In this document: piece by piece, positions 1 to 64,000 of the stretch
How the letters are laid out: each line of letters opens with the position of its first letter
Position numbering within the stretch: position 1 is the first letter of the stretch
DNA from: Cloacibacillus porcorum
GTDB lineage: Bacteria; Synergistota; Synergistia; Synergistales; Synergistaceae
DNA length: 64,000 bases
Direction: 5' to 3'
NCBI RefSeq assembly: GCF_001701045.1
Contig: NZ_CP016757.1
Location: 2,320,219-2,384,218 of the forward strand
The notes under the pieces: model-generated
Told to the model about the DNA's origin: nothing
The model's input: only the letters and a program-made list of their open reading frames with translations
Databases searched by the model: none
Translations under genes and position numbers: made by a program

Positions 1-2005
1 GGATTTCCGCCGGAGGGATCGCCTCGCTGGTGGCGGATATCATCGCCGTGTACTCGCTTTCATTGCCGGCCACGTCTACCGCTTTTAACTTATACCAGCC
101 CGTCTGCAGCACCATAAGGTTAGCGTCTATGTATTCCTGCACAAAGCGCGGCACGCTGCCGATTTTTATCATCGGCGCGTCGGCCCGGTCGAGGGCACGG
201 TATATTTCTATGTGGTCAAGGTCGGCGTCCGGCGGGTCAGTCCAGGTAAGCACGGCCATGCGGAAGCCGCCCGCCCCGTGCAGATTGGTCGGGGGCGCGG
301 GCGGTGTCAGGTCGCCGTGCAGAATTTTGCTTGTCGTTTGCCCGTCGCTGCGGATGCCGAGGTTCGATACCACGTATATCTTTACATAAAGCGTGTCGCC
401 GATGTTGCCCGTGCAGGGCAGATAGTATTCTTCGGAGCCGCGCGGCAGGGTGCCGGCGGGCTTCCAGCTCACTTCGGAGCTGTACCGATACCAGAGTTCG
501 AGGGAGTTGTAGCTTGCCGGCGGCGTCCATGTGATCTTGGCGATCAGGTTATAACTGCCGTCCTGCAAGGTCTCCAGCTGCTCAGTTATGGCAAGCTCGG
601 TCACGTCGTTGGGCTTATAGTCGGTGGTGAGGCTGGTGTCGATATGATGGGTCACGTCGAGCACGCCGTCGTCATATACGTCTTCCACATACTCGGAACA
701 AGTGACGGTCATAACATCCATATCGTCACTACCGGCGTTTTTCACGGAGATGACGCGGAACGGTTTCCTCTTCCAGCCGGTGAATTTCTCAAATGAGACG
801 GTCAGCACCTCTCCGGGCATGATATCGCAGTCTTTAAGCCCTACGCCGAAAGAGCAGAAATTCCTAACCATGAGTGAGGTCTTGAGTAGGTAATACCCCA
901 TGTGCCCCACCTGTTCAGCCCTCGTCACGGGCAGCAGGGAGATAGATTTTTCCACGACGCCGCGGTCGGCGATATCGGTGGAGTCCTGAAATACGTCCGT
1001 GACGCGCTCATAGCTGTTGTTTGGGTCTATCCAGTCTACGGTGATGCGGTTGCATACGTCTTCGTCGGCCGCCTGCCAGAAAGTGAAGCTGCCCTCTACG
1101 ATGTTGTCGGGGGTGATTTCACGGCTGTAGGCGGAGACCGGCGCGTCTATGCAGATTTGGAGCCTGTCTGTCTCCACGAGGTAGCCGCGGAAGGTGGCGA
1201 GGAAATCGGCCAGGGTGTCGCGGACTGGGCGTCTGGTGTCTATGTTAAAGTCAAGCTGGAATCGCGGCCCATAGGATACGGCCTCATCGCAGTATGCCGC
1301 CGCCGCTACGGCGCAGTCGTAGTCTATACGCTCCCAGTCGGGGTGTTGGTACACGCCCGCCGCCGTCACGCCGAGGCCCATGCCGTAGCGCGGATGACAG
1401 AGGATGTCTAATACGATCCATACAGGGTTGCGACTCCACGCGAAGCCGTTGGGTGTCCATACTTTCACGCCGTCTACAATGCTGGTTATCGTCGGCGTGC
1501 CGTTTAACTTCTCCTGCGCCTTAAGTGTTAGACAAATAAGCGCCACGTCGTCGGGGTATGGCCTCGCGCCGTTCGGGTCTCGGCTGTCGTGGGTCGCCGC
1601 CGTGGTGTTGAGGTATTTTGTTACAGAGCAATCTTCCAACGCTGCCGGGTCTTGGTCGTTGGCCATAACTGAGTTGATCGCCGTCACCGGCCCCTCGCCT
1701 ATGAGTATGTAGATGTCCTGCTTCTCTTTTTTGTCGCTGTCGAACGCCTGATAGATGATGTTGCCGGCGACTCTACAGCGCCCATATATCACGGGGATCG
1801 GCACAAGCTGGCTCATGGTGTTGCTGATTGGGCCGAAGCTGTATGTCGGTGAGTTCGAGAAGTCTCCCATGTCGCGCGGCTTGAAAAGGCTGCCAAGCGA
1901 CGCGCCAAGCATGATGGCCCCGAAGGCCGTGGTTACGAGCCCCCAGCCGATCAGCGCGCCGGAGAAGGCCCAGCCTAATAGTCCGCCTACTATTGCCGTT
2001 ACCAT
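1..2005 (-). CDS. Phage tail tip protein, gpJ-like (3' part beyond window)
   Basis: This is the first 668 codons of a long protein that continues past the left edge of the window. It opens with a hydrophobic glycine-rich stretch (MVTAIVGGLLGWAFSG) and contains YGRCRVAGNIIY, a motif I associate with lambda gpJ-type tail tip (host specificity) proteins. A fibronectin type III-like segment lies near residues 480 to 640. Such proteins form the tail tip and contact the host receptor. The ATG overlaps the stop of the NlpC-like gene by 7 nt, as expected for translational coupling in a lambda L-K-J order. The frame is open throughout. The family call is firm, but receptor and host are unknown. Confidence 0.85.
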   Translation of the reverse strand, partial: MVTAIVGGLLGWAFSGALIGWGLVTTAFGAIMLGASLGSLFKPRDMGDFSNSPTYSFGPISNTMSQLVPIPVIYGRCRVAGNIIYQAFDSDKKEKQDIYILIGEGPVTAINSVMANDQDPAALEDCSVTKYLNTTAATHDSRDPNGARPYPDDVALICLTLKAQEKLNGTPTITSIVDGVKVWTPNGFAWSRNPVWIVLDILCHPRYGMGLGVTAAGVYQHPDWERIDYDCAVAAAAYCDEAVSYGPRFQLDFNIDTRRPVRDTLADFLATFRGYLVETDRLQICIDAPVSAYSREITPDNIVEGSFTFWQAADEDVCNRITVDWIDPNNSYERVTDVFQDSTDIADRGVVEKSISLLPVTRAEQVGHMGYYLLKTSLMVRNFCSFGVGLKDCDIMPGEVLTVSFEKFTGWKRKPFRVISVKNAGSDDMDVMTVTCSEYVEDVYDDGVLDVTHHIDTSLTTDYKPNDVTELAITEQLETLQDGSYNLIAKITWTPPASYNSLELWYRYSSEVSWKPAGTLPRGSEEYYLPCTGNIGDTLYVKIYVVSNLGIRSDGQTTSKILHGDLTPPAPPTNLHGAGGFRMAVLTWTDPPDADLDHIEIYRALDRADAPMIKIGSVPRFVQEYIDANLMVLQTGWYKLKAVDVAGNESEYTAMISATSEAIPPAEI

Positions 2006-2388
2006 AACGGTACCTCCGATATTTTATAGATTCCAATGGTTATTTTTCTGTATGGCACGCTCCACCGCGTCAGGCGGCTCGTGCCGCCGCGGGGGATGTG
2101 CAGGAAGTGATTTCCGTTTATGAAGGTCCCAAGGTGGTAGAAGGGCGAGAAGTCAAAAAGGATCACCGCCCCCGGTTCGGGAGCCTCTATTTTATGCGCA
2201 ATTTTTTCCAGTTCTCGGCGTATGTCGCGCGTTCTGGCCTCGTAGTTTTCCGGCGTATAGTCCCATACAAGCGGGATCGCGCGCCCGTATGTCTCCTGCG
2301 CGGCGATGGACAGCCGTAAGCAGTCGGTCTGCCCCGGACCAAAGCCCCAAGGCAGACCGATAAGCCGGTTTATTTTGTCGTTCATCAT
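1999..2388 (-). CDS. NlpC/P60-like tail assembly peptidase (gpK-like)
   Basis: This 129-residue protein has a catalytic-type Cys in GQTDCLRL near residue 23 and a His in FYHLGTF further on, the arrangement of NlpC/P60 cysteine peptidases. Its place between a gpL-like and a gpJ-like gene matches lambda gpK, which acts in tail tip assembly and may cleave peptidoglycan on entry. The start was set at the ATG that overlaps the upstream TGA (ATGATG); an in-frame upstream ATG at 2451 would overlap the previous gene heavily and lacks support. The lambda gpK N-terminal metalloprotease part is absent, so this is a short version. Confidence 0.7.
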   Translation of the reverse strand: MMNDKINRLIGLPWGFGPGQTDCLRLSIAAQETYGRAIPLVWDYTPENYEARTRDIRRELEKIAHKIEAPEPGAVILFDFSPFYHLGTFINGNHFLHIPRGGTSRLTRWSVPYRKITIGIYKISEVPLW

Positions 2389-2924
2389 TTGCGTATCGTG
2401 AGTTCGCGCGGGTCTTTCGCGCTGGGAATGTAAGGGAACATCGAAGTCCAACAGATACGGCGCGGAACGTAGTCCATGCCGTCAAAGCCCTGTGATACCA
2501 CGGCGTCAACCTGCGTCTGTCCGATGGTGATGCTCCGAATCTTACCGCTGAATACGAGCGCCGCGCCGGTCTCGCTGTTTAGCGCCTCTTTAAAGCCGCG
2601 GTAAACTTCGCAGCGCACGCCGTTGAGCTTATAGTATTGCGCAAGCGACGTAAATTCATTGGTCACGTTGTCTATGCTGATGTGACACTGGTCGGTCGTC
2701 TGTTCTTTGCTGCGCTCGGCCTCCTCGATGCGCATCGCGCAGGCGGTATAGCTTTGCGGCTGTCTGTTTTTGTCGAACCACATCACGTTTTCGGCTGCGT
2801 CTGTAAGATAGAGGTCGTCCATCTTATGGGGTCCCTGATTAAGGGGCGGAATGTTAAGAATACGGAGCAGATATAAGGGCCGCACAACCTCCGCTTGGGC
2901 CGCAAGTTTGTAGTCACTGGTCAT
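2385..2924 (-). CDS. Minor tail protein, gpL / DUF2163-like
   Basis: A 179-residue phage protein in the slot of lambda gpL, between the gpM-like and NlpC-like genes. It has no signal peptide or membrane segment. The middle (QCHISIDNVTNEF, followed by RCEVYRGF and SGKIRSITI) looks like the beta-rich fold of tail hub proteins of the DUF2163 type. It ends with a Pro-Arg-Arg-Ile-Cys segment, reminiscent of the C-terminal cysteines of gpL that can bind an Fe-S cluster, but only one Cys is clear here. It overlaps the preceding gene by 4 nt. The assignment rests mainly on gene order. Confidence 0.6.
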   Translation of the reverse strand: MTSDYKLAAQAEVVRPLYLLRILNIPPLNQGPHKMDDLYLTDAAENVMWFDKNRQPQSYTACAMRIEEAERSKEQTTDQCHISIDNVTNEFTSLAQYYKLNGVRCEVYRGFKEALNSETGAALVFSGKIRSITIGQTQVDAVVSQGFDGMDYVPRRICWTSMFPYIPSAKDPRELTIRK

Positions 2925-3259
2925 AGGATTTCCCTCAAGGTCAGCTCGACCGTTCCGTACTTCATGCCGCTGCGAGTCGATTTCAACGTGTCATCCTTAA
3001 AGCGTACTGTAATGGCCGAGGTCGCCTCCGGCGGCGTCCACAAGAACGACTCCACCGGGCCCTTCCGGGCGTTCCAGAACTCTTCTATCTCAGCGAGTTT
3101 TGCGGCGCTGCCTGTGAAGGTCAATACCCACTCGCGCGGCGCCGCCCCAAGGTCGCTGCGCTGCTCTTTGCCGCTTTCAAAAGTCGTTATGTTCACGCGG
3201 CGGCGGTATTGCGGCCGCCACGTAAAATCAGGCGTCCATGTGAAGACAGGTGTCGGCAT
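2921..3259 (-). CDS. Minor tail protein, gpM-like
   Basis: A 112-residue protein directly after the tape measure gene, the position of lambda gpM. It is rich in aromatic residues near the N-terminus (FTWTPDFTW) and contains FWNARKGPVESFLWTPP, typical of the phage minor tail family that caps the tape measure and links it to the distal tail. The start ATG shares a base with the tape measure TAA (TAATG), so the two are probably translated together. No catalytic motif is visible. Confidence 0.7.
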   Translation of the reverse strand: MPTPVFTWTPDFTWRPQYRRRVNITTFESGKEQRSDLGAAPREWVLTFTGSAAKLAEIEEFWNARKGPVESFLWTPPEATSAITVRFKDDTLKSTRSGMKYGTVELTLREIL

Positions 3260-6015
3260 TATGTCGCCCCCTTTACTGCGGCACGCAGCGCGCCTCCGCG
3301 CTGTATGCCGTTTACGATCATGCTTTCAAGATAGTTTCTGTTCTTCTGTAGCATTTGAATGAAACTCTGCGCGTCAATCGCCTGGATGGTGATGTTGTAG
3401 TTGTCACCGCCACCACCTCCGTCGGCGGTACCTAAGTGCGCATTCTTCGGCTGTACGACTTCGCCGCGCTGCAGGATCGCCGGCACTTCGTCAGGGCGCA
3501 GGCCGGCGATGCCGCCACCGTGCATTCGCGGCGCATTCGCGAACACGGACGGATTTACGAGCGTCGGAGTACCACCGGAGCCAACGGTGCCACCGCCGTG
3601 AAACTTCAATCCGAACAAGCCGAAAAGGCCGCCGCCAGAACCGAAAAAGCCATCGCCTTCTCCGCCGCCAAATAGTGTTCGCATAACAAGCGCCTTGGCC
3701 ACAACCGCGCCGATGTCCTGCAGCAAATCCATCATGGCGTCTCCAAGCGATTCGGTTCCGCGGATCGCGCTCTCAAAGGCGTTGCCGATTCCTTCGGGGA
3801 AGGCATAGAGCGAACTTCGCGCGTCATCCCATACAGCGGCAGCCTGCTGCGCTGCAGTTGGGAATTTATTCATTGTGTTTTCGTACGCTTTAAGCGCGTC
3901 GTCGGCCATTTTGGTAACACGGGGCATATCAGCGAATTGTATCTTTAGCTGCTCAATGGCGGCTTTATACTGAGTTCCGCTTATTTTCCCGTTTTCAAAC
4001 TGGCTTTTTAATAAGTCAAGCGACTTTGAAAAGCTGCTGCTTCCCGCGCTCTGAACATCACTGAAAGCCTTCTGCAACTCAGGAGTCCACTGCAAAAAAT
4101 TCTCCATGTGGCCGCCAGCCGCCTTAAATTGCTCTGACAGGTCAGCAAACCGCTCTTTGAGCTTGTTGAGGTAATCCGTATCGCTCATAAGTCCCTGCGA
4201 GTTCTGCCAGTCATAATTATTATATTCTTCCTCACGCAGCCGCTTAGATTGCTCCATATACGACTTCATGCGCTCAATCTGCTGCTTGTTTCTCTCCATC
4301 ACGTTTACGGCCGAGAATGGGTTGCGCCGTTCCGCGTCTTCCGTGATCTGAAGTTGAAGGTCGCGTATTTTCTTCCAATCCTCTGATAGAGGTTTTGATT
4401 TTGCAAGCCATTTGTCGAGAATTGGCAAGAATGATTCTCCGTCGGCGTTAAGGTATTTTATTTGGTCGGAAATACTTTGCACAAGCATTTCTGCCGCCGT
4501 TTTACCCTTCGCGCCCTTTTTATTGTTGCCCCCCGTAAACCCGCTGTCATTGCCGAGTGAACCAGCGAATAGACTTTTCCAATCAGTGTTGCCGGAGAGA
4601 TCGAGCGCAGTTTTTGCAAGCTGATTTTTTGCTCTTACAATAGCTTCTGTTATACTTTTAGGGCGTCCTTTGCCATTTTTATAGTCTTCCATCGCGGCTT
4701 GCTGGTCGGCTTTTTCTTGTGCAGAGAGTGTTTTTTTAGCCGGCGCCGGCTTTTCTATTCCGGCATCGTCTCCCAGTACCGATGATCTTAGCTGCGCAGT
4801 TTGCGCAATAGCCTCCGTAAGCTTGCCAAGCTTTTTTATTACGAAAGTTACGGCATCCACTATTTTTTCACATACCCATTTGACGGACTTCCATGCGGCA
4901 GAAAAAGCCTCAACAATCGCATCCCAGAGGTCTGTGAAAAAACCGCCCATACTGTCCCAGTTTTCGTATATAACGGCGGCTGCTACGCCGCACGCGGCGC
5001 CAATGGCAAGCAAAGGCCAAGTGGCGGCTATTGTCGCAGCAGCCCACGCAGCAAACGCCGGCACGACAAGCCCGGCAACCGCTGCGGCTATCACCACAAG
5101 AGCTTGGCGCACGCTGTCAGGTACAAGCTGTTCAAAGGCTTCGCGCACGCCACTCGTTTTTATTATCTGCGCAAACGCCGTAAGCCACGATGTCACGCTG
5201 AACAGCCGTTCTTTCAAGTCGAAAGCCCGCGTTATTTCCTCTCCCACACCGCGCATGATGCTCGATATCGCATCCTTCATGTTGCTTAACTGCTGCGGTA
5301 TCTCTTTCGCTACAGCATCCATCATGCCGCCGAAACGCTTCTGCATACCGCTAAAAATCCCCTCAAGCGCGGCTTGCGCGGATATAGCGCCCTTCTTTGT
5401 CTTATCCATTACGTCCGCGACGGTGGTCCCCATGCTTTCAGCGAGCATCTTCCACGCCGGCACGCCGGTTTCCGATATCTGGCGCATTTCTTCGGCCGAC
5501 AGCTTGCCCTTCGCAGCTATCTGTCCGAAGGCAAGCGTCAAGCGGTCTACGCCCTCCTGACTCAGCCCAACAGCCATCGCGGCATCGCCGACCGTCTGTA
5601 AAATCGGGATGACAGACCGTGCCTCGAATCCATAGGCCTGCAACCGCTTCGATGCGTCAACAAGTCCTGCAAATTCAAACGGAGTCGTTGCAGCAAAACG
5701 CTCAAGGTCATTCAAATGCGCCTGCGCTTCTTTTGCGCTGCCGGTCAATACGGTCATGCTGCGCTTCACCATCTCAAAATCAGCAGCCATCTTTACCGAG
5801 GCGGCGCCAAGCGTGCCGATGCCCAGCGCCACCCATTTAAGCTTTGATACTAGATTCGACGATAGTTTCATCGCGTCTTTACCCAACGCGACTTCCAGAT
5901 TCTTTTTAATGGATTTAGAAAAAGCCGTGACCCGTGATGTGAGGCTGCCCAACTGGCGGGCAGCCTCCGTCACGTCGGCGGTTACTTTTATCTGCATTTT
6001 ATTCGAGCTTGGCAT
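3259..6015 (-). CDS. Phage tail tape measure protein
   Basis: At 918 residues this is the longest protein in the window. The N-terminal third holds the tape measure core (ERFAATTPFEFAGLVDASKR and GVSQEGVDRL-like helices). A hydrophobic Ala-rich block near residues 305 to 355 is likely membrane-active at injection. Long charged helices follow, and the C-terminus is Gly-rich. It sets tail length and is ejected with DNA. Its ATG lies inside the end of the GT chaperone frame (17 nt overlap), the usual layout because the chaperones wrap this protein before assembly. Length predicts a tail of roughly 130 to 140 nm if the usual 1.5 angstrom per residue holds. Confidence 0.92.
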   Translation of the reverse strand: MPSSNKMQIKVTADVTEAARQLGSLTSRVTAFSKSIKKNLEVALGKDAMKLSSNLVSKLKWVALGIGTLGAASVKMAADFEMVKRSMTVLTGSAKEAQAHLNDLERFAATTPFEFAGLVDASKRLQAYGFEARSVIPILQTVGDAAMAVGLSQEGVDRLTLAFGQIAAKGKLSAEEMRQISETGVPAWKMLAESMGTTVADVMDKTKKGAISAQAALEGIFSGMQKRFGGMMDAVAKEIPQQLSNMKDAISSIMRGVGEEITRAFDLKERLFSVTSWLTAFAQIIKTSGVREAFEQLVPDSVRQALVVIAAAVAGLVVPAFAAWAAATIAATWPLLAIGAACGVAAAVIYENWDSMGGFFTDLWDAIVEAFSAAWKSVKWVCEKIVDAVTFVIKKLGKLTEAIAQTAQLRSSVLGDDAGIEKPAPAKKTLSAQEKADQQAAMEDYKNGKGRPKSITEAIVRAKNQLAKTALDLSGNTDWKSLFAGSLGNDSGFTGGNNKKGAKGKTAAEMLVQSISDQIKYLNADGESFLPILDKWLAKSKPLSEDWKKIRDLQLQITEDAERRNPFSAVNVMERNKQQIERMKSYMEQSKRLREEEYNNYDWQNSQGLMSDTDYLNKLKERFADLSEQFKAAGGHMENFLQWTPELQKAFSDVQSAGSSSFSKSLDLLKSQFENGKISGTQYKAAIEQLKIQFADMPRVTKMADDALKAYENTMNKFPTAAQQAAAVWDDARSSLYAFPEGIGNAFESAIRGTESLGDAMMDLLQDIGAVVAKALVMRTLFGGGEGDGFFGSGGGLFGLFGLKFHGGGTVGSGGTPTLVNPSVFANAPRMHGGGIAGLRPDEVPAILQRGEVVQPKNAHLGTADGGGGGDNYNITIQAIDAQSFIQMLQKNRNYLESMIVNGIQRGGALRAAVKGAT

Positions 6016-6385
6016 GAGTACCGCCCCTTATTTTTTTAAGTTGTTGCTTCTTATATTCTTCCTCATCAACGATGCGAACTCCATTCCAAATACCGCAAAG
6101 CTCGTCAATCGTATGTGACTCACCATCCTGGCAGATTGCGGCATAGGCCGAAGTTATGGCCGCCTCACGCCGCTGTAAATATGTACCGTAGTTATATGCG
6201 ATCACCTTATCTATGATCTGACCGCGCGTGATGTGCCATAAATCCTCATGGCTTAGGGCAAGAGGCCCTAGAGCCATGAGATACAGCGACCTCCTGTCCT
6301 CTAACAGGAGGTCGCCGTAACGTTTTTTTCTTTTTCCGCGCCTTCCTCTTCTGTTTCGCTTGCGGGAAAGATCGAGACCATGCAA
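5999..6385 (-). CDS. Tail assembly chaperone T-frame, expressed by -1 frameshift
   Basis: This frame overlaps the end of the tail chaperone gene and runs to just inside the tape measure gene. The only ATG, at 6385, sits in the middle of the upstream gene without a ribosome binding site. From the slippery heptamer at 6322-6328 onward the frame continues as RYGDLLLEDRRSLYLM for 107 residues. It is best read as the T part of a G-T fusion of about 224 residues made by -1 frameshifting, as in lambda and many other tailed phages. The T part recruits the tail tube protein and the G part coats the tape measure. Efficiency is unknown. Confidence 0.75.
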   Translation of the reverse strand: MHGLDLSRKRNRRGRRGKRKKRYGDLLLEDRRSLYLMALGPLALSHEDLWHITRGQIIDKVIAYNYGTYLQRREAAITSAYAAICQDGESHTIDELCGIWNGVRIVDEEEYKKQQLKKIRGGTHAKLE

Positions 6386-6672
6386 TTAGATATCTCTTCA
6401 ATCGCAATTTTGATCACGTTCATGTATTCGCTGCCGGACTGCTCTAGGATGTCTCCTGCCTCTTCCAGCGTGATATTACGGCGGCGGCTCTTCAGTCCGG
6501 CCCAAAAAAGAGCGCGGGTAAAACGGAAACTTGAAAGCCGCTTTTCCGGTTCTTTAGATAGCGAATCCATAATTTCCGGAATGCTTTCTTTCATCTGGTC
6601 TTCAAGCGCGCAAAGCGCGTTCTGCCCGTATTCAATGAAATACTTCCGGCTGTTGATTTCTATTTCGCGCAT
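6301..6672 (-). CDS. Tail assembly chaperone (gpG-like)
   Basis: A 123-residue helical protein between the tail tube and tape measure genes, the conserved slot of the gpG tail assembly chaperone. It has no transmembrane segment. The sequence turns highly charged near the end (ETEEEGAEKEKN), where the mRNA reads GAA AAA AAC. The last six codons after the slippery site are used only when no frameshift occurs. It is translated in excess over the longer fusion in characterised phages; that ratio is family knowledge, not visible here. Confidence 0.8.
   Translation of the reverse strand: MREIEINSRKYFIEYGQNALCALEDQMKESIPEIMDSLSKEPEKRLSSFRFTRALFWAGLKSRRRNITLEEAGDILEQSGSEYMNVIKIAIEEISNCMVSIFPASETEEEGAEKEKNVTATSC
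6322..6328 (-). promoter_or_regulatory. Programmed -1 frameshift site A AAA AAC in tail chaperone gene
   Basis: The minus strand reads A AAA AAC with the codon boundaries of the upstream frame, matching the X XXY YYZ rule. Slipping back one base moves ribosomes from the G frame, which stops seven codons later, into the T frame. Both frames and stops are consistent. Confidence 0.8.
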
Positions 6673-6675
6673 GAA

Positions 6676-7101
6676 TTACACCCCCGCCTGTGCCGTATGA
6701 TCCAGATCGCCGCCAGCAACCCACGAAACCGCCACTTCTACACGCGAGTCGCTAGACGAGCTTATTTTCCAGCCAGTGACATACACCGGCGCCTTTATCT
6801 GCGGTTTTCCTGCCCCAGTACCATTTAGACGTACAAATAGATATACAAGGGCCTGTGTCTTTTGTGCTGTTTCCAACACATCCAGCGTATCGCTGTCCGG
6901 ATCAAGGATGACCGTAAAAGAGCCCTTTGCGTCTCCCTGCCCCGGTACATACTGTTTATTCGCGTCGTATATCCCGGTAACGTCAACTTCGGAACAGCTG
7001 AGATCCATATCCCATGATGCCAGCGCCTCAACGGTCGCCGGCGATCCTACTTCTGTCGCCGAAACCATCACCAGCGCGTTTTTTGCAAGCTGTCTTGCCA
7101 T
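6676..7101 (-). CDS. Major tail (tube) protein
   Basis: A 141-residue beta-rich protein upstream of the chaperone genes, where siphophages encode the tail tube subunit. It contains SFTVILDPDSDTLDVL and a C-terminal strand set ending GGDLDHTAQAG, resembling the lambda gpV N-terminal domain and TP901-1 major tail proteins in size and order. Subunits stack as hexameric rings around the tape measure. There is no extra Ig-like domain on this protein, unlike the capsid frame. It starts at an ATG preceded by GGAGGATG. Confidence 0.8.
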   Translation of the reverse strand: MARQLAKNALVMVSATEVGSPATVEALASWDMDLSCSEVDVTGIYDANKQYVPGQGDAKGSFTVILDPDSDTLDVLETAQKTQALVYLFVRLNGTGAGKPQIKAPVYVTGWKISSSSDSRVEVAVSWVAGGDLDHTAQAGV

Positions 7102-7115
7102 TATTTTTCATCCTC

Positions 7116-7478
7116 CTATCGATATTCGTAATACCTTATGTCTATTACACCGTGCCACCAGTCGGGTTCCGCGCTGTCCCGAATAATTTCTATGCCGTCA
7201 TAGAGCGCCCATTCAGGCAGCGCCGCGAAGATGAGATTATTTATCTGCAATATTTCCTTACGCCCGGCGTAGCGGCTCCAAATATGAAGCGTAGTTGTGA
7301 TCTCCGCTCCGGTGTTGTTCAGCAGATCGTCACTTACCTCTTGCGTATCGCCGACCTGCATATATGGCGAGGCCGCGTTATCCGGAGGCATGTCGTAGAT
7401 GCCGGTTATCACAGCAGATAATGCGGCATCATTTTTTAATGCTGCGTATAGTTCTGCGTGCCTCGAAAACATGCTCAT
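7116..7478 (-). CDS. Tail terminator / DUF3168 family protein
   Basis: A 120-residue protein that fits DUF3168, the family of gpU-type tail terminators that cap the tail tube and dock it to the head. Characteristic parts are the opening pattern of a helix followed by a strand (VITGIYDMPPDN), the central TTLHIWSRYAG, and the C-terminal WWHGVIDIRYYEYR. It overlaps the preceding gp10-like gene by 4 nt and lies just before the tail tube gene, which is the expected order. Confidence 0.78.
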   Translation of the reverse strand: MSMFSRHAELYAALKNDAALSAVITGIYDMPPDNAASPYMQVGDTQEVSDDLLNNTGAEITTTLHIWSRYAGRKEILQINNLIFAALPEWALYDGIEIIRDSAEPDWWHGVIDIRYYEYR

Positions 7479-7888
7479 TTAGATACAACCTTCAAAGCAT
7501 CAAGTACCAAGGCAATCACACGTTTTCTGTTGGCACGTAACGCCGGTTTAAGAAACGGCTGCGCTATGGCATGTCTGTTGCCATATTCCACCGCCATCGC
7601 ATAGTAGAGCTGTTTTTGCCCCTTAAAACTGGCTTTACGCTCCGTGCTGGGATAGTCGCAGTAAACGTAACCGTTCATTCCGTCCTTTTCGTCATTTTTA
7701 AAAGTTTTTGGCGTAATGGAATCCCGAAGCGCACCTGTATCTACAGGGCAGCGGCGTTTTGCGTCGGCAGCGATAATATCGGTTCCCTTTCGCAGGGCAG
7801 CATAAACAGAGTCACGAATCTCACCGGAGGAAAGCTTCTTAAGCTTATTGATCAGCTCTTTGTCGCCAATTACTTTTATGGGTGGCAT
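7475..7888 (-). CDS. HK97 gp10-like head-tail joining / tail completion protein
   Basis: A 137-residue basic protein with the hallmark CPVDTGALRDSI segment of the HK97 gp10 family, which acts at the head-tail junction. A later AVEYGNRHAIAQPFLKPAL segment is also typical. I chose the ATG at 7888 (MPPIKV) because AGGAGG lies nine bases upstream; the ATG at 7909 would start before that site and overlap the adaptor gene by 17 nt. Confidence 0.85.
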   Translation of the reverse strand: MPPIKVIGDKELINKLKKLSSGEIRDSVYAALRKGTDIIAADAKRRCPVDTGALRDSITPKTFKNDEKDGMNGYVYCDYPSTERKASFKGQKQLYYAMAVEYGNRHAIAQPFLKPALRANRKRVIALVLDALKVVSK

Positions 7889-7892
7889 AATT

Positions 7893-8210
7893 TTAAGCCT
7901 CCTGAACACAGTCGAGTTCTACCAGCGCAGCCCGATAATCAGGGCGCACCGCCTTTACGATGAGCGATTTGCCGCGCCATGTTATTACGTCGCCTTTTTG
8001 CGGTTCTGTTCCCGGCATCCGCATTATCACAAGGTGCGTTCTAACTTCGACGTCGCGGCCACCAAGAAGCCCGTCTTTTGATTTTTTGGCGGCGACGGAA
8101 GCCCACCCGGAAAATATTATGGATTCGGATGTTATGCTTCCGCCTATGCCGTCATCTTCAAAAACTGCTCGCGAAATTGTTATACGCTCTCTCAGTTCCC
8201 CGGGATTCAT
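7893..8210 (-). CDS. Phage head closure / head-tail adaptor protein
   Basis: A 105-residue protein of the SPP1 gp16 / HK97 head-tail joining type. It opens with MNPGELRERITI, the usual beginning of this family, followed by GWASVAAK and a C-terminal LIVKAVRPDYR beta segment. It closes the connector after DNA packaging and gives the tail a docking surface. It overlaps the upstream connector gene by 4 nt. Confidence 0.82.
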   Translation of the reverse strand: MNPGELRERITISRAVFEDDGIGGSITSESIIFSGWASVAAKKSKDGLLGGRDVEVRTHLVIMRMPGTEPQKGDVITWRGKSLIVKAVRPDYRAALVELDCVQEA

Positions 8211-8539
8211 ACGTAATCACCACACGTCTCGATATGCGTTATGATCGCCTCAACGGTGAAACTGATTTTGTTAAGGGTCTTATTGCCGACAGTCTCAACG
8301 GCGCGATTTTCGTACCAATGGGCAACAAGCAATTTCACGGCGTGCTTATAGAGTTCATCACTGGCGATATCTTCATACGTCGGTTCTCCGCTCTCGTCTT
8401 TCGTGACATGCCGGGTCTTAGATATCTTGCCGCCAATAAACGACTGCGCCGCTGTCATCTGAGCAGTCAAAAGAGCATCCTCCGCGTCACTGTCAACGCG
8501 GAGGAACGTCTTTATCTCTGCCAGCGTAAGCGCCGGCAT
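8207..8539 (-). CDS. Head-tail connector protein, gp6-like
   Basis: A 110-residue helical protein matching the HK97 gp6 / phage_connect family: TLAEIKTFLRVDSDAEDALL at the N-terminus is nearly a consensus for it, followed by helices and ALVAHWYENR-like KLLVAHWYENR. It forms a ring under the portal. Its ATG shares a base with the stop of the capsid Ig-like extension (8539), so its translation may be tied to the frameshifted capsid product. Confidence 0.85.
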   Translation of the reverse strand: MPALTLAEIKTFLRVDSDAEDALLTAQMTAAQSFIGGKISKTRHVTKDESGEPTYEDIASDELYKHAVKLLVAHWYENRAVETVGNKTLNKISFTVEAIITHIETCGDYV

Positions 8540-8808
8540 TAGTCGCTTACCGTCACCTTTACAGTCGCATTAAGCCCGTCGCCCGTTTCAACCGTAAAGG
8601 TCTTTTCGCCATTGGTCAGCGTCGCAAGATAATCGCCGGTTATCGTCAGCTCGCCACCCGATATGGTGTAATTACTGGAATTTACCGCCGTTCCCCCAAT
8701 TTTAAGCGCGGTCACGGCAGATGACGCGCTTACCGTCAGCACCACGTCAGCGGGGGAAGCCTTGCTGAACGTGGCCGCCTCTGGGCTGACGGTTAGGAGG
8801 ATTTTTTT
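8539..8808 (-). CDS. Ig-like (CBM_X2-type) domain added to capsid by -1 frameshift
   Basis: From the slippery site the -1 frame reads KKILLTVSPEAATF and runs about 87 residues to 8539. The pattern of SPEAATF, then DVVLTVSASS, then NYTISGGELTIT and a final TVKVTVSD strand is that of the X2/Ig-like domain found on secreted enzymes and on phage particles. There is no ATG, GTG or TTG with a ribosome binding site near its beginning; the frame is open back to 9093 only as a shadow of the capsid gene. A capsid-Ig fusion of about 506 residues is therefore the likely product. Such surface domains are thought to bind host or mucosal glycans (established for other phages; inferred here). Confidence 0.72.
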   Translation of the reverse strand, partial: KKILLTVSPEAATFSKASPADVVLTVSASSAVTALKIGGTAVNSSNYTISGGELTITGDYLATLTNGEKTFTVETGDGLNATVKVTVSD

Positions 8809-10058
8809 AGGTATGCGAACGCCTTTGTAGTGCGTACCTTGCCGTCCAGGATGGCATAACCCATGTAAGTAGTCGTACGCTTTGTCATGTGGCTGTCCTG
8901 CATCAAGCTGATATCTTCCTGTACATTCATAAGATAGCCCTGACCGACGTTGCCCAACAGCATCGCATCTGCCGGTATGGCATCTTCTTCGTAGACCACA
9001 TGACCAAAGAGACGCCCGACACCGCCAGAGATGACATCTGCGATAAAATACGGGCGACCGGCGGTATCCTTGATATTTGCGAGGACATTCCAAATAAAAT
9101 CATTCTTCGCGTAGATTACCGCTCCGGCGGAGTACCCGCTTCTGATTTTTGACATCAGGGATGTCATTTTCGCATAAGTTACCTCGTCAGTAGAGGGAGT
9201 CCATGTAAGCACCTGCGGCGTGTTCGTCTCTGCGTTGAGCGCCGTAACAATGCCCTGCGGCTGGCTCTTCCAACTATCACTAGCACCCGCGACGCCTTTG
9301 CCCTCAACAACAGCTGCGGCCAGGGCGTTTGCCATTTTCTCAGCCACTAGATTCGCAACATAGGCCAGGAAGGAATCGATGCTCATCTTCTGCAGCTTCC
9401 ATGATATATTCAGCGCCTTTGCAAGCTCGTACCCATCCAGATCAAGCGCTTCTATCGTGAAAGTACCCTCAACGACCTCGGTATCTTCGTCGTAAAACTC
9501 CGCGTTGTCCCCGCTTACTGCCTCAAAGGGATAGCTGAGCTTGCCTTTTACAAAGGTCTTGGGAACGGCGTTAAGAATTGGGTGACGTTCGCCCATCTCT
9601 TTCCAAATAGCGTCAACCAGCGTTTTAGGAATAACGACCGTATGAGTTGCCGCCGTCTGTGTCACATTCTCGATTTCGCCAGGAGCTATTCTTTTGTTTA
9701 TTTTGTCGAAGATTTCAGCCTCTTCTTTTGGCAGCATGAAGCCCATAAGGGTATGAGCGAATGCCTTGCGGTATACTTCATCTTCGTTTTGTGGCTTTAG
9801 CATTGACTCCGCCGGCATCAAATTCTGGGGGGTCAACATATTATCGCGCGAAGTTGTTATATCAACGATTTTGCGCTCTTTTAACGCCGCGAGGTTCGCG
9901 AGTTCGCGCTGCTCGGCGTCATATTCCTCATCGAGAGCCTCTATCTCTGCGCGCTTTGCGGCCGCCGCCTCTACATCTCCGGAAGTGACCGCGTCTGTTG
10001 CTGCGCTCATCAGTTCGTTTCGCTTGTTTTTGTATTCTTCTACAGTCATGGATATCAT
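8793..10058 (-). CDS. Major capsid protein, HK97 fold
   Basis: A 421-residue phage capsid precursor. Residues 1 to about 100 form a charged coiled delta domain (VEEYKNKRNELMSA onward) that acts as internal scaffold and is removed by the protease encoded upstream. The rest carries HK97-type capsid signatures such as IPKTLVDAIWKEM and SWKLQKMSIDSFLAYV. The normal stop lies at 8793, two codons past an A AAA AAA heptamer. The ATG overlaps the protease TGA (ATGA). Confidence 0.92.
   Translation of the reverse strand: MISMTVEEYKNKRNELMSAATDAVTSGDVEAAAAKRAEIEALDEEYDAEQRELANLAALKERKIVDITTSRDNMLTPQNLMPAESMLKPQNEDEVYRKAFAHTLMGFMLPKEEAEIFDKINKRIAPGEIENVTQTAATHTVVIPKTLVDAIWKEMGERHPILNAVPKTFVKGKLSYPFEAVSGDNAEFYDEDTEVVEGTFTIEALDLDGYELAKALNISWKLQKMSIDSFLAYVANLVAEKMANALAAAVVEGKGVAGASDSWKSQPQGIVTALNAETNTPQVLTWTPSTDEVTYAKMTSLMSKIRSGYSAGAVIYAKNDFIWNVLANIKDTAGRPYFIADVISGGVGRLFGHVVYEEDAIPADAMLLGNVGQGYLMNVQEDISLMQDSHMTKRTTTYMGYAILDGKVRTTKAFAYLKKSS
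8802..8808 (-). promoter_or_regulatory. Candidate -1 frameshift site A AAA AAA at the end of the capsid gene
   Basis: In the capsid frame the codons are CTA AAA AAA TCC, so the heptamer A AAA AAA fits the X XXY YYZ rule. A one-base slip enters the frame coding an Ig-like domain. Only two sense codons remain in the zero frame after it. A downstream stimulatory structure was not modelled. Confidence 0.7.
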
Positions 10059-10747
10059 CCCTCTTTCTTTAGATTTAGCAGCTTCAAGCGCTCACGTTCA
10101 AGCGCAAGGGCTGCGATTTTTTTTATCGCTTCCGGGGCCGATTTCGGAAGCTCCTTCGCCGCCATCGCCGCGGGCTCGGCTATTGCCTCGGCGATTTCCA
10201 CGCGGAAATAGCGCGCAGCCTCTTCCGCGGTAAACCACGTTTCTTTGTACATGAGGTCTTTGACCGTCTCGATACTTACGCCGGAAGCCAACGCGCCCTC
10301 ATATACGCTCAACATGCACTCTTCGGCTTTTTCCAGTATTTCCGCGCACTGTTTCATCTCATTTGCGTTGCCGCTGGCGCTCATCGTGGTTCTGTGTATC
10401 ATCAAAAACGTATTGCGCGGCATAATTACACGGTCGCAGCAGAGCGCGATCGCGGAGGCGGACGACGCGGCGAGCCCGTCGATATAACAGGTCTTCTTCC
10501 CGCTGTGTCCCCGAAGCATGTTCACAATAGCCATTGCCGCAACTACGCTGCCGCCGCCGGAATTGATGTGTAGGTTCAAATTCTTGTCAGAGACGCCGGC
10601 AAGAAAATTACGTATCTTTTCCGGGTACTGATCGGCGGCATCCCACGCGCCCCACCACGAGGAGACGATTTCGCCATAAAAATAAAGCGCAGCCTCGCCG
10701 TTTGCGAGATTGCGCACTTGGAGCAGTTTGTTTAGGTTGTCCTTCAT
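10055..10747 (-). CDS. ClpP-like prohead maturation protease
   Basis: A 230-residue serine protease of the ClpP/crotonase fold, encoded between portal and capsid. The nucleophile Ser lies in GLAASSASAI near residue 97, the His in MIHRTTMSA near residue 122, and an oxyanion-type HINSGGGSV loop near residue 65. These are the expected ClpP landmarks. It should cleave the capsid delta domain and itself during head maturation. The C-terminal 50 residues are Ala/Glu/Lys-rich and probably removed. Confidence 0.9.
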   Translation of the reverse strand: MKDNLNKLLQVRNLANGEAALYFYGEIVSSWWGAWDAADQYPEKIRNFLAGVSDKNLNLHINSGGGSVVAAMAIVNMLRGHSGKKTCYIDGLAASSASAIALCCDRVIMPRNTFLMIHRTTMSASGNANEMKQCAEILEKAEECMLSVYEGALASGVSIETVKDLMYKETWFTAEEAARYFRVEIAEAIAEPAAMAAKELPKSAPEAIKKIAALALERERLKLLNLKKEG

Positions 10748-11922
10748 TTTCCTTCACCTCCGCCCGTATTCGTCGTCGGCGCGGTATCAAGCCGTCGGAC
10801 AGCCTGATCTCCGCCATCGATCGGGGCCATGTTCAGCACGCGGCGCCATTCGTTCGGCGTCAACGCCCCGCGGTCCACCATCTGCAGCAGGTTCAGCTTC
10901 GTGGACATGCTTGCGTATTGCAGGCTCATGCTCTCGAAGATGATACGGTTGCCGTAGCCGCGTTCACGCGGGCTGAAAATTTTGCGTGTAAACTCGTTGC
11001 TCATTTGCAGGGCAACTGGCTCTATTACGCTTTCGTAATAGGCGTTCCATTCATCTTCGTTATATGTTGAATCGATGATCTTCTGATTCGTGTTGTAGTA
11101 GCTGTGGATGCGGGTAATCGCCCTGTCCCACTGTACGGCATTCGGCACGTAATCATGAGGCGTGATCTGGATGGCCTCGGCCTTGCTGTCAACGCCGATC
11201 GCGCCGACGCTGCCCTCGGACGAAAGATAGGTTTTTACAAAATTCTCTGTCTCTTTTTTGATGTCTTCCGGACGGAGCACAGAGCCCCATTTGAGCAGCC
11301 ACTTGTTCACAGCGGAGTTTTTTACGGCGTCAACGAGGCTTTTATCGATTGTCGCCGCAACATCCATCACTTCGCGCAGCGCCTCTATGTTGCCATCTCC
11401 AAAAATGTCGTTGCCGTTAAAATCTTCCCGAAGGTGAATTATGTCAGAGTACGGGAATGTCCCCATTTTTCCGCTTTTCAGACAAAAGCGCAGATAGAGC
11501 GTCATGTTTGCATCATAAAGAGCTTCTACGGATAGCGCTTCAATGGGGTATATCTGGTTCGCGTACCCTGCGCCGTCGCGAACGATGAGCGCAAAAGCGT
11601 TGTTGTTAAGCGCGAGCTGCACGGCAAGTTTTTGTTGGAGCATTTGCCCGGTGATCAGAGGGTTGGGCTCTTCAAGGATCATTTTCACATAGCGGTCGGG
11701 GTTGATTTTTAACCCGTCAGGTCCCTCGCGGATCTGTTTCGCACCTAATTTGCCGATAGAGCGCGCAAATGGACGAATGCAGCTGCGGATGACATCGGAT
11801 TTATACATCTGGCCGTTCCAGCCATAGAACCCGTTGCCACGCTCAACGATCAGTTCGTGTTTGATAATGGTCGGGCTGCGAGTTACGTAATTCATCAAAC
11901 GCCTAAATATATTCAAAAACAC
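10744..11922 (-). CDS. Portal protein, HK97 family
   Basis: A 392-residue portal protein. N-terminal YGWNGQMYKSDVIRSCIRPF and the following QMLQQKLAVQLALNNNAFAL are typical of HK97-type portals; the long helix and wing segments follow, with a C-terminal Gly/Thr tail. The dodecamer forms the DNA entry channel and binds the large terminase. It lies 6 nt after the terminase stop and overlaps the protease by 4 nt. Confidence 0.92.
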   Translation of the reverse strand: MFLNIFRRLMNYVTRSPTIIKHELIVERGNGFYGWNGQMYKSDVIRSCIRPFARSIGKLGAKQIREGPDGLKINPDRYVKMILEEPNPLITGQMLQQKLAVQLALNNNAFALIVRDGAGYANQIYPIEALSVEALYDANMTLYLRFCLKSGKMGTFPYSDIIHLREDFNGNDIFGDGNIEALREVMDVAATIDKSLVDAVKNSAVNKWLLKWGSVLRPEDIKKETENFVKTYLSSEGSVGAIGVDSKAEAIQITPHDYVPNAVQWDRAITRIHSYYNTNQKIIDSTYNEDEWNAYYESVIEPVALQMSNEFTRKIFSPRERGYGNRIIFESMSLQYASMSTKLNLLQMVDRGALTPNEWRRVLNMAPIDGGDQAVRRLDTAPTTNTGGGEGK

Positions 11923-11928
11923 CGCCTC

Positions 11929-13593
11929 CTAAATCAGATTCATGTAGTCTTCACGATGGCGCTCAAAGACTACATATGCGTCCAGCAGTGAGGCAAGCCC
12001 GTCTATCCGCCTGCGGCTGCTTGTGCCCTTTACGGGCTGGATGTTGTTGTTTTTGTCGATATCGATCGCTGTGTTGGAGATGCACCATTTCAGAATCGGG
12101 TTGTTGTTGTAGTTGATGATTTTCTTTTCGAGATCCGCCCCAAGTGATTTCATCGGCGAGCTTAGCGTTTTTTTCCCCTGAAATACCGGCTCCGGTACTT
12201 CGGCGCCGAACTCCGACCGCATGTCTGCGACGAAATATTCAGCGCTCCATGCGTCATAGCCGAAGTATGGCATATAAATATCACATTGCTCACGCAGCTC
12301 TAAAAACCATTCTACGACGTGTCTGTAGTGTACGCGATTTCCCGGCGTCGTTCGCAGTAATCCCTGTTCTTTCCATACTCCGTATGGTATTTGGTCCTCC
12401 TGCTCCCGTTTTTCAAGCAAATCTTCCGGCAGCCAATACATCTGTTTGACATAGATGTGCGGATCTTCTGGCACCATGAAGATCAGGGTTCCGCAAGTCA
12501 GGTCTGTTGTGCTCGACAGATCGGCGCCTCCGATGCCGTAGCGCGGCCGCAGCGTGGACAGATCGTAAGTTTCCGTGTTGTTGAGCTGCTCGAAGGTCAA
12601 CCATGCTTCGGATGTAGTTTCGCGGATATTAAAGTCTTTCGTTACCAAGTTCTTTACCAAGAGCGGATTCTTTTTCGCTTTATCTACTTTCTGCGCCAGA
12701 TTTGCGATACGCTTTATTGTGCCAAGGCCGGGGTTCGCCTTTATCCAACAGCGTTCGTCCATCCACTCGGAACGTTTATCCAATTCGTAAATGACCGGTA
12801 AAACGCCCTCGTCATGGTATCCCTTCGGGTCGTTGTATCCGTCGAGGATCAATTTACACTCCTCGTATTTGATGTCAAATATTCCCTCTCGCAACGTTCC
12901 CGCGGTGGATACGATAACCGAAAGCGGCTGCTCACGGGCGCTCATGCCGTCGATCAAAACGTCGTAAAGATTTTTGTCGGCGATCGCGTGCAGCTCGTCG
13001 ATCAATGCGCAATGAAGGTTGAGTCCGTCCAGGGAGTTCGACTCAGAACTCAGCGGCTTAAACACCCCGTCGTTAAAATCGCAATCTATTTCACCGACCA
13101 GGCAGCGGCAGCGCGCCGACAGCTGCGGCGACTTTTTCACCATCCGTTTAGCCTCGCCCCAGATTATTTTTGCCTGTTCGCGCATGGTGGCGGCGCTGAC
13201 AACCTCTGGGCCTTTTTCTCCGTCGGCCAGCAACATGTAAAGCGCAATCGCTGAACCAAGCGTTGACTTGCCATTTTTGCGCGCGACGATCAACACCATC
13301 TCACGGTACTTCCGCGTGCCGTCGATTTTATGAATAAAACCAAAGAGTGCCGACACAAGAGCCCGCTGCCAAAGCTCAAGTTTAAAAGCCCCGCCGCCGG
13401 CCGCGCCTTTAGAGTGTTTGCAATAGCGCTCGATAAAGTTCACGGCGTGCTTAGCACGCCGTTCGTCGTATTCATATTCGCTATTTTTATCTTCAAGGCA
13501 GTCGATCAAATGAGCATAGACTTGCTTTATTTTTTCGCAGGCTACGATTTCACCAGTTAGGACCTGCGTACCATATTCAACGATTGGGTTCAT
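11929..13593 (-). CDS. Terminase large subunit
   Basis: A 554-residue packaging motor. Walker A is ARKNGKST near residues 104 to 111, Walker B with the catalytic Glu is ALIDELHAI near residue 195, and the RNase H-like nuclease begins at GGADLSSTTDL near residue 345. This matches HK97-type large terminases, which cut concatemers at cos or pac and pump DNA into the head. Overlap of 4 nt with the small subunit. Confidence 0.93.
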   Translation of the reverse strand: MNPIVEYGTQVLTGEIVACEKIKQVYAHLIDCLEDKNSEYEYDERRAKHAVNFIERYCKHSKGAAGGGAFKLELWQRALVSALFGFIHKIDGTRKYREMVLIVARKNGKSTLGSAIALYMLLADGEKGPEVVSAATMREQAKIIWGEAKRMVKKSPQLSARCRCLVGEIDCDFNDGVFKPLSSESNSLDGLNLHCALIDELHAIADKNLYDVLIDGMSAREQPLSVIVSTAGTLREGIFDIKYEECKLILDGYNDPKGYHDEGVLPVIYELDKRSEWMDERCWIKANPGLGTIKRIANLAQKVDKAKKNPLLVKNLVTKDFNIRETTSEAWLTFEQLNNTETYDLSTLRPRYGIGGADLSSTTDLTCGTLIFMVPEDPHIYVKQMYWLPEDLLEKREQEDQIPYGVWKEQGLLRTTPGNRVHYRHVVEWFLELREQCDIYMPYFGYDAWSAEYFVADMRSEFGAEVPEPVFQGKKTLSSPMKSLGADLEKKIINYNNNPILKWCISNTAIDIDKNNNIQPVKGTSSRRRIDGLASLLDAYVVFERHREDYMNLI

Positions 13594-13961
13594 ATTTCCC
13601 GCTCCTGAAGGAAATTCTGAAAATCGTCGCCTTCAGGCTTTTCGTCTGGCTCTGCTTTAAGCGTATCGTTCAGCATCTTCATTACATTCTGGTAATTTTT
13701 ATTTACGGCATTGTACTGTCTGGCGATCGGGCGTTCTCGTTCGTAGGGGTCCAGTTTTTCAGATTGCGAGAACATCTCGACAAAGCCGTTTTCGTCAAGG
13801 TCGATCTCCATGTCCTCAAGCGTAATACGCATGTACGCCGCCCGTTTGATTAACCCATCAAGGACGGCGCGGCGTTTCATCGGCAAAGCTTTAAATATTT
13901 TTAACAGCCGCCGGATCTCTTTCTTAATTCGTTCATCTTTTGATATTTCTAGTGTGCTCAT
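13590..13961 (-). CDS. Terminase small subunit (P27-like)
   Basis: A 123-residue, highly charged helical protein directly upstream of the large terminase, the place of the small subunit that recognises the packaging site. The C-terminal acidic tail (EPDEKPEGDDFQNFLQ) is typical of the P27 family. The ATG at 13961 (MSTLEI) was preferred because AAAGGAGA lies just upstream; the open frame extends to 14036 without a good start. Assigned by position and character rather than a diagnostic motif. Confidence 0.65.
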   Translation of the reverse strand: MSTLEISKDERIKKEIRRLLKIFKALPMKRRAVLDGLIKRAAYMRITLEDMEIDLDENGFVEMFSQSEKLDPYERERPIARQYNAVNKNYQNVMKMLNDTLKAEPDEKPEGDDFQNFLQEREI

Positions 13962-14044
13962 GTCATCGTCTCCTTTCAGGGTGGGGTCTATGCGCAACTC
14001 CCGCGTATTTTTCAAAACTACCCTTCGCCGGTCCACCGAAAAAG

Positions 14045-14350
14045 TCAGTGTTTTCGTTTAGGGGGGGGGCTGGCAGCCACCAGCTGCCCCGATGCGTCAA
14101 ACATCACGTCATCGCGCGTTTGTCTTTTTTGAAAATGTTCTTTGTTGTGGCACTCAAGACAAAGGTATTCGAGATTCGCCCAGTTCAACGTGACTTCCGG
14201 ATCGCCTTCGTTGCTGTCATCGATGTGCTGCTTGTGATGCACGATATAGCCCGGCTTGCCGCATCGCTCGCATAACCCGCACACAGATTTGATGTAGCCA
14301 TCCCGGCAGCGTAACCATGCCGCAGACGTGTAGAAGTCTCTTCTCGCCAT
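14045..14350 (-). CDS. Phage HNH endonuclease
   Basis: A 101-residue HNH nuclease. Two CxxC pairs (CGLCERCG and CLECH) bind structural zinc, and the catalytic core is YIVHHKQHIDD, then NLEYLCLECHNKEH. HNH proteins next to the terminase genes are common in HK97-like phages, where they help cut cos sites during packaging. The ATG at 14350 (MARRDF) was chosen over an upstream TTG. A run of nine G residues just before the stop gives the C-terminal Pro-Pro-Pro. Confidence 0.88.
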   Translation of the reverse strand: MARRDFYTSAAWLRCRDGYIKSVCGLCERCGKPGYIVHHKQHIDDSNEGDPEVTLNWANLEYLCLECHNKEHFQKRQTRDDVMFDASGQLVAASPPPKRKH

Positions 14351-14370
14351 TACTTCACCGCCCAACCCAA

Positions 14371-14405
14371 CAAAAAGGCGTCCGCAAGATTTCTCCCGCG
14401 GACGC
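14371..14405 (-). terminator. Rho-independent terminator between early and packaging genes
   Basis: GCGTCCGC and GCGGACGC pair as an 8-bp stem with a 12-nt loop, and on the minus strand the stem is followed by CTTTTTG. It lies between the SEK-repeat gene and the HNH gene and probably separates early from late transcription. Confidence 0.75.
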
Positions 14406-14448
14406 GCTGATTCAATGCTGATATGATATCGCCCGTTTTGAGATAAAT

Positions 14449-15000
14449 CTATGCCATTTTTTCAGACACTTTTTCGGACATTATTTCGGACACTTTTTCG
14501 GACACTTTTTCGGACATCTTATATCGCCGGTATATCTCCCAAGAGATTTCAAGCAATGCCTTCCGACGTTTGCGGTAAAACTGCTTCTCCGTGAGGTGAT
14601 GCTTAAAGGCAAACACTTCGATCGAGGGATAACGAAAGCTGCGCCCAATATAGTTCATGTCGCGAAGTAGCTTCGCATTGTGAGGGAACTCTTCACCATA
14701 AAGGGAGAACACTCGCCGTATCGCGTCAAGTCCGCCAAAGGAAGCAATGGTGTTGACGACACTCTCGCCAGACTCAACTATGATCTGCTGTTGCGGCGCC
14801 CCCTTTCCGCCATCTACAGGGCCGACATCCTCCGCCGGCGCATACTTCGCCAGTACCATCGCCGCCAGCTCTTCCATGTCCGGCATATCTGCATCTCCAA
14901 AAAAGCAAGCTAGTCCCGTAGGACAATAGTCAGCAAACAGATAGAGGACATCTTCTATTTGTGATACTTTTTTAGGGACTATGCTCACTTTCTTAGGCAA
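14449..15000 (-). CDS. Phage protein with C-terminal SEKV repeats, unknown
   Basis: A 183-residue protein I do not recognise. The N-terminus has a short internal repeat (PKKVS occurring twice), the middle (NTIASFGGLDAIRRVFSLYG and HHLTEKQFYRKRRKALLEI) is helical with an HTH-like character, and the last 20 or so residues are tandem copies of SEKV/SEKM encoded by a 12-nt DNA repeat. As the last gene of the early operon, just before the terminator and the packaging genes, it sits where late-transcription regulators of the ArpU type are often found; that role is a guess. Confidence 0.55.
   Translation of the reverse strand: MPKKVSIVPKKVSQIEDVLYLFADYCPTGLACFFGDADMPDMEELAAMVLAKYAPAEDVGPVDGGKGAPQQQIIVESGESVVNTIASFGGLDAIRRVFSLYGEEFPHNAKLLRDMNYIGRSFRYPSIEVFAFKHHLTEKQFYRKRRKALLEISWEIYRRYKMSEKVSEKVSEIMSEKVSEKMA
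14458..14516. repeat. 12-nt tandem repeats inside a coding region
   Basis: Copies of ACTTTTTCGGAC, some diverged, follow each other about five times with one 15-nt unit. They encode the SEKV repeats of the overlapping gene and are short enough to vary by slippage. Confidence 0.75.
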
Positions 15001-15041
15001 TGTTATTCAACTCCTATCTTTATTCTCCTGTTCGAGCTCCA

Positions 15042-15248
15042 CTACCATTCTTTCCACCGTTTACCGCCACATTTGATAAAGTCGGAGGTTGGTTCATATG
15101 CGCTGATAACTATTACAGCGTGGGGGTCTCCGTCAGCGTAGTCGCTACAAATATGGTCGCCTTCACCGATGGGGATAACATTGTCGCAGTTAAAACAGTT
15201 ATGAATTGGCATATTATCCTTATGCCTATTTGCTTTTCTTATCTTCAT
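15042..15248 (-). CDS. Small Cys-containing phage protein
   Basis: A 68-residue protein with a CFNCDN pair near residue 18 and further Cys at about 34 and 60. That spacing suggests a zinc-binding knuckle rather than an enzyme. I do not recognise the family. It is the last of four small Cys-rich genes in a row (15042 to 15815) lying between the primase and the SEK-repeat gene. A GGAATGAAG start context and codon use like its neighbours support it as real. Confidence 0.6.
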   Translation of the reverse strand: MKIRKANRHKDNMPIHNCFNCDNVIPIGEGDHICSDYADGDPHAVIVISAYEPTSDFIKCGGKRWKEW

Positions 15249-15250
15249 TC

Positions 15251-15445
15251 CTATTCCTCCGGCAGACCTCTCATAAAATCTATGAGATCGTTAAATCTCT
15301 GATTTGTCTCTTTTAGGCAGCCGTCACACAGATAGCAGGTGCATTCAAAGGACACATGTTGCTCTGGATATGATTTTTGAACACAAAATAAATTTGACTT
15401 ACATTTACTTACGTGGATTTTTGCTCCACATCTTCGGCACTTCAT
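15251..15445 (-). CDS. Small zinc-ribbon phage protein
   Basis: A 64-residue protein with CRRCG at the start, CKSNLFC in the middle and CTCYLCDGC near the end, enough for two zinc sites. The ATG at 15445 overlaps the stop of the upstream small gene (ATGA). No family recognised. Likely a nucleic-acid or protein-binding early phage factor, by analogy with other phage zinc ribbons. Confidence 0.62.
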   Translation of the reverse strand: MKCRRCGAKIHVSKCKSNLFCVQKSYPEQHVSFECTCYLCDGCLKETNQRFNDLIDFMRGLPEE

Positions 15446-15648
15446 TCCGCTTTCGCCTCCTGTTCGAGCCATGCCTTATGTCCGTCTAGGCATTTCTTCC
15501 CGCCACATTTCCCAGCCGTATAAGCGCATCCGGCGCATTCAAACTCGTCCCACATCCATTTTGCCATTTCATCGAGACTCATGTCTTTGATACGCTCATA
15601 GTTGCTTATTGGCTTAAAGTCCGTAAGTGGTATTAATTCTTCTCTCAT
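15442..15648 (-). CDS. Small Cys-rich phage protein
   Basis: A 68-residue acidic protein. The second half has ECAGCAYTAGKCGGKKC, four Cys in 15 residues, which would bind a metal. The first half is helical (MSLDEMAKWMWDEF). It starts at an ATG overlapping the stop of the previous small gene (ATGA) and ends overlapping the next one, so the three are translationally coupled. Function unknown. Confidence 0.62.
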   Translation of the reverse strand: MREELIPLTDFKPISNYERIKDMSLDEMAKWMWDEFECAGCAYTAGKCGGKKCLDGHKAWLEQEAKAE

Positions 15649-15815
15649 CTGTCCCGTCTCCTTTCATACCTTGTATTCCAGACTTTTATCGCGTGCCCCC
15701 TATCACGGCGCTTTGTGGAGCGCCCGCACTTCGGGCAATATATCTGCGTCCCTCCGATTGTCTCAATCACAGAGATCAAGTCATTATCGCATCGGCAGTT
15801 ACTTATTTCTTCCAT
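15645..15815 (-). CDS. 56-residue zinc-finger phage protein (Lar-like)
   Basis: This short gene starts at the ATG at 15815, with AAAGAGGA upstream, and ends in a TGA that overlaps the next start. The protein has CRC near residue 8, then YCPKCGRS near residue 26, followed by basic residues and KVWNTRY. The CPKCG plus tryptophan-asparagine end is the layout of Lar-type restriction alleviation proteins and related phage zinc fingers. Lar-like function (blunting host type I restriction) is a guess from that resemblance. Confidence 0.6.
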   Translation of the reverse strand: MEEISNCRCDNDLISVIETIGGTQIYCPKCGRSTKRRDRGHAIKVWNTRYERRRDR

Positions 15816-15885
15816 CTGCGTCCTCTTTTATAATAAAAAAATGAACTTCTACGATTTTTTACTCGCTCTTTTCCAGACCAACCAT

Positions 15886-16072
15886 CGGGACGGGACAACG
15901 GGATATCTCTAAAGAGATATATCCCGTTTGTCCCGCTCCCTAAAAAGAATGGCGCGACGGGATTTTTTTCGGGACATCGGGACAATTTTTTTATCCCGCT
16001 TGCTAAAAAACGTTGGTATTACTAAGTTTTTTAGACTACTATTTTTCTTCATTTTTTGTCCCGTCTGTCCCG
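15886..16072. other. Cluster of CGGGACA/TGTCCCG motifs, candidate phage origin
   Basis: Six exact copies of CGGGACA or its complement start at 15891, 15929, 15970, 15978, 16057 and 16066, with three CGGGATA variants at 15899, 15920 and 15992 and two more single-base variants. The two last copies lie in the 3' end of the primase gene. Between the motifs are AT-rich tracts. The arrangement resembles iterons at a replication origin next to the gene of its initiator or primase. The gap from 15816 to 16038 holds no convincing gene. Confidence 0.5.
15891..15935. repeat. Large imperfect palindrome within the motif cluster
   Basis: CGGGACAACGGGATATCTCT pairs with a right arm ending at 15935 apart from small bulges, around a loop of about three bases. 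The arms themselves contain four of the CGGGAC/GATA motifs. It could act as a hairpin origin element or as an attenuator for the early operon. Confidence 0.65.
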
Positions 16073-18129
16073 TTGATGTGTTTTTCTCCTTTTAGGTCAA
16101 AATCTTCCAAATCCCGATTCTGTTCACTTTTGCTTATTTTAATTTTCAACTTTTTAACAAAATATCCAAATTCTAGTTCATAATCGCTTGAAAGCATATA
16201 GGTGTCTCCATCGCATATAATTTCTTTTTTTTCTATAAGCTCCTTGCGTATGCGCTGAAAGACCCTTTTTTTTGTATCCTGTTTTGCACTTTCATATTTA
16301 CTGTAAAACGCATTCCGCCAATCATTTTCGCGTACTCCCGCGAAGTTGCCGTATTCGTCAAGTAAGCCGTATGTCTCCGCCGCCTCACGATACGCCTGCA
16401 AGCCTAAGTGTTGCGTTTTGCTTAATGCAGTTATTACCTTTTCGCCTCCGTGCTCATCCGGCTCAAGCACTATCGTAGATACCGCAGCGCCGTCTTCGTC
16501 GAACCATCCGGGCAGATGTACAGGGATTCGCTCAAGATATATCGGGTCGGCAAGCTCACAGTCCTTTTGTTTCACCTGCTCAAGTTTGATGTTATCTCCC
16601 GAAGTGGAAACTAGTATCTGGTTGTCCAACGCGCCGCGCCAAGCCGACGATCCGCGCGCTCGGCCCTTTGCCTCTTGGTTGACGCCGGTATGATGTACGA
16701 GGATCACCGTGCAATCGAAGGTCTGCGATAGCTTGCTGCAGGCGTCAAGCATCGTCTTCGTGTCTGTCGCCTTGTTTTCATCACCAATCAAAAATCGATG
16801 AAGCGTGTCCACGACGATGACCGCAATATCCTGAGCTTCGAGAGCACGGATTTCTGATATCGTTTTCGCGAGCCCTTCGGAGGTGTTGAGGTCACAGGCG
16901 CCACTTGATATCCATGCGTTTAGGTGTTCAACGTTGTGGTACTTCTTCCAGCCTGCAAGTCGGGCTTTAAGTCCGTAATGCCCTTCTCCGGCCAGATAGA
17001 CCACGCCGCCCGGACGCACGCGCAGACCGGCCCACGTATCTATGCCCGCCGCCATGCGCAGTACCCAATCGAGCACGACGAAGGTCTTGCCGGTGCCGCT
17101 GTCTCCGTATACCATCGCCAAGCCGCCAGCCTGTATCCATTTTTTTATGAGCCAGCGGATGGGCGCAGGCTTCGCACAAAAGTCGTCCGCCGCGGTAAGC
17201 CATGTGCTTTTGCCCGTGAGCAGCGCCTTGAGGTCGCCGCCGGCGGTAACGTAGTCGTTCACGTCGCCGATCTCCGGCGGGATTATTACTCTTGCCCCGA
17301 TGAGCGTCGCGGCCTCGTTTGCGGCCGCCTGCCCCGTGCTGCTTTCGTCGTTGTCGCCGACGATCACGATCTCCTGCACAGGGCCGAGCTTTTCGCGCAG
17401 CCATTTTGCCACGGGCGGCAAGTTGCCGGCGTTTAGTGCCATTACCGCGGTCGCGCCTGTGGCTTCGTATATACTGGCGGCGGTCGCGTAGCCCTCGGCG
17501 ACGTATATCGGCCCCTCCTGCGGCGGCAGAGGGCCGAGGGCGAAATATCCACCCTTGACCTCACCTCCGCCGTGGAATTGCTTCTGGCCGTCCGCGGCGA
17601 TGTACTGCGCAGAGGCAATCCGTCCATCCAATATTATCGGGATCATGAGACGTCCGTCGCCGGTCTGATAGATACCGTAGACGCCGACCTGCTTGCGCTG
17701 CAGATATGAATGCCCCGGCTCGGCGGGCGTGACGGTCTGTAAGATGTTCATAACGGCGTTTGCGATCTGTTCGCGGTATTTCCGCCGTTCTTCGTCGCGT
17801 ATGGCCGCGGCTTCCGCCATCCGTCTTTCGCACGCCGCTATCTCTTCCGCCGTGAGTTCTCGCCCCACGTCGGCAAGCCATTTGCTTTCGACGCTGCCGC
17901 GCCAGCTGCCGAACATGCCGGCGGGTATGTTGTCGCCGAAGCCGATATACCAGCCGGCCTTTTCGGTGTTTTTGTCGCCTACGACTGCAAAACGGTGGAT
18001 TTTGCCGTCAAGGGTGACGCGGACAGGCCGCTTCGGCGCGATAGCAGAATTGGCGATGGCGTTTTGTAGCTGCGTTTCTGGCGTGTCGGGCTTTATTTCC
18101 CGGTCCCATCCTGTCGGTAGTGTTGCCAT
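16039..18129 (-). CDS. Phage primase-helicase (TOPRIM + RecA-like RepA helicase)
   Basis: A 696-residue replication protein. Residues about 205 to 290 form a TOPRIM domain (IYVAEGYATAAS, then IVIVGDNDES), the catalytic part of a primase. A RepA-type hexameric helicase/ATPase follows, with Walker A YGDSGTGKTF near residue 340 and Walker B-like AVIVVDTLHRF near residue 440, then HHTG. The C-terminal 120 residues are basic and helical. It should prime and unwind phage DNA. GGAGGAGATG precedes the ATG. The N-terminus lacks the CHC2 zinc finger of host DnaG. Its 3' end carries motifs of the candidate origin. Confidence 0.9.
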   Translation of the reverse strand: MATLPTGWDREIKPDTPETQLQNAIANSAIAPKRPVRVTLDGKIHRFAVVGDKNTEKAGWYIGFGDNIPAGMFGSWRGSVESKWLADVGRELTAEEIAACERRMAEAAAIRDEERRKYREQIANAVMNILQTVTPAEPGHSYLQRKQVGVYGIYQTGDGRLMIPIILDGRIASAQYIAADGQKQFHGGGEVKGGYFALGPLPPQEGPIYVAEGYATAASIYEATGATAVMALNAGNLPPVAKWLREKLGPVQEIVIVGDNDESSTGQAAANEAATLIGARVIIPPEIGDVNDYVTAGGDLKALLTGKSTWLTAADDFCAKPAPIRWLIKKWIQAGGLAMVYGDSGTGKTFVVLDWVLRMAAGIDTWAGLRVRPGGVVYLAGEGHYGLKARLAGWKKYHNVEHLNAWISSGACDLNTSEGLAKTISEIRALEAQDIAVIVVDTLHRFLIGDENKATDTKTMLDACSKLSQTFDCTVILVHHTGVNQEAKGRARGSSAWRGALDNQILVSTSGDNIKLEQVKQKDCELADPIYLERIPVHLPGWFDEDGAAVSTIVLEPDEHGGEKVITALSKTQHLGLQAYREAAETYGLLDEYGNFAGVRENDWRNAFYSKYESAKQDTKKRVFQRIRKELIEKKEIICDGDTYMLSSDYELEFGYFVKKLKIKISKSEQNRDLEDFDLKGEKHINGTDGTKNEEK

Positions 18130-18482
18130 CGTGTCATCTCCTCCCGCCGGTCAAACGCGGCCTGTAGTGCTTCGTCTCTGCCTTTGCAGACGACGGCTTT
18201 ATAGCCGGTTGCCGTCAAATACTCTATCCAGTCTTTTTGTTCCTCGGACGCCCTGCCGCCCTTCTGGCGCTTCATCTCAATCCAAAAACGCCATTCAGGG
18301 ATAAATAAATCAGGAACTCCCTTACAAACGCCTTCGGCCTTTAGCCGCGCGGCCGTCTTGATGTCGCGCCAACCGCCGTTGGGTATGGCGATTATTCGCA
18401 CACCGGGAAAAGTTTTCCTGAACGCGGATATGAAGGCGCATTGCTCCTCATGCTCCGACGGCAGGTGTCCAGCGGCGCTCAA
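18093..18482 (-). CDS. VRR-NUC domain nuclease
   Basis: A phage nuclease of the VRR-NUC type (PD-(D/E)XK fold): SEHEEQCAFISAFRK, then IPNGGWRD, GVPDLFIP and WIEMKR carry the conserved Asp, Glu and Lys. It probably resolves branched DNA or helps recombination. The start is uncertain. I took the TTG at 18482, which overlaps the helicase end by 35 nt; the open frame reaches an ATG at 18539 that would overlap by 92 nt. It overlaps the primase gene by 37 nt at its end. Confidence 0.8.
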   Translation of the reverse strand: MSAAGHLPSEHEEQCAFISAFRKTFPGVRIIAIPNGGWRDIKTAARLKAEGVCKGVPDLFIPEWRFWIEMKRQKGGRASEEQKDWIEYLTATGYKAVVCKGRDEALQAAFDRREEMTRWQHYRQDGTGK

Positions 18483-20064
18483 GCACCCTATAATATCGTC
18501 CGTCTTTTTTGATTGTGATACTGTCCGGTGCCTTTGCACTGTTTAACACCTCCGCGATGTCATCAAGATAGTTTTCGCTCTCACCGTCTAGGGTGGAGAT
18601 ATCAGCGCCGCATCCGTCTATGATCGCGCGCAGCGTCATTTTGGCGCGATACCGCGCATAGCCGTCGTGTAGAATGGTGATGTACTCTGTCACCTTGTCG
18701 CCCGTCAGCTCGGCATTTTCGTAGTCCACGCAGAGCATATTGATCTGTTTCGTTTTGCTCTGGCGGATGTACCACCACCAGCTGCGGACGCGCATCTCTT
18801 CCGGCTCAAGGCTCATAATGTCGTCGTCGTGGAGCTTTACGGCCTCCTTCGGCGCTGCCGGGAACTCATACCCGCAACATGGGCAGACTTTAACCGAAGC
18901 GTGAACGAGCTCCGCGCATTCGTCGCAGACCTTTACCGGCGCGTCGCCGGTGCCTGCGCCCTTGTGCTTCGGCGGCTTGACCTCCGTGATCGGGCCGTGG
19001 CGCTTGACGTTGCCGGCGAAGTCGAGCACAAGGCAATGGTCTGTGTGGCTTTTGAGCCGCATCCCGCGCCCTGCCATCTGAATATATAGCCCTGGGCTCA
19101 TTGTCGGACGGCAGAGAGCTATCAGGTCAATGTCCGGGTAGTCAAAGCCCGTCGTCAGTACGTCGGCATTGGTCAGGGCTTTTATGCGCCCAGCTTTGTA
19201 GTCGGCGATGATCCTGTCGCGTTCTGTTTTCGGCGTGGCACCGGTAACAACCTCGGCCACCACGCCCCGGGAGCGAAGCACGTTGCGGATCGCCTCGGCG
19301 TGCGCTACTCCGGTGCAGAAAAAGAGCCATGCCTTACGGTCGCCGGCGCGGCGGATCACCTCTTCTACGATACGATCGTTGTCGTCGGCGTTGTTGACCG
19401 CGGCCTGCAGCTCGTGTTCGATGTACTCACCGCCGCGCTTGCCGACGCCCTCGGTCGAGAGCACCGTCCCCGGCAGCTTCGACCTTAACGGCGCGAGGAA
19501 TCCGCGCGCTACAAGCTCCGCAATTTGCACAGGCTCTATGAGGTCGTCGAAGATTGCCCCGTGTTCGCTTATCAGGCCGTGTCCAAGACGGTAAGGCGTA
19601 GCGGTAAGGCCAACTATCCTCATGTTTGGGTTCTTCGCTTTAAGGGCCTCTAGGAGCGTTCTATAGCCTCCCTCTGCTTTATGCGATATTAAATGTGCCT
19701 CGTCTACGAGGGTGATATCCACAAAGCCAAGCATCTCGGCCTTGTCGCGCACGCTCTGTATCCCTGCGACGGTGATAGGCAGTCCAATGTCACGGCTGCC
19801 CATTCCCGCCGAGTAGATGCCAAGCGGAGCCTCCGGCCACGCAAGCATGATTTTTTCTGCGTCCTGCTGCAGCAGCTCTTTGACATGCGAGAGGATGAGG
19901 ATGCGCGATTGTGGCCACCCCAACATGATGTTTTTGCAAAGCTCGGCAATCACATGGCTTTTGCCGCTGCCCGTCGGCATAACAATGCATGGATTGCCGG
20001 GGTTATATTTCAGCCACGTAAAGAGCATAGTTATTGCTCGCTGCTGATAGTCGCGTAGAGCCAT
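18448..20064 (-). CDS. DEAH-box helicase with C-terminal zinc ribbon
   Basis: A 538-residue superfamily 2 helicase. Walker A is MPTGSGKSHV at residues 29 to 38, motif II is LVDEAHLI near residue 137, motif III GLTATPYR near 155, and motif VI QMAGRGMRL near 332. After the helicase core comes a zinc ribbon (VCDECAELV and VCPCCGYEF, near residues 383 to 405). Such proteins are found in many siphophage replication modules and resemble the UvsW/XPB-like branch-migration helicases. It starts at TAATG, coupled to the upstream nuclease. Confidence 0.9.
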   Translation of the reverse strand: MALRDYQQRAITMLFTWLKYNPGNPCIVMPTGSGKSHVIAELCKNIMLGWPQSRILILSHVKELLQQDAEKIMLAWPEAPLGIYSAGMGSRDIGLPITVAGIQSVRDKAEMLGFVDITLVDEAHLISHKAEGGYRTLLEALKAKNPNMRIVGLTATPYRLGHGLISEHGAIFDDLIEPVQIAELVARGFLAPLRSKLPGTVLSTEGVGKRGGEYIEHELQAAVNNADDNDRIVEEVIRRAGDRKAWLFFCTGVAHAEAIRNVLRSRGVVAEVVTGATPKTERDRIIADYKAGRIKALTNADVLTTGFDYPDIDLIALCRPTMSPGLYIQMAGRGMRLKSHTDHCLVLDFAGNVKRHGPITEVKPPKHKGAGTGDAPVKVCDECAELVHASVKVCPCCGYEFPAAPKEAVKLHDDDIMSLEPEEMRVRSWWWYIRQSKTKQINMLCVDYENAELTGDKVTEYITILHDGYARYRAKMTLRAIIDGCGADISTLDGESENYLDDIAEVLNSAKAPDSITIKKDGRYYRVLERRWTPAVGA

Positions 20065-21083
20065 TAGAAGGGCACCCTTTCGTCTTTTGGCCCCTGTTGG
20101 TCTATTGCGAGAAGTTCATGCGTTGTGATGGCCCCAGCGTTGAGATAGGGGTTGCCATTAAGGTATGTCACGCCCTTTATCTCATATTTGCCACACATGC
20201 CGTTCTCGTTGCCGCCAAGCCATTTCCAAGGCACAAGATCGAAGTGCGCAACGTGCGCCTCACAACCGACGCGCTGTTCTTCAACCGATAGTTCGTAATT
20301 CTGCATGGCCGCACAGGTAAATTTCCCGTCCTTGGTTGCTGTGACATGCGCGCAGGTACGGCAGTTGACTTCTATCGATAGGTGCGTGCCAAAACAAAAA
20401 TCATGACCGGGGCAATAGCGGCACTGATACCACGTCGGGTCTGTTGACAGTGGCTCCGGGAGGCGCTCTGAGAGGGCAAGCATATGCCCGCGACGGATAA
20501 GGGCCTCGGCTCTCGCTTTGTCTAAGTAGACGCGCTCCGTGTACATCTCGTCGTTGTCTTTGCAGACGGCGACGTAAAGCGCGCGGTCGATCTTCGTGCC
20601 GAGCATGTAGCCCTGCATCTGCCGCCAGTGCTGACGCTTGGCGCCGCTCACTCCCTTGGATTTAAGTTCGTTGAAGGATTTGAGCGAGTGTGTTTTAAAC
20701 TCCGCAACATGGCGCGTTTTCTCGGCTCCGGGGACGCCGCTTTCGATGATACCATCGATGGAGCCGGAGACGTGGCCGCCGAAGTCAACGCGGCTCTGAC
20801 CGTCAGAGTCAAGGCAGGTGCTATGAATGTCTATGCCTATAGCGCGAAGATCTTTCACTATCGTTTCTTCCTCCCTCTGTCCTCTGCGGAAAAGGCGAAG
20901 CATACGCCCGGGAAATTGTTCTATTATCGCCCAACGAAATGAGAGCCATACCCAGCGGTCGCACTCGTGACCTAAAACAGAGAGCCCCAAGTGGGGGCGC
21001 GGGGGCTCTCTGTGCTGTACGTGATGGGCGTCGATTCGGCTCTGGATGTCAATTTGGTTGAGCGGCTCCGGTATGGCCGCCAT
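20064..21083 (-). CDS. PD-(D/E)XK nuclease, RecB/Cas4-like
   Basis: A 339-residue nuclease. GHVSGSIDGII near residue 105 provides the Asp and HVAEFKTHS near residue 128 the E-x-K of the PD-(D/E)XK core, followed by a Gln-rich QHWRQMQGYM helix (QxxxY motif) seen in RecB-type nucleases. The C-terminal third has Cys pairs (CRYCPGHDFC and CRTCAH), possibly for zinc or an Fe-S cluster. Next to a Sak4-like ATPase and a DUF669 protein it likely supplies 5'-3' exonuclease activity for phage recombination. Confidence 0.85.
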   Translation of the reverse strand: MAAIPEPLNQIDIQSRIDAHHVQHREPPRPHLGLSVLGHECDRWVWLSFRWAIIEQFPGRMLRLFRRGQREEETIVKDLRAIGIDIHSTCLDSDGQSRVDFGGHVSGSIDGIIESGVPGAEKTRHVAEFKTHSLKSFNELKSKGVSGAKRQHWRQMQGYMLGTKIDRALYVAVCKDNDEMYTERVYLDKARAEALIRRGHMLALSERLPEPLSTDPTWYQCRYCPGHDFCFGTHLSIEVNCRTCAHVTATKDGKFTCAAMQNYELSVEEQRVGCEAHVAHFDLVPWKWLGGNENGMCGKYEIKGVTYLNGNPYLNAGAITTHELLAIDQQGPKDERVPF

Positions 21084-21086
21084 CAG

Positions 21087-21674
21087 TTACCACCATTGGG
21101 CTTTGCCGCCGGTAACTTGCGGCGCGGGCTGCGGTGGCTGCGGCTGTGCCGGAGGCTGGGCAAAAGCCTGGCTGAACCCGCCTCCCTGCGGCGGCATTAC
21201 GGCATCTCCCGCAGGGGCGGCGCTGGGCATTGGAGGCATACCCATAGGCGCGCTCGTCGGCATTGCGTCGCCGACCGGTTTAAAGTTTTTCACGTCGTTG
21301 CTGGCCGGATATTTTTCTGTCGCCTCACGGATTGTCACGCTGGCTTTGACTGTGTGCCCGATTAACTGCAGATCGTCCGTGAACGGGTCAGGAATGGCGC
21401 AAGCGAGTTGCAGTGCTTTTAACTGCTGACGCCCTATCTTTTCCGCCGTGGGGTTGTCGTTGCGGAAGTTGATATTACAAAAAACTTTACGTCCTTGATA
21501 TGACGGGCCGATGACGTCAAAGGTAATGCTTTCATACGCACCGGTGCCGTTTTTTGTCTTTTTCTGTTCTACTTTTGTAATCTGTAGAATATATTCACCC
21601 GCGGGGAGTGGGGTAAAATCTTCCGGTTTAACATTGACTAGATCCTGTGTTACATCGTTTCCCAAAAGTGCCAT
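21087..21674 (-). CDS. DUF669 family protein, putative phage ssDNA-binding protein
   Basis: A 195-residue protein matching DUF669. Residues 1 to about 125 form a beta-rich domain (FTPLPAGEYILQI, then YESITFDVI, and VFCNINFRN). Residues 135 to 195 are a low-complexity tail rich in Pro, Gln, Gly and Met, ending QWW. This layout of an OB-like domain plus a disordered tail is that of single-strand binding proteins, and DUF669 genes sit beside recombinases in many phages. ATG preceded by CAGGAGGA. Confidence 0.78.
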   Translation of the reverse strand: MALLGNDVTQDLVNVKPEDFTPLPAGEYILQITKVEQKKTKNGTGAYESITFDVIGPSYQGRKVFCNINFRNDNPTAEKIGRQQLKALQLACAIPDPFTDDLQLIGHTVKASVTIREATEKYPASNDVKNFKPVGDAMPTSAPMGMPPMPSAAPAGDAVMPPQGGGFSQAFAQPPAQPQPPQPAPQVTGGKAQWW

Positions 21675-22079
21675 TTATTTTTCCTCCTGTTTTTTAATTT
21701 CTACTGAAATTCCAACTTTGCCGGGCGTCTTGGTGATCGCCGCGGAAAGCATTGCTTTTATTTCGTCGCCGGTATTGTCCCAGCCTTTTTTGTTTAGTTC
21801 TGGTTTCCACCGGAAAGCGGTTGACATTATCATTTCATCGATGCTGTTCAGTGCCGCGATCTCACGCAGCCGGACCGCGTCGATCTTGACGTTCATGGAG
21901 CGTTTGACGCAAACCTTAAATTCCCCGACGTCGTTTGTCCGCGAGCCCTCCCACTGATCGGGAACGCCGATCGCCGCGGCAAGCTGCTCCTCGATCGCCA
22001 CGCGTGCTGCTTTGGCGGCGTCCTCTTTCGCTTTTGCCTCGTGCAGAGCTACAACGAGAAGATATACGGCATCAGACAT
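21675..22079 (-). CDS. Phage protein of the recombination module, unknown
   Basis: A 134-residue protein with an Ala/Lys/Glu-rich helical N-terminus (LHEAKAKEDAAKAARVAIEE), a middle with FKVCVKRSMNVKID and a charged C-terminus. It is often found between a Sak4-like ATPase and a DUF669 protein in phage genomes, which suggests a part in recombination, but I know no function. It overlaps the Sak4-like gene by 8 nt. Confidence 0.6.
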   Translation of the reverse strand: MSDAVYLLVVALHEAKAKEDAAKAARVAIEEQLAAAIGVPDQWEGSRTNDVGEFKVCVKRSMNVKIDAVRLREIAALNSIDEMIMSTAFRWKPELNKKGWDNTGDEIKAMLSAAITKTPGKVGISVEIKKQEEK

Positions 22080-22755
22080 TTGTCCCGCCTCCGATCTTCT
22101 GCATGATTGCGCCGAGGTCGGCGGGCTCCCACATCTCTAACTGTCCGCTCCTGTCTTTCGCGGTCCAGATGCCGTCAGAGGCGCACATGAGCATCCGCTG
22201 TACTTCCCCCTTATCGTTTTGCCCGACTCGTAAAGCGAGCACCTCGTCAAAGAAATATGGCAGCATTTGTCCAAGCTTTTGCCCAGGCATCGCCGGCGAA
22301 TGGAGCAGTTGGCCCATTTCGTTTTGCTGTTTCTCAATCTTCGCGGAGAAATAGACATGTCGCCCTGGCAGGTCGCGGAAACCGCGAATCAGCGCCGTCA
22401 TGGTATCCTGCATCGCGCCGTATGCCTGACGCGGGTCTTTGGCGATCGCTTTTTCTGTGCCAAGCACTACCTCCGCGATCTCGGAGATGGAATCAAGAGC
22501 GACAGACTCAAACTGCCTCGATTCTTCGGATTCGTAGAGCCACCTGTGAGCCTCCCGCAGTTCCGCCATGTCCTTGATCTCGATGAACGGAAGATTTTCT
22601 TTGCGCAGGCTCAAAAGCCCACCCTCCGCCGAAAGAATCAGCGGCTTCGGCAGAGTTTTGATGAGCGTCGTCTTCCCGGCTCCGGCCTGTCCGTAGACGA
22701 GGACCTTTAGTCCATTGGTGGTGATGGTGTTAGTGCTTTGAATATTTATTGCCAT
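22072..22755 (-). CDS. Sak4-like RecA-fold ATPase
   Basis: A 227-residue P-loop ATPase with Walker A GQAGAGKTTL at residues 22 to 31 and Walker B-like ESVALDSISEIAE near residue 85. It lacks the extra domains of host RecA, and its length and neighbours (DUF669 protein, PD-(D/E)XK nuclease) fit the Sak4 type of single-strand annealing or strand-exchange proteins. It would drive homologous recombination of phage DNA. ATG preceded by AAAAAGGAGAA. Confidence 0.82.
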   Translation of the reverse strand: MAINIQSTNTITTNGLKVLVYGQAGAGKTTLIKTLPKPLILSAEGGLLSLRKENLPFIEIKDMAELREAHRWLYESEESRQFESVALDSISEIAEVVLGTEKAIAKDPRQAYGAMQDTMTALIRGFRDLPGRHVYFSAKIEKQQNEMGQLLHSPAMPGQKLGQMLPYFFDEVLALRVGQNDKGEVQRMLMCASDGIWTAKDRSGQLEMWEPADLGAIMQKIGGGTNV

Positions 22756-22774
22756 TTTTACATTCTCCTTTTTA

Positions 22775-23107
22775 TTAGTTGTTTGTCATGAACATTAATT
22801 GCATTGCGTCTTTAAAGCCCTGTTTGTAGGCGTCTTCTGCAAATTGACAAGACAGGTCCTCATACGCAGAAGAGAGGTCGAATATAAAACTGTCTTGTTG
22901 GTTTTCTGGCATTGCAACAGCATCCCTTAGTGCTTGCTCGGCTTTTTTGATTCGCGCATCGAGGTATTTCCTTTCGGTCTTATACGTGCCCTTTTGTATG
23001 GCATAGTTGCAGCGCCGATCAACAACAAGATCCACATCATCCATGAAAGATTCTGTACAATTCGAATCTAAGTTGTCCTCAAAAAGAATATTGCCTTTTC
23101 TTGCCAT
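22775..23107 (-). CDS. Hypothetical phage protein
   Basis: A 110-residue helical protein with no recognised domain. It contains basic (KTERKYLDARIKKAEQ) and acidic stretches and ends ALMFMTNN-like QLMFMTNN. A good GGGAGGATGA site precedes the ATG, and it lies 19 nt upstream of the Sak4-like gene, so it belongs to the early operon. The middle with Ala- and Glu-rich helices could mediate protein contacts. Confidence 0.55.
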   Translation of the reverse strand: MARKGNILFEDNLDSNCTESFMDDVDLVVDRRCNYAIQKGTYKTERKYLDARIKKAEQALRDAVAMPENQQDSFIFDLSSAYEDLSCQFAEDAYKQGFKDAMQLMFMTNN

Positions 23108-23133
23108 TTTTTATCATCCTCCCTTATAATGGA

Positions 23134-23161
23134 GGCGGTAGTTCCAGCTACCGCCAATTTT
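23134..23161 (+). terminator. Hairpin with U-tract on the plus strand
   Basis: GGCGGTAG and CTACCGCC form an 8-bp stem with a 6-nt loop, followed on the plus strand by AATTTTTT. The surrounding genes are on the minus strand, so it would stop antisense transcripts, or work weakly as a processing hairpin for the early mRNA. Confidence 0.6.
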
Positions 23162-23171
23162 TTGGCTCGCG

Positions 23172-23201
23172 CCCTTCCGTTTGTAGCGGAAGGGTTATTT
23201 T
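23172..23201 (+). terminator. Second plus-strand hairpin with U-tract
   Basis: CCCTTCCG and CGGAAGGG form an 8-bp stem with a 7-nt loop, followed on the plus strand by TTATTTTT. It abuts the stop codon of the minus-strand zinc-ribbon gene at 23195. Confidence 0.6.
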
Positions 23202-23476
23202 TGTACCTCTACATCTACGCCAAGTAATTCCTGCGCATCTGAAATAAGATTCTCTGCGTCGCGGATCAGCTGTTTTTCAAGCCGCTGCATCGTGGGAAAA
23301 CAAGTAGAGCAAAAATGCTTACGGTTGCTGCCTTTGCATTTACTCTCTGGAGAAAGAAGCCCACCAAAAAGATAATCGCCGCCGCGTCCAACTCTTGCGA
23401 TGTAATATGGTTTGACTTCCTCTTCCGCTATTTCCTTTCTACAGCAATCACAGATGTATATTGTTTTCTCTGCCAT
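23195..23476 (-). CDS. Small zinc-ribbon phage protein
   Basis: A 93-residue protein with IYICDCCRKE near the start and HFCSTCFPTM near residue 56, a two-CxxC zinc ribbon, followed by a coiled region of about 35 residues. Phage early proteins of this shape often bind DNA or host proteins. No specific family recognised. Start ATG preceded by GGGAGAG. Confidence 0.65.
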   Translation of the reverse strand: MAEKTIYICDCCRKEIAEEEVKPYYIARVGRGGDYLFGGLLSPESKCKGSNRKHFCSTCFPTMQRLEKQLIRDAENLISDAQELLGVDVEVQK

Positions 23477-23479
23477 TTT

Positions 23480-23626
23480 TTATCTCTCCCTTATGATCGT
23501 TTTGATTGTCATCGCCACCACGCCGACCAGCCCGAAGATACCGAGCCAGAACATGGTGCAGATGATGTCAAGATTTGGCGCTACGTTATGATAAAAAAAC
23601 TCACTCTGTGCAAACTGCTCCATCAT
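23480..23626 (-). CDS. 48-residue single-pass membrane protein
   Basis: A short gene with AAGGA eight bases upstream of its ATG. After about 17 polar residues (MMEQFAQSEFFYHN) there is one strongly hydrophobic helix near residues 19 to 42, ending with a basic tail (KTIIRER). It overlaps the previous small membrane gene (ATGATG across its TGA) and lies 4 nt before the zinc-ribbon gene. Function unknown. Confidence 0.55.
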   Translation of the reverse strand: MMEQFAQSEFFYHNVAPNLDIICTMFWLGIFGLVGVVAMTIKTIIRER

Positions 23627-23763
23627 TTTTCAATCCTTCCGTTCCGCCATGTCGGCGGTTTTCGCTTCATCTGCCGCTGTGCTCGCTTATCCAGATATGT
23701 ACAGATACCTACACCTATGCCTAACATTGCCGCCAAGACTATGGTGTATACGGTGGTGCTCAT
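23623..23763 (-). CDS. 46-residue single-pass membrane protein
   Basis: A short gene starting at the ATG at 23763, with AAAGGAGC upstream inside the end of the HTH gene. Residues 5 to 24 are hydrophobic (one helix) and the remainder is very basic (DKRAQRQMKRKPP). It overlaps the next small membrane gene by 4 nt. The pair may act together at the membrane, but their role is unknown. The early location argues against a standard holin. Confidence 0.55.
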   Translation of the reverse strand: MSTTVYTIVLAAMLGIGVGICTYLDKRAQRQMKRKPPTWRNGRIEK

Positions 23764-24062
23764 TTCGGTAGCTCCTTTCTGCGTGGATGTTCTGTGATCC
23801 ACTTGTCCAAGTCGTCAATGTCATAACGGATTAATTTCTTGCCCCCGTCACCCTTGCCGCCCTCAATTTCCATACTGCGCGGCCCGATGTTCTTGTCTCG
23901 CCAGTTGCGGAGCGTACCGGGCGAAACATCAAGATATTTCGCGGCTTTGTGCTCGTTGAGGAGTCGAGAGGATCTATCTGCTGCATCGTCAAGCTTCTGG
24001 ATTGCCTCCATGAGCACTGAGCGCAGCTCTGCGCAGGTTGTTTCAAATTCAAGCTCTGTCAT
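23760..24062 (-). CDS. HTH (excisionase-like) DNA-binding protein
   Basis: A 100-residue protein whose C-terminal part has a MerR/excisionase type helix-turn-helix: KAAKYLDVSPGTLRNWR followed by a wing with KKLIRYDIDDLDKWI. The N-terminal 40 residues are a helix. The start at 24062 was chosen because the ATG overlaps the TGA of the upstream gene; the open frame extends further but without a site. It could be an excisionase or an early regulator. Confidence 0.75.
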   Translation of the reverse strand: MTELEFETTCAELRSVLMEAIQKLDDAADRSSRLLNEHKAAKYLDVSPGTLRNWRDKNIGPRSMEIEGGKGDGGKKLIRYDIDDLDKWITEHPRRKELPK

Positions 24063-24496
24063 CTTTCCTCTCCTTCCTTGATACGAACTCCCCGCCACTT
24101 GCGTGTAGCGTCGGACTTGTATGAGACAAACATTTTCATCTGGCGAAGCGCGCCACCAACAACATTCTTCGTGGGCGGTGTCAAACCATTGCACATACAC
24201 CAGTCAGAGAAAGAGTCGTAAAGCTCGTGGCAGGTACAGGTAGCTATCTCATCCACTTCGCACCACTCCGAGATAAATTTCTGCAAGTTGTTTCGCAGAT
24301 TTTCATCTTCAAACGGGTTTCGCCTTACGATCGTTGGCGGCTCGTCAAAGGGCAACCCTGCAAGCTCGCAAAAACGCTTCATGATCTCCCTGCGCATTGC
24401 GCTAGACATAGCGCCGCGAAAAGCTACCGCAGCGTCCAGCATCAGCCGCGCTTCTTTGATATCCTCCTCACGCATGTTGTTCAGCATTTCTTCCAT
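24059..24496 (-). CDS. Phage protein with primase C-terminal-like winged helix
   Basis: A 145-residue protein. The N-terminal 45 residues are helical. Residues about 70 to 140 (QKFISEWCEV, then ELYDSFSDWC and a final RKWRGVRI) look like the winged helix found at the C-terminus of P4/D5-type phage primases, which recognises DNA. Here it is a separate protein without the helicase. That resemblance is from memory and moderate. ATG preceded by GAGGAGATAA. Confidence 0.55.
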   Translation of the reverse strand: MEEMLNNMREEDIKEARLMLDAAVAFRGAMSSAMRREIMKRFCELAGLPFDEPPTIVRRNPFEDENLRNNLQKFISEWCEVDEIATCTCHELYDSFSDWCMCNGLTPPTKNVVGGALRQMKMFVSYKSDATRKWRGVRIKEGEER

Positions 24497-24517
24497 CTCT
24501 TTATCTCCTCACTATCA

Positions 24518-24778
24518 CTAAAGGCTTGTTAAGAGTTTGATCAGCTCTGGCAGGTCCTTGCTGTCTATCAGGACGCGGTCTTGCTCACATCTGGGCTCAA
24601 GCCTGCGAAATATCGCGAACTTGAGCTTTTCTTTCAGCTCCTTGTGGTCTTCATCGGTAAAGGTTTTTATGCCTCTTCCCATATTCAATTTGTGATGTAT
24701 TCCGGCTGCGACATCTTGTGTCATTTTGATTGTTTCTTCTCTTGTCATTCCCATCATGAATTTTGGCTCGTTTGGCAT
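24518..24778 (-). CDS. Hypothetical phage protein
   Basis: An 86-residue helical protein of unknown function with a Met-rich start (MPNEPKFMMGMTREET) and charged helices. The ATG at 24778 was chosen because AAGGAG ends nine bases before it; an ATG at 24787 would touch that site. It is the first minus-strand gene downstream of the plus-strand gene at 24846. Confidence 0.5.
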   Translation of the reverse strand: MPNEPKFMMGMTREETIKMTQDVAAGIHHKLNMGRGIKTFTDEDHKELKEKLKFAIFRRLEPRCEQDRVLIDSKDLPELIKLLTSL

Positions 24779-24845
24779 TACATGCATCTCCTTGTTTTTT
24801 TTGATATACTTCCCTTAATATCTATTTTCAGGGGAGGTTTTTTGA

Positions 24846-25139
24846 TTGACTGTAAAAGTGATGGTTCATCTTCTTGGATTGGGATTACGCGAAGTCCAAA
24901 GAATGAATTTGCCGTCATCTCCTAATGTCGGCGACTGGATTTATGTCAATGATGACGCTGATGGCATGTTTGGCGAAGTTGTTAAGGTGTTATATTTAGG
25001 CAAAGGCGCAGTAGATGTTATCGTTGAACTCATCGGCCCTGCTGACACCATAAAAACTATATTAAGCAAGGTTAGCCATCGTGAAGAATTGGGCGCGGAT
25101 AACATCAAAAAGTTTGTTTCTCAAGAACTTAATCACTAA
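24846..25139 (+). CDS. Plus-strand phage accessory protein, unknown
   Basis: A 97-residue protein read against the direction of its neighbours. I took a TTG start at 24846 because GGGGAGG lies eight bases upstream; ATG at 24861 is the alternative. The sequence (NVGDWIYVNDDADGMFGEVVKVLYL) suggests a small SH3-like or Kow-like barrel. It stands alone between two minus-strand early genes and may be a moron expressed in the lysogen. No family recognised. Confidence 0.55.
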   Translation: MTVKVMVHLLGLGLREVQRMNLPSSPNVGDWIYVNDDADGMFGEVVKVLYLGKGAVDVIVELIGPADTIKTILSKVSHREELGADNIKKFVSQELNH

Positions 25140-25142
25140 AAA

Positions 25143-25352
25143 CTACTTTATAATGCGTGTGATTAATTTCTCTTCAAACTCTTTGCGTTCAGCGTCGGCA
25201 GCGTCGAGCCCGGTTTGAAGGGGAATTATTTTTTTGTTCCACGCCTGTCTTAAAACATCTGCCGCTTCATCTGCTGATAGGCTGTAATCCAATTCAGCCT
25301 CTATCTCAACATAGGGTTTCTGCCATTTTCCGATAATGATTCTTAGTTCCAT
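25143..25352 (-). CDS. Hypothetical small phage protein
   Basis: A 69-residue protein with a beta-rich start (MELRIIIGKWQKPYVEIEAEL) and a helical end. AAAGGAGATA precedes the ATG. It ends only 4 bases from the convergent plus-strand gene at 24846-25139. No known family. Confidence 0.5.
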   Translation of the reverse strand: MELRIIIGKWQKPYVEIEAELDYSLSADEAADVLRQAWNKKIIPLQTGLDAADAERKEFEEKLITRIIK

Positions 25353-25425
25353 GTTATATATCTCCTTTCGTTTGAATTTCGGCTCCTATATTCGGTTGTC
25401 ATGGTGCGTGGCCGTCCTTTGACGT

Positions 25426-25713
25426 TTAACTGCCGCCCCTTCTCTTTGCCCTTGCGTCCCTTTTCCAATGCTCCTCGTCATACAAGAGGCTGTTAGGCAT
25501 GACAAAACAGGATTCTCCGCCGCATATGGCTGAGAATAACTTATATAAAGCCGCGTGCGCTTCCGTCTTGTCCTTGTACCTCGCTACAGTCACGACGCGG
25601 TCGGCGCTGTAACTCGCCAGTATAAGCACGGCGTCCTCCTTAGGGCACAAGCAGAAGCGCTCTACATGTGCGACGTTGATGATTTCTTTTTGCGCTCCGT
25701 TCATTATGTGCAT
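25426..25713 (-). CDS. Hypothetical small phage protein
   Basis: A 95-residue protein of mixed secondary structure. VLILASYSADRVVTVARYKDKTEA then HAALYKLFSAI form strand-strand-helix units, and the C-terminus is basic (KRDARAKRRGG). AAGGAGGGA lies seven bases before the ATG. It is the second gene of the lytic operon after the Cro-like regulator. No family recognised. Confidence 0.5.
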   Translation of the reverse strand: MHIMNGAQKEIINVAHVERFCLCPKEDAVLILASYSADRVVTVARYKDKTEAHAALYKLFSAICGGESCFVMPNSLLYDEEHWKRDARAKRRGGS

Positions 25714-25774
25714 TATCGTTCCCTCCTTTCATCGTGCCGGTGAAATGCTTAGCTCTTAGCTGCTTGCGTGATTT

Positions 25775-25990
25775 TCATGCGTATACCTCCTCTTCTGTGT
25801 CCAGAACCAAATCTTTGACGGAACATCCAAGAGCCTTGGCTATCAACGCCAAACGCTTAATAGACGGGCTGTCTTTGCCATTTTCTATTTGACAATAGTG
25901 CGCCTGTGAGAGCCCTGCGGCGGCTGCAAGCTCTATTTGCGTCATCTTCCGTTTAAAACGTAGTTCTTTTAGTCTTTCCGTGTTAATCAT
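25775..25990 (-). CDS. XRE-family HTH regulator (Cro-like)
   Basis: A 71-residue protein that is almost all helix-turn-helix: LKELRFKRKMTQIELAAAAG, then LSQAHYCQIENGKDSPSI. It is the first gene of the minus-strand early operon, divergent from the larger repressor gene, the arrangement of Cro and CI. GGAGGTGATT precedes the ATG. It presumably binds the inverted-repeat sites in the shared control region and switches off repressor synthesis. Confidence 0.85.
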   Translation of the reverse strand: MINTERLKELRFKRKMTQIELAAAAGLSQAHYCQIENGKDSPSIKRLALIAKALGCSVKDLVLDTEEEVYA

Positions 25991-26033
25991 GTAATCACCT
26001 CCGTTTTTTTGAATTTATTGCTAACACAGATAT

Positions 26034-26061
26034 TTTATATGTTATTCAGATATAATGTCAA
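26034..26061 (-). promoter_or_regulatory. Promoter of the prophage early (lytic) operon
   Basis: On the minus strand TTGACA (26056-26061) and TATAAA (26034-26039) are 16 bases apart, upstream of the Cro-like gene. The spacing and sequence are close to the sigma-70 consensus. Confidence 0.75.
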
Positions 26062-26066
26062 TCGGA

Positions 26067-26115
26067 ATAGCCAATAATATATAAGGTATTCATACTGTTA
26101 AAAAATATTGGCTAT
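26067..26115. promoter_or_regulatory. Divergent operator: inverted ATAGCCAATA / TATTGGCTAT
   Basis: ATAGCCAATA at 26067-26076 recurs inverted as TATTGGCTAT at 26106-26115. The left copy lies just upstream of the lytic -35 box. The right copy lies between the likely -35 and the -10 (TATAAT, 26119-26124) of the repressor gene. This is the expected layout for sites shared by repressor and Cro. Confidence 0.65.
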
Positions 26116-26143
26116 CCATATAATCAAAAAAAGGAGAAATATA

Positions 26144-26563
26144 ATGGAGATTGGAAAAACTATAGCAACTCGCAGAAGAGAGCAAAATATTAGCCAGGAA
26201 CAGTTATCTGAGAAAGCTGATATAAGTCAAGGCTATATCAGCAGTATTGAACGTGGTAAAGAAAAACCATCCATTGAGCTCTTAGAAAAAATCGCTCGAG
26301 CTCTTAATTGCCAGCTTTATATTGACCTGATTCCCAACGGTCAACCATTAACACTGCCAGAACCAATAGTAAGAGAGTCTGCTTATCAGGAAGAACGTCC
26401 AGCAATACCAACATGGGTAACTCTCGAACAGGCAAGCGCAATTACTATCTTTACCATTGCGCTTGAGAAATTACGGCTAGAAAAAAGCTCTTTAACGCCA
26501 GCTGAAATAAAAGTGCTTAATGGGCTAGTTGAAATGTATAGAGAAGAAATAGAACAAAAATAA
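26144..26563 (+). CDS. Prophage repressor, XRE-family HTH
   Basis: A 139-residue regulator. Residues 4 to 60 form an XRE helix-turn-helix (RRREQNISQEQLSEKADIS, then QGYISSIERGKEKPSI). The C-terminal half is helical and lacks the Ser-Lys protease of LexA/CI repressors, so induction would need another route than self-cleavage. The ATG at 26144 has AAGGAG seven bases upstream. It is divergent from the Cro-like gene and likely keeps the lysogenic state. Confidence 0.82.
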   Translation: MEIGKTIATRRREQNISQEQLSEKADISQGYISSIERGKEKPSIELLEKIARALNCQLYIDLIPNGQPLTLPEPIVRESAYQEERPAIPTWVTLEQASAITIFTIALEKLRLEKSSLTPAEIKVLNGLVEMYREEIEQK

Positions 26564-26592
26564 ATTAAGAATGTGAGGTATATTTTTACTTA

Positions 26593-27057
26593 TTGACATA
26601 TTTTTCTCGTTGTCCATTAGATTTTGCAAGAGACTTAATATTTGCTGGGATAATTAAAGCGATATCATACCCACTATCGCTTTTAGCTACTGCTATATGC
26701 ACTTGGGGTGTGTGTAAAATTAGCTCTGCACACGAATTTATGAAATTTAATGGATTTTTAAAGAAAGTCACATTATGTGATGTGAAAACAAAACCAGATA
26801 GAATGATTATAAAATGTAATGAGCGGCTATCGATGGATATCGTTATAAAGATTAGCACAACAGATAGCAATGGAGTTCTTAGCGATGTTGCAATTGGGTA
26901 TGTTGCCAACGCGCAAGATAATGATGTTTACACTATAGAAATTGTACAAAAGATGCAAGAGATTAACAAAAATGTAAAATATATTTATTCCACAAAAATT
27001 ACACGGCAAGAAACTTTATGCTTACACAACACGAAAGGAAGAAAACAAAATGGCTGA
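26593..27057 (+). CDS. Membrane-anchored accessory protein in the lysogeny module
   Basis: A 154-residue protein read from a TTG start with only a distant GAGG, so the start is unsure. One hydrophobic helix lies near residues 19 to 40, after which an apparently folded domain follows (DRMIIKCNERLSMDIVIKI). It follows the repressor on the same strand and overlaps the next gene by 8 nt. Base composition is more AT-rich than the rest of the prophage. Function unknown; the location is typical of genes expressed in the lysogen. Confidence 0.5.
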   Translation: MTYFSRCPLDFARDLIFAGIIKAISYPLSLLATAICTWGVCKISSAHEFMKFNGFLKKVTLCDVKTKPDRMIIKCNERLSMDIVIKISTTDSNGVLSDVAIGYVANAQDNDVYTIEIVQKMQEINKNVKYIYSTKITRQETLCLHNTKGRKQNG

Positions 27058-27409
27058 ACAAGCACGCAAAAAAATTGAAGCACGGGTCGCAAGAGTGATA
27101 TCGTCAGAAATGATAGTGATAAATAAAGGCGAAGACGATGGGATTATATTGGGAATGCCATTTCTTGTATACAGATTGGGCGAAAATATTATTGATCCTG
27201 AGACAAATAAAGATCTAGGGCAATTAGAAATAATTGTCGGTAGAGGAAGAGCGGCACATATACAAAAAAACATGACAACTCTTTATGCCGATGATAAGGC
27301 GGGGAGTTTTCTTGCGGGACTTTCATCCTTACTACCTCAAGCACCAAGCATAGATGGAGCTTTTAATTCACCATCTGTTGGTGATTATGTAAAATCTTTA
27401 AGTAAATAG
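27050..27409 (+). CDS. Accessory protein with FlgT/CsgG-like small barrel
   Basis: A 119-residue protein. Residues 10 to 80 (ARVARVISSEMIVINKGEDD, followed by GMPFLVYRLG and GQLEIIVGRGRAA) follow the pattern of the small beta-barrel found at the C-terminus of FlgT and in related outer membrane accessory proteins: strands, an N-K-G-x-D-D-G turn, and a Y-x-x-G. That likeness is from memory. It is coupled to the upstream membrane protein and is the last gene before the tRNA. Confidence 0.5.
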   Translation: MAEQARKKIEARVARVISSEMIVINKGEDDGIILGMPFLVYRLGENIIDPETNKDLGQLEIIVGRGRAAHIQKNMTTLYADDKAGSFLAGLSSLLPQAPSIDGAFNSPSVGDYVKSLSK

Positions 27410-27537
27410 TAAGAAGAACGCGTTACAGTTCTTTTTAGAGCGGGACTATTTGGAGTAAACGGAGTAACGGCAAAAATCGACTTGGTTAAAATTGAGGTTA
27501 AAACGGAAAAGCAGGATGTAAAAAAAACGAAACGAAG

Positions 27538-27570
27538 CAGGGAGCCAATAAAAAGCGGCTCCCTGTTTTA
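27538..27570 (+). terminator. Terminator of the plus-strand lysogeny genes
   Basis: CAGGGAGCC and GGCTCCCTG pair as a perfect 9-bp stem with a 10-nt loop, followed by TTTTAT. It lies 129 bases after the last plus-strand gene. Confidence 0.8.
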
Positions 27571-27679
27571 TAAAAGCAGCACACGACAGCTAAACGCCAA
27601 AACTAAGTAATAATCAGAGATTGCCGCAACTGGACGGGGAAGGGGAAATAGCTTGGAGTAAAGACGGAGTAAAGACAAA

Positions 27680-27715
27680 TAAAAACGGTTCAACTCAAAT
27701 GAGCTGAACCGTTGG
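27680..27715 (-). terminator. Terminator downstream of tRNA-Pro
   Basis: AACGGTTCA and TGAACCGTT pair, with an inner CTCA/TGAG pairing, and on the minus strand the stem is followed by TTTTATTTG. It lies seven bases past the 3' end of the tRNA. Confidence 0.8.
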
Positions 27716-27721
27716 TATTTC

Positions 27722-27799
27722 TGGTCGGGATGAGAGGATTCGAACCTCCGACCACCTGCACCCCATGCAGGTACGCTAGCCAGACTGCGCTACATCCCG
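27722..27799 (-). tRNA. tRNA-Pro (GGG anticodon)
   Basis: The minus strand folds as a tRNA: acceptor arms CGGGATG and CATCCCG, anticodon stem CCTGC/GCAGG with loop ATGGGGT giving anticodon GGG, T-arm GGTTCGAATCC, and an encoded CCA end. Its 3' end faces the prophage, so it may be the integration site. Confidence 0.95.
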
Positions 27800-27850
27800 T
27801 GCAACGCGAGATATGATACCGCGTTATTTGTTTTTGGTCAAGGGGAAAAG

Positions 27851-27884
27851 TAAAATTCCCTCAGCAATGCAGCAAAGGGAATTT
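27851..27884 (-). terminator. Terminator of the HU gene
   Basis: AAATTCCCT and AGGGAATTT pair as a 9-bp stem; on the minus strand the stem runs into TTTTACTTTT. It lies about 40 bases past the HU stop codon. Confidence 0.72.
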
Positions 27885-27923
27885 ATATTTTAAGCTGCTA
27901 TAAATCAAATTAAAAAGATAGAT

Positions 27924-28211
27924 TTACTTCTTTTCGTTTACAGCTTCCTTGAGAGCCTTACCTGCGCGGAAAACGGGAACGTTCTTCGCCGGGATTTCAA
28001 TGACCTTCTTGGGGTCCTGAGGGTTACGTCCCTGGCGTGCCGCTCTCTTCTGGACTTCAAACGTACCAAATCCTACGATCTGTACCTTCTCTTCCTTCTG
28101 AAGCGCCGTGTAGATATCGTTGAATATCGCTTCTACCACTTCGGCAGCCTTCTTTTTGGTAATACCCTCTACCTCTTTGGCCACTGTGTTGATGAGGTCT
28201 GTCTTTGTCAC
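27924..28211 (-). CDS. DNA-binding protein HU
   Basis: A 95-residue HU/IHF-family protein. VTKTDLINTVAKEVE at the start, GFGTFEVQKRAARQGRNP in the saddle region and a C-terminal PVFRAGKALKEAV helix are all standard. It bends and compacts DNA and is a host gene, not phage. I took the GTG at 28211 as start because GGAGGTG lies eight bases upstream and the family begins just there; an ATG ten codons upstream would extend past the site. Confidence 0.95.
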   Translation of the reverse strand: MTKTDLINTVAKEVEGITKKKAAEVVEAIFNDIYTALQKEEKVQIVGFGTFEVQKRAARQGRNPQDPKKVIEIPAKNVPVFRAGKALKEAVNEKK

Positions 28212-28264
28212 TTCTGTGCCACCTCCAGTCAAGATTGACACTGCTTTTAACGCAGCATGTATGA

Positions 28265-28293
28265 TTTATACCGATAAAATAGCTAGCCGTCAA
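28265..28293 (-). promoter_or_regulatory. Promoter of the HU gene
   Basis: On the minus strand TTGACG (28288-28293) and TATAAA (28265-28270) are 17 bases apart, about 55 bases upstream of the HU start. Confidence 0.78.
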
Positions 28294-28337
28294 GTGCTTA
28301 AAACGGAAATATAACGTCTATTACGCGTTTTTAAGCA

Positions 28338-29648
28338 CTATATCTTGTTTCTCATGAATATTTTTATCGGAACGCCGGAAAAATCCGCCATTTCACGTAG
28401 GAGATTTTCGAGGTGGCGCTTAAAAGATTTCGAGCAAAGTTCCGAATCATTCACGAAAAATATGAACGCCGGCGGCGCTCCGTCTGCCTGCGTGCAGTAG
28501 TATATTTTTAGGCTGTGCCCCTTTCCGTCGCCCGGCATTCTCTCAAAGACAAGCACCTCTTTCACGAGTTTGTTGAGCTCGGAGGTGGCTATACGGCGGC
28601 GGCGGTTTTCCTCTACCTTGAGGATCAGCTCCGGTAATTTACCGAGGCTGCGGCCAGAGAGCGCCGAGATGAATACGCGCGGGGCGTGGGCGGCGAATGG
28701 CAGCTCTTCGATCAGCTTCTTCGTCATGACGTCGCCGACCTTCTCTTCGCGCGGGGCGAGGTCCCACTTGTTGACGACGAGGATGAGCCCCTTGCCGCGT
28801 TCGAGCACCTGCCCGATAAGCCGTTTGTCCTGCTCCGTCACCGGATCCTGCGCGTCAAGCAGCACAAGCGCCACATGGCAGCGGTCGATCGCCTGGTAGG
28901 TGCGGACATTTGAATAGTATTCGAGGTCTGTGTTCACACGGCTTTTGCGGCGCAGCCCCGCGGTGTCCAGGAAACGGAATCTGTGCCCGTTCATTTCAAC
29001 GACGGAGTCGACGACGTCGCGCGTCGTTCCCGCGATATCGCTGACCATCGAACGCTCCTCGCCCGCGAAGGCGTTCAGCAGGCTTGATTTGCCGACGTTG
29101 GGACGGCCGACGAGCGTAACGCGGATTTCGCCGTCATCCGAGTCGAATTCCTCCGATTCAAGCTTGGAGGTGATGAAGTCCAGCATCTCGCCGAAGCCGG
29201 TGTTATGCTCCGCGCTGGAGGCGACGACCTCGTCAAAACCGAGACCGTAGGCCTCTCCGAGCATCGCGTCCTCCTGTTTCTCGTTGTCGAGCTTGTTCAT
29301 TACGACGACGACTGGCTTGCCGCTGCGGCGCAGTTTATGCGCGATCTCCTCGTCGGTCGGCGTGACGCCAGTGCGCCCGTCGACGACAAAGATGATGGCG
29401 CTGCTTTCGTCGAGCGCGAGGTCGACCTGCTTCTCGATGAGATCCATGAAGGGGTGTTCCGTCTCGGACATAATGCCGCCCGTGTCGACGATGTAGAATT
29501 TCTTCCCCGCCCATTCGGTCTCACCGTAGAGCCTGTCTCTTGTAACGCCCGGCTGGTCGTCCACGATCGCCGCGCGTTTTCCAAGTATCCTGTTGAATAT
29601 TGAAGATTTGCCGACATTAGGTCTGCCGACAATTGCAACAATTGCCAT
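28338..29648 (-). CDS. der: GTPase Der (EngA)
   Basis: A 436-residue protein with two GTPase domains in tandem, unique to Der: P-loops GRPNVGKSSIFN (residues 8 to 19) and GRPNVGKSSLLN (near 182), with MNKLDNE and VNKWDLA as base-recognition motifs. A KH-like domain ends the protein. Der is essential for assembly of the 50S ribosomal subunit. Length is normal. It follows the DUF711 gene by 18 nt and probably shares its transcript. Confidence 0.96.
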   Translation of the reverse strand: MAIVAIVGRPNVGKSSIFNRILGKRAAIVDDQPGVTRDRLYGETEWAGKKFYIVDTGGIMSETEHPFMDLIEKQVDLALDESSAIIFVVDGRTGVTPTDEEIAHKLRRSGKPVVVVMNKLDNEKQEDAMLGEAYGLGFDEVVASSAEHNTGFGEMLDFITSKLESEEFDSDDGEIRVTLVGRPNVGKSSLLNAFAGEERSMVSDIAGTTRDVVDSVVEMNGHRFRFLDTAGLRRKSRVNTDLEYYSNVRTYQAIDRCHVALVLLDAQDPVTEQDKRLIGQVLERGKGLILVVNKWDLAPREEKVGDVMTKKLIEELPFAAHAPRVFISALSGRSLGKLPELILKVEENRRRRIATSELNKLVKEVLVFERMPGDGKGHSLKIYYCTQADGAPPAFIFFVNDSELCSKSFKRHLENLLREMADFSGVPIKIFMRNKI

Positions 29649-29666
29649 ATTTTTCGTCCTCTTCCG

Positions 29667-31025
29667 TTAATTTTTGAAGCTGTGGATCGGCGCCGGTATC
29701 CTTCCCCCGCGGTTGATAAACGCGGAACAGTCAAATTTGTTTACCTGCATGACCGGAGCGTATCCGAGCAGCCCCCCAAAGGTCACCGTCTCGCCGGCGG
29801 TCTTTCCGTATACCGGTATCAAACGCACCGCCGTGGTCTTATTATTTATCATGCCGATCGCCATTTCATCGGCAATGATGCCTGATATCGTCTCAGGTGA
29901 AGTATCGCCGGGGATCGCGATCATGTCAAGCCCGACGGAGCAAACACAGGTCATAGCCTCAAGCTTGTCGAGGGTCAGCGCCCCCGCCTCGACGGATTCG
30001 ATCATGCCGTGGTCCTCGCTGACAGGGATGAAGGCGCCGCTGAGGCCGCCGACATAGGAGGAGGCCATCACGCCGCCCTTTTTCACGTTGTCGTTGAGGA
30101 TCGCCAGCGCCGCCGTCGTCCCCGGAGCGCCCGCGTATTCAAGCCCCATCTCCTGGAATATCTCCGCGACGCTGTCTCCCACGGCGGGCGTCGGCGCCAG
30201 TGAAAGGTCGATAATGCCGAAGGGAACGCCGAGGCGCATAGAGGCCTCGCGCGCCACAAGCTGCCCGACGCGCGTTATCTTGAAGGCGGTCTTTTTCACG
30301 GTCTCGCAGAGGGTCTCAAAGTCCGCGCCGCGCACCTCTTCGAGCGCCCGCTTGACGACGCCGGGGCCGCTTACGCCGACGTTGATCGCGCAGTCGCGCT
30401 CGCCGACGCCGTGAAAGGCTCCCGCCATGAAGGGGTTGTCCTCGACGGCGTTGCAGAATACGACGAATTTTGCGCAGCCGAGCGAATCAGCCTCGCGCGA
30501 GAGGTAGGCGGTCTCTTTTATCACCTGCCCCATCTGTTTTACGGCGTCCATATTGATGCCGGAACGGCTGGTGCCAAGATTTATCGAAGAGCAGACGCGC
30601 TCCGTCACTGAGAGAGCCTCTGGCACGGAGTCAATGAGGCGCTGGTCGGCCGCCGTGATGCCCTTCTGCACCAGCGCGGAGAAACCGCCGATAAAGTTCA
30701 CGCCGACCTCTTTCGCGGCGCGGTCCATCGTACGCGCGATCTCGACGTAGCTCTCCGTCTCGCAGGCCGAGGCGGCGATCGCCACCGGCGTCACCGATAT
30801 CCTCTTGTTGACGACGGGAACGCCGAACTCCATCGCGATCTCGTCGCCGGTCTTCACAAGTCTTTCGGCGGAGCGGGTGATCTTGTCATATATTTTTGCG
30901 CAGAATTTTTCGAGGCTCGGATCGGCGCAGTCGAGGATATTGATACCCATGGTGATGGTACGGACGTCAAGATTCTCGTCCTGTATCATCTCGTTTGTCT
31001 TGCGCGCTTCAGATTTGCTGATCAT
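29667..31025 (-). CDS. DUF711 / UPF0210 (PFL-like) family protein
   Basis: A 452-residue cytosolic protein matching UPF0210 (DUF711), structurally related to glycyl radical enzymes but without a known reaction. Conserved parts include [17 protein letters not shown] at the start, [17 protein letters not shown] in the middle and [16 protein letters not shown] at the end. It is encoded 6 nt after the ACT-domain gene, a pairing kept in many bacteria and suggesting a small-molecule-sensing complex. Confidence 0.92.
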
Positions 31026-31031
31026 CTTCGG

Positions 31032-31301
31032 CTATATCCTGTGCATGCTCTCGAATATCTCTTCACGCTGGAATTTTATCATCAGCCCTATCTCCTCACC
31101 GAGCTCCTTGAGACCGCCGGCCATCTCGCCTGGGGTGCAGGTGCAGGCGCTGATGTCGATTATCATAAGCATGTCGAAGTATCCCTTGACTATTGTCTGC
31201 GATATCTCAAGCACGTTGGCGTTTTTATCCGCGAGGTATGTGCAAACCTTTGCAATTATCCCCACCTGGTCTTTTCCCAATACCGTAACGATCGCTTTCA
31301 T
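31032..31301 (-). CDS. ACT domain protein, UPF0237 family
   Basis: An 89-residue single ACT domain: MKAIVTVLGKDQVGIIAKV, then NANVLEISQTIVKGYFDML. ACT domains bind amino acids or other small ligands. UPF0237 proteins are regularly encoded with DUF711 proteins, as here, and probably regulate them. The ligand is unknown. Confidence 0.93.
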   Translation of the reverse strand: MKAIVTVLGKDQVGIIAKVCTYLADKNANVLEISQTIVKGYFDMLMIIDISACTCTPGEMAGGLKELGEEIGLMIKFQREEIFESMHRI

Positions 31302-31446
31302 TATGCTTCATACCTCCAGATCTTTTATTTAATCGGACGCAGACCAAGTCAAGACGCCCGTCAAAGCCGATGTTTATCTTCCGCCAGCCGTATACGGAAC
31401 CCCGAAACACGCGCGCGGCGTATAAAAACGGCGCCACGCCGATGGT

Positions 31447-33243
31447 TCAGTCAAGGTATAATAATACCGTAGGAAATCCATTTCTGGTAGCCCTTATGTC
31501 AAAAAAAGGCTGCAATATATTTTTTAACTGCTGAAATCGTTTGGTACGTACCCATATTTCTTCGTTATTTTCTTCAGAAATCCAGTATTCTATCTCCGAC
31601 TCATCCAGCCGCGGGGTGATTTTTTCCGCCACGCCAGCGGGCGTCGTGATCTTTATCATCGGCATAAAGGGCGGCAGCTCCCATTCACGGCGCTCTTTGA
31701 GCTCGCGCTGCCAAAATACGCGCCAGCCGCGCCGCAGGGCGTCCTGCCACTCGCGCCCCGGCCTGCGGCTCTGGACGACGATCTTCCGCTCCCGCGAGCC
31801 GCCGCCGCGCCACATCGATTCCCAAAGCATCGCGTAGGCACGCGCCTTCGCGTCATACTCCTGCGAGCGCGCCTCGGCGTCGGCGTCTATCCAGCCGACG
31901 ACGGCGGGCGACAGTTCGTCGCAGAGCGAGAGTATGCGGCGGGTGCCGATTATCAGCGCGCCGCCGGGATATTCTTTCATAAGCTCTTCGGCCTTCGGCA
32001 TCTTTTCTTCCTGATTTTGTATGAGGAGTACGTTCTTATAAAGATGTTTCAGCGCCCCCTCCGCCCGCTCATATAGCGCCTCCAGGCCGGGGCGCACACC
32101 GGTGAGCAGCAGGCCGCCGCAGTTCGGACACTTTTCCGGGATCGGCTCCCGCTGCCCGCAGGCGGTGCAGCGAAGGGTATGGCGGCTCTCCTCCCAGCGC
32201 ATCGAGGAGCCGCAGCGTTTGCAGCGCAGGGTCTTGCCGCATTCTTCGCAGAGTATCTCCCCCGCGTAGCCCTTGCGGTCAAGGAGCCAGAGCGCCCATT
32301 TACCAGCGCGCCGCGCCTCGGCGGTCTCCCTGATGAGCGGTTCGCTGATCGGCAGCGTCTCGCGCAGCGCCTCAAATTCGGTGGCGAGCGCCTCTTTAAG
32401 GCTGACAAATATTATGCGTCCGTCGTTTTTCTCCTCGCCGCACAGCGGTTCGGCGCGCAGGAAACCCTTTGAGGAGGGCATCGCCCCTCCGAGCACGAAG
32501 CGCGCTCCCGCGAAGGTCGCGCGCATCCCCAGCAGGCTGCGCAGGTGGACGACAGGGTGGCTCTGCGAGCGCCAGCCTCCCTGGTTCTCCTCGTCCATCG
32601 CAATCACGGAGAGGCCCACGAGCGGCACAAAGGCCGCCCCCGGCGAGCCGACGATAAAGCGCCTTTCGCCAAGCCGCGCGCTCTTCCAGAGCTTCCACTG
32701 CGCGGGCGCTGAGACGGGCCAGAGGGCCCCCTCCTCACGCAGCCCCTTCGGAAGCGAATCCCAAAAGGCTTTGGCAAGTTTCACCTCAGGAAAGAGCACA
32801 AGCGAAGGGGCTTCGCCCTCTACGATCTCCCGATAGTATTCATAACGGCGCGAAAGGTCGGCGCAGTAGATATCGCCCGCGGAAAACTTTTTTTTCGCCT
32901 GCTCGGGCTCGGGCAGAGGTGGAAGGTTTTCGTCGGTAAAAAATTTCGAGGGAAGTACGGTCCGCATCGCGAAGCCGGTGCCGATGAACCATGTTTCGCC
33001 AAACCATTTAATAAGCCGCCAAAGCTCCCCCGGCAGGGGCAAAGCCTCGTCAATGACCTCCGTCACGGCCTTAAGCCGTTTGGGGTCGATGGCCTCCTCC
33101 GCGGCGCCGGTGAGGGTCATCGCCACCCGCCGGTCCCTGCCGAGCGGTACGGAGACACGAAGCCCCTCGGGGAGGGCCTCATCATGTCTATAGGTGAGGG
33201 GCGTCCACCAAGGGGCCGGAATCGCAGCCTGTATCAGGGCCAT
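31447..33243 (-). CDS. priA: PriA-like primosomal protein with degenerate helicase
   Basis: A 598-residue PriA homologue (replication restart). The N-terminal 3'-DNA-binding domain is present, and the zinc-binding block is intact (CEECGKTLRCKRC, then LRCTACG and CPNCG, near residues 333 to 380). In contrast no Walker A (GxGKT) can be found where family members have GSGKTE, and motif II reads AMDEENQGGW instead of DEEH. The protein is about 130 residues shorter than E. coli PriA. It probably loads the replisome without unwinding, as proposed for actinobacterial PriA. Coupled to coaBC by TAATG. Confidence 0.85.
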   Translation of the reverse strand: MALIQAAIPAPWWTPLTYRHDEALPEGLRVSVPLGRDRRVAMTLTGAAEEAIDPKRLKAVTEVIDEALPLPGELWRLIKWFGETWFIGTGFAMRTVLPSKFFTDENLPPLPEPEQAKKKFSAGDIYCADLSRRYEYYREIVEGEAPSLVLFPEVKLAKAFWDSLPKGLREEGALWPVSAPAQWKLWKSARLGERRFIVGSPGAAFVPLVGLSVIAMDEENQGGWRSQSHPVVHLRSLLGMRATFAGARFVLGGAMPSSKGFLRAEPLCGEEKNDGRIIFVSLKEALATEFEALRETLPISEPLIRETAEARRAGKWALWLLDRKGYAGEILCEECGKTLRCKRCGSSMRWEESRHTLRCTACGQREPIPEKCPNCGGLLLTGVRPGLEALYERAEGALKHLYKNVLLIQNQEEKMPKAEELMKEYPGGALIIGTRRILSLCDELSPAVVGWIDADAEARSQEYDAKARAYAMLWESMWRGGGSRERKIVVQSRRPGREWQDALRRGWRVFWQRELKERREWELPPFMPMIKITTPAGVAEKITPRLDESEIEYWISEENNEEIWVRTKRFQQLKNILQPFFDIRATRNGFPTVLLYLD

Positions 33244-34454
33244 TATCGTTTTGCGGTAAGCGCGGCGACTGCGTCAAGCAGACGGTCGGCCGCCTCCTCC
33301 TTCGTACCGGAGAAGCGCGCGGGCTCCGCGCCGCGTTCCAGTATCGTTATCACATTTGTGTCCACCGCGAAGCCCGCGCCCTGCGCGAGAACGTCGTTGG
33401 AGACGATGATGTCGAGGTTCTTCTCCGCCATCTTCCGCTGCGCGTTTTCGAGCACGTTCTGGGTCTCCGCGGCAAAACCGACAAGCACCTGTCCCGGCCG
33501 TTTCCGTCTGCCGAGGGCGGCGGCGATGTCCCGGTTCTGCACCAGTTCAAGGGTAAACTCCTGCGCGCCGCCGCGTTTTATCTTCTGTTCGGCGCGGTTG
33601 GCGGCCTTGTAATCGCCGACGGCGGCGGCCTTCACGATGACGTCGGCCTCCTCGGAGGCTTTCATGCAGGCCTCGTACATATCGTCGGCGCTGACTGTCT
33701 CCACTACCTTTATCCCCGCAGGACGCGTAAGCGTGGAGGGGCCCGTTATCAGGGTGACCTCCGCGCCGCGCTGCCAGGCGGCGCGGGCCACCGCGTAGCC
33801 CATTTTGCCGCTGCTGGGGTTGCTTATGTAGCGCACGGGGTCTATATACTCGTGCGTCGGCCCCGCGGTCACCACCACGCGGAGACCGGCGAGATCTTTT
33901 TTCGCACAGAGCATCATCTTTACGTAGTCGTCTATCACCGCGGCGGAGGGGAGACGTCCCTTACCCTCGTAGCCGCAGGCGAGCATCCCGCTGTCAGGGT
34001 CCACTACGACCGCGCCCCGCGCCTCCAGAGTCTTCATGTGCCTCTGCGCCGCCTCGTTGGCAAGCATCTTGCAGTTCATCGCGGGAAAGAGCAGCAGCGG
34101 TTTCTGGTTAGCCAGCAGCGCAGCGCCAAGCAGCGTCTCGCTGTCGCCCTCCGCCGCCATCCGCAGGACATTGCCGGTGCAGGGCGCGATGACAAATAAA
34201 TCGGCCCAGTCGGTGAGCGAGATGTGCGGTATCCGCCACCCATATTCAGGCGAGAGGAAGTCGCACTCACGCCAGACGCGGCGCTTGCTGAGCGTCGAGA
34301 GCACCATCGGGCTGACAAAGGCCTCGGCGGACTCCGTCAGGATGGTCTCCACCTCAAAGCCCATCTTGACCCAGCCGTGGAGCAGGTCTGGCGTCTTGTA
34401 GGCGGCGATGCCCCCGCTTATGCCAAAGAGTATTTTTTTATGCCGCAGGCACAT
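33243..34454 (-). CDS. coaBC: Bifunctional CoaBC (phosphopantothenoylcysteine decarboxylase/synthetase)
   Basis: A 403-residue coenzyme A biosynthesis enzyme. The CoaC half (residues 1 to about 180) has LFGISGGIAAYK, a flavin domain, and PAMNCKMLANEA (the PxMNxxM motif). The CoaB half has GPTHEYIDPVRYISNPSSG and KAAAVGDYK. It converts phosphopantothenate to phosphopantetheine using CTP and cysteine. The ATG overlaps the end of rpoZ by 17 nt. Confidence 0.96.
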   Translation of the reverse strand: MCLRHKKILFGISGGIAAYKTPDLLHGWVKMGFEVETILTESAEAFVSPMVLSTLSKRRVWRECDFLSPEYGWRIPHISLTDWADLFVIAPCTGNVLRMAAEGDSETLLGAALLANQKPLLLFPAMNCKMLANEAAQRHMKTLEARGAVVVDPDSGMLACGYEGKGRLPSAAVIDDYVKMMLCAKKDLAGLRVVVTAGPTHEYIDPVRYISNPSSGKMGYAVARAAWQRGAEVTLITGPSTLTRPAGIKVVETVSADDMYEACMKASEEADVIVKAAAVGDYKAANRAEQKIKRGGAQEFTLELVQNRDIAAALGRRKRPGQVLVGFAAETQNVLENAQRKMAEKNLDIIVSNDVLAQGAGFAVDTNVITILERGAEPARFSGTKEEAADRLLDAVAALTAKR

Positions 34455-34662
34455 TTTCCGTCTTGGGGAGCGGATCGATTATCTTGTAGGATATCTTTCC
34501 ATCCGTCACATCGCTCACGGCCTTTGAGATATACTTCTCATCGCCGCCGAGATCCTTGCGCTCGCTGAGCTGGCGCGCGCGCGCCGCGATGACGAGGGTG
34601 AGGATATATTTGTTGGGGATATCCCTTTCACGGTAAATTTTCTCAAGATCCATATAAATCAT
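34438..34662 (-). CDS. rpoZ: RNA polymerase omega subunit
   Basis: A 74-residue omega subunit: IPNKYILTLVIAARARQL followed by KYISKAVSDVTDGKI, matching the family core that wraps the beta-prime C-terminus. GGAGG lies seven bases before the ATG inside the end of gmk, and the start overlaps the gmk stop by 4 nt. The gmk-rpoZ-coaBC order is conserved widely. Confidence 0.93.
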   Translation of the reverse strand: MIYMDLEKIYRERDIPNKYILTLVIAARARQLSERKDLGGDEKYISKAVSDVTDGKISYKIIDPLPKTENVPAA

Positions 34663-35228
34663 TTAAGTTCCTCCCTATGCTTTTTGACAATTTTTATAAA
34701 TTCTGCCACTGCGTCTTCCACAATGTCGTTTACAATCACATAATCATATTCTTCGGCGTGCAGGAGCTCCTCTTTCGCGTTCTTGATGCGCAGCTCCTGT
34801 TCCTCGCGGCACTCGCTGCCGCGTTTTTTAAGACGGCGGACAAGCTCGTCGAGCGAGGGCGGCTTCACGAAGACCGTCACCGCCTCCGGTATCTTTTTTT
34901 TCACGATAAAGGCTCCCTGGACGTCTATCTCAAGAACTATGTCCGTTCCTGAGGCCAGAGCTTCCTCCACGATGTCTCTGCGGGTGCCGTAAAGGTGTCC
35001 ATGAACATTCGCGTATTCAAGAAAATCACCGGCCGCTATCCGGCGGAGAAACTCCTCCTCGGAGAGAAAATAGTAGGTCTTTCCCTCGACGTCGAGGCCG
35101 GGGCGCGGAGCTCTCGTGGTGCATGAGACGGAATAGCTGATATTGGGGAGTTTTTTCAGCGCCTGCTGCAGCACCGTCCCCTTCCCCACGCCCGCGGGGC
35201 CGGAAAAGATATAGAGAGTGCCCCTCAT
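34659..35228 (-). CDS. gmk: Guanylate kinase
   Basis: A 189-residue kinase with P-loop [11 protein letters not shown] at residues 9 to 19, the GMP-binding [12 protein letters not shown] segment and EIDVQGAF. It phosphorylates GMP and dGMP with ATP. The P-loop ends GKGT, as in canonical members. Normal length. Overlaps the RemA-like gene by 4 nt. Confidence 0.97.
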
Positions 35229-35479
35229 GGCCGTTCTCCCTCCCCCTCAAAGCGCGCCGTAATCGTCTCCGGCTGTATCGCGGAGAGGATCACATGCCTG
35301 CTGTCCATTATCAGTATCGCCCTCGTCTTGCGTCCCTGGGTCACATCAACCAGCAGCCCGGCCTCACGCGCCTCGTCCTTGAGGCGGCGTATCGGGGCGG
35401 AATCGGGGCTGATTATGGAGACCACCCGTTCCGCGACCACCATATTGCCGAATCCGACATGCACAAGTTTGTAAGGCAT
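35225..35479 (-). CDS. DUF370 / RemA-like regulator
   Basis: An 84-residue member of DUF370: [20 protein letters not shown] at the start and the conserved [19 protein letters not shown] near residues 50 to 68. In Bacillus RemA is a ring-forming DNA-binding activator of matrix and osmoprotection genes; here the gene sits between yicC and gmk, a placement conserved in Firmicutes and Synergistota. The start at 35479 follows the yicC stop by one base. The function in this organism is unknown. Confidence 0.9.
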
Positions 35480-35480
35480 C

Positions 35481-36368
35481 TTATTCAAGGTTCTGTATCT
35501 GCTCGCGGATGCGCTCAAGGCAGGCCTTGGCGTCAACGGCGAGCCAGCGGATATCGGCGTCCGCCACCTTGGAGTCAAGGGTGTTTACCTCGCGGTTCAT
35601 CTCCTGGACGATAAAGTCGAGCTTGCGTCCCGTGCTCTCGCGGTCTTCGCCGGTGGAACGGAATTTCGCGGCGTGGCTCTTGAGCCTCGCCAGCTCCTCC
35701 GAAACGTCCCATTTATCGGTCAGCAGGACTATCTCCTGCATATAGCGCGACTCTTCGAGCTTCTCGCCCATCTTTTCTAGCGCCTCCGATACGCGCGCGC
35801 GCATCGCGGCAAAGGCGGCGTCGCGCGTCGGCAGCCAGCGTTCCTCGATCTCCGCCGCCAGACGTTCGAGCTCCGCGAGGTGAGAGAGCACCTCATCGCG
35901 CAGATGAGCCCCCTCCGTCTCGCGCATCTTCTGCCAGGAGGCGGCGGCGTTCGTCAGAAGCTCATCAAAGACCGCCTCGACGGACTGGGAATCCTCTTCG
36001 TCGTCAAAACGCGGAAGGTCCAGCACTCCGGGGAAAGAGGCCACCTGCTCGACATTCAGAGCGAGCGGCAGCGCAAGGCCGCGGCGCAGCTCCAGCAGCT
36101 CGCTGCAGTAAGAGAGCAGCACCTCGCGGTTTACGCGCCCGGTCTTAAAGCTCTGCGCCCAAAGCACCTCCAGGCGCATCTGCACCTTTCCGCGGCGGAA
36201 AAGCTTTCTCAATTTCTGATGGAACCACGGCTCCCAGCTCGCGAACTCGCGCGGCAGGCGCACCGATATCTCCTGATAACGGTGGTTCACGCTCGATATC
36301 TCCATGCTTAGCGTGCCCCATGATGTCTGCATCTGAGAACGGCTGAAGCCGGTCATGCTTACGTACAT
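35481..36368 (-). CDS. yicC: YicC family endoribonuclease
   Basis: A 295-residue YicC family protein. It begins [11 protein letters not shown], then [16 protein letters not shown], and ends with the conserved [15 protein letters not shown] and [10 protein letters not shown] blocks. Family members in E. coli and Bacillus (YloC) are metal-dependent endoribonucleases linked to RNA turnover. The ATG at 36368 has AGAAGG nine bases upstream. First gene of the yicC-remA-gmk-rpoZ-coaBC-priA run. Confidence 0.92.
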
Positions 36369-36484
36369 GCAAATCACCCTTCTAAACAGTCTCGTGTATC
36401 TTCTTCGTGCAATCCGCCGCCGTGCCGGGAGGCGAAGGGCTGACGATTACCCCGCCGTTCAGGGCCGCGGATACGTCTATCCCT

Positions 36485-37642
36485 TTATAATATATCTTTT
36501 ATGCCATTTAAGGCAACTTCGCCGGCAAAACTTTTTTTGATTTCGCCAAGCAGTTCGTCAAAACCGCGGCCGTCGCGCGCACAGGTACATACCACGCGTT
36601 CGCCGCGCGCGCGGAGTTCCACGGCGATAAAGTCCGCCGCCTCTCCGCTCTTGTCTATCTTGTTGAGCACGATAATACGCGGAAGATGGTCGGCCTTCAA
36701 TTCACGCAGCGTCTCAAGGACTATCTCAAAGGTCTCCGTCGGCTCCTTGCCGGCGGAATCCAGCACGAGCAGCAGCAGGTCGGCGTTCGCCGCCTCCTCG
36801 AGCGTCGCGCGGAAGGCCGCCACCAGCTCCGGCGGCAGCTTGCGGATAAATCCGACGGTGTCGGAGAGTAAAAAGGCCCCCTCTCCGTCCCGGTAGCCGA
36901 TCTTCCTCACCACGGTGTCCAGCGTCGAAAACAGCTGGTCCTTAGCGACGATCCCGGCGTCCTTGGAGAGCGCCTGCAGAAGTGTGGACTTGCCGCTGTT
37001 CGTATAGCCCACCAGCGCCGCCACCGGCACTCCGTCGCGGCGGCGGCGTTCGCGCCGCTCTTCGCGGCGTCTGCGCACCTCGTCAAGACGCTGCTCGATG
37101 CTCTTCGAACGTCGGTCCAGCTTACGGCGGTGCCTCTCAAACTCCGTCTCGCCCGGGCCGCGCGTGCCGATGCCGCCGCCGGTACGCGACATCTGATGGC
37201 CCAGCCCCTTAAGGCTCGGAATCTCGTACCGGTACTGCGCAAGCTCGACCTGCAGCTTGGCCTCCGCCGTGTGGGCGCGGCTCTCAAAAATTTTCATTAT
37301 CACAAAGGCTCGGTCCCATACCTGCAGACCGGTGACCTTTTGCAGATTGCTCTTTTGCGTCGGCGACAGAAAATCGTCCACCACAAGGTGCGTTACCTCG
37401 TTGGGGAGAGCGTATTCCTTTATCTCAAGAGCCTTTCCCGCGCCTATGAAATGGGCCGGGTCCGGTATCCTCCTCTTCTGCACGATGCGGGCCGCCACCG
37501 GCACGCCGATATTTTCCAGCAGCATCACCAGCTCGTCCAGCGACTGCTCCGTATCGTCGGCGCTGCCGCAGTCTACGGCGGCGATGACCGCCTTCGGCGG
37601 CTTCAGAGAAAGGTCGATCGCGCTGCGCTTCTGCCTGCTCAA
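36485..37642 (-). CDS. hflX: GTPase HflX
   Basis: A 385-residue ribosome-splitting GTPase. The N-terminal HflX domain includes GAGKALEIKEYA, and the linker GGIGTRGPGETEFE is a family signature. G1 is GYTNSGKSTLL, G3 DTVGFI and G4 LNKIDKS. It rescues stalled 70S ribosomes. I placed the start at a TTG (37642) that overlaps the cmk stop (TTGA) and has AGGAG five bases upstream; the open frame runs further but inside cmk. Confidence 0.94.
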   Translation of the reverse strand: MSRQKRSAIDLSLKPPKAVIAAVDCGSADDTEQSLDELVMLLENIGVPVAARIVQKRRIPDPAHFIGAGKALEIKEYALPNEVTHLVVDDFLSPTQKSNLQKVTGLQVWDRAFVIMKIFESRAHTAEAKLQVELAQYRYEIPSLKGLGHQMSRTGGGIGTRGPGETEFERHRRKLDRRSKSIEQRLDEVRRRREERRERRRRDGVPVAALVGYTNSGKSTLLQALSKDAGIVAKDQLFSTLDTVVRKIGYRDGEGAFLLSDTVGFIRKLPPELVAAFRATLEEAANADLLLLVLDSAGKEPTETFEIVLETLRELKADHLPRIIVLNKIDKSGEAADFIAVELRARGERVVCTCARDGRGFDELLGEIKKSFAGEVALNGIKDIL

Positions 37643-38313
37643 CGGCGCTCCTGCTCCATAAACCGCGACGCAAGCGAGGATATGGCGTCGGTCACCTGCG
37701 CCGCGTCCATATAGGAGCTGTCGAGAATGATACATCCCGGCGCCGGACGCAGCGGCGCGATCTCCCGCGTCATATCGTAGTTGTCGCGTTCAACAACCTG
37801 TTTCAATATCTCGTCGTAGTCCGCGGCCTCGCCTCTGTCCAGACGTTCCTTATAACGGCGGCGCGCGCGCTCCTCGGCAGAGGCGGTGAGAAATATCTTA
37901 AGCTCCGCCTCGGGAAAAACGACCGTCCCCATATCGCGGCCGTCGGCGACGAGACCGTTTTTGGCCTGAGCGCGCTGCAGTTCGATCAAAGCGCCGCGCA
38001 CCTCGGGCCGCGCGGCGTAGGCCGAAACTATCCGGTCGATCTCCGGAGTGCGTATCGCCGCAGTCACGTCAGTGCCATCGGCCATCAGGCCGCCGGGGAT
38101 AAATTCCAGGCGGAAGGAGGCCAGAGCCTGTGATATCCGTTCGCCGTCCTCCGGCGCGATCCCCTCTCTGTCCAGCTTCCAGGCGATAGCCCGATAGAGT
38201 GCCCCCGTATCGAGGTAGGGCAGCCCTATCCTCTCCGCGACGGCGCGCGCCACCGTGCTCTTCCCCGCACCCGCGGGGCCGTCTATTGCCACAACGATAT
38301 TATTATTTTCCAT
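37639..38313 (-). CDS. cmk: Cytidylate kinase
   Basis: A 224-residue kinase. P-loop DGPAGAGKSTVARA lies at residues 10 to 23, followed by YLDTGALYRA and the CMP-binding DGRDMGTVVFP. It makes CDP and dCDP. GAGGAGA precedes the ATG at 38313; the longer open frame to 38430 lies inside pyrD and is not supported. It is 25 nt downstream of pyrD, linking it to pyrimidine synthesis. Confidence 0.95.
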   Translation of the reverse strand: MENNNIVVAIDGPAGAGKSTVARAVAERIGLPYLDTGALYRAIAWKLDREGIAPEDGERISQALASFRLEFIPGGLMADGTDVTAAIRTPEIDRIVSAYAARPEVRGALIELQRAQAKNGLVADGRDMGTVVFPEAELKIFLTASAEERARRRYKERLDRGEAADYDEILKQVVERDNYDMTREIAPLRPAPGCIILDSSYMDAAQVTDAISSLASRFMEQERR

Positions 38314-38338
38314 GATCTCCTCTTTACCTGACAAATAA

Positions 38339-39256
38339 CTATCCGAGCCTCGCGAAGCCGACAAGCTCCGCCAGCCGCTCCGCCTTATAGCGGGCGATAA
38401 GCTCCGGCAGACCGGCGCAGATCGCCTCACCGGCGCTGATATTGTTAAAGAAGGCGCTGCCTACCTCGACGGCGGAGGCTCCGGCGACGGTCATCCCCAT
38501 GCCGTCGGAGGCGGTCGTTACGCCGCCGCAGCCGACCACCGGTATGGAGACGGCTCCGGCCACCTGCCAGACCATACGCAGCGAGAGCGGGAACACCGCA
38601 GGTCCGGAAAGTCCGGCCACTACGCGGTCAAAGGCCGGTTTTCCCGTCGCCATGTCGACGGCCATGCCGAGCCAGGTGTTCGCGCAGACGATGGCGTCCG
38701 CGCCCTCGGACTCGATGACGCGCGCGACGGCCGCCGGGTCCGCGGCCTGCGGGGTCATCTTCACCCACAGGGGGCCGCGCCAAATCTTCCGCGCGGCGCG
38801 CACCGCCTCGGCGGCGGAGGCGCATTCCACGCCCCAGGCCATACCCTCGCCGTCGACGTTGGGGCAGGAGATATTCAGCTCCGCGGCGGCAATACCCTCC
38901 ATATCCTCCAGCACGCGCAGCGTCTCCTGCGTCTCCGCCGGACGCTCCATGACGACGTTGGCGATGACGGGACGGGGACAGCTCCTCACCAGCTCGCCGT
39001 AATGCTCCGCGAACTCCCGCACGCCGCAGTTTTGCAGGCCGATACTGTTGAGCAGGCCGGAGGGCGTCTCCCAGACGCGGACGCCGCGGTTACCGCGCCG
39101 CGGCTCAAGGCTGATCGCCTTCGTACAGAGCGCGCCGATTCCATTCAATTTAGGCTCACGCCAAAACTCCGGTGCGTATGGCCATACGCCCGATGCGGGA
39201 ATGACGGGGCTTTCAAGCCGCAGCGAGCCGATTCTTACCGATATATCAGTTGTCAT
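38339..39256 (-). CDS. pyrD: Dihydroorotate dehydrogenase catalytic subunit
   Basis: A 305-residue class 1 dihydroorotate dehydrogenase: VIPASGVWPY, ELNISCPNVDGEG (FMN site with catalytic Cys), LWVKMTPQAAD and a C-terminal FMN phosphate loop GCGGVTTASDG. Together with PyrK it forms the NAD-linked class 1B enzyme, oxidising dihydroorotate in pyrimidine synthesis. Overlaps pyrK by 11 nt; GAGGTGA precedes the ATG. Confidence 0.95.
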   Translation of the reverse strand: MTTDISVRIGSLRLESPVIPASGVWPYAPEFWREPKLNGIGALCTKAISLEPRRGNRGVRVWETPSGLLNSIGLQNCGVREFAEHYGELVRSCPRPVIANVVMERPAETQETLRVLEDMEGIAAAELNISCPNVDGEGMAWGVECASAAEAVRAARKIWRGPLWVKMTPQAADPAAVARVIESEGADAIVCANTWLGMAVDMATGKPAFDRVVAGLSGPAVFPLSLRMVWQVAGAVSIPVVGCGGVTTASDGMGMTVAGASAVEVGSAFFNNISAGEAICAGLPELIARYKAERLAELVGFARLG

Positions 39257-40034
39257 GGATATTCACCTCATCCGCCCTGAAAAGGGACTGATCGACGCAG
39301 ACCCGTTTGAGGCCGTTCGCCGTCTCGATCACACAGCCCATACAGCCCCCGTAACCGCAGGCCATACGCTTGTCCAGAAGATAATAGAGCCGCCGCGGAG
39401 TGTCCACATAATGGCAGCGCATCGCCTCGAGGAAGCCGCCGGGTCCGCAGCACCATGCCTGCACGCCCTCGCCCAGCGGGCGGGGCAAAACCTTGAACAT
39501 CGAATCTCCCTCGCCGAAAGAGCCGTCGTCGGCGAAAATCTTCGCGTCAGGGTGTATGGAAAGTATCTCCTCCGCATAACCCTCGTAACCCCTTCCGGGC
39601 ATACCGATATAGAGCGAACTGCGCTCCCTCCGCTCGCGTTTCTTCATCATCAGGGCCGCCGCGCCGACGCCGCCGCCCGCGAGAATCAGCTCGTCATCGG
39701 TATCGGGACAGGGTTTGCCTAGAAAACCGCGCACGCGCAGCTTCGCGCCGGCGGATACCCGGCTCATCATCTCCGTGCCGCGGCCGACCAGCACATAACA
39801 GAGGGAGATCTCTCCGCGCGCCGCGTCCGCGTCGGCCACCGCGAAGGGGCGTCCGAGCAGCGGGTCTGTCTCATGATTCGGGAAGACCATTATGCTGTGC
39901 CCCGCACGCACGCTCTCCGCGAGCGCCGGCGCCTCGAAGGTCATCCAGTAGAGCCGCTCGGCGAGTTTTTTATTCTTAACGACGGGGAGGATATAATCAT
40001 TTACCTCCTGCGCGTTACAGTTACAATTCGTCAT
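39246..40034 (-). CDS. pyrK: Dihydroorotate dehydrogenase electron transfer subunit
   Basis: A 262-residue ferredoxin-reductase-type subunit. FAD binding is near GRPFAVADAD, the NAD site near LILAGGGVGAAAL, and the [2Fe-2S] ligands in CGYGGCMGC plus a later VCVDQS Cys. It passes electrons from PyrD to NAD. The start at 40034 was preferred because GGGGA lies six bases before; in-frame ATGs a few codons upstream are possible. The other pyr genes are not in the window. Confidence 0.94.
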   Translation of the reverse strand: MTNCNCNAQEVNDYILPVVKNKKLAERLYWMTFEAPALAESVRAGHSIMVFPNHETDPLLGRPFAVADADAARGEISLCYVLVGRGTEMMSRVSAGAKLRVRGFLGKPCPDTDDELILAGGGVGAAALMMKKRERRERSSLYIGMPGRGYEGYAEEILSIHPDAKIFADDGSFGEGDSMFKVLPRPLGEGVQAWCCGPGGFLEAMRCHYVDTPRRLYYLLDKRMACGYGGCMGCVIETANGLKRVCVDQSLFRADEVNIHDN

Positions 40035-40310
40035 CCGCATTCCCCGCTTTCGCAATTTACCTTTTCCCTGCTAAAATATAGGCGTCCGTTTTAGGAGAGC
40101 GCCGGTCAGGCCGCAGCCGCCCGGCAGAACCAAAAACGTTCGTTCCGCCTGTTAGATGTGCCGGATATCGAACGGGCAGGCCCCAGCCGGGGCTCCGGCG
40201 TATTATACGCATATTGAAAGCCTGTCCGTGCCGCGTACGGCGCATATAATCAGCGGTTCTCCGGAGTATATTTTACCATTTAAGAGCTGATATATTGGGG
40301 GCGGTCAGAG

Positions 40311-42038
40311 ATGGATTTCAAACCATTACTTAAAAGCGCGCTGGGCGAAGAGCCCTGCGACCTGCTGTTCAAAAACGCAAAATTCGCAAACCTCTGCACA
40401 ATGGAATATGAGACGGGCGACATCGCCGTAAAGAATGGCGTCATCGTCGGTATCGGCGGGGGATACGCGGCGAAAGAGACCGTAGACTGCGCCGGACGTC
40501 TGCTGCTGCCGGGATTCATCGAGGGGCACATGCATGTCGAGAGCACCTTTATGGTGCCGCGCAATCTCGCCGCGGAGATATCGCCGCACGGCACCACCAC
40601 GGTAATGCCGGACCCGCACGAGATCGCGAACACCTGCGGCACGGAGGGGATACGCTTCATGCACCGTGAAAGCGAGGGGCTGCCGGTCGACTTCTACTAC
40701 GGCGCGCCCTCCTGCGTGCCAGCGTCGGCGCAGGAGACGCCCTTCGAATACATTGAGGCGGACGAGATAAAAAAACTCTTCGCGGACGGGAGCTGCACAC
40801 ACCTCGGAGAGATGATGAACTTCCCCGGCGTATACCTCGGCGACGACAAAGTATGGGCGAAGCTGGCCGCCTCCGAGGGCAGAGTCATAACCGGCCACGC
40901 CCCGCGCGTAAGCGGAAGAGAGCTGGCCGCCTATCTGCTCGGAGGGATAACCTCCGACCACGAATGCGACAACGCCGAAGAGGCGCTAGAAAAGCTGCGC
41001 CGCGGCATGTACATCATGATCCGTCAGGGAGCGACGGCGAGAAACCTCAAAGAGCTGGCCCCGCTGCTTGCCGCGCGGCCCGGCCTCGCGGCGCGCTGCC
41101 TCTCCGTCAGCGACGACATCTCGCCGAACTTCATCCACGAACGCGGCCACCTCGACGGCTGCCTTCGCGAGCTGATAGAGTGCGGCGTCGAACCGCTCGC
41201 CGCGCTGCGGACGATAACCCTGACGCCCGCTGAATACTTCCGGCTTTACGACCGCGGCATCATAGCCCCGGCAAAGCTGGCTGACATCGTCATGGTCGAC
41301 AATATTGAAAAATGCACCGTCCTCAAAGTCTGGAAGAGGGGAAAACTGGTCGCCGAAAACGGCGCGCCGACCGAAAAAATAACGCCCGCCGTCACCTCCG
41401 CGCTTCCCGGATACGGCGGCGAAGTACGCACGCCGACGGCAGACGAACTGCGCGTGAAAATAGACGCTCCCGGCGTGGAGATAAACGTCATCGGCGTCAT
41501 CCCCGGACAGGTCGTCACCAAAACTATCCGCATGGCGCCGACCGACATAGACGGATACGCCTGCGCCGACGCGGAACGCGAACTGGCGAAGATGGCCGTC
41601 GTTGAAAAAAACCGCGGCACGGGGCGCTGCGCCGTCGGATTCCTCCATGGCTTCGGCCTCGTGCGCGGCGCCGTCGCCTCCTCCATCGCCCACGACGCAC
41701 ACAACTACACATGCGCGGGCATGGACGACATCTCCATGGAGACGGCGCTGCGGGAGCTCGCGTGCCTCGGGGGCGGCATCGTCATCGCCGAGGGCGAAAA
41801 TATCCTCGCGGAGCTGGAGCTGCCGGTCGGCGGCCTTATGAGCCTCCTGAGCGCCGCCGAAATACGCGAAAAGACCGTGGCCCTTAACGCGGCACGCGAC
41901 GCCCTGGGCTGCACGAACCCACACGCGCTCATGCAGCTGAGCTTCATGTCGCTCTCCGTCATCCCGGAGCTCAAACTTACCGATAAAGGGTACTTTGACA
42001 TTTCGCGATGTGAAGTTATGCCGCTTTTTGTGCATTAA
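40311..42038 (+). CDS. ade: Adenine deaminase
   Basis: A 575-residue amidohydrolase of the Ade type, which deaminates adenine to hypoxanthine. Metal ligands begin with GFIEGHMHVEST near residue 68, followed by MPDPHEIANTCG and ITGHAPRVSG. The C-terminal domain ends MSLSVIPELKLTDKG. GGGGGCGG lies shortly before the ATG. The long minus-strand frames across it are GC-driven shadows. The stop is 166 bp before the next start, which has its own promoter. Confidence 0.95.
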   Translation: MDFKPLLKSALGEEPCDLLFKNAKFANLCTMEYETGDIAVKNGVIVGIGGGYAAKETVDCAGRLLLPGFIEGHMHVESTFMVPRNLAAEISPHGTTTVMPDPHEIANTCGTEGIRFMHRESEGLPVDFYYGAPSCVPASAQETPFEYIEADEIKKLFADGSCTHLGEMMNFPGVYLGDDKVWAKLAASEGRVITGHAPRVSGRELAAYLLGGITSDHECDNAEEALEKLRRGMYIMIRQGATARNLKELAPLLAARPGLAARCLSVSDDISPNFIHERGHLDGCLRELIECGVEPLAALRTITLTPAEYFRLYDRGIIAPAKLADIVMVDNIEKCTVLKVWKRGKLVAENGAPTEKITPAVTSALPGYGGEVRTPTADELRVKIDAPGVEINVIGVIPGQVVTKTIRMAPTDIDGYACADAERELAKMAVVEKNRGTGRCAVGFLHGFGLVRGAVASSIAHDAHNYTCAGMDDISMETALRELACLGGGIVIAEGENILAELELPVGGLMSLLSAAEIREKTVALNAARDALGCTNPHALMQLSFMSLSVIPELKLTDKGYFDISRCEVMPLFVH

Positions 42039-42044
42039 TTACGG

Positions 42045-42073
42045 TTGTTAATTGCTAATTTCGATGATATAAT
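42045..42073 (+). promoter_or_regulatory. Promoter of the encapsulin operon
   Basis: TTGTTA (42045-42050) and TATAAT (42068-42073) are 17 bases apart, beginning six bases past the ade stop, with an AT-rich leader of about 130 bases to the ferritin-like gene. A GGGAGGAG site precedes the first ATG. Confidence 0.78.
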
Positions 42074-42204
42074 CTAAAATAGTTTCAAATAAAGATAACT
42101 GAGAGGCTTTTACTCTTATCTGTTACAATAAGAGACATAGAGAACCAGTTATAACCATTAAAATGCCTGAATAAGGCACAAAATTACAGGGAGGAGCTTA
42201 AAAC

Positions 42205-42555
42205 ATGGAAGCATACACAGAACCTTACAGCCTGCTCAACAAACAGACGGTCGATATAGCGCAGGCGCTCAAAAGCCTTCAGGAGGAGCTTGAAGCCATC
42301 GACTTCTACAACCAGCGCGTCAACACCTGCACCAATGAGGACCTCAAACGCATCATGGCGCACAACCGCGACGAGGAGATCGAACACTCGGCGATGCTGG
42401 TCGGCTGGCTCAAGGTTTATATGAACGGCTGGGACAAAGAGATCGGCGAATACGTCGCCAACGCGAAGGCCGGAACGATGGGCATCGACCTCGAGGACGG
42501 CCCCGACGCCGCCCCGGGAGCCAGCGGCCAGGACCTTAAAATCGGCAAACTTTAA
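42205..42555 (+). CDS. Encapsulated ferritin-like protein (EncFtn)
   Basis: A 116-residue cargo protein. Two helices carry the ferroxidase residues: EELEAIDFYNQR near residue 31 and RDEEIEHSAML near residue 63 (Glu and His ligands). The family forms open decamers that oxidise Fe(II) only when packed inside an encapsulin. The C-terminal tail after a Gly/Ala/Pro linker (ASGQDLKIGKL) is the targeting peptide that binds the shell interior. It is followed by the shell gene after 50 nt. Confidence 0.92.
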   Translation: MEAYTEPYSLLNKQTVDIAQALKSLQEELEAIDFYNQRVNTCTNEDLKRIMAHNRDEEIEHSAMLVGWLKVYMNGWDKEIGEYVANAKAGTMGIDLEDGPDAAPGASGQDLKIGKL

Positions 42556-42605
42556 TATTCACGATACAGCTATAGAGACAGCATACATAGAAGGGAGTTT
42601 AAATT

Positions 42606-43406
42606 ATGGACATTCTTAAAAGATCACTCGCGCCGATAACGGCGGAAGCATGGACAGAGATAGACAAGCAGGCGGCGGACGTGCTCCGCGGCGTGCTCAC
42701 CGGACGCAAGGTCGCCGACGTGTCGGACCCGAAGGGCTGGCAGTGCGACTCAATTTCAGAGGGCACGCTGACGCTCGCCGAAGAGTCGCCGGTTGAGGGC
42801 GTAAACTACGGCGTACGCGACGTACTTCCCCTCGTAGAGATCCGCGTCCCCTTCACCCTGCCGATGTGGGATCTCGACGACATCTCCCGCGGCTGCAAGA
42901 CGACAGACTACACACCGCTACAGGAAGCGGCGCGCCAGGCGGCCCTCTTTGAGGACACCGCAGTATTCAAGGGACTTGAAGAGGCCGGCATCCTCGGGAT
43001 AGAGCTCGAAACAGACAACGACCCCATCGAAACCGCCCTTGACGACGACGCGCTCATCAAAGCGGTCTACGACGCGACGCAGGTCCTCGCCTCACGCAAC
43101 GTCGGCGGCCCCTACGTCTTCGTCTGCTCCAAGAAAGTATGGGAGAAGATCGTCACCTCCAACACCGCCTACCCGCTCAGAAAGAGCCTCGAAAAGATCG
43201 TCGACAAAGTCGTCCTCTCAAAGCAGTACGAGACGAACTTCGTCACCTCCATGCGCGGCGGAGACAGCGAACTCGTGGTCGGACAGGACTTCTCCATCGG
43301 ATACCAGTCCCACACCGCGACCGAGGTCAACTTCTACATCACGGAGACCTTCACCTTCCGCGTCACCACACCGGAGGCCTTTGTGGAGCTTAAGATAGCC
43401 GAATAA
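42606..43406 (+). CDS. Encapsulin nanocompartment shell protein
   Basis: A 266-residue family 1 encapsulin. ILKRSLAPITAEAWTEID at the start, then RKVADVSDPKGW and a C-terminal SIGYQSHTATEVNFYITETF are diagnostic. It has the HK97 capsid fold and makes an iron-storage shell with the ferritin-like protein. It is host DNA, unrelated in position to the prophage capsid. AGAAGGGAG precedes the ATG. The operon ends in a strong terminator. Confidence 0.95.
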   Translation: MDILKRSLAPITAEAWTEIDKQAADVLRGVLTGRKVADVSDPKGWQCDSISEGTLTLAEESPVEGVNYGVRDVLPLVEIRVPFTLPMWDLDDISRGCKTTDYTPLQEAARQAALFEDTAVFKGLEEAGILGIELETDNDPIETALDDDALIKAVYDATQVLASRNVGGPYVFVCSKKVWEKIVTSNTAYPLRKSLEKIVDKVVLSKQYETNFVTSMRGGDSELVVGQDFSIGYQSHTATEVNFYITETFTFRVTTPEAFVELKIAE

Positions 43407-43427
43407 TAACGAATAATAAGACCTAGT

Positions 43428-43461
43428 AAGAAAGGGAGGCCTCAGCGGCCTCCCTTTCTTA
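43428..43461. terminator. Bidirectional terminator after encapsulin
   Basis: AAGAAAGGGAGGCC and GGCCTCCCTTTCTT form a perfect 14-bp stem with a 5-nt loop. It ends the plus-strand encapsulin operon and overlaps the stop of the convergent TRIC gene, so it can serve both. Confidence 0.88.
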
Positions 43462-44074
43462 TTTCCGCGATCTTGACCAGCGGCAGATTGATATTGAAAT
43501 AGACCGATACCAGCCGCACCGCGAGGATAATGAAAAGCGCCGCGTAGGCGGCGGGACCAAGCCCTATCATTCCTCTCGCGAACCAGAGAAAAGAACAGCC
43601 GACAATCGCCGCCAGGGCGTAAATATCATGGCGGAAGATGACCGGTACCCTCTGCGCGAGCAGATCCCGCAGAATGCCGCCGCCGATGCCGGTTATCACC
43701 GCGGCAAAGAGAAACTGCATAAAATTATAATGCAGATAGATCGCCTTGATCCCCGCGTCCACCGCGAAAAAAGAGAGCCCCATCGCGTCAAGCACGATCA
43801 GCAGCCACTGGACCCGGAAAAGCTGCGGCACCGCGACCACGGCGGCGACGGAGAGCATCACGATGAGGACGGTCTGGTAATTTGAGAAAAAGACGGGGAT
43901 GCCCCTGTCCATCACGACGTCGCGCAGCACGCCGCCGCCGCAGGCCGCGGTAAAGGCGAGTATCGTTATCCCGAACAGGTCCATGCGCCGCTGCACCGCC
44001 GTATGCGCGCCAAGCAGGGCGAAGCTCACCACGCCGATTATCTCCAGCACGCTGAGACTGGCGATCGGAGACAT
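43442..44074 (-). CDS. TRIC/UPF0126 family membrane protein (YadS-like)
   Basis: A 210-residue membrane protein with about seven hydrophobic helices in two repeats, each containing the glycine-rich turn GGVLRD (AACGGGVLRDVV and GIGGGILRDLL) typical of the UPF0126/TRIC channel fold. Relatives are proposed cation or glycine channels. The start is not certain: ATG at 44074 or a GTG four codons earlier; neither has a strong site. It follows the phosphatase gene on the same strand. Confidence 0.9.
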   Translation of the reverse strand: MSPIASLSVLEIIGVVSFALLGAHTAVQRRMDLFGITILAFTAACGGGVLRDVVMDRGIPVFFSNYQTVLIVMLSVAAVVAVPQLFRVQWLLIVLDAMGLSFFAVDAGIKAIYLHYNFMQFLFAAVITGIGGGILRDLLAQRVPVIFRHDIYALAAIVGCSFLWFARGMIGLGPAAYAALFIILAVRLVSVYFNINLPLVKIAEIRKGGR

Positions 44075-44114
44075 CAGTTTACCCACACACAGAGGAGGCG
44101 AAAGCCGCCGGACA

Positions 44115-44582
44115 TCAAAGCAGCCCCTCCCCTCTGATTTTATTCAGCAAGGATTCGCAGCCCTTCCTGATATCGTCATAGGCCCGCGTAAAATTTCCCG
44201 TATACCACGGGTCGGCGACATCCTCTCCCGCCTCGTCGGTGAAATCCATCAGCTTCCACACCTTCTCCTCGGGGTCGCCGCCGCATATCCGCAGGATATT
44301 GCGGATATGCTGCCCATCCATCCCGATAATATAATCGAACTTTCCATAATCGGCGCGCGTCAGCTGTACCGCGCGGCGGCGCTCAAAGGGCACCCCCTCT
44401 CCGCGAAGCTTGGCCTGCGAAGCGCGGTGCATATCGCTGCCGATCTCCTCCGCGCTCGTCGCCGAGGACATTATCATAAACCGATCCGCAAGCCCCGCCC
44501 GCGCGGAGAGATCCTTCATCACAAACTCCGCCATCGGACTGCGGCAGATATTGCCGTGACAGACAAACATTATCTTAATCAA
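44115..44582 (-). CDS. Low-molecular-weight protein tyrosine phosphatase
   Basis: A 155-residue phosphatase. The P-loop CHGNICRS (C-x5-R) is at residues 9 to 16 and the general acid Asp in VADPWYTGNF near residue 124. These enzymes dephosphorylate phosphotyrosine or, in some bacteria, phosphoarginine. I used a TTG start (44582; LIKIMFVCHGN) because GGTGGGG lies five bases upstream; the ATG four codons further is possible. First gene of a short operon with the TRIC protein. Confidence 0.92.
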   Translation of the reverse strand: MIKIMFVCHGNICRSPMAEFVMKDLSARAGLADRFMIMSSATSAEEIGSDMHRASQAKLRGEGVPFERRRAVQLTRADYGKFDYIIGMDGQHIRNILRICGGDPEEKVWKLMDFTDEAGEDVADPWYTGNFTRAYDDIRKGCESLLNKIRGEGLL

Positions 44583-44665
44583 ACATACCCCACCTATACG
44601 TACCAATCATATATTGCAGGCTCCGACAATCTGCCGAACGCCCAGCCGCAAAGGGCTGGATGATT

Positions 44666-44694
44666 ATAGTATTATCTTTCGGCGGGCTTGGCAA
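44666..44694 (-). promoter_or_regulatory. Candidate promoter of the phosphatase-TRIC operon
   Basis: Minus-strand TTGCCA (44689-44694) and TACTAT (44666-44671) with 17 bases between them, about 85 bases upstream of the TTG start. Confidence 0.5.
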
Positions 44695-44912
44695 TATAGA
44701 AGCGCCGGCGCGGTCATGTTCGCCTCCATCTTCGCGCGGAAACGACGGATTTAATCTCCAATTCTTTTGGCATGGCACGTAAAATGACGAATCCTGCTAC
44801 ACCCAGAACAGTTCCAAGGAACGAAAACTACAGAAGCATTCTCATTACTAATACTGGATTCAATCCGAGCTGCAGCGAAACATTGCCGCCCCCAGGCGCA
44901 TATATAAAGCAC

Positions 44913-44939
44913 CTCCGCCGGATATATTTGCCGGCGGAG
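44913..44939 (-). terminator. Terminator downstream of nhaC
   Basis: CTCCGCCGG and CCGGCGGAG pair as a 9-bp stem with a 9-nt loop, about 62 bases past the nhaC stop on the minus strand. The following U-tract is weak (TGCTTTATATA). Confidence 0.55.
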
Positions 44940-45000
44940 ATGATTTAGGTCGTCTATTGATTGACCGCGCTATTTGCCTTTCGGCTGTTATGCCGAACTG

Positions 45001-46473
45001 CTATTTCCCGTATTTCGCCGCTTCGCTCTTAAGATAGACCTGCGGCTCCGCGGGGAGCTTGAAGAGCGGGATGAAGCGGTCCCAGCCGGTGAAGGTGAGA
45101 ACGAGCATCGAGCCGACTGCTATCCAGGCCATGTAGTTGTGGGTGATTATCTGTCCCACGGAGAGGGCAGTGGCAAGAGGATAAACGGAGGCGCTGATAC
45201 CGAGGAAGAATCCCATGTAGCAGTGCCAGGGGACGAGCTGCGAGCCGAGAACGCCCATCGCGTCGGACATGGTCGCGTTTCTCAGGGCCAGCGTGTACAT
45301 ATCCTCTTTGGAACCGACAACGTTTTCTTCCGTGATGTTCTTAATGATCGGGCCGATGGTTACGATCTGCGCCATTTCATCGGAGAGCGCCGCGTTGCCG
45401 AGCAGGCAGAGGATGCCGTTGGCGAAAATAAGGTGGCGGACCTTGTGGACCATGCGCGAGATCAGCGCGGCAACGGGGTCAAAGGCGTTCATCAGCCGCA
45501 TAACGCCGCCGAAGGCCCCAACCCAGAGCATCATCGCGATCGACCAGCCGCCAGCGTCGGAGAAACCGGTGTAGACAAGGTCAAGGAACTCCGTGATGCT
45601 GGTGACCGTGCCGGCCATGAGGCCAAATGCCAGCGAGGAGACGATACCCGAGCCAAGGCAGATCAGCGTGCTGTAACCCATGACGGCGGTGACGAGAACG
45701 ATGATGAGCGGGATCACCATGTAGACGGGGACTCCCTGTTTCACAAGCTCAAGCAGCGTGACAGCCGAGGGACGCTCCTCTGCCAGAGCCGTCCAGACCT
45801 CTTTCGGTATCTGCGCGATGGCGTCGGCGGCCTGTCCGGTCGTGCTTGGCAGTCCCATGCTGACGCCGATGAAGTAGAAGACTACGGCCGAGGCGATGAG
45901 GCAGAGCAGCGACCAGACTCCCTGGTGGCGGACTCTCTTGATTATTTCGACCTGCTGGATACCGGAGCTGACGATCGTCGTATCGGAGATAAGCCCAATG
46001 TTGTCGCCGAAGCAGGAGCCGCCGGCGATGGCGCCGACGGTAAGCGCGATGTTGCCGCCGACGATATGGTTAAGCCAGAGGAAGATCGGCGCGCAGGCAG
46101 CAAACGTTCCCCACGAGGTCCCAGTAGCTATCGAGAGGACGGAGGTGACGAGCAGGGCAACGACGGCGAGAACTTTCGCGTTGAGCCCCGCGGCAAGCGA
46201 CATGTTGATGACGGAGGCGGCAACGCCGGTAGCCATAAAGCATTCGGCGACGGCGTAGGCGGCCTGGAGAATGAGGAAAACGATCAGGAAGTGTTTCAGG
46301 TTGTCAAGAGCCGCATCAAGGCAGTCCTGGAACTTGTAACGGTCAACGATCATCGCAACGATGACCGCGTACATAAACGAGAGCGGCGCGGCAAGAAGAA
46401 TGTCCATCCCAGAGAGCATAAGACCCGCTATAACACATATAGGCGTAAGTTTCAACAAAGCTTTCATTACCAA
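45001..46473 (-). CDS. nhaC: NhaC-family Na+/H+ antiporter
   Basis: A 490-residue membrane protein with about 11 to 12 hydrophobic helices. TSVLSIATGTSWGTFAACAPIF and GAIAGGSCFGDNIGLISDTT are signatures of the NhaC family, which swaps cytoplasmic Na+ for external H+. Start taken at TTG (46473) six bases after AGGAGG; ATG two codons later is possible. The plus-strand 500-codon frame over it is a shadow. The location beside Na+-coupled amino acid genes suggests sodium recycling. Confidence 0.93.
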   Translation of the reverse strand: MVMKALLKLTPICVIAGLMLSGMDILLAAPLSFMYAVIVAMIVDRYKFQDCLDAALDNLKHFLIVFLILQAAYAVAECFMATGVAASVINMSLAAGLNAKVLAVVALLVTSVLSIATGTSWGTFAACAPIFLWLNHIVGGNIALTVGAIAGGSCFGDNIGLISDTTIVSSGIQQVEIIKRVRHQGVWSLLCLIASAVVFYFIGVSMGLPSTTGQAADAIAQIPKEVWTALAEERPSAVTLLELVKQGVPVYMVIPLIIVLVTAVMGYSTLICLGSGIVSSLAFGLMAGTVTSITEFLDLVYTGFSDAGGWSIAMMLWVGAFGGVMRLMNAFDPVAALISRMVHKVRHLIFANGILCLLGNAALSDEMAQIVTIGPIIKNITEENVVGSKEDMYTLALRNATMSDAMGVLGSQLVPWHCYMGFFLGISASVYPLATALSVGQIITHNYMAWIAVGSMLVLTFTGWDRFIPLFKLPAEPQVYLKSEAAKYGK

Positions 46474-46758
46474 TAAATGCCTCCTTTTAAACGATACCTG
46501 TTTCTATTACAGGCATAGATCGGAACCTGAGAGAAAGCGTGACGCGGAATCACAGAGAAACCGCACGCGCTGACTTTTCTCTCATCTGCAGGACGCTTTG
46601 GATTATTCCGGGAACACCTCCTTTTTAGTGCGGAACAAATATCCAGTCACTCCAAATTATCGGGCTTTTTAATAATTATTTTGTACAAACTGCTTACATG
46701 ATACCAGCGTTTTAGCATAATAAAATCAAATCATGCCAAAACGTACGGGACTTAATAC
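46474..46758. other. Leader of nhaC and gap to the SDR gene
   Basis: A 285-bp stretch without a gene. The half next to nhaC folds as a long hairpin (separate entry); the rest (46640-46740) is AT-rich. No clear terminator with a U-tract follows the SDR gene, so transcription of the glycine operon might read into nhaC. Confidence 0.45.
46528..46584 (-). ncRNA. Structured leader hairpin upstream of nhaC
   Basis: TGAGAGAAA and TTTCTCTCA pair as an outer stem. Inside, GCGTG/CACGC and CGG/CCG add an interrupted second stem. It lies 55 bases before the nhaC start, in the transcript. It is not a plain terminator since no U-tract follows in the minus direction. A Na+-sensing riboswitch would fit the gene but I could not match a known consensus. 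Confidence 0.4.
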
Positions 46759-47511
46759 TTAGTAAAGCCCAGCTGTTTCGCCGCCGTCTATCCTGATGTC
46801 GGCTCCGGTTATGTATTTCGCGTCGTCCGAGGCAAGGAAAGCGTAGAGCTTGCCGATCTCTTCCGGTTCGGCGTGGCGTTTCATCGGGATGCCTTCGTTC
46901 ACCTTCGCGAGCATCTCTTCGGTGTATTCGGCCTTCTGCATGGGGGTGAGGACGTAGCCTGGGCATACGCAGTTTACGCGCACGACGGGGGCCAGTTCGA
47001 GGGCCATACTCTTTGTCAGCAGAATCACTCCGGCCTTTGAGGCGTTGTAGTCCGTATACCAGCGGTGCCCTTCGGTGCCGTTCGTAGAGGCGGTCATGAG
47101 GATGACGCCGCTCTTCTGGGCCGTCATGCGCCGCGCCGCTTCACGCGCACAGAGGAACATGCCGTTGAGGTTGATATCGATTACCTTTTTCCACTGCTCA
47201 TAGGAGATGTCTACGAAATCTGCCCTGATACTGATACCGGCGTTTGAGATGAGGACGTCTATGCCGCCGAGCGTTTCGTCCATTTTTTTGAAGGCGCTCT
47301 GCACATCCTCTTCTTTGCTGACATCGCCGACATAATATCCGGCAAAGTCCGGGTTTTCCGCCATCACCTGTTCGGCCGCCTTCTGGTTGTAGTCCACGAC
47401 GAACACCCTGGCTCCCTGCCGCGCGAATACCTGCGCGGTAGCAAGTCCGATGCCGCTAGCCGCTCCCGTTACCAGGACCCTTTTTCCCGCAAGTTCTTCA
47501 TAACGTGCCAT
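46759..47511 (-). CDS. SDR-family oxidoreductase
   Basis: A 250-residue classical short-chain dehydrogenase. Cofactor motif TGAASGIG near residue 14, Asp after the second strand (VVDYN) suggesting NAD preference, SNAGIS, catalytic Ser in MTAST, and Tyr/Lys in YNASK. The C-terminal RIDGGETAGLY is usual. The substrate is unknown. ATG at 47511 with CAGGAGAG upstream. Last gene of the GcvPA/PB operon, 31 nt after the NAD-kinase-like gene. Confidence 0.9.
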   Translation of the reverse strand: MARYEELAGKRVLVTGAASGIGLATAQVFARQGARVFVVDYNQKAAEQVMAENPDFAGYYVGDVSKEEDVQSAFKKMDETLGGIDVLISNAGISIRADFVDISYEQWKKVIDINLNGMFLCAREAARRMTAQKSGVILMTASTNGTEGHRWYTDYNASKAGVILLTKSMALELAPVVRVNCVCPGYVLTPMQKAEYTEEMLAKVNEGIPMKRHAEPEEIGKLYAFLASDDAKYITGADIRIDGGETAGLY

Positions 47512-47541
47512 GGTTCCACTCTCCTGCAATATCTTGATATT

Positions 47542-48657
47542 TTATGAGACTTTGGCCATCATCTTCCGCGCGTGTCCGGTGACGACGGGGATGTACCCCG
47601 AAAGCTCCCGGTCAAGCGCACAGTCGCCGGTGTCGGCGATCAGGCTTTTGCCAAAGAGCTGCGCCATCTTCGCGGGCGTCGCGATTACAGTGATGTTTTC
47701 TTTCGGTATCATGCGGATGACCTCGGGGCTCAGCTGCTGGTTGCCGCGTCCGAATATGTGCCCCTGTCCTCCGATCACCGTGATTATGAGCACTCTCTTA
47801 TTCCTCTCGACGCCGGAAAGTATCTCTTTTATACCCGCCTCGGTAAGGTCTTTGCCGATGAGTTTTCCGTCCCTGACGGCGTCCACGCCGAGCAGGGTGC
47901 CATCAAGGCCGAGACGGTCCGTAAGCTGTTTGGTGGTCGAGCCCGAGCCGATGAGGTATATTACGCCAGGCTTCATGGAGAGGGCCATGAAGGCGGCGAG
48001 ATTGGCCGCTTCCTCTGTCGAGCCGCCGCTGCCGCCGGACTTGCGGTCCTGCATGAACTCGCGGTCGTCGGGGATCATCATGTAGCCGTAGAGGCGCGCG
48101 CGCACAATATTGTCACGGAAGGCCTCTTCGTCAATGTCGACGACCTCCGCAGTCGTGAAGCGCTTGACTTTTCCAAGCAGGAAGTTATTGATGAGCAGCC
48201 CCGCGTCTTTCGGCCTCTTGGCGTAGACGCCGGAATGTATCTTGACTCCGGCGGGGATGCCGACGACGGGGAGGCGCTCGCCGATGACGGAGCAAATATC
48301 GCGCGCCGTACCGTCTCCCCCAGCGAATACGACAAGACCGACACCGCGCTCAAGCATCATCTCAGCTGCGCGTTTCGTGTCGGCCGGTGTCGTATGTGTC
48401 GACGGGTCAAAGAGCAGTTCAGTCTCTAAACCGTAGGATTTAAGCAAATCGGCTCCCATGCCGCCCGATGGACTGTAAAAACGGCAGTCTCCCGCGTTTT
48501 CGGCAAACTCTTTTACAGCCTCCTCGGCGCGCGTGCCGGCCATCGGCACGGCGCCGAGCTCAAGGGCCCGGCGGAGAGTCTCCTCTCCGTCGGTTCCCTT
48601 GAGGGCCACCTTGCCCCCCATTCCTGCCACAGGGTTAATGAGGAAGCCTATCTTCAT
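47542..48657 (-). CDS. COG3199 NAD kinase-like protein
   Basis: A 371-residue protein of the ATP-NAD kinase / AcoX-like group. It opens IGFLINPVAGMGGKV, and the kinase motif GGDGTARDI lies near residue 116, followed by GIPAGVKIHSGVYA. Family members near catabolic operons (such as acetoin degradation) have uncertain substrates; NAD phosphorylation is plausible to feed NADP-linked dehydrogenases. It lies 8 nt after gcvPB in an operon also holding two SDR genes. Confidence 0.85.
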   Translation of the reverse strand: MKIGFLINPVAGMGGKVALKGTDGEETLRRALELGAVPMAGTRAEEAVKEFAENAGDCRFYSPSGGMGADLLKSYGLETELLFDPSTHTTPADTKRAAEMMLERGVGLVVFAGGDGTARDICSVIGERLPVVGIPAGVKIHSGVYAKRPKDAGLLINNFLLGKVKRFTTAEVVDIDEEAFRDNIVRARLYGYMMIPDDREFMQDRKSGGSGGSTEEAANLAAFMALSMKPGVIYLIGSGSTTKQLTDRLGLDGTLLGVDAVRDGKLIGKDLTEAGIKEILSGVERNKRVLIITVIGGQGHIFGRGNQQLSPEVIRMIPKENITVIATPAKMAQLFGKSLIADTGDCALDRELSGYIPVVTGHARKMMAKVS

Positions 48658-48665
48658 GGTCTTCT

Positions 48666-50231
48666 CTATTTAGGCTCGAAGTAGCCTTTGTACTTCTTGT
48701 TGTAGGCGCGCCAGGTGATCGCGTACTTAGCCGGATCGTCAAAGTAATCGTGATCGATGTGGTGCACCGTGCTGTTCACGGGGGCGTGTTTGACAGCCTC
48801 GGGCTCCTCGTAGCACATGCGCGATATCTCCGCGAGGACCGCGCAGTAATCATCAATGTCCTGCTTGGAGTATGATTCGCTGGGCTCGATCGTAAAGGGC
48901 TCGGGGATGACGAATGGTTCGTGGCTCGACCAGTAGTGGGTGCCGAAGTCCGCGATGCAGCGCTGCACGTCCGCGGTGCCGAAGCCGGTGTCCTCTTTCA
49001 TCTTCTGCCAGCTGTAGCGGGCCTGTTCGATGCGTGAGGGGTGGCTCGGGAAGCTGATCGAGGCGCCCTTTATCGCGAGGATCTTCTTCATGCAGTAGTT
49101 ATTGTTGAGGATGGCTACGCGTGAAACTTCGCGCAGGCCGTCCGCGCCGAGCGACATGATCCAGGAGTAGGCCTTGACGACAACGGGCGCGACTCCCCAG
49201 AAGGACTTAATCTTGCCGCATGATTTCGGCAGATCGAAGTCCAGGTAGTAGCCCTTCTCCGGCGCGTACTCAACGAGGGGGACGGGCATGTAGGGACGCA
49301 GCTCCTTCTTGGCCGCGACAAGTCCCGTGGCGGGGCCGCCGCATCCGTGCGGAGCGCCGAAGGTCTTGTGGAGGTTGAAGAATGACATGTCAAAGTTGGC
49401 CTCGGCGGTGCGGGTAATTCCAAGCAGGCCGTTGGCGTTCGCCTGGTCGTAGCAGCAGAGGATTCCCTTTTCATGGGCAAGGCGCGTAAATTCCTTGATA
49501 CGGACGTTGAAGATTCCCGTATCTTCCGGGTTTGTGAAGAATATCGCCGCCGTGCGGTCGGAGATCGCCGCCTTGAAGGCTTCGATGTCGGGATATCCCT
49601 CCGCGTCAGGCTGAATGATGGTAACTTTGTAGCCCTTCGCCGTCGGAACGGCACAGTCGGCGGGATGTGAGAAGAGGGTCGTGATTATTTCGTCGCGCTT
49701 CTCCTCTTCGCCCTTGTCGCGCCAGTAGGCGCGGACTATCGAAGCGAGGGCGAGAACGCCGTGCGAACCGCCGCCTGGCTGCATCGAGAAGACGTCGAGT
49801 CCGGATATCTCTTTGAAGAGCTCGCCGGTCTTATAGAAGAGCTCAAGGATGCCCTGAGCGGTCTCGTCGGGCTGGAGCGGGTGCATGTTGGCAACCTTGG
49901 GAAGTCCCGCGAGGCGGTCGTTGATCTTCGGGCTGTACTTCATTGTGCAGGTTCCCTGACCGATGTCGATGTTTCCGTCGACGCCGATGTTCTCCTGCGA
50001 GAGGTGGTTGTAGTGGCGCACAAGCTGGAGCTGCGCTATTTCGGGAAGGTTGGCCTTCTCTTTGCGCACCATGCCAGCGGGCAGGGTGGCGAGAGCCTCT
50101 TCCGTGCTCGTGCAGTCGCAGCAGGGGCCGGGAACGAGGACGGCGCGCGCGCCGGGCTCGCTTATCTCATAGATTATCGGCTCATTCCATTTAGCCTGAT
50201 GAAATTTCTTTAGTCTTTCCAGATTGTTCAT
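48666..50231 (-). CDS. gcvPB: Glycine dehydrogenase (decarboxylating) subunit 2
   Basis: A 521-residue PLP enzyme subunit. The Schiff-base Lys lies in FNLHKTFGAPHGCGGP near residue 285, and the glycine-rich MQPGGGSHG near 153 binds the cofactor phosphate. It is the second half of the P-protein that decarboxylates glycine onto lipoylated GcvH. Lengths match split P-proteins. The ATG lies 14 bp after gcvPA. No gcvT, gcvH or lipoate gene is in the cluster. Confidence 0.95.
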   Translation of the reverse strand: MNNLERLKKFHQAKWNEPIIYEISEPGARAVLVPGPCCDCTSTEEALATLPAGMVRKEKANLPEIAQLQLVRHYNHLSQENIGVDGNIDIGQGTCTMKYSPKINDRLAGLPKVANMHPLQPDETAQGILELFYKTGELFKEISGLDVFSMQPGGGSHGVLALASIVRAYWRDKGEEEKRDEIITTLFSHPADCAVPTAKGYKVTIIQPDAEGYPDIEAFKAAISDRTAAIFFTNPEDTGIFNVRIKEFTRLAHEKGILCCYDQANANGLLGITRTAEANFDMSFFNLHKTFGAPHGCGGPATGLVAAKKELRPYMPVPLVEYAPEKGYYLDFDLPKSCGKIKSFWGVAPVVVKAYSWIMSLGADGLREVSRVAILNNNYCMKKILAIKGASISFPSHPSRIEQARYSWQKMKEDTGFGTADVQRCIADFGTHYWSSHEPFVIPEPFTIEPSESYSKQDIDDYCAVLAEISRMCYEEPEAVKHAPVNSTVHHIDHDYFDDPAKYAITWRAYNKKYKGYFEPK

Positions 50232-50245
50232 TGAAATGGCCTCCT

Positions 50246-51631
50246 TTACGCCAGGATCTCGCTCAGTGCCGAAGCAAGAGCTTTGATATCGTCCGCCGAG
50301 GTCTGCTCGGTCACCGCGAGAAGCATGCAGCCCTCGAGTTCGGGGAAGTTTCTGCCGAGGTCGTAGCCGCCGAGGATACCCTTTTCAAGCAGCTTCTTGT
50401 TGATCTCGGAGACCTTTTTGCCGCTCGCGGAGAAGTCGGCGACGACCTCCTGGAAGGGGGTGCCGGAGAGTCTGTCGAAGGAGAGTCCCTTCACTCCTGA
50501 GAGCACCTTCTTCAGGCAGAGCTGACGCTGCACGACGGCTTCGCCAATCTCTTTCATGCCCTGCGGCCCCATCGCGGCGAGGTATACGCCCGCGGCGATG
50601 CCCCAGAGCGCCGAATGCGTTCCTACGAACTCTTTGGCGCTGTCACGGTTCGCGAACGAGGTGCGCTCCCAGAGAACGTCTCCGAAGCCCCACTCCTTCT
50701 CACTCGTCGGCGCGATGCCGAAGAGGCGCGAGGGATATTCGTCAACGAAGCGCGGGTCGTCAGCGGTAGCGATGAAACCGGCCACTCCGCCGCCATAGTT
50801 CATATGGAGGCCAAGTCCCTGGATGTCTCCGCAGGCGATGTCCGCGCCGTAGTGCGAGGGAGGCGTAAGCACGCCAAGCGTCGAGGGCTCGACGTAGGCG
50901 ACCATCAGAGCGCCCTTGGCGTGAGCCATATCGGCTATCTCCTGGGCCTTATCTTCGATGACGCCGAAGAAGTTGGGATTCATCACAAGTACGGCGGCGA
51001 CGTTTTCGGTGAGCTTCTCTTTGAGGCTGTCGAGACAGATACGCCCAGTCTTTGAACCATAATCTACAAAGGTAACCTTGACGTCGGGCTGGAGGTAGGT
51101 CTGCACCGCCCTCAGCGTGTCGGGGTTGATGTTGCGGGGGATGAGCACCTCTTTGCGGCGCGCGATGCGCGTCGCCATGCGGAGCGCCGTGCCTACAGCC
51201 TGGCTTCCATCGTAGTTCGGCACGTTGCAGACGTCCATGTCAAGCAGCTCGGCCATCATCGACTGGTATTCAAACATCGCGTGGAAACGGCCGTGGTCCT
51301 CGTAAGGCTCGCCGGCGTAGGCGGTGAGGAACTCGGAGCGGTTGATTACCTCGTCTACGACCGCCGGTACGTAACGGTTGTAGCAGCCCGCGCCGAGGAA
51401 GCAAACCAGCTCCTGCGCGGTCCTATTTTTGTCTAGCATCGTGCTGACATGACGGAAAAGTCCAGCCTCATCACAGATAGGTTCGGGCAGCTTCATCGCC
51501 TGCTTCATGCGCATATCTTCAGGAATGTCTGCAATCAGCTCCTCGACCGAATCCACTCCTATGAACTTGAGCATCTCGGCCTGTACGGCCGCCTCAGAGT
51601 TGGGGATATAGGGATACATCTTCTTTGACAT
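50246..51631 (-). CDS. gcvPA: Glycine dehydrogenase (decarboxylating) subunit 1
   Basis: A 461-residue P-protein subunit 1: MYPYIPNSEAAVQAEML at the start, QELVCFLGAGCYNRYVPAVV and NYDGSQAVGTALRMATRI in the middle. It pairs with GcvPB to form the active decarboxylase. It lies 12 nt downstream of an SDR gene and 14 nt upstream of gcvPB, in one operon. Confidence 0.95.
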   Translation of the reverse strand: MSKKMYPYIPNSEAAVQAEMLKFIGVDSVEELIADIPEDMRMKQAMKLPEPICDEAGLFRHVSTMLDKNRTAQELVCFLGAGCYNRYVPAVVDEVINRSEFLTAYAGEPYEDHGRFHAMFEYQSMMAELLDMDVCNVPNYDGSQAVGTALRMATRIARRKEVLIPRNINPDTLRAVQTYLQPDVKVTFVDYGSKTGRICLDSLKEKLTENVAAVLVMNPNFFGVIEDKAQEIADMAHAKGALMVAYVEPSTLGVLTPPSHYGADIACGDIQGLGLHMNYGGGVAGFIATADDPRFVDEYPSRLFGIAPTSEKEWGFGDVLWERTSFANRDSAKEFVGTHSALWGIAAGVYLAAMGPQGMKEIGEAVVQRQLCLKKVLSGVKGLSFDRLSGTPFQEVVADFSASGKKVSEINKKLLEKGILGGYDLGRNFPELEGCMLLAVTEQTSADDIKALASALSEILA

Positions 51632-51643
51632 CTGATTCTCCTC

Positions 51644-52426
51644 CTATGCTATTCCGCCGCCGTCTACGACAAGCGAAGAGCCTGTCACCCACGGGGCCAT
51701 ATCACTGCAGAGGAAAAATACGCACATCGCGACATCCTTCGGTTCGCCGAGGCGGGCCATCGGGCGCTGTGCGCATTCTTCCTTATACTTCTCGTCATAT
51801 ACGCCGCCCAGCTGCTCGCACTCGCTCTTAAGCATCGGCGTGTCAATGTCGCCGGGGCATACGCAGTTTATGTTTATATTGTCAGGGCCGTGGTCGATGG
51901 CCATCGCGCGCGTCATATTCCAGACGCCGCCCTTCGCGGCGCAGTAAGAGACGGCGTGATCCCCGCCCTTAAGCGACCAGCCGGAGCCGATGTTGACAAT
52001 CTTGCCGCCGCCGGCCTTTTTCATATGAGGCACGACATGCTTGCACATGAGATAGACGCTCTTGAGCGTCACGTTGATCGCGAGGTCCCAGTCGCTTTCG
52101 GGAAGAGTCTCGACAGTGTGGCGGCGTGCGACGCCGGCGCAGTTCACAAGGATGTCGATCCTTGAATGCTCTGCCGCTACCTTGTCGGCGAGCTCCTTGC
52201 AGTCGGCCTCTTTCGTGACGTTGCACTTGATAAACTCGGCCTTTCCGCCAGCGTCCTTAATCTCTTTCACGACTTTGTCCGCAAGCTCTTCGTTGATGTC
52301 GGCGATGACTACCGATACCCCCGCGTTCGCGAAAAAGCGCGCGATCCCCGCGCCGATACCTGAAGCGGCGCCGGTGATGATGGCCGTCTTACCGTTCATT
52401 CCGCACAGTTTGTTCAAATCCAGCAT
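51644..52426 (-). CDS. SDR-family oxidoreductase, first gene of the gcvPA operon
   Basis: A 260-residue short-chain dehydrogenase. TGAASGIGAG near residue 19, IADIN after the second strand (NAD-type Asp), NCAGVA, catalytic Ser in NIGSGW, Tyr/Lys in YCAAK. It shares the fold with the last gene of the operon but is clearly a different enzyme. The substrate is unknown; candidates include beta-hydroxy amino acids or a sugar-type polyol. GGAGAG precedes the ATG at 52426. Confidence 0.9.
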   Translation of the reverse strand: MLDLNKLCGMNGKTAIITGAASGIGAGIARFFANAGVSVVIADINEELADKVVKEIKDAGGKAEFIKCNVTKEADCKELADKVAAEHSRIDILVNCAGVARRHTVETLPESDWDLAINVTLKSVYLMCKHVVPHMKKAGGGKIVNIGSGWSLKGGDHAVSYCAAKGGVWNMTRAMAIDHGPDNININCVCPGDIDTPMLKSECEQLGGVYDEKYKEECAQRPMARLGEPKDVAMCVFFLCSDMAPWVTGSSLVVDGGGIA

Positions 52427-52481
52427 GTCTGTCTCTCCTTTATTATTTATTTTATATATGAAGCGTCTTTGCAAGTATCCA

Positions 52482-52491
52482 CTGTATACAC
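52482..52491. promoter_or_regulatory. GntR-type operator CTGTATACAC
   Basis: A near-palindrome with the GT-AT-AC core of FadR/VanR-type GntR sites, placed just past the expected transcription start of the SDR-gcvPA operon. A GntR regulator is encoded at 54598. Confidence 0.5.
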
Positions 52492-52505
52492 TATTTCTTG
52501 ATTAA

Positions 52506-52534
52506 TTTATATATTATTCTAGGAAGATTGTCAA
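52506..52534 (-). promoter_or_regulatory. Promoter of the SDR-gcvPA-gcvPB operon
   Basis: Minus-strand TTGACA (52529-52534) and TATAAA (52506-52511) are 17 bases apart, a near-consensus promoter about 80 bases before the first ATG. Confidence 0.82.
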
Positions 52535-52777
52535 TACTCTATTTACAGATAAAATAACCTTTATTCAAACAGGGAAGATTCTTGGCTCCATAATTTCCAA
52601 TATAAACTAATGACCACAGTCAATGTCAATATAGATTGCAGCGGTAAGTTTTCACGTTTAAATTATACGACCTCAGCCCCTGAGAATGGTGAATATCAGG
52701 CTGGAGAAAATATAAACGGCGCAGCACTTATATTTATTCAATGCGTCAAACGTGCGTTCAACAGGATGCGCAGACGC

Positions 52778-52822
52778 GCGGTGCGGCGAAGGACGCGCGC
52801 TTCGCGTCCTCCACCGCACCGC
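52778..52822 (-). terminator. Two-part hairpin terminator after the symporter
   Basis: GCGGTGCGG/CCGCACCGC pair as an outer stem and AGGACGCG/CGCGTCCT as an inner one. It lies just past the stop of the symporter gene; the U-tract is poor. Confidence 0.65.
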
Positions 52823-52835
52823 TTACGAAATACTA

Positions 52836-54266
52836 TTAATTCCAGAAATCCGTCTTTTCCTTCAGACCGATGGCGGCGGCCTTGAAGACCGGCTTCTTGC
52901 CCAGGCGTCTCTGCGCGGTATAGTCGTTCAACGCCGCGAGCGCCGTCCGGGCGAGGATAACAATGACCGGCAGGTTTATGAGCGCCATCACTCCCATGAG
53001 AACGTCGGCCATATCCCAGACGAGGCCGAATTCCAGCTGCGCGCCGACAAAGACCGCTATAATCGCCGCAATACGGAAGATGTTCATCGCCCTTTTGCTC
53101 AGCGCGCGGCCCGCGATGTAGTTTAGACAGCCCTCACAGTAGAAGAGGTTGCCCAGCAGCGTAGTGAAGGCGAAGAGCAGCAGAGCGGCGGTGATGAAGT
53201 ACGGCCCCACGGTTCCGAATACTACGGACATCGACTGCTGTACAAAGGGTGCGCCCTTCAGCCCTTCGCCTGGTATAATGCCGGTGCAGAGGCACATCAT
53301 CGCGGTGGCCGTGCAAATCAGCAGCGTGTCGATGAATACGGAGAGCATCTGCACAAGTCCCTGCGTAACGGGATGGGCCACGTCGGCCGCCGCCGCCGCG
53401 TTCGGCGCGGAACCAACGCCGGCCTCGTTGGAATAAAGTCCGCGCTTGATGCCCTGCATAATCGCGGAGCCGGCAAATCCGCCAAAGATCGCGCGGAAGT
53501 CAAAGGCGGCGGTGAAAATTTTCGACAGCACCTCGGGCAGCCTTTCTATATTCAGCGCCATAACGATCAGGGCAAGCAGGATATACAGCACGCCCATCAG
53601 CGGCACCAGTACCTCCGTCACTTTGACGATACGCTTGCCGCCGCCCATGATGCAGAAGCCGACCAGAAGCGCGAGCGACGCGCCGCCGATGATGGGGACC
53701 AGGTTGTGCGGGCCGAAGAAATATTTGTCATAGAAACCGTAGCCGGAAAGGCTGTCGATAAGGTTATAGGAGGCCAACATATTGAATCCTCCGGCGTAGG
53801 TAGCGATGAGCGCGACGGCAAATACGACTCCCAGCGCGCGGCTGTTCAGCGCCGCCTGGATGTAATAGGAGGGGCCTCCGTAGCTGCTGCCGTCCGCGGC
53901 CCTTTTCTTGTATATCTGCGCCAGCGTGCTTTCTACAAAGGCCGTCGCGCCGCCCAGCAGGGCGATGAGCCACATCCAGAAAACCGCGCCGTAGCCGCCG
54001 ATGGCGATGGCGTTCGCCACGCCGACGATATTGCCGGTCCCAACACGGCTGGCCGTCGATACCATGAGCGCCTGGAACGAAGATACAGAATCTTTGCCTA
54101 CCGACCTCTCCCCTACCGACCTGACAGCCTCCGGCAGCATGCGCAGCTGTACCAGCCCCGTCCGCAGGGAAAAGTAGATCCCCGCGGCAAGCAGCATAAT
54201 GATCAGCAGATAGCTGTACATCACGTTGCTGATCGTTCCAATAAGCGTGCTGAATGCCTCGTACAT
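52836..54266 (-). CDS. AGCS-family sodium:alanine/glycine symporter
   Basis: A 476-residue transporter with about 11 membrane helices. SSFQALMVSTASRVGTGNIVG (here split by helix turns) and GSGFRGLYSNEAGVGSAPNA-like RGLYSNEAGVGSAPNA are family signatures. It imports alanine or glycine with Na+. The ATG at 54266 has AAAGGGAG ten bases upstream. It ends beside the GcvPA operon, suggesting it supplies glycine to it. Divergent from the GntR gene. Confidence 0.93.
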   Translation of the reverse strand: MYEAFSTLIGTISNVMYSYLLIIMLLAAGIYFSLRTGLVQLRMLPEAVRSVGERSVGKDSVSSFQALMVSTASRVGTGNIVGVANAIAIGGYGAVFWMWLIALLGGATAFVESTLAQIYKKRAADGSSYGGPSYYIQAALNSRALGVVFAVALIATYAGGFNMLASYNLIDSLSGYGFYDKYFFGPHNLVPIIGGASLALLVGFCIMGGGKRIVKVTEVLVPLMGVLYILLALIVMALNIERLPEVLSKIFTAAFDFRAIFGGFAGSAIMQGIKRGLYSNEAGVGSAPNAAAAADVAHPVTQGLVQMLSVFIDTLLICTATAMMCLCTGIIPGEGLKGAPFVQQSMSVVFGTVGPYFITAALLLFAFTTLLGNLFYCEGCLNYIAGRALSKRAMNIFRIAAIIAVFVGAQLEFGLVWDMADVLMGVMALINLPVIVILARTALAALNDYTAQRRLGKKPVFKAAAIGLKEKTDFWN

Positions 54267-54597
54267 AAAAAAATAACTCCCTTTCGTCAATAATATATAC
54301 TCCCGGCGGAAAAGCGTTTATTTTTCGGGAGTTTTTTCACGCACTAAAATTTATCGCGAACGGGGAAAAACCGCAAGGCGGCAAAGCAAAAAATAGAACG
54401 ATCTTTGTCTTGTGAACAAGCCGGACAGCGGCGCAGACCGCCGTCATATACCCCGCGGCAAGTAAAAGGCGGCACCGCTTCGCAAGACTATGCGTACGCA
54501 GGCGCGGCGGGCGGTAATTTTCTCATTTTTCCCGCTTGCAAATATGCGGTGTACTATGTATATTTTTACTTGAAGCATATTGGGGAGTTGGTTGAAT
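54267..54597. other. Divergent control region, symporter and GntR gene
   Basis: A 331-bp stretch without a gene. ACTCCCG/CGGGAGT (54307-54333) is followed by TTTTTT on the plus strand, a possible terminator or leader hairpin. The rest is GC-rich; the GntR promoter is at the right end. Confidence 0.45.
54536..54564 (+). promoter_or_regulatory. Promoter of the GntR gene
   Basis: TTGCAA (54536-54541) and TATATT (54559-54564) lie 17 bases apart, about 33 bases before the ATG. The spacer contains GTGTAC, which could be part of an autoregulatory site. Confidence 0.65.
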
Positions 54598-55248
54598 ATG
54601 GTTATGACGTCATCCTCTGTGCAAACAGCGGCGGGGTTTGTATATGATCAGTTGAGAAAAAAGATATTCGAAAAGGCGCTGGTAAGCGGCCAAAGGCTGC
54701 CGGAGGTGGCAATTGCCAAGGAGCTGCAGGTGAGCCGTACGCCCGTGCGGGAGGCTTTAAGACGTCTGGAAAACGAGGGGCTCGTCCAGATCATCCCCGG
54801 CTGGGGCGCCTGTCTCGCCTCGCCTACCAGACAGGAGATAATCGACACCTACGAGGTACGAGAAGAACTGGAGATTATGGCCATCCGTAAGGCGGCGAAG
54901 CATATCACGCCGCTGCAGTTATGCCGCCTGCAGGAGCAGATTGACGCTGAACACGAAACCTTCGTCAACCGCAACCTCGAGTCCTATCTTACTGTCAACG
55001 ACAACTTCCATATTATCATCGCCGAATCTTCGGGCAATAACACGCTCGTGGGATATATAAAGAACATCCTCTCACGCACATTCGTACAGATGATTTTCTT
55101 TGAGTCTTTCTTCGACTTCGACACAAACCCAAGCCTTGAGGAGCACATCATCATCCTCGAGGCGCTGAAAAATCACGACGAGGCGGAGAGCGTCCGCCTG
55201 ATAAGGGAACACCTGCGGCTCTCGATGGAGGGTCTCAAGACCAAATAG
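54598..55248 (+). CDS. GntR-family regulator (FadR/FCD type)
   Basis: A 216-residue regulator. The winged helix spans residues 12 to 75 (QLRKKIFEKALVSGQRLPE, then LQVSRTPVREALRRLENEG) and the FCD ligand domain follows, with helix residues ETFVNRNLES and NDNFHIIIAESSGN carrying the usual metal-binding His and Asp. It likely represses the nearby transporter or the GcvPA operon and responds to an organic acid or amino acid. ATG at 54598 preceded by GGGGAG. Confidence 0.9.
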   Translation: MVMTSSSVQTAAGFVYDQLRKKIFEKALVSGQRLPEVAIAKELQVSRTPVREALRRLENEGLVQIIPGWGACLASPTRQEIIDTYEVREELEIMAIRKAAKHITPLQLCRLQEQIDAEHETFVNRNLESYLTVNDNFHIIIAESSGNNTLVGYIKNILSRTFVQMIFFESFFDFDTNPSLEEHIIILEALKNHDEAESVRLIREHLRLSMEGLKTK

Positions 55249-55268
55249 AGGCATCCCACTGCTATTTT

Positions 55269-55604
55269 TCAAAAAGGCACCGCCGAGCACCGGACACGAA
55301 GCGGCAGTTGTCTGCCGCGCGCGGAGCTGGACTGCCGTGAACAATGTCGCGGCAGCGGCAGCAGAACGACGACTACGCGCAGCAGCATCACGACAAGGCA
55401 GTACAACTCGTTGCCAAGCGCCTGACAGACGCTCTGCGCGATGAGCATATAGGCGGTAAAAATATGGCCGGCGCTGACGACGCGCATCGCGCAGTCACCG
55501 ATCGAAAGCAGCTCCGCCGAGGCGTCGAAGAAACGCAGTATCGGCAGCGTAAATCGCCATACAAGGAACATACCCGCAAGTACGACCGCCGCGGAGTAAA
55601 GCAA
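55269..55604 (-). pseudogene. Truncated MATE-family efflux protein remnant
   Basis: The 111 codons read like the C-terminal helices of a MATE drug/sodium antiporter: FFDASAELLSIGDCAMRVVS, then MLIAQSVCQALGNELYCL and LLRVVVVLLPL, after which the frame goes astray (RHCSRQSSSARG). A complete MATE protein has about 450 residues; the N-terminal two thirds are missing upstream. The fragment sits between the GntR gene and the CarD-like pair and is unlikely to be functional. Confidence 0.6.
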
Positions 55605-55620
55605 GTTGTATCTTTATAGT

Positions 55621-55658
55621 AAACGCCGCCTGTAAACCGATAGTTTTAAGCGGCGTTT
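55621..55658. terminator. Hairpin AAACGCCGC / GCGGCGTTT
   Basis: A 9-bp perfect stem with a 20-nt loop just past the stop of the CarD-like pair. U-tracts on both sides are weak. Confidence 0.45.
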
Positions 55659-55678
55659 CAATAATTCATCATTCTGTT

Positions 55679-55993
55679 TTATATATTTTCTTTAAGATAT
55701 CTCTCGATAAACGGCTCGACCTCTTCCTCGCCTATCCCCAGCGCCTCCGCCAGCTCCGCGTGTAGCAGCCGTTTCGCCCGGTTCCCGTACTCGCCCTCGA
55801 GGGTTCCCTCCACTCCGCCGGAACGTTCCTCTCTCCTGAGCCAGCAGGACTTCACGACCTTGAGCCACTGGAGCGGCTCCTTTTTGCCGACCGCCTTTTT
55901 ATAAAGGTCTATCCTGGCCTTGCCGCTCGGCGCGCTGAAGGCCGTGACATACGGTATCCGCTCGATAAGCTCCAACGCCTCTTCCTTCGTCAT
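55679..55993 (-). CDS. CarD-like C-terminal domain protein
   Basis: A 104-residue helical protein that resembles the C-terminal half of CarD/CdnL regulators alone: EEALELIERIPYVTAF, WLKVVKSCWLRREE and LLHAELAEALGIGEEEVEPFI. It lacks the RNA-polymerase-interacting Tudor-like domain that the overlapping upstream gene has. AGGAGGGAGG lies six bases before the ATG. The two frames overlap by 95 nt, too long for ordinary coupling, and may come from a frameshift in one longer gene. Confidence 0.6.
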   Translation of the reverse strand: MTKEEALELIERIPYVTAFSAPSGKARIDLYKKAVGKKEPLQWLKVVKSCWLRREERSGGVEGTLEGEYGNRAKRLLHAELAEALGIGEEEVEPFIERYLKENI

Positions 55994-56537
55994 TGCGGGC
56001 CTCCCTCCTCTCCGTTATATAGTCGACGATGCGTGGTATCACGTTCTCACGGCGCAGGCCGAGGACGAAGGCGAACTCCTCCGTGATCACCCGCTCCGCG
56101 TGCGCCAGCACCTTTTCGTCGCAGGAACGAAACTTCCTTCCGCTCTCGCGCATCTCTATCTTATGCAGGTTAAGTATTTTGACGAGCCAGAGAATCTCCA
56201 CGATCTCTCCGCCCCTCAATATCTGTTCAAAGGCGGCCATACGGCTGTCGTCGTTCTCTATCCACCGGCTGCCAATGTCCTCCGTCTCGTCGATGATCGC
56301 CCAAATCTCCCCCTCGGAGAGCAGCGGGCGGATGCGCCTCTCAATATCCTCCATCCCGACGGGAAGATAGAATTTAGCGCCGGAGTCGTAGACGGAGCTC
56401 ATGACATAATAGAGCCGCTCCTCAAGGCCGCTGAACCTCTCCCGGCGAATATCGTTTATCCGGCAGATCCCGTTTCCGGCATACATCACATAATCACCGA
56501 CGCAATAATCTCTTTTGCCCACCCCGCAAAGGCTCAT
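55899..56537 (-). CDS. CarD family transcription regulator
   Basis: A 212-residue CarD/CdnL-type protein. Residues 8 to 60 form the RNA-polymerase-interacting domain (DYCVGDYVMYAGNGICRI, KFYLPVG), followed by the helical domain (HAERVITEEFAFVLGL). The last 30 residues overlap the next gene and look like non-native sequence (VCHGLQRAERQGQDRPL). CarD stabilises open complexes at rRNA and other promoters. AGGGAGGGG precedes the ATG at 56537. Confidence 0.82.
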   Translation of the reverse strand: MSLCGVGKRDYCVGDYVMYAGNGICRINDIRRERFSGLEERLYYVMSSVYDSGAKFYLPVGMEDIERRIRPLLSEGEIWAIIDETEDIGSRWIENDDSRMAAFEQILRGGEIVEILWLVKILNLHKIEMRESGRKFRSCDEKVLAHAERVITEEFAFVLGLRRENVIPRIVDYITERREARNDEGRGVGAYRADTVCHGLQRAERQGQDRPL

Positions 56538-56808
56538 TTTCAACCCCTCCCTGTTTCCGCTCATAAATATCTTTCAGCGTATCTTAATTATAGTAGTTAC
56601 TTATAGTTAAATATAATCTATAAGTAATCATTAACGGTTAAAATAAAACGCGCCGCTCTCCGCAACCGGACTTACGCCACCAGAGAGCCGCACGTTGTAC
56701 GTTAAATTATAACAATTCATGAAAGAATTTTCAAAGTATGTTTTTTTATTTTATACATACTATATTAACATCTACAAGTTGATCTTACATCAATATTTTA
56801 TAAATAAA
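56538..56808. other. Gap between the CarD-like gene and the Lrp gene
   Basis: A 271-bp stretch, mostly AT-rich (56560-56640 and 56720-56810), with a short inverted repeat, CTCTCC then GAGAG (56655-56690), that could end the lrp transcript. No gene seen. Confidence 0.4.
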
Positions 56809-57252
56809 CTATAGCGAATCCTCTTTAAGTTTATTTAAAATAAGCATTGTATGAGTCCTTCCTATTTTATACAGTTCATTCAGGAGATCGTCTAACTCCT
56901 GGCTGGTTGAAAGATAAACCTCTAGGAGATAGTCATATTCGCCTGAGACAATCCAAAATTGAAAGATACTCTCCATCTGGCTCAACATGTAGGGGACACC
57001 GTCACGACAGCGGTCGTCGTGCAGAAGTATAAATACATGTATAGGGTACCCTATCCGGCAGTAGTCAACGGCAGTCTTGTACCCTTGTATCACCCCCCTT
57101 TCCTCCATTTTTTTCATACGTTCGAAGACCGCCGGTACAGACAGGTTTACCGCTTCACTCAAATTCTTATAAGAAATTCTTGCATTATCACGTATCTCTT
57201 CGATGATTCGCAGGTCTGTTTCATCATAACTCATCTTTATAGGTTTCTTCAT
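56809..57252 (-). CDS. Lrp/AsnC-family regulator
   Basis: A 147-residue feast/famine regulator. The N-terminal winged helix (RIIEEIRDNARISYKNL, then AVNLSVPAVFERMKKMEERG) is followed by the RAM ligand domain (IFQFWIVSGEYDYLLEVYL). It should sense an amino acid and control the neighbouring dehydrogenase and symporter. AAGGAGG lies seven bases before the ATG. Confidence 0.93.
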   Translation of the reverse strand: MKKPIKMSYDETDLRIIEEIRDNARISYKNLSEAVNLSVPAVFERMKKMEERGVIQGYKTAVDYCRIGYPIHVFILLHDDRCRDGVPYMLSQMESIFQFWIVSGEYDYLLEVYLSTSQELDDLLNELYKIGRTHTMLILNKLKEDSL

Positions 57253-57273
57253 AAAAATACCTCCTTACAAAAC

Positions 57274-57317
57274 GGGGCCGCTAATGCTACAAAGATTTTA
57301 TCGCATTAAACGGCCCC
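57274..57317. terminator. Strong hairpin between dehydrogenase and lrp
   Basis: GGGGCCG/CGGCCCC and TAATGC/GCATTA pair with a short bulge. On the minus strand a GTTTTGT follows immediately before the lrp ribosome binding site, 22 bases from the ATG. It can end the dehydrogenase transcript and fold in the lrp leader. Confidence 0.7.
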
Positions 57318-57366
57318 TAGGGGTTTATTTTTACACCTAAATACCAATTAAATCACGGTGTGAAAC

Positions 57367-58521
57367 TCAGTATCGTTTCAAAGTTGTGTGCTGCTCTGTA
57401 AAATGCACTCCGTGATAAGCCATCGATTCCATAACATAACGATAAAGAGAATCATTTACCGATAATTTTTCCGGGAATACAAAACCATTGTTGTTAAAGA
57501 GAGATTTCATCCAAGCTCTGATAAACGATGTACAACTAAAAGCGGTGCACTTCCCCATCGAGGTGATATTCCTCTCTTCGTCGTATCTATCAACAGTCTC
57601 CCACTTAGACTCAACTTCTGCCCCGTCTTTTGTACCCTTTACAACGATACGGAAGAGAGTGAGATCTTTATCTCCTTTAGCCGGCTCCATCTTCCAAAGA
57701 GGAGCTAGATGGCTGATAAGATATTCCCTCGGGGTTATCTTCATTCCTTCGAAATCATCTTCGTTCTTGTCGAACATTCCGAGCGCGATCAGGTTCTTTA
57801 TCTGTTGAATATGACCAGGCCAGCGAATGGTAAATTCAGACATATTTTCCGCCGGTATCGTTTCTGCCAATGTGGCAAGACCATCCGTAAGAAAGGCCTC
57901 CAAACCTTCAAGCCCTTCAAAATCAACATTGTGTAAGCAAGACATCGCCTCAACATATTTTTTATTACCATTCTCTATCACCATCGCCGGATCAAGATAT
58001 TCCTGCAGCGTTTCCTCGAGGCAAAACACCGTCTTATACCCCATTGGAGACTCTTTTTTCTGCGGAATACCACCGACATATATCTTTACATCTTTCACAA
58101 AGTCGAGGCCAACACACCCACGGCCAGTAAGAAAATTGGTCATGCCTGGGGCTATACCAATTTTAGGCACATAAAGGGTTTTATTCTCATCCGCAAGCTC
58201 TCTGATTTTGCCAAGCAGGACATCGTTCGGTATAGAGCTTATATCAAAAACAGCCTTTCGCTGTTTCAGCGCAGATTCAGCGACGCTGACAGCCAAATTA
58301 CCCGGTAGGGCAATCACAACCACATCACTAGTTGAAATCAATCCCTCTAGCTTTTTTTCATCAAAGACAGAACCTTGTATCAGTTCTATGTTCATTTCTT
58401 TTGAACTGACTCTTTTCAGAGCCGCGTCACTCCCGTCGAAAAGCGTTACGTCGTTTTCCCTGCATAATTCCATAGCGACGATAGAACCGATCATCCCTGC
58501 TCCAGTAATCAATATCTTCAT
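57367..58521 (-). CDS. Saccharopine dehydrogenase-like / lysine 6-dehydrogenase-like
   Basis: A 384-residue oxidoreductase. The Rossmann motif GAGMIGSIVAMEL is at residues 7 to 19 and Asp follows the second strand (LFDGSD). The C-terminal domain belongs to the saccharopine dehydrogenase group, including FDKNEDDFEGMKITPRE. Length and single-domain form resemble lysine 6-dehydrogenase (epsilon-deamination of lysine). The substrate is inferred. It is 19 nt after the symporter gene and upstream of lrp. Confidence 0.82.
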   Translation of the reverse strand: MKILITGAGMIGSIVAMELCRENDVTLFDGSDAALKRVSSKEMNIELIQGSVFDEKKLEGLISTSDVVVIALPGNLAVSVAESALKQRKAVFDISSIPNDVLLGKIRELADENKTLYVPKIGIAPGMTNFLTGRGCVGLDFVKDVKIYVGGIPQKKESPMGYKTVFCLEETLQEYLDPAMVIENGNKKYVEAMSCLHNVDFEGLEGLEAFLTDGLATLAETIPAENMSEFTIRWPGHIQQIKNLIALGMFDKNEDDFEGMKITPREYLISHLAPLWKMEPAKGDKDLTLFRIVVKGTKDGAEVESKWETVDRYDEERNITSMGKCTAFSCTSFIRAWMKSLFNNNGFVFPEKLSVNDSLYRYVMESMAYHGVHFTEQHTTLKRY

Positions 58522-58540
58522 AATATATTCACCTCATTAG

Positions 58541-59974
58541 TTATATTTCTTTGTCATATTTGTAGAAAATCTCTTTTCCCCAAAGAACACGTTTTCCTTC
58601 ATAATCCTTGAGAATTGCAAGGAATTTTTTCGTGAGAAACAATATTGCAAAAAGATTTACATAGGTTGGAAGAGAGGTAGCTATATCTGAAACTAACCAA
58701 ACAATCTCCGTCTTTATTCCTATATTTACAATAAATATCGTACTTAGAATTCCCGGCAGTACATAGCACATTCTCATAAGCCTGTCTATTTTAGCGGCAA
58801 CTTTCGGCTTTGAACGGAACGCGTGTTCCAGAAGCGTTTGGAAATAGCTAGACCAGCTTGTCGAGGTGGTCCACGAAAATAGGAAGGCTACGAAAGCCAC
58901 AAAATAGAATCCCATAGGTCCCATGCCGGAACGGAAAGATCTCATTGTCAATGTAGCGCCAGCTTCGCCGCTCGACCATTCACCGGTAACGAGAATGACC
59001 AAGGCTGTTATAGTGCAGATTACCATTGTATCGACAAAAACCTCAAATATCCCCCACAACCCCTGTTCCACTGGGTGATTCGTCTTTGCAGAGGCATGGG
59101 CCATAGGGCTCGCGCCCCATCCCGCTTCGTTGCTAAAGAGGCTGCGCGAGATACCTGTACGTATCGCAAGCAGCAAAGATGCTCCGGCAAAGCCACCTAT
59201 CGCAGCGCATGGTGTGAAAGCCTTGGCTATGATCAGAGCAAAAACATCCGGCAGCTTATGAACATTTATCGCTATTATGAACAACCCAGCCGCCACATAA
59301 AGGATGGACATCAGCGGCAGCATCTTGGCGGCAAAACCAGCAACCTTTTTAAAACCGCCAATAACAACTATCGCACACATAAATCCATAAAAAAGCGAGG
59401 TGTATATCTGATTAATACCGAATGCCTCAGTGAGAGCTTCGGAAACGGTAAAATTCTCAAGAGAGATAAAGTACTGGATCATTATCCCCAGCCCAAAGGT
59501 CCATGCCAAGGGTATCCAGAGCTTTGTCTTCTTACCAATCCCCTTTTCCATATAAAAGGTCGGACCGCCCCATGTATCGCCGTTAACCTTCTTATCGCGA
59601 TAATAGACAGCAAGCGTGATCTCCACCAATTTTGTAGCCATTCCAACAATGGCCGTCACCCACATCCAGAAGAGCACCCCAGGGCCGCCAAGAGCAATGG
59701 CGCTCGCGACGCCACCGATATTTCCCGTACCGATCGCCCCGGCAATCGCGATGCTTGCCGCCTGATAGGGAGTGACGATCCCGGGAGCCTTTGATAACGA
59801 CGTATCTTTATCCATATTAAGGCATTGTCTCATAGCTTTACCGAAATATCTTACAGGCCAGAATTTGGTGATCAAAGTAAACCATATTCCTGTTCCAATC
59901 AAGCTTATCAGAAGCGACGGCCCCCATAAAATATCCACTAAAGTACTAAGCGTGTTTTCAACTAAAGCCAGCAT
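58541..59974 (-). CDS. AGCS-family sodium:amino acid symporter
   Basis: A 477-residue membrane protein, about 11 helices, family signatures AGAIGTGNIGGVASA and SLFSNEAGWGASPMAHA. It is the second AGCS transporter in the window and only moderately similar to the first, so its substrate may differ. It is co-transcribed with the saccharopine dehydrogenase-like gene. AGGGGGATGG precedes the ATG. Confidence 0.93.
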   Translation of the reverse strand: MLALVENTLSTLVDILWGPSLLISLIGTGIWFTLITKFWPVRYFGKAMRQCLNMDKDTSLSKAPGIVTPYQAASIAIAGAIGTGNIGGVASAIALGGPGVLFWMWVTAIVGMATKLVEITLAVYYRDKKVNGDTWGGPTFYMEKGIGKKTKLWIPLAWTFGLGIMIQYFISLENFTVSEALTEAFGINQIYTSLFYGFMCAIVVIGGFKKVAGFAAKMLPLMSILYVAAGLFIIAINVHKLPDVFALIIAKAFTPCAAIGGFAGASLLLAIRTGISRSLFSNEAGWGASPMAHASAKTNHPVEQGLWGIFEVFVDTMVICTITALVILVTGEWSSGEAGATLTMRSFRSGMGPMGFYFVAFVAFLFSWTTSTSWSSYFQTLLEHAFRSKPKVAAKIDRLMRMCYVLPGILSTIFIVNIGIKTEIVWLVSDIATSLPTYVNLFAILFLTKKFLAILKDYEGKRVLWGKEIFYKYDKEI

Positions 59975-60246
59975 AAATCCATCCCCCTATAATAATTTTA
60001 TTTGTATCCTCGGCGTTTATAATATAGGGCAAAAATAAAATAAGGAAAATTATATTTATTCACTAATATTCCATCTTTTCTTAATTATTTTTATGTCAAT
60101 CGTATGACTTTTTGAAAAATCTGAGGTCATGTGTAAATGATACCCAATCGGTGCAATAACGCGCCGATAGACAAAAATTGAAAATACAAAGTCTGTTATA
60201 CAGGTATATTTATGAGAAGAATACTACGACCCTGTCAAACAACGAT

Positions 60247-60306
60247 ATCACAAAAGCGGATGAGCAGCGGACACATTTCGGCCATTGTCTCCCATACTTT
60301 TGTGAT
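60247..60306. repeat. Spaced inverted repeat ATCACAAAAG
   Basis: Two perfect 10-bp arms enclose 40 bases. It might be the stem of a small RNA or a degenerated miniature element; no target duplication noticed. Confidence 0.5.
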
Positions 60307-60372
60307 GAAGGATAATCTTTGCCAACCTTTGCACAAAGGATAATTAAATTAAAATGATTTCAAGAAATACAC

Positions 60373-60401
60373 TTGACATTACAACAAATAACTATTATAG
60401 T
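60373..60401 (+). promoter_or_regulatory. Promoter of the Fur-family gene
   Basis: TTGACA (60373-60378) and TATAGT (60396-60401) with 17 bases between, about 40 bases before the ATG. Confidence 0.78.
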
Positions 60402-60406
60402 TATTT
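60386..60406. promoter_or_regulatory. Fur-family operator (perfect palindrome)
   Basis: AAATAACTAT and ATAGTTATTT flank a single central T. The palindrome covers the -10 box of the Fur-family gene, so the protein probably represses itself. Length and AT pattern fit PerR/Fur/Zur boxes. Confidence 0.68.
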
Positions 60407-60442
60407 ACATATTAAATTCATTATAAATTGTCCGGGTGAATT

Positions 60443-60886
60443 ATGATGGATCAGCAAAAGATCGAGGAATTTCAGGCAATATGCAGACGGAACGGATGGA
60501 AATGTACTTCACAGCGGCTCGCGGTTTATGAATTTGTACATGAAAACTATACGCATCCCGGAGTGGATGACGTGTGGAGAAATGTCAGGCAAAATTTGCC
60601 GGCAGTGACCAGAGAGAGCGTTTACCGGATATTGAACGAATTCGCGGAGCGCGGGATCATTCAGCGTCTGGACCATATCGACAGTGCGCGTTACGACTGT
60701 CAGACGGGGCCGCAGGGACACTTTATCTGCGAGATCTGCGGCGGGATAACAGATTTCGCCTTCCCGGAAGGGGCGTTTCCCTCCGCGGATATGGCCGGCG
60801 GAGAGGTGCGTCACGTCGAGCTCAGGCTCAGCGGTATCTGCGGCAAATGCAGACAGGCCATGGAAATGGAAGAAAAGGCAAGATAA
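60443..60886 (+). CDS. Fur-family metalloregulator
   Basis: A 147-residue regulator. The winged helix is at residues 10 to 85 (GWKCTSQRLAVYEFV, RESVYRILNEFAERG), and the structural zinc site uses CEICG near residue 95 and CGKC near residue 135. Whether it senses Fe, Zn or peroxide cannot be told by eye. A QueD-like gene follows 58 nt later; Zur-controlled QueD paralogues are known elsewhere, which favours Zur-like sensing as a hypothesis. Confidence 0.9.
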   Translation: MMDQQKIEEFQAICRRNGWKCTSQRLAVYEFVHENYTHPGVDDVWRNVRQNLPAVTRESVYRILNEFAERGIIQRLDHIDSARYDCQTGPQGHFICEICGGITDFAFPEGAFPSADMAGGEVRHVELRLSGICGKCRQAMEMEEKAR

Positions 60887-60944
60887 ACGCGCATACGGGA
60901 GCGAAAACCCCGTAAATAATATGGACAAAAGAGGAGACATTATA

Positions 60945-61511
60945 ATGAAAAGCATTGCGAAACTTGACCTGCAGTACGCGCACAGATTCTACGGATTTAA
61001 GGGCGAAGCCCAGTATCTTCACGGACATACCGGCATCCTGACTATCGAGGTGGAGGGTTCCGTCAATCCCGGTGTGAATATGGTTTTCCCCTGCAACGAA
61101 ATCCAGAAAACTGCCTGGGATGTTCTGAAAAATTTTGACCACGCCCTGATCCTGCGGGAAGACGATCCTTTGCTGCCAGCCGTCCTGGACGTTTATGAGA
61201 AGCAGGGCATCAGGAACGGCGCGCCAAGCAATACCATGAAGGGTCCTGCCTTTAAGACCGAGCTGGCGACAGCCTATCCAGAGTGTCGGCTCGTCGTCAC
61301 GAAGGAAACGATGACCGTCGAGGGAATGATCAAGATCGTTTACGATCTGCTGAAGGATAAGCTGAACATCGTCAAGCTGACCTTCTCCAGCGGCGTCAAC
61401 GAGGCTTCGGAAGAGTACGAACCGCATCTGAACGTAGACCGTTGCCCGCTCTGCGGCATCGCGCTGGACGAAAACGGCGTATGCCCCAAGTGCGGGTACA
61501 GGAAGGCATAA
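60945..61511 (+). CDS. QueD/PTPS-like protein with C-terminal zinc ribbon
   Basis: A 188-residue member of the 6-pyruvoyl/6-carboxy-tetrahydropterin synthase family. Zinc ligands appear as YAHRF (residue 12 region) and LHGHTG, the Asp/His pair as FDHALI and the pterin-binding Glu in TKETMT. At the usual catalytic Cys, four residues before HGH, there is Ala (EAQYLHGH), so the standard 6-carboxy reaction is doubtful. The C-terminal 25 residues are a zinc ribbon (RCPLCG and CPKCG). GAGGAGA precedes the ATG at 60945. Confidence 0.82.
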   Translation: MKSIAKLDLQYAHRFYGFKGEAQYLHGHTGILTIEVEGSVNPGVNMVFPCNEIQKTAWDVLKNFDHALILREDDPLLPAVLDVYEKQGIRNGAPSNTMKGPAFKTELATAYPECRLVVTKETMTVEGMIKIVYDLLKDKLNIVKLTFSSGVNEASEEYEPHLNVDRCPLCGIALDENGVCPKCGYRKA

Positions 61512-61551
61512 GATCCTGCCGCAGCCATAGCCAATCATAAGTGAACTAATA

Positions 61552-61583
61552 AGGGGACAGGTCTGTTCAGGCCTGTCCCCTTG
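61552..61583. terminator. Bidirectional terminator between QueD-like gene and argG
   Basis: AAGGGGACAGG and CCTGTCCCCTT pair as a perfect 11-bp stem with a 10-nt loop, between two convergent genes. Confidence 0.8.
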
Positions 61584-61598
61584 CCGTTGTACCGCTGT

Positions 61599-62864
61599 TT
61601 ATTTGGTCGCGTCTTTGCCCTTCTGCATCACGAGGCTGTCTATCGGGTTGATGTTCTTTTCCTTGTGGGTCTGACGCCAGGTCTTGATCGGCATGCCCCA
61701 GATCTTGATGAAGCCGACGGAGGCCGACTGGTCGAAGATATCTCCCGTTGAGTAGGTGGCGAGCGCCTTGCTGTAGACGGAGCTGTCGGACTTCATGCCG
61801 TTGACGATGCAGTTGCCCTTGTAGAACTTCATCCTCACGGTGCCGTTGACGGACTTTTGCGTCGAGTCCATGAAGGCCTGTATCGCCTCCATGAGCGGCG
61901 AGAACCAGTAACCCTCGTAGGTGAGTTCGGCGAACTTGACCTCCAGCTCTTTTTTGGTCTTTAGCACGTCCTTGGCGAGGGTGATCGTCTCCAGCTTTTT
62001 GTGCGCGTGAATGATCGCGAGAGCGCCGGGGCATTCGTAGACTTCGCGGCTCTTGAAGCCGACGAGGCGGTCTTCTACCATATCGATTCTTCCGTATCCG
62101 GCCTTGCCGGCCGTCTTGTTCATGAAGTCGATCAGTTCGATGGAGCCCATCTTCTGCCCGTTGATCGCCACGGGAACGCCGCACTCAAACGTTATCTCGA
62201 CCGTGACCTCCTCGTCGGGAGCGTCCACGGGGTCGACGGTCAGTTTGTAGGCGTCTTTCGGCGGCTCGTTCCACGGATCTTCGAGGATGCCGCACTCAAT
62301 GGAGCGGCCCCAGAGGTTGTCGTCGATGCTGTAGGGGCTCTTTCTCGTCGTAGGGACGGGAACGTTGTGCGCCGCGGCGTAGTCCATCTCCTCTTCGCGT
62401 GAGAAGCCCCAGTCGCGGACGGGCGCGAGGACTTCGATATCGGGATTCAGGGCGTTACAGGCGACCTCGATACGCACCTGGTCCTGTCCCTTGCCGGTGC
62501 AGCCGTGGGCGACGGCGACCGCGCCCTCCTTCTCGGCGCACCAGATGAGCGCCTGGGCGATCATCGGACGAGAGAGCGCCGAGTTGAGCGGGTAGACTCC
62601 CTGGTATACGGCGTTCGCCTTGAGCGACGGCCAGACAAATGTATCGATGAACGCCTCGCGGAGGTCCACGACATAGGCTTTAGAAGCGCCGGACGAGTAG
62701 GCCTTCGCCTTTATCTCCTCCAGGTCGTCCGCCTGCTGTCCGACATGCATTGTGAGCGTGACTACCTCATATCCCTGATCATGAAGCCAGGGGATCGCCA
62801 CCGATGTGTCGAGTCCGCCGCTGTAAGCCAATACTACTTTTCCCTTTTTTTCCGGTGCCATCAT
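61599..62864 (-). CDS. argG: Argininosuccinate synthase
   Basis: A 421-residue enzyme joining citrulline and aspartate with ATP in arginine synthesis. The PP-loop AYSGGLDTSVAI is at residues 12 to 23, and AHGCTGKGQDQVR near residue 115 is the citrulline/ATP block. GGAGGAG precedes the ATG. argH is not next to it. The leader is a T-box, so expression responds to tRNA charging. Normal length and intact motifs. Confidence 0.97.
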   Translation of the reverse strand: MMAPEKKGKVVLAYSGGLDTSVAIPWLHDQGYEVVTLTMHVGQQADDLEEIKAKAYSSGASKAYVVDLREAFIDTFVWPSLKANAVYQGVYPLNSALSRPMIAQALIWCAEKEGAVAVAHGCTGKGQDQVRIEVACNALNPDIEVLAPVRDWGFSREEEMDYAAAHNVPVPTTRKSPYSIDDNLWGRSIECGILEDPWNEPPKDAYKLTVDPVDAPDEEVTVEITFECGVPVAINGQKMGSIELIDFMNKTAGKAGYGRIDMVEDRLVGFKSREVYECPGALAIIHAHKKLETITLAKDVLKTKKELEVKFAELTYEGYWFSPLMEAIQAFMDSTQKSVNGTVRMKFYKGNCIVNGMKSDSSVYSKALATYSTGDIFDQSASVGFIKIWGMPIKTWRQTHKEKNINPIDSLVMQKGKDATK

Positions 62865-62897
62865 TTGAAACTCCTCCTAAAATTTTCTGTAGATTAA

Positions 62898-63216
62898 AAA
62901 AAGCTCGTCCCTCTTCCTTTCGGAAGAGGGACGAGCAAATTTACCCGCGGTACCACCCTCGTTGACATATTTGTCCACTTCGTTGTGTTATGCTCTGGGG
63001 TGCGGAATTGTGATCCTTTCTGCGAAAAGCGCTTTCAGCCGGTGGCGCTTTATCTCTGTCGCCGAGTAATCGAATTCATATCCCCGTCATCGCATATTAC
63101 TCTATGCGGTAAGGAATCGATTCGTCGTATACGTCTATCTCGCTCGGCGGCCTGCAGATTCACAATAACGCCCTCCCTTCGTGGTGGTCTTAAAAACTTG
63201 TGTGGTATTCTATCAC
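62898..63216 (-). ncRNA. T-box leader of argG
   Basis: The T-box sequence AGGGTGGTACCGCG lies at 62946-62959 on the minus strand, followed by the terminator. Upstream is a stem I candidate: GCCGAG/CTCGGC at the base and the CGCATA/TATGCG distal hairpin with GAGTAA. When the cognate tRNA is uncharged it stabilises the antiterminator and argG is made. The specifier codon could not be read with certainty (GAT for Asp and CGA for Arg are both in the loop region). Confidence 0.9.
62903..62936 (-). terminator. T-box controlled terminator
   Basis: GCTCGTCCCTCTTCC pairs with its complement as a 15-bp stem with a 4-nt loop, and a run of seven U follows in the transcript. Alternative pairing with the T-box would release it. 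Confidence 0.92.
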
Positions 63217-63233
63217 GTGAACTTTATTTGTCA
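63207..63233 (-). promoter_or_regulatory. Promoter of the argG T-box transcript
   Basis: Minus-strand TTGACA is followed after 16 bases by TAGAAT, 60 to 70 bases before the T-box stem I. Confidence 0.72.
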
Positions 63234-63283
63234 ACCGGTTGACCAAAAAAATTCAAAATAAACTTTATTCTTTTATTGGTTCA

Positions 63284-64000
63284 TTATTCAGACTTCATTC
63301 CCCGGTATATCTCCGCCTCTATTGCTGTCTCTTTCGCGGCGTTGTAAGAGTCAAAGGAGGTCATCTCAAGATGCACGGGGGTGACGGAGACGTATTTATG
63401 CGCGACGGCCCAGACGTCGGTGTCTTCGTGCAGCTCGTCGTGGATGCTGCCGCCGACCCAGTAGGCCTCCCCTCCAAAGGGCGTCCTGACGACCGTTATC
63501 TTGTCATGATAGCGGCGTTTTCCCTTACGGGTGAGGCGCACGCCGGCGATATCTGCCAGCCTTTCGTTGGGAACGTTGACGTTGTACATGACGCCCTCGG
63601 GCAGCGGATGGCCGGCGAGCCAGCGCGCCGTCTGAAGCGCGGTCTCGGCGGCGGTGTCAAAATGTTTTTCCGGCGAAGTTGAACCGCAGACAAGCGAGAC
63701 GGCCACCGACGGATAGCCGAAAATGAGCCCCTCCATCGCGGCGCAGGCCGTTCCGGAATAGGTAAGGTCGTCGCCGAGGTTCGGCCCGCAGTTGATGCCT
63801 GAAAGGACGAGGTCGGGGACGAAATGGAGCACGTCGATGCCCATGATCACGCAGTCCGTGGGCGTGCCGTCGCAGGAGTAGGCGGTGAAGCCGTCCGCGA
63901 GCATCTTATTCTCTATCTTTTTGATCTGCAGCGGCCTGTCCATAGTCATCGAATGGCCAGAGGCGCTGCGTTCCCGGTCGGGGGCGACGGCGAGCACTTC
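63284..64000 (-). CDS. surE: 5'/3'-nucleotidase SurE (5' end beyond window)
   Basis: The last 238 codons of SurE. The window edge cuts it in the first beta-strand block, just before VAPDRERSASGHSMT; the metal-binding LTNDDG start is outside. INCGPNLGDDLTYSGTACAA and the pattern VSVTPVHLEMTSFD at the end are standard. It dephosphorylates nucleoside monophosphates and acts in stress survival. The frame is open to the edge, so an ATG near 63997 is not the true start. Confidence 0.93.
   Translation of the reverse strand, partial: EVLAVAPDRERSASGHSMTMDRPLQIKKIENKMLADGFTAYSCDGTPTDCVIMGIDVLHFVPDLVLSGINCGPNLGDDLTYSGTACAAMEGLIFGYPSVAVSLVCGSTSPEKHFDTAAETALQTARWLAGHPLPEGVMYNVNVPNERLADIAGVRLTRKGKRRYHDKITVVRTPFGGEAYWVGGSIHDELHEDTDVWAVAHKYVSVTPVHLEMTSFDSYNAAKETAIEAEIYRGMKSE

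Follow-up and report, generated by a model that had tools for sequence, protein, structure and literature searches.

Does the open reading frame that continues, shifted by one base, past the stop codon of a prophage major capsid gene in Cloacibacillus porcorum belong to the capsid protein itself, and if so, by what route does it reach that protein? The gene lies in the stretch of DNA analyzed here, the window, which comprises 64,000 nucleotides of contig NZ_CP016757.1 (positions 2,320,219 to 2,384,218). Our answer, to which we assign a probability of roughly 0.92 in the absence of any expression data, is that a −1 ribosomal frameshift adds an X2-type Ig-like domain to a minority of the capsid subunits. 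Ig-like frameshift extensions are known on phages T3 and A2, with a −1 shift in A2 (PMC5009743), in agreement with what an earlier note on this DNA had claimed for other phages.

The Capsid Gene and Its −1-Frame Extension

The minus strand of the window carries a prophage head and tail block encoding a terminase large subunit, a portal protein, a ClpP-like prohead protease and the major capsid protein, and then a gp6-like connector, a head completion protein and further tail genes. The protease gene (10055–10747, minus strand; PF00574, 3.4e-22) lies upstream of the capsid gene (8793–10058, minus strand), the 421-residue zero-frame product of which is assigned to PF05065 Phage_capsid (1.7e-33) and to phrog_10, major head protein (1.7e-56). 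Its structural model, with a mean pLDDT of 75.2, meets the test for an HK97 fold, the top Foldseek matches being RcGTA (6tb9, 8e-16) and HK97 (1ohg, 2.8e-13). The next gene (8207–8539, minus strand) encodes the gp6-like head–tail connector (PF05135, 2e-14).

The 3′ end of the capsid gene reads TAC CTA AAA AAA TCC TCC TAA, such that the gene stops (TAA, 8793–8795, minus strand) two codons after an A_AAA_AAA heptamer (8802–8808, minus strand) that satisfies the X_XXY_YYZ pattern in the zero frame and is conserved in the X2-bearing ends described below. The −1 frame is open past this stop up to a TAA at 8539–8541, and the resulting extension (8539–8802, minus strand) comprises 87 residues running from ILLTVS to TVSD. 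The 90 nt before the extension contain no ATG, GTG or TTG in the −1 frame; going upstream, the first such codon is a TTG at a distance of 291 nt, and downstream a GTG occurs at 57 nt, inside the domain. These 90 nt are likewise free of start codons in this frame in 12/12 extensions checked, and the downstream starts are not conserved, with the window, L004 and L005 having only the GTG at 57 nt, and L018 and L032 none within 60 nt. The shifted product would thus comprise 419 + 87 = 506 residues (54.8 kDa), as compared to 421 residues (46.3 kDa) for the unshifted one. On all of these points, that is, a stop two codons after CTA AAA AAA, an open −1 frame of about 87 residues without a start of its own, and products of about 506 and 421 residues, the earlier note is borne out. 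The second capsid band of about 55 kDa that it predicted would be expected if the protein remains uncleaved, but we infer that this band may lie nearer 41 kDa if an N-terminal part is removed. In the annotation of Lactobacillus phage A2 gp5, an equivalent capsid protein, the mature peptide starts at codon 124, and if the window capsid were cleaved in the same way, at a site that we have to assume, virion bands near 32 and 41 kDa, not 46 and 55 kDa, would result. The predicted peptides marking the −1-frame product are ILLTVSPEAATFSK, IGGTAVNSSNYTISGGELTITGDYLATLTNGEK and ASPADVVLTVSASSAVTALK.

The connector ATG occupies 8539–8537, and the TAATG at this junction shares one base with the extension stop, so that the extension indeed ends, as had been noted, on the base where the next gene starts. 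Translational coupling from the extension to the connector gene is suggested by this TAATG (in the window and L002) and by TGATG in L006, but L005 has TAAGCCATG at this position, and there are no coupling data.

Family and Predicted Fold of the Extension

The extension in the window matches CBM_X2 (PF03442, 5.6e-13) over model positions 1–83 of 83 with 49.2 bits, where Pfam sets its threshold at 28.9. The same residues score above threshold for one further family, Shr-like_HID (26.4 vs 22.3 bits). When the extensions of six relatives were scanned with Pfam, five scored above the CBM_X2 cut-off and the L046 type fell just short of it (26.6 bits). Modelled with AF2, the 87 residues adopt an Ig fold (pLDDT 93.6), and a search against X2 and Ig-like folds, which the earlier note had proposed as a check, returned a Z-score of 12.8 to the Ig-like module of the GH5_4 endoglucanase 5xrc and of 9.1 to the X2 domain of scaffoldin CipC (1ehx; 83 residues, rmsd 2.5, 30% identity), meeting the test for an Ig-like β-sandwich. 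Both the family match and the predicted fold support the X2-type Ig-like reading put forward in that note. The PDB yielded two sequence matches, the best being an IgA protease domain (9qa6, 6.6e-12), followed by 1ehx (1.1e-6).

In the host genome, the capsid extension is the sole CBM_X2 match at 0.001. We found no match to the extension in cultured phage records (tblastn, 0.01) and no PHROGs family for it (0.01), and the window domain is without the NGNT motif named in PMC9022034.

Co-occurrence of the Slip Site and the X2 Domain

Capsid relatives were drawn from viral contigs (in one search, the best 80 of 200), phage records (10 of 17), related genomes (4 of 100 and 6 of 185) and a scan of genome contigs (one locus only, L018), with extra loci obtained by means of a codon-degenerate DNA pattern and of the X2 alignment, both of which favor the trait. 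Profiles were built from the X2 and capsid alignments, and 169 strands had a capsid match. An end was classed if the capsid match reached profile position 380 and the stop lay inside the locus, and collapsing exact duplicates left 94 distinct capsid ends.

An X2 domain follows 27 of these 94 ends, in all 27 cases in the −1 frame behind an A7 run that starts 10–16 nt before the end of the stop codon, with the −1 frames open 251 to 776 nt past the stop. In the 67 X2-less ends there is no A7 within 19 nt, and none of the 94 distinct ends carries an in-frame X2 fusion. As the pattern- and X2-recruited loci favor the trait, the count was repeated on the capsid-recruited loci only, giving A7 in 21/21 ends with X2 and 0/66 without (Fisher 1.3e-20, which overstates the independence of the rows because these are related). 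The earlier note had held that its reading would be refuted by homologous phages in which the heptamer is not conserved while the second frame is broken by stops; the opposite was observed, in that the heptamer and the open X2 frame come and go together. In a quick tree of 78 capsids, the distribution of X2 needs at least five changes, three of them forced by well-supported branches. That one capsid lineage gains and loses slip site and domain together, and never in frame, argues for selection on minority display.

In L064 and L077 the peptide TTKAFAYLKK is kept, with its end spelt CTGAAGAAA, and there is no extension, the −1 frame closing after 7 codons. Over the rest of the gene, lysine is written with both codons in the 12 capsids counted (183 AAA, 171 AAG). 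The run is A8 in L068, and in L010 and L013 an A7 lies further ahead, beginning 28 nt short of the stop-codon end, and the −1 frame closes 65 nt past it. Most X2-bearing ends have one X2 copy, with two copies in L021, L022 and L152 and three in L028, L030 and L034.

Six X2-less capsids have a −1 frame open for more than 150 nt (L127, L137, L179, L169, L177 and L060). These were considered as further candidates and rejected: none has an X2 match, and by eye their −1 translations resemble the downstream gene or an unrelated open reading frame. In a separate observation on L014 and L015, Lactobacillus relatives of this capsid, a CCCAAAA heptamer was seen 13 nt ahead of the stop-codon end, although the −1 frame remains open for only 59 nt beyond it.

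A Covarying Stem-Loop Downstream of the Heptamer

Stimulators of frameshifting usually lie about 5–9 nt downstream of the heptamer. In the window, a stem-loop begins after an 8-nt spacer, its first base being the last base of the capsid stop codon. Its outer helix is formed by ACCGUCAGC (5′ arm, 8785–8793) and GCUGACGGU (3′ arm, 8732–8740), and its inner helix by arms at 8764–8775 (5′) and 8741–8751 (3′), with a 9-nt bulge between the two helices on the 5′ side (8776–8784), as obtained from the fold of the window segment and the consensus (all minus strand). The segment has a minimum folding energy of −33.5, with z = −3.49 relative to dinucleotide shuffles. Under codon resampling, the folding-energy z ranges from −0.80 (weak, for L005 and L021) to −5.24 (L026) over 12 sequences that include four of the types left out of the alignment described below. 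Folding energy alone being weak for L005 and L021, we relied on covariation.

For this purpose, we used the 12 of the 27 junctions that can be aligned gap-free over the 74 nt that follow the heptamer. Left out were 15 junctions: L095, which is identical to L018 here, and others differing in length or register, namely the groups of L026 (3 rows), L028 (3) and L032 (5) together with L152, L158 and L159. One structure fits all 12: the 8-nt spacer, a 9-bp outer helix, the 9-nt 5′ bulge and an inner helix of 7 + 4 bp. Within it, 108/108 outer and 122/132 inner cells are paired, 230/240 in total (95.8%), and 8 of the 20 pairs show two-sided, compensatory changes. Shuffles reached the observed value in 0/500 cases on four of five measures and in 5/500 on the fifth, and sliding the partner by 1–3 columns lowers pairing to 24–48%. 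As the stem region codes for protein, we also resampled synonymous codons in the −1 frame: in 5000 resamplings that keep the −1 protein, the mean number of outer pairs was 72.3 and the highest 88 (observed 108), and for inner pairs the mean was 94.6 and the highest 107 (observed 122). A natural control is provided by 27 X2 domains out of register with such a junction (later tandem copies, copies from tail tubes and elsewhere, and six first copies in a different register), which average 3.9 of the 9 outer pairs and reach at most 6. Spacer, length and covariation in 12 junctions thus meet the test for a 3′ stimulator, in the form of a 20-bp bulged stem that sits within the first third of the X2 coding sequence.

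A covariance model of the element, R1, which was tried on 32 sources, recovers it at 57–60 bits in L158, L152 and L159, none of which was used in building the model. R1 misses the element in L026, L032 and L034, where there are other stems, that of L032 starting about 25 nt downstream, and it scores up to 31.6 bits on loci with X2 on other genes (31.6 for L104 and 29.6 for the in-frame tail-tube locus L083). The earlier note had proposed folding the 100 nt of RNA after 8802 in search of a stimulatory pseudoknot. A stimulator was found there in the form of the long bulged stem-loop, but a pseudoknot between the bulge and the 3′ flank is unsupported, as the best complementarity of the bulge to the 20 nt after the stem averages 10.75, compared to 10.06 for codon-resampled sequences. 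A general Shine–Dalgarno-like stimulator upstream was rejected as well: by eye, the window shares AAGGCG ahead of the site with L004, L005 and L006, whereas AAAGCA stands there in the L026 and L046 groups.

Selection and Apparent Recombination at the Capsid 3′ End

We compared six pairs of extensions matched in length. In five of them, the −1 frame has a dN/dS of 0.09–0.29, indicating purifying selection, whereas the other two frames in the same five pairs give values of 1.35 or more and contain stops. The window paired with L002 gives 0.29. The remaining pair, L018 and L095, is near-identical and gives 0.80, being too alike to show selection.

The recombination breakpoints seem, from the sequences compared, to fall at the capsid 3′ end, because this is where identity jumps. 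L026 and L029 share 68% identity over the last 0.86 kb of capsid DNA and then 99% over 250 nt of extension, and L046 and L032 share 69% in the capsid and 98% in the extension. The sisters L158 (with X2) and L163 (without) share 78% identity in the capsid and 63–65% after it, and differ by the whole unit.

X2 Domains on Tail-Tube and Other Genes

Run over 185 genomes of the phylum with E up to 0.001, R1 gives five matches, of which four are capsid junctions and the fifth (62.6 bits) is in genome G009 (L204, G009:C54:4500-9500, minus strand), where the full stem and an X2 domain (G009:C54:6393-6626) lie in the −1 frame behind a tail-tube gene. The preceding tail-tube-like protein ends ...GNGALSFTA*, and the slip site would be UUUUACA, which is non-canonical. 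With a single case and a non-canonical slip site, we keep this frameshift arrangement as a lead only. The in-frame tail-tube copies L083, L097 and L101 have, in the copy measured, 6, 3 and 5 of the 9 outer pairs, and the tail-tube relatives L206–L209 have by eye no X2-like reading in either alternate frame.

Since the stimulator lies within the X2 coding sequence, domain and recoding signal can travel together. We hypothesize that the two form a self-contained mobile cassette that yields minority expression when it lands out of frame behind a virion gene, and the stem of which is not kept when it lands in frame; in our estimate, this proposal falls just short of even odds.

Several other X2 domains were observed in passing. 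L083, L088–L090, L094 and L096–L104 carry an in-frame C-terminal X2 domain, on proteins several of which look by eye like major tail proteins, with two in-frame domains in tandem in L097 and L098. L047 has another X2 domain elsewhere in the locus besides that at its capsid junction. In L205 (G007:C51), a 432-residue open reading frame matches X2, has a signal-like stretch at its N terminus and carries GGCNAGFGALAMLFAAPLFYRKKK at its C terminus; by eye, it is not phage-like.

Proposed Mechanism and Alternative Explanations

The mechanism that we propose rests on a site, spacing, frame, conservation, covarying stem, selection, domain family and predicted fold that are established here. The majority of ribosomes would terminate at the TAA at 8793–8795 and release the 421-residue capsid protein. 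A minority, held by the stem-loop 8 nt past the heptamer, would slip back by one base on A_AAA_AAA, both lysine tRNAs re-pairing with AAA, and would continue in the −1 frame to give the 506-residue product, the final 87 residues of which are one X2-type Ig-like domain. Both forms would then enter the HK97-type shell, such that a fraction of the subunits displays a C-terminal X2 domain, presumably on the outside. Slippage itself and its rate are inferred, as are assembly of the longer form and its surface display.

The same protein could in principle be reached at the level of transcription, as polymerases can slip on an A7 run (A8 in L068), leaving a mixed mRNA pool in which the X2 fusion is translated from slipped mRNA. 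Since its product is identical, this explanation has to be judged on the RNA. A7 is short for efficient transcriptional slippage, and polymerase slippage, taking place upstream, offers no evident role for the conserved, covarying stem that lies 8 nt further on, which makes this route improbable. It is very improbable that X2 is instead made as a separate, unfused small protein from an internal start. Some relatives do have a GTG 6–12 nt or an ATG 21 nt into the extension, but such downstream starts are unconserved, the upstream start in the −1 frame is lacking in 12/12 cases, and both the A7 in 27/27 ends and the stem would be left unexplained.

There is also no protein evidence against the open frame being unexpressed, whether as chance, as the leftover of a decaying in-frame fusion or as a sequencing error, and in-frame X2 domains do exist on tail-tube-like proteins of other phages. 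We nevertheless consider this explanation hardly tenable, as the same frame and heptamer recur in 27 distinct ends with no in-frame capsid fusion among 94, the −1 frame is under purifying selection in 5/6 pairs, and it stays open 251–776 nt past the stop. Ribosomal frameshifting is thus retained as the preferred reading. What the added domain does is a different matter, on which two proposals share the frameshift and differ in function only.

Adhesion to glycans or mucus, though not shown, is plausible by analogy, because X2 modules aid attachment of Clostridium cellulolyticum to cellulose (PMC9022034) and Ig-like domains on T4 Hoc bind mucin (PMC9853417). C. porcorum itself has been described as a mucin degrader (PMC3709534). 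Without binding data, the proposal that the domain mediates attachment to glycans, mucus or cell surfaces remains an inference, and a tentative one that we would not put at even odds. The main alternative, that X2 serves capsid stability or assembly and meets no outside ligand, is possible but on balance doubtful. In its favor, a scaffoldin X2 is reported not to bind cellulose or the cell surface directly (PMC9022034); however, presence and absence in close relatives (L158 and L163), copy numbers of one to three and the occurrence of X2 on tail-tube proteins point to a display domain that can be dispensed with.

Comparison with Known Systems

With an Ig-like domain out of frame behind its major capsid gene, the window qualifies as a system of the T3/A2 type. 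In Lactobacillus phage A2, as in the window, the capsid gene (gp5) follows a protease gene, a heptamer lies just before the stop, and the −1 extension, as read from the DNA, has about 87 residues. A2 differs in its heptamer (C CCA AAA), in having one domain and in an extension that is BIG2-like by eye, and it is absent from the 17 phage records matched by the window capsid. Frameshift-extended coat or tail proteins are also described for A118, A500, PSA and SPP1 (PMC5009743, PMC6316719). Frameshifting likewise adds a C terminus to a minority of the coat protein in T3 and T7 (gene 10A/10B) and in the Listeria phages A118 and A500 (−1) and PSA (+1); this C terminus is Ig-like in T3 but not in T7, and the PSA shift is +1, as opposed to −1 in the window. 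In the SPP1 tail tube (gp17.1/gp17.1*), frameshifting adds 87 residues, and the two forms occur at a ratio of 3:1 in tails (PMC6316719). That shift is +1, at CCCUAA, whereas in G009 the shift behind the tail-tube gene would be −1 and would add X2. The X2 domain of CipC (1ehx) and the Ig-like modules of GH5_4 endoglucanases (5xrc, 5e09) are of the same family or fold as the extension, but occur in secreted bacterial proteins.

Among the papers listed by our searches, none combines an X2 domain or CBM_X2 with phage and capsid, and we found no description of X2 in the place of a capsid extension, of its tandem copies, of a covarying stem encoded in the domain, of strict co-occurrence with A7 or of recurrence on the tail tube. 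Relative to T3 and A2, what is new here is another domain family, its tandem copies and a stimulator inside the domain. These findings place a domain of the cellulosome X2 family on predicted virion proteins, and add to the bacterial −1 stimulators one that is supported by covariation and has a 9-nt bulge. Ig-like domains added by frameshifting are known on phages from isolated cases, and their indifference to frame has been taken as chance (PMC5009743). If the cassette proposal is true, this view becomes testable, as all 27 capsid copies are out of frame with the slip site kept. Nature moreover supplies a series on which the purpose of minority display can be studied, namely A7 with X2, AAGAAA without, and X2 in frame without the full stem.

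We note, finally, a second likely frameshift in the same prophage. A tail assembly chaperone pair of the gpG/gpGT type lies at 6301–6672 and 5999–6385 (minus strand), with the second frame overlapping the first in −1 and a zero-frame A_AAA_AAC heptamer at 6322–6328.

Follow-up and report, generated by a model that had tools for sequence, protein, structure and literature searches.

To our knowledge, little has been established about the way in which the replicative primase-helicases of the SF4/RecA type in tailed phages locate their origins. The window analysed here (the whole stretch of DNA, 64 kb in length) poses this question at one place, where a dense cluster of short repeats is located at the end of a prophage primase gene. 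A sequence-only reading of the window had left two explanations side by side, namely an iteron-type origin and a regulator array. We propose that the array is very probably an iteron-type replication origin of the prophage, whose initiator would be the primase-helicase encoded by the overlapping gene. This degree of confidence applies to the whole statement, including the mechanism; recognition of the iterons by a winged helix is its strongest step (strongly supported by covariation), and the loading of two helicase rings its weakest. An origin is favoured over a regulator array because arrays recur at the same place in related phages, their motif covaries with the DNA-binding domain of the primase itself, DnaA boxes flank them, and their hairpins are not terminators.

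Structure of the array

Nine exact copies of CGGGA(C/T)A, six of CGGGACA and three of CGGGATA, are present in both orientations between positions 15891 and 16072. Together with a tenth, degenerate copy (CGGGACG, 15886-15892, plus strand), they bear out the original count of at least nine copies in under 190 bases. The density is indeed far above chance: the 187-bp peak contains nine copies, compared with a maximum of three in any 187-bp stretch of 300 Markov shuffles of the window. The motif had also been expected to be only sporadic elsewhere, which proved to be the case. Twelve of its 21 occurrences in the window are dispersed outside the array, tandem CGGGAYA pairs occur at five sites genome-wide (four of them within the array), and counts over the window and the genome revealed no second tandem array of the motif in the phage or the host.

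As had been described, the array spans the end of the primase gene and the gap that follows. One CGGGACA copy (16066-16072, minus strand) lies within the last codons of the primase-helicase ORF (16039-18129, minus strand), and forms a direct pair with another (16057-16063, minus strand). An AT-rich stretch of 58 bp (15999-16056), a candidate melting region, separates this pair from the remaining iterons; in bins of 40 nt around the stop codon, the AT content is 0.6-0.8. These are CGGGATA at 15992-15998 (minus strand), CGGGACA at 15978-15984 and 15970-15976 (both plus strand), and a core in which outer CGGGACA copies (15929-15935, minus strand; 15891-15897, plus strand) enclose inner CGGGATA copies (15920-15926, minus strand; 15899-15905, plus strand). 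The centre of the core is occupied by a hairpin, ATATCTCTTTAGAGATAT on the gene strand (15903-15920), with the apex CTTTAG. The large palindrome reported at the outset is therefore real; it extends from 15897 to 15928, and its arms (15897-15910 and 15915-15928, 14 bp each) are 93% complementary. Directly beyond the array is a small Cys-rich, Lar-like (zinc-ribbon-like) ORF (15645-15815, minus strand), and a Lar-like small ORF is likewise located behind the arrays of the relatives L002, L006 and L007.

The primase-helicase and its predicted winged helix

The gene encodes a protein of 696 amino acids, in which Pfam, PHROG, profile and AF2 results distinguish a Toprim domain, an AAA_25 helicase resembling RepA of RSF1010, and a C-terminal winged helix. 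The Pfam matches are AAA_25 (3e-38, aa 314-485) and Toprim_3 (6e-13; Toprim at aa 208-298), and the protein also matches PHROG DNA primase entries. The sole solved relative detected by profile was the RSF1010 helicase RepA (1g8y; aa 328-508, E 8e-8), and the top Foldseek matches were Twinkle and RepA (1nlf, 1.9e-9), which identifies the helicase part as a RecA-type hexameric helicase related to RepA.

In the AF2 model of the protein (mean pLDDT 85), residues 571-681 (16087-16419, minus strand) form a separate C-terminal domain. Its elements (helix 571-587, strand 596-600, helices 601-611 and 617-633, strands 637-640 and 643-646) are arranged as in a winged helix (helix-strand-helix-helix-hairpin). 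On the strength of this model, of the fold matches of a homologous domain and of covariation, we propose this domain as the iteron binder, with helix 617-633 as its putative recognition helix. The homologous domain of L060, modelled alone, reached a pLDDT of about 97 inside the domain, and its structural matches were mostly winged helices, among them those of linker histones and of ArsR-type repressors, with Z values of up to 6.9; these are matches at the level of the fold and provide no evidence of common descent.

The neighbourhood of the gene is that of a prophage, with genes for tape measure, head, protease, portal and terminase proteins, a Sak4-like annealing protein, a Cas4-like exonuclease and an SSB-like protein. 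The window also contains a gene (24059-24496, minus strand) whose 145-aa product aligns solely with late or C-terminal portions of several PHROG DNA primases, which gives the impression that a domain from a different type of primase had become a free-standing gene.

Arrays in related phages

The sequence-only reading had made conservation in sister prophages a point to be checked, and the answer is divided: the layout is conserved and the literal motif is not. A sister with 84% identity (L002/L006) lacks a CGGGACA array and has ACCGTCG/CGACGGT around GCTACTCTTTAGAGTAGC at the equivalent place. For this reason, motifs were searched for de novo. In a 71% relative (L007), GCGTGAA surrounds ATATCCTTTAGGATAT, and in the distant L009 (about 35% identity in the matched part) CGGGACA appears again, in about ten copies around CCCCTATAGGGG. 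The window and L009 share both CGGGACA and an FQRxR helix, whereas the 84% sister has a different helix and a different motif. Arrays were also found in the phages CGphi29 (GGGGACA), 1N2-2 (CGGTACA) and PB15 (TGGTTCA).

Eight scans of viral contigs and one of genome contigs yielded several hundred loci; the first rounds alone comprised 350 primase ORFs and 194 unique 3' regions. The count of the best 6-mer behind the gene was centred on about 8 and rose to 16, in comparison with 3-4 in coding sequence. With a motif dictionary and shuffles, a significant array was detected at the same place in 157 of the 177 full-length relatives. The arrays represent about 24 motif classes, each lineage having its own 6-7-mer. 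A detectable array was lacking in about 20 of the 177, part of which constitute one clade. Neither an array nor a hairpin was observed at the usual place in the L165-L195 clade (winged helix ALIEHGEKNGLIGTKSKTWRN), whose origin may be located elsewhere. The distant relative L142 carries a long perfect inverted repeat, TGTCCGGTTTGTCCGGTTTATAT / ATATAAACCGGACAAACCGGACA, behind the gene.

Covariation of the motif with the winged helix

The covariation analysis was performed on 82 deduplicated proteins and 666 columns (L119 numbering). The eight columns that carry the most information about the motif (residues 636, 628, 635, 641, 634, 625, 621 and 638) are all located in the winged helix, with z values of 4.5-8.4 relative to columns of equal entropy. 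In a mapping by hand onto the L060 model, the majority are found where helix 80-86 ends, in the loop that follows or in the turn that precedes it.

Near-identical primases that differ in a few winged-helix residues have motifs that differ at one base. This is seen in L086 (SAKQYIKPSSP, GGTAAC) and L066 (SAKVYIKPSAT, GGGAAC), with 97.8% core identity, and in L099 (KPGST, CGTACC) and L085 (KPGYP, CGGACC), with 95.8%. At a core identity of at least 85%, residue 635 differs in 66% of the pairs whose motifs differ and in 1% of those whose motif is shared.

The associations between residues and bases are given here for the first data set, on which the residue classes had also been chosen (a point that the held-out test addresses only partly). 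Residue 634 is K or R with G (50 of 53 cases) and D or A with C (16/16); residue 635 is Q, L or M with T (26/26) and V, N or T with G (36/39). At residue 638, K, R or Q accompanies A (60/61), N accompanies T (11/11) and S mostly G (7/8). At residue 636, Y mostly accompanies AC, K accompanies CC, M accompanies CA and D mostly GC. When the winged helix was excluded from the tree, the independent pairs that have different bases at position 3 numbered 13; the class of residue 635 was concordant in 11 of them and opposite in none (p 0.001), and the other bases provided too few independent pairs for significance. The motif label changes 44 times on the core tree, compared with 29 times on the winged-helix tree.

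With rules fixed beforehand, the full hexamer was predicted correctly for 10 of 16 held-out loci with unseen C-terminal ends. The successes include loci whose winged helix is only 57-68% identical to that of any training row; two of the failures were loci without an array, and others were partly right. These results indicate that the residue-to-base code is real but partial. An attempt to apply the clade-B code to the window was rejected, as the aligned residues K, Q, D and K would give GGTAGC, which is not the window's motif. The helix differs in length in the clade of the window, and we therefore do not claim that code for it.

Specificity may also change as a block. The DNA identity between L094 and L090 is about 96% as far as about 280 nt ahead of the stop codon; it drops to 25-65% from -222 to +169 and recovers beyond that, mostly to 67-100% and then to 95-100%. 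The primase cores are 99% identical, and the winged helix and the array have been replaced together in a block of ~400 bp. L182 and L158 show the same pattern at the upstream border.

The central hairpin and other candidate origin signals

A hairpin with a CTTTAG-kind apex is present in 120 of the 157 arrays (0.7 expected from shuffles, none in the coding control). Its centre is located at a median of 120 nt beyond the stop codon, and 118 of the 120 are flanked by inverted iterons. The conserved core of the family consists of iterons around a hairpin and is often GC-rich. The apex is exactly CTTTAG in 77 hairpins and never CTAAAG on that strand, which makes it strand-asymmetric. In a comparison of 39 distinct hairpins, Watson-Crick pairing amounts to 85-100% at stem pairs 1-6, each of which is represented by two to four types of pair; for pairs 1-3, the pairing is partly guaranteed by the selection of hairpins with at least three pairs. 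Compared across the family in this way, the hairpin is a structure-conserved, sequence-variable element and, as argued below, no terminator.

Iteron arrays (GCGAACA, GCTGACAG, GCGGACA) were also observed directly behind the genes of unrelated primase-helicases with Toprim and VapE-like (PF05272) domains from the same host family, i.e. L377 (G000:C1:741500-747000) and L378-L381. Despite these arrays, the CTTTAG hairpin was absent behind the VapE-type primases of this host family.

Perfect DnaA boxes (TTATCCACA) number 142 in 57 of 150 array regions, which, the loci being related, is no count of independent events; the controls gave 0.5 (shuffles), 1 (coding control) and at most 5 (scrambled 9-mers). 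The boxes lie immediately to either side of the array in several motif classes, and the array of the window contains none. Across the family, the AT content is weakly raised (about 0.54 vs 0.46). The GC-skew switch that the sequence-only reading had named as a check at this point did not appear within the window; for an integrated prophage, this is weak evidence either way. In the literature searched, we found no binding or replication experiment on this family and no description of its origins.

Proposed mechanism and alternative explanations

According to the mechanism that we propose, the C-terminal winged helix would bind the 6-7-bp iterons, several of which form inverted pairs astride the CTTTAG-apex hairpin. 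Binding would gather the RepA-like ring helicase at the core, where AT-rich DNA would be opened or the hairpin extruded, and two opposed helicases loaded. Priming of both strands would fall to the fused Toprim domain and might take place at the apex of the hairpin or close to it, and DnaA may assist in some hosts through the flanking DnaA boxes. Iterons and winged-helix residues would match like lock and key throughout their evolution, which would proceed through point substitutions as well as swaps of the ~400-bp cassette; as a result, related phages sharing a cell would not fire each other's origins. A broader generalization is plausible rather than probable. It describes a large family of tailed phages whose origin specificity resides in an exchangeable cassette made up of winged helix, iterons and CTTTAG hairpin, with a nearly digital residue-to-base code; the cassette would be switched by point mutation or recombination for orthogonality to co-resident phages and satellites, and the RepA-like helicase ring would use the fused domain to load at a duplex origin by itself, without a separate loader.

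Covariation speaks for recognition and not for the start of synthesis, and the winged helix might therefore bind the array to control copy number or incompatibility, or to regulate its own gene, with the true origin elsewhere. Bacteriophage P4, in which iterons are present in both ori and crr, offers a precedent for copy control. We nevertheless consider this improbable, given that a second tandem array is absent from both phage and host, that DnaA boxes flank the array in more than a third of the loci, and that the array lies downstream of the gene, where a promoter scan of the window detected nothing above chance. That the array is the operator of a separate phage regulator is very improbable. 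The repeats are operator-like in occurring in both orientations, and a cI-like regulator is encoded at 26108-26563; however, the array lies behind a gene and not ahead of a promoter, and its motif tracks the winged-helix residues of the primase and is exchanged along with that domain, which strongly disfavours the operator and with it the regulator half of the earlier alternative.

The last two explanations are barely credible. The conserved palindrome about 120 nt past the stop codon could suggest a transcription terminator or an RNA hairpin between the primase and the next genes, but a T-run follows only 1 of the 120 hairpins, the window stretch has no terminator-like site, and the iterons would be left unexplained; as the main role of the locus, termination is refuted by these observations. 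A packaging (pac/cos) site or integration-related repeats might be considered in view of the terminase gene about 2.5 kb away, yet the covariation is with the primase, and the array is found directly behind the primase in other phages too.

If the array is an origin, as we favour, then sequence alone reveals a domain of the protein together with its DNA sites, a hairpin that is conserved and a partial code linking residues to bases, which provides directly testable candidate origins for hundreds of uncultured phages. The fast divergence at the end of the primase gene would be explained as a specificity switch, and the existence of a natural set of mutually orthogonal replicons is suggested.

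Comparison with known systems

In the Rep-ori systems of SaPI/PICI and in Cch2 of SCCmec, the origin is located directly 3' of the initiator gene and contains multiple short element-specific iterons (PMC6092414, PMC7581432), and the C-terminal domain of Cch2 binds sites behind its own gene (PMC7581432). The position immediately 3' of rep recurs here, as does, by prediction, the use of the C-terminal domain of the helicase as iteron binder. However, those systems employ D5/SF3 or DUF927 helicases with AEP primases, whereas a RecA-type, RepA-like helicase is combined here with Toprim. The iterons of those systems flank an AT-rich region, in contrast to the core described here, which is a CTTTAG hairpin between inverted iterons (the window having an AT-rich gap besides).

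P4 alpha, pRN1 and RSF1010 have been compared in PMC4234260. In P4 alpha, a single protein unites primase, helicase and an iteron-binding C-terminal winged helix (PMC4234260). The primase-helicase of the window is similar in carrying a C-terminal winged helix (here a predicted fold), but the helicase of P4 alpha belongs to SF3 and that of the window has the SF4-like AAA_25/RSF1010 RepA fold; moreover, P4 possesses crr as a second iteron site, whereas only one array was found in the window and the genome. RSF1010 is related through its helicase, the homologous RepA (1g8y), and resembles the window in having iterons and hairpins (in RSF1010, ssiA/B for the primase). It differs in using three separate proteins (RepA, RepB' and RepC), of which RepC binds the iterons; here, one polypeptide includes a Toprim primase, and a fused winged helix, which the motif tracks, takes the place of RepC. 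ORF904 of pRN1 and phage BIP-1 share with the window a C-terminal winged helix and, behind the replication gene, a stem-loop whose sequence varies, but have an AEP primase, an SF3 helicase and no iterons (PMC4234260).

The closest parallel to lock-and-key divergence is offered by the geminiviruses, in which close relatives carry different iterons, each set fitting the Rep of its own virus (PMC12548392); that Rep is a rolling-circle protein of plant ssDNA viruses, unrelated in protein and mechanism. Judged by its domains and DNA sites, the family represented by the window acts like P4 alpha, SaPI/PICI Rep and Cch2, yet belongs to none of these systems, since it unites an SF4/RepA-type helicase, a Toprim primase and a winged helix in one fused protein.
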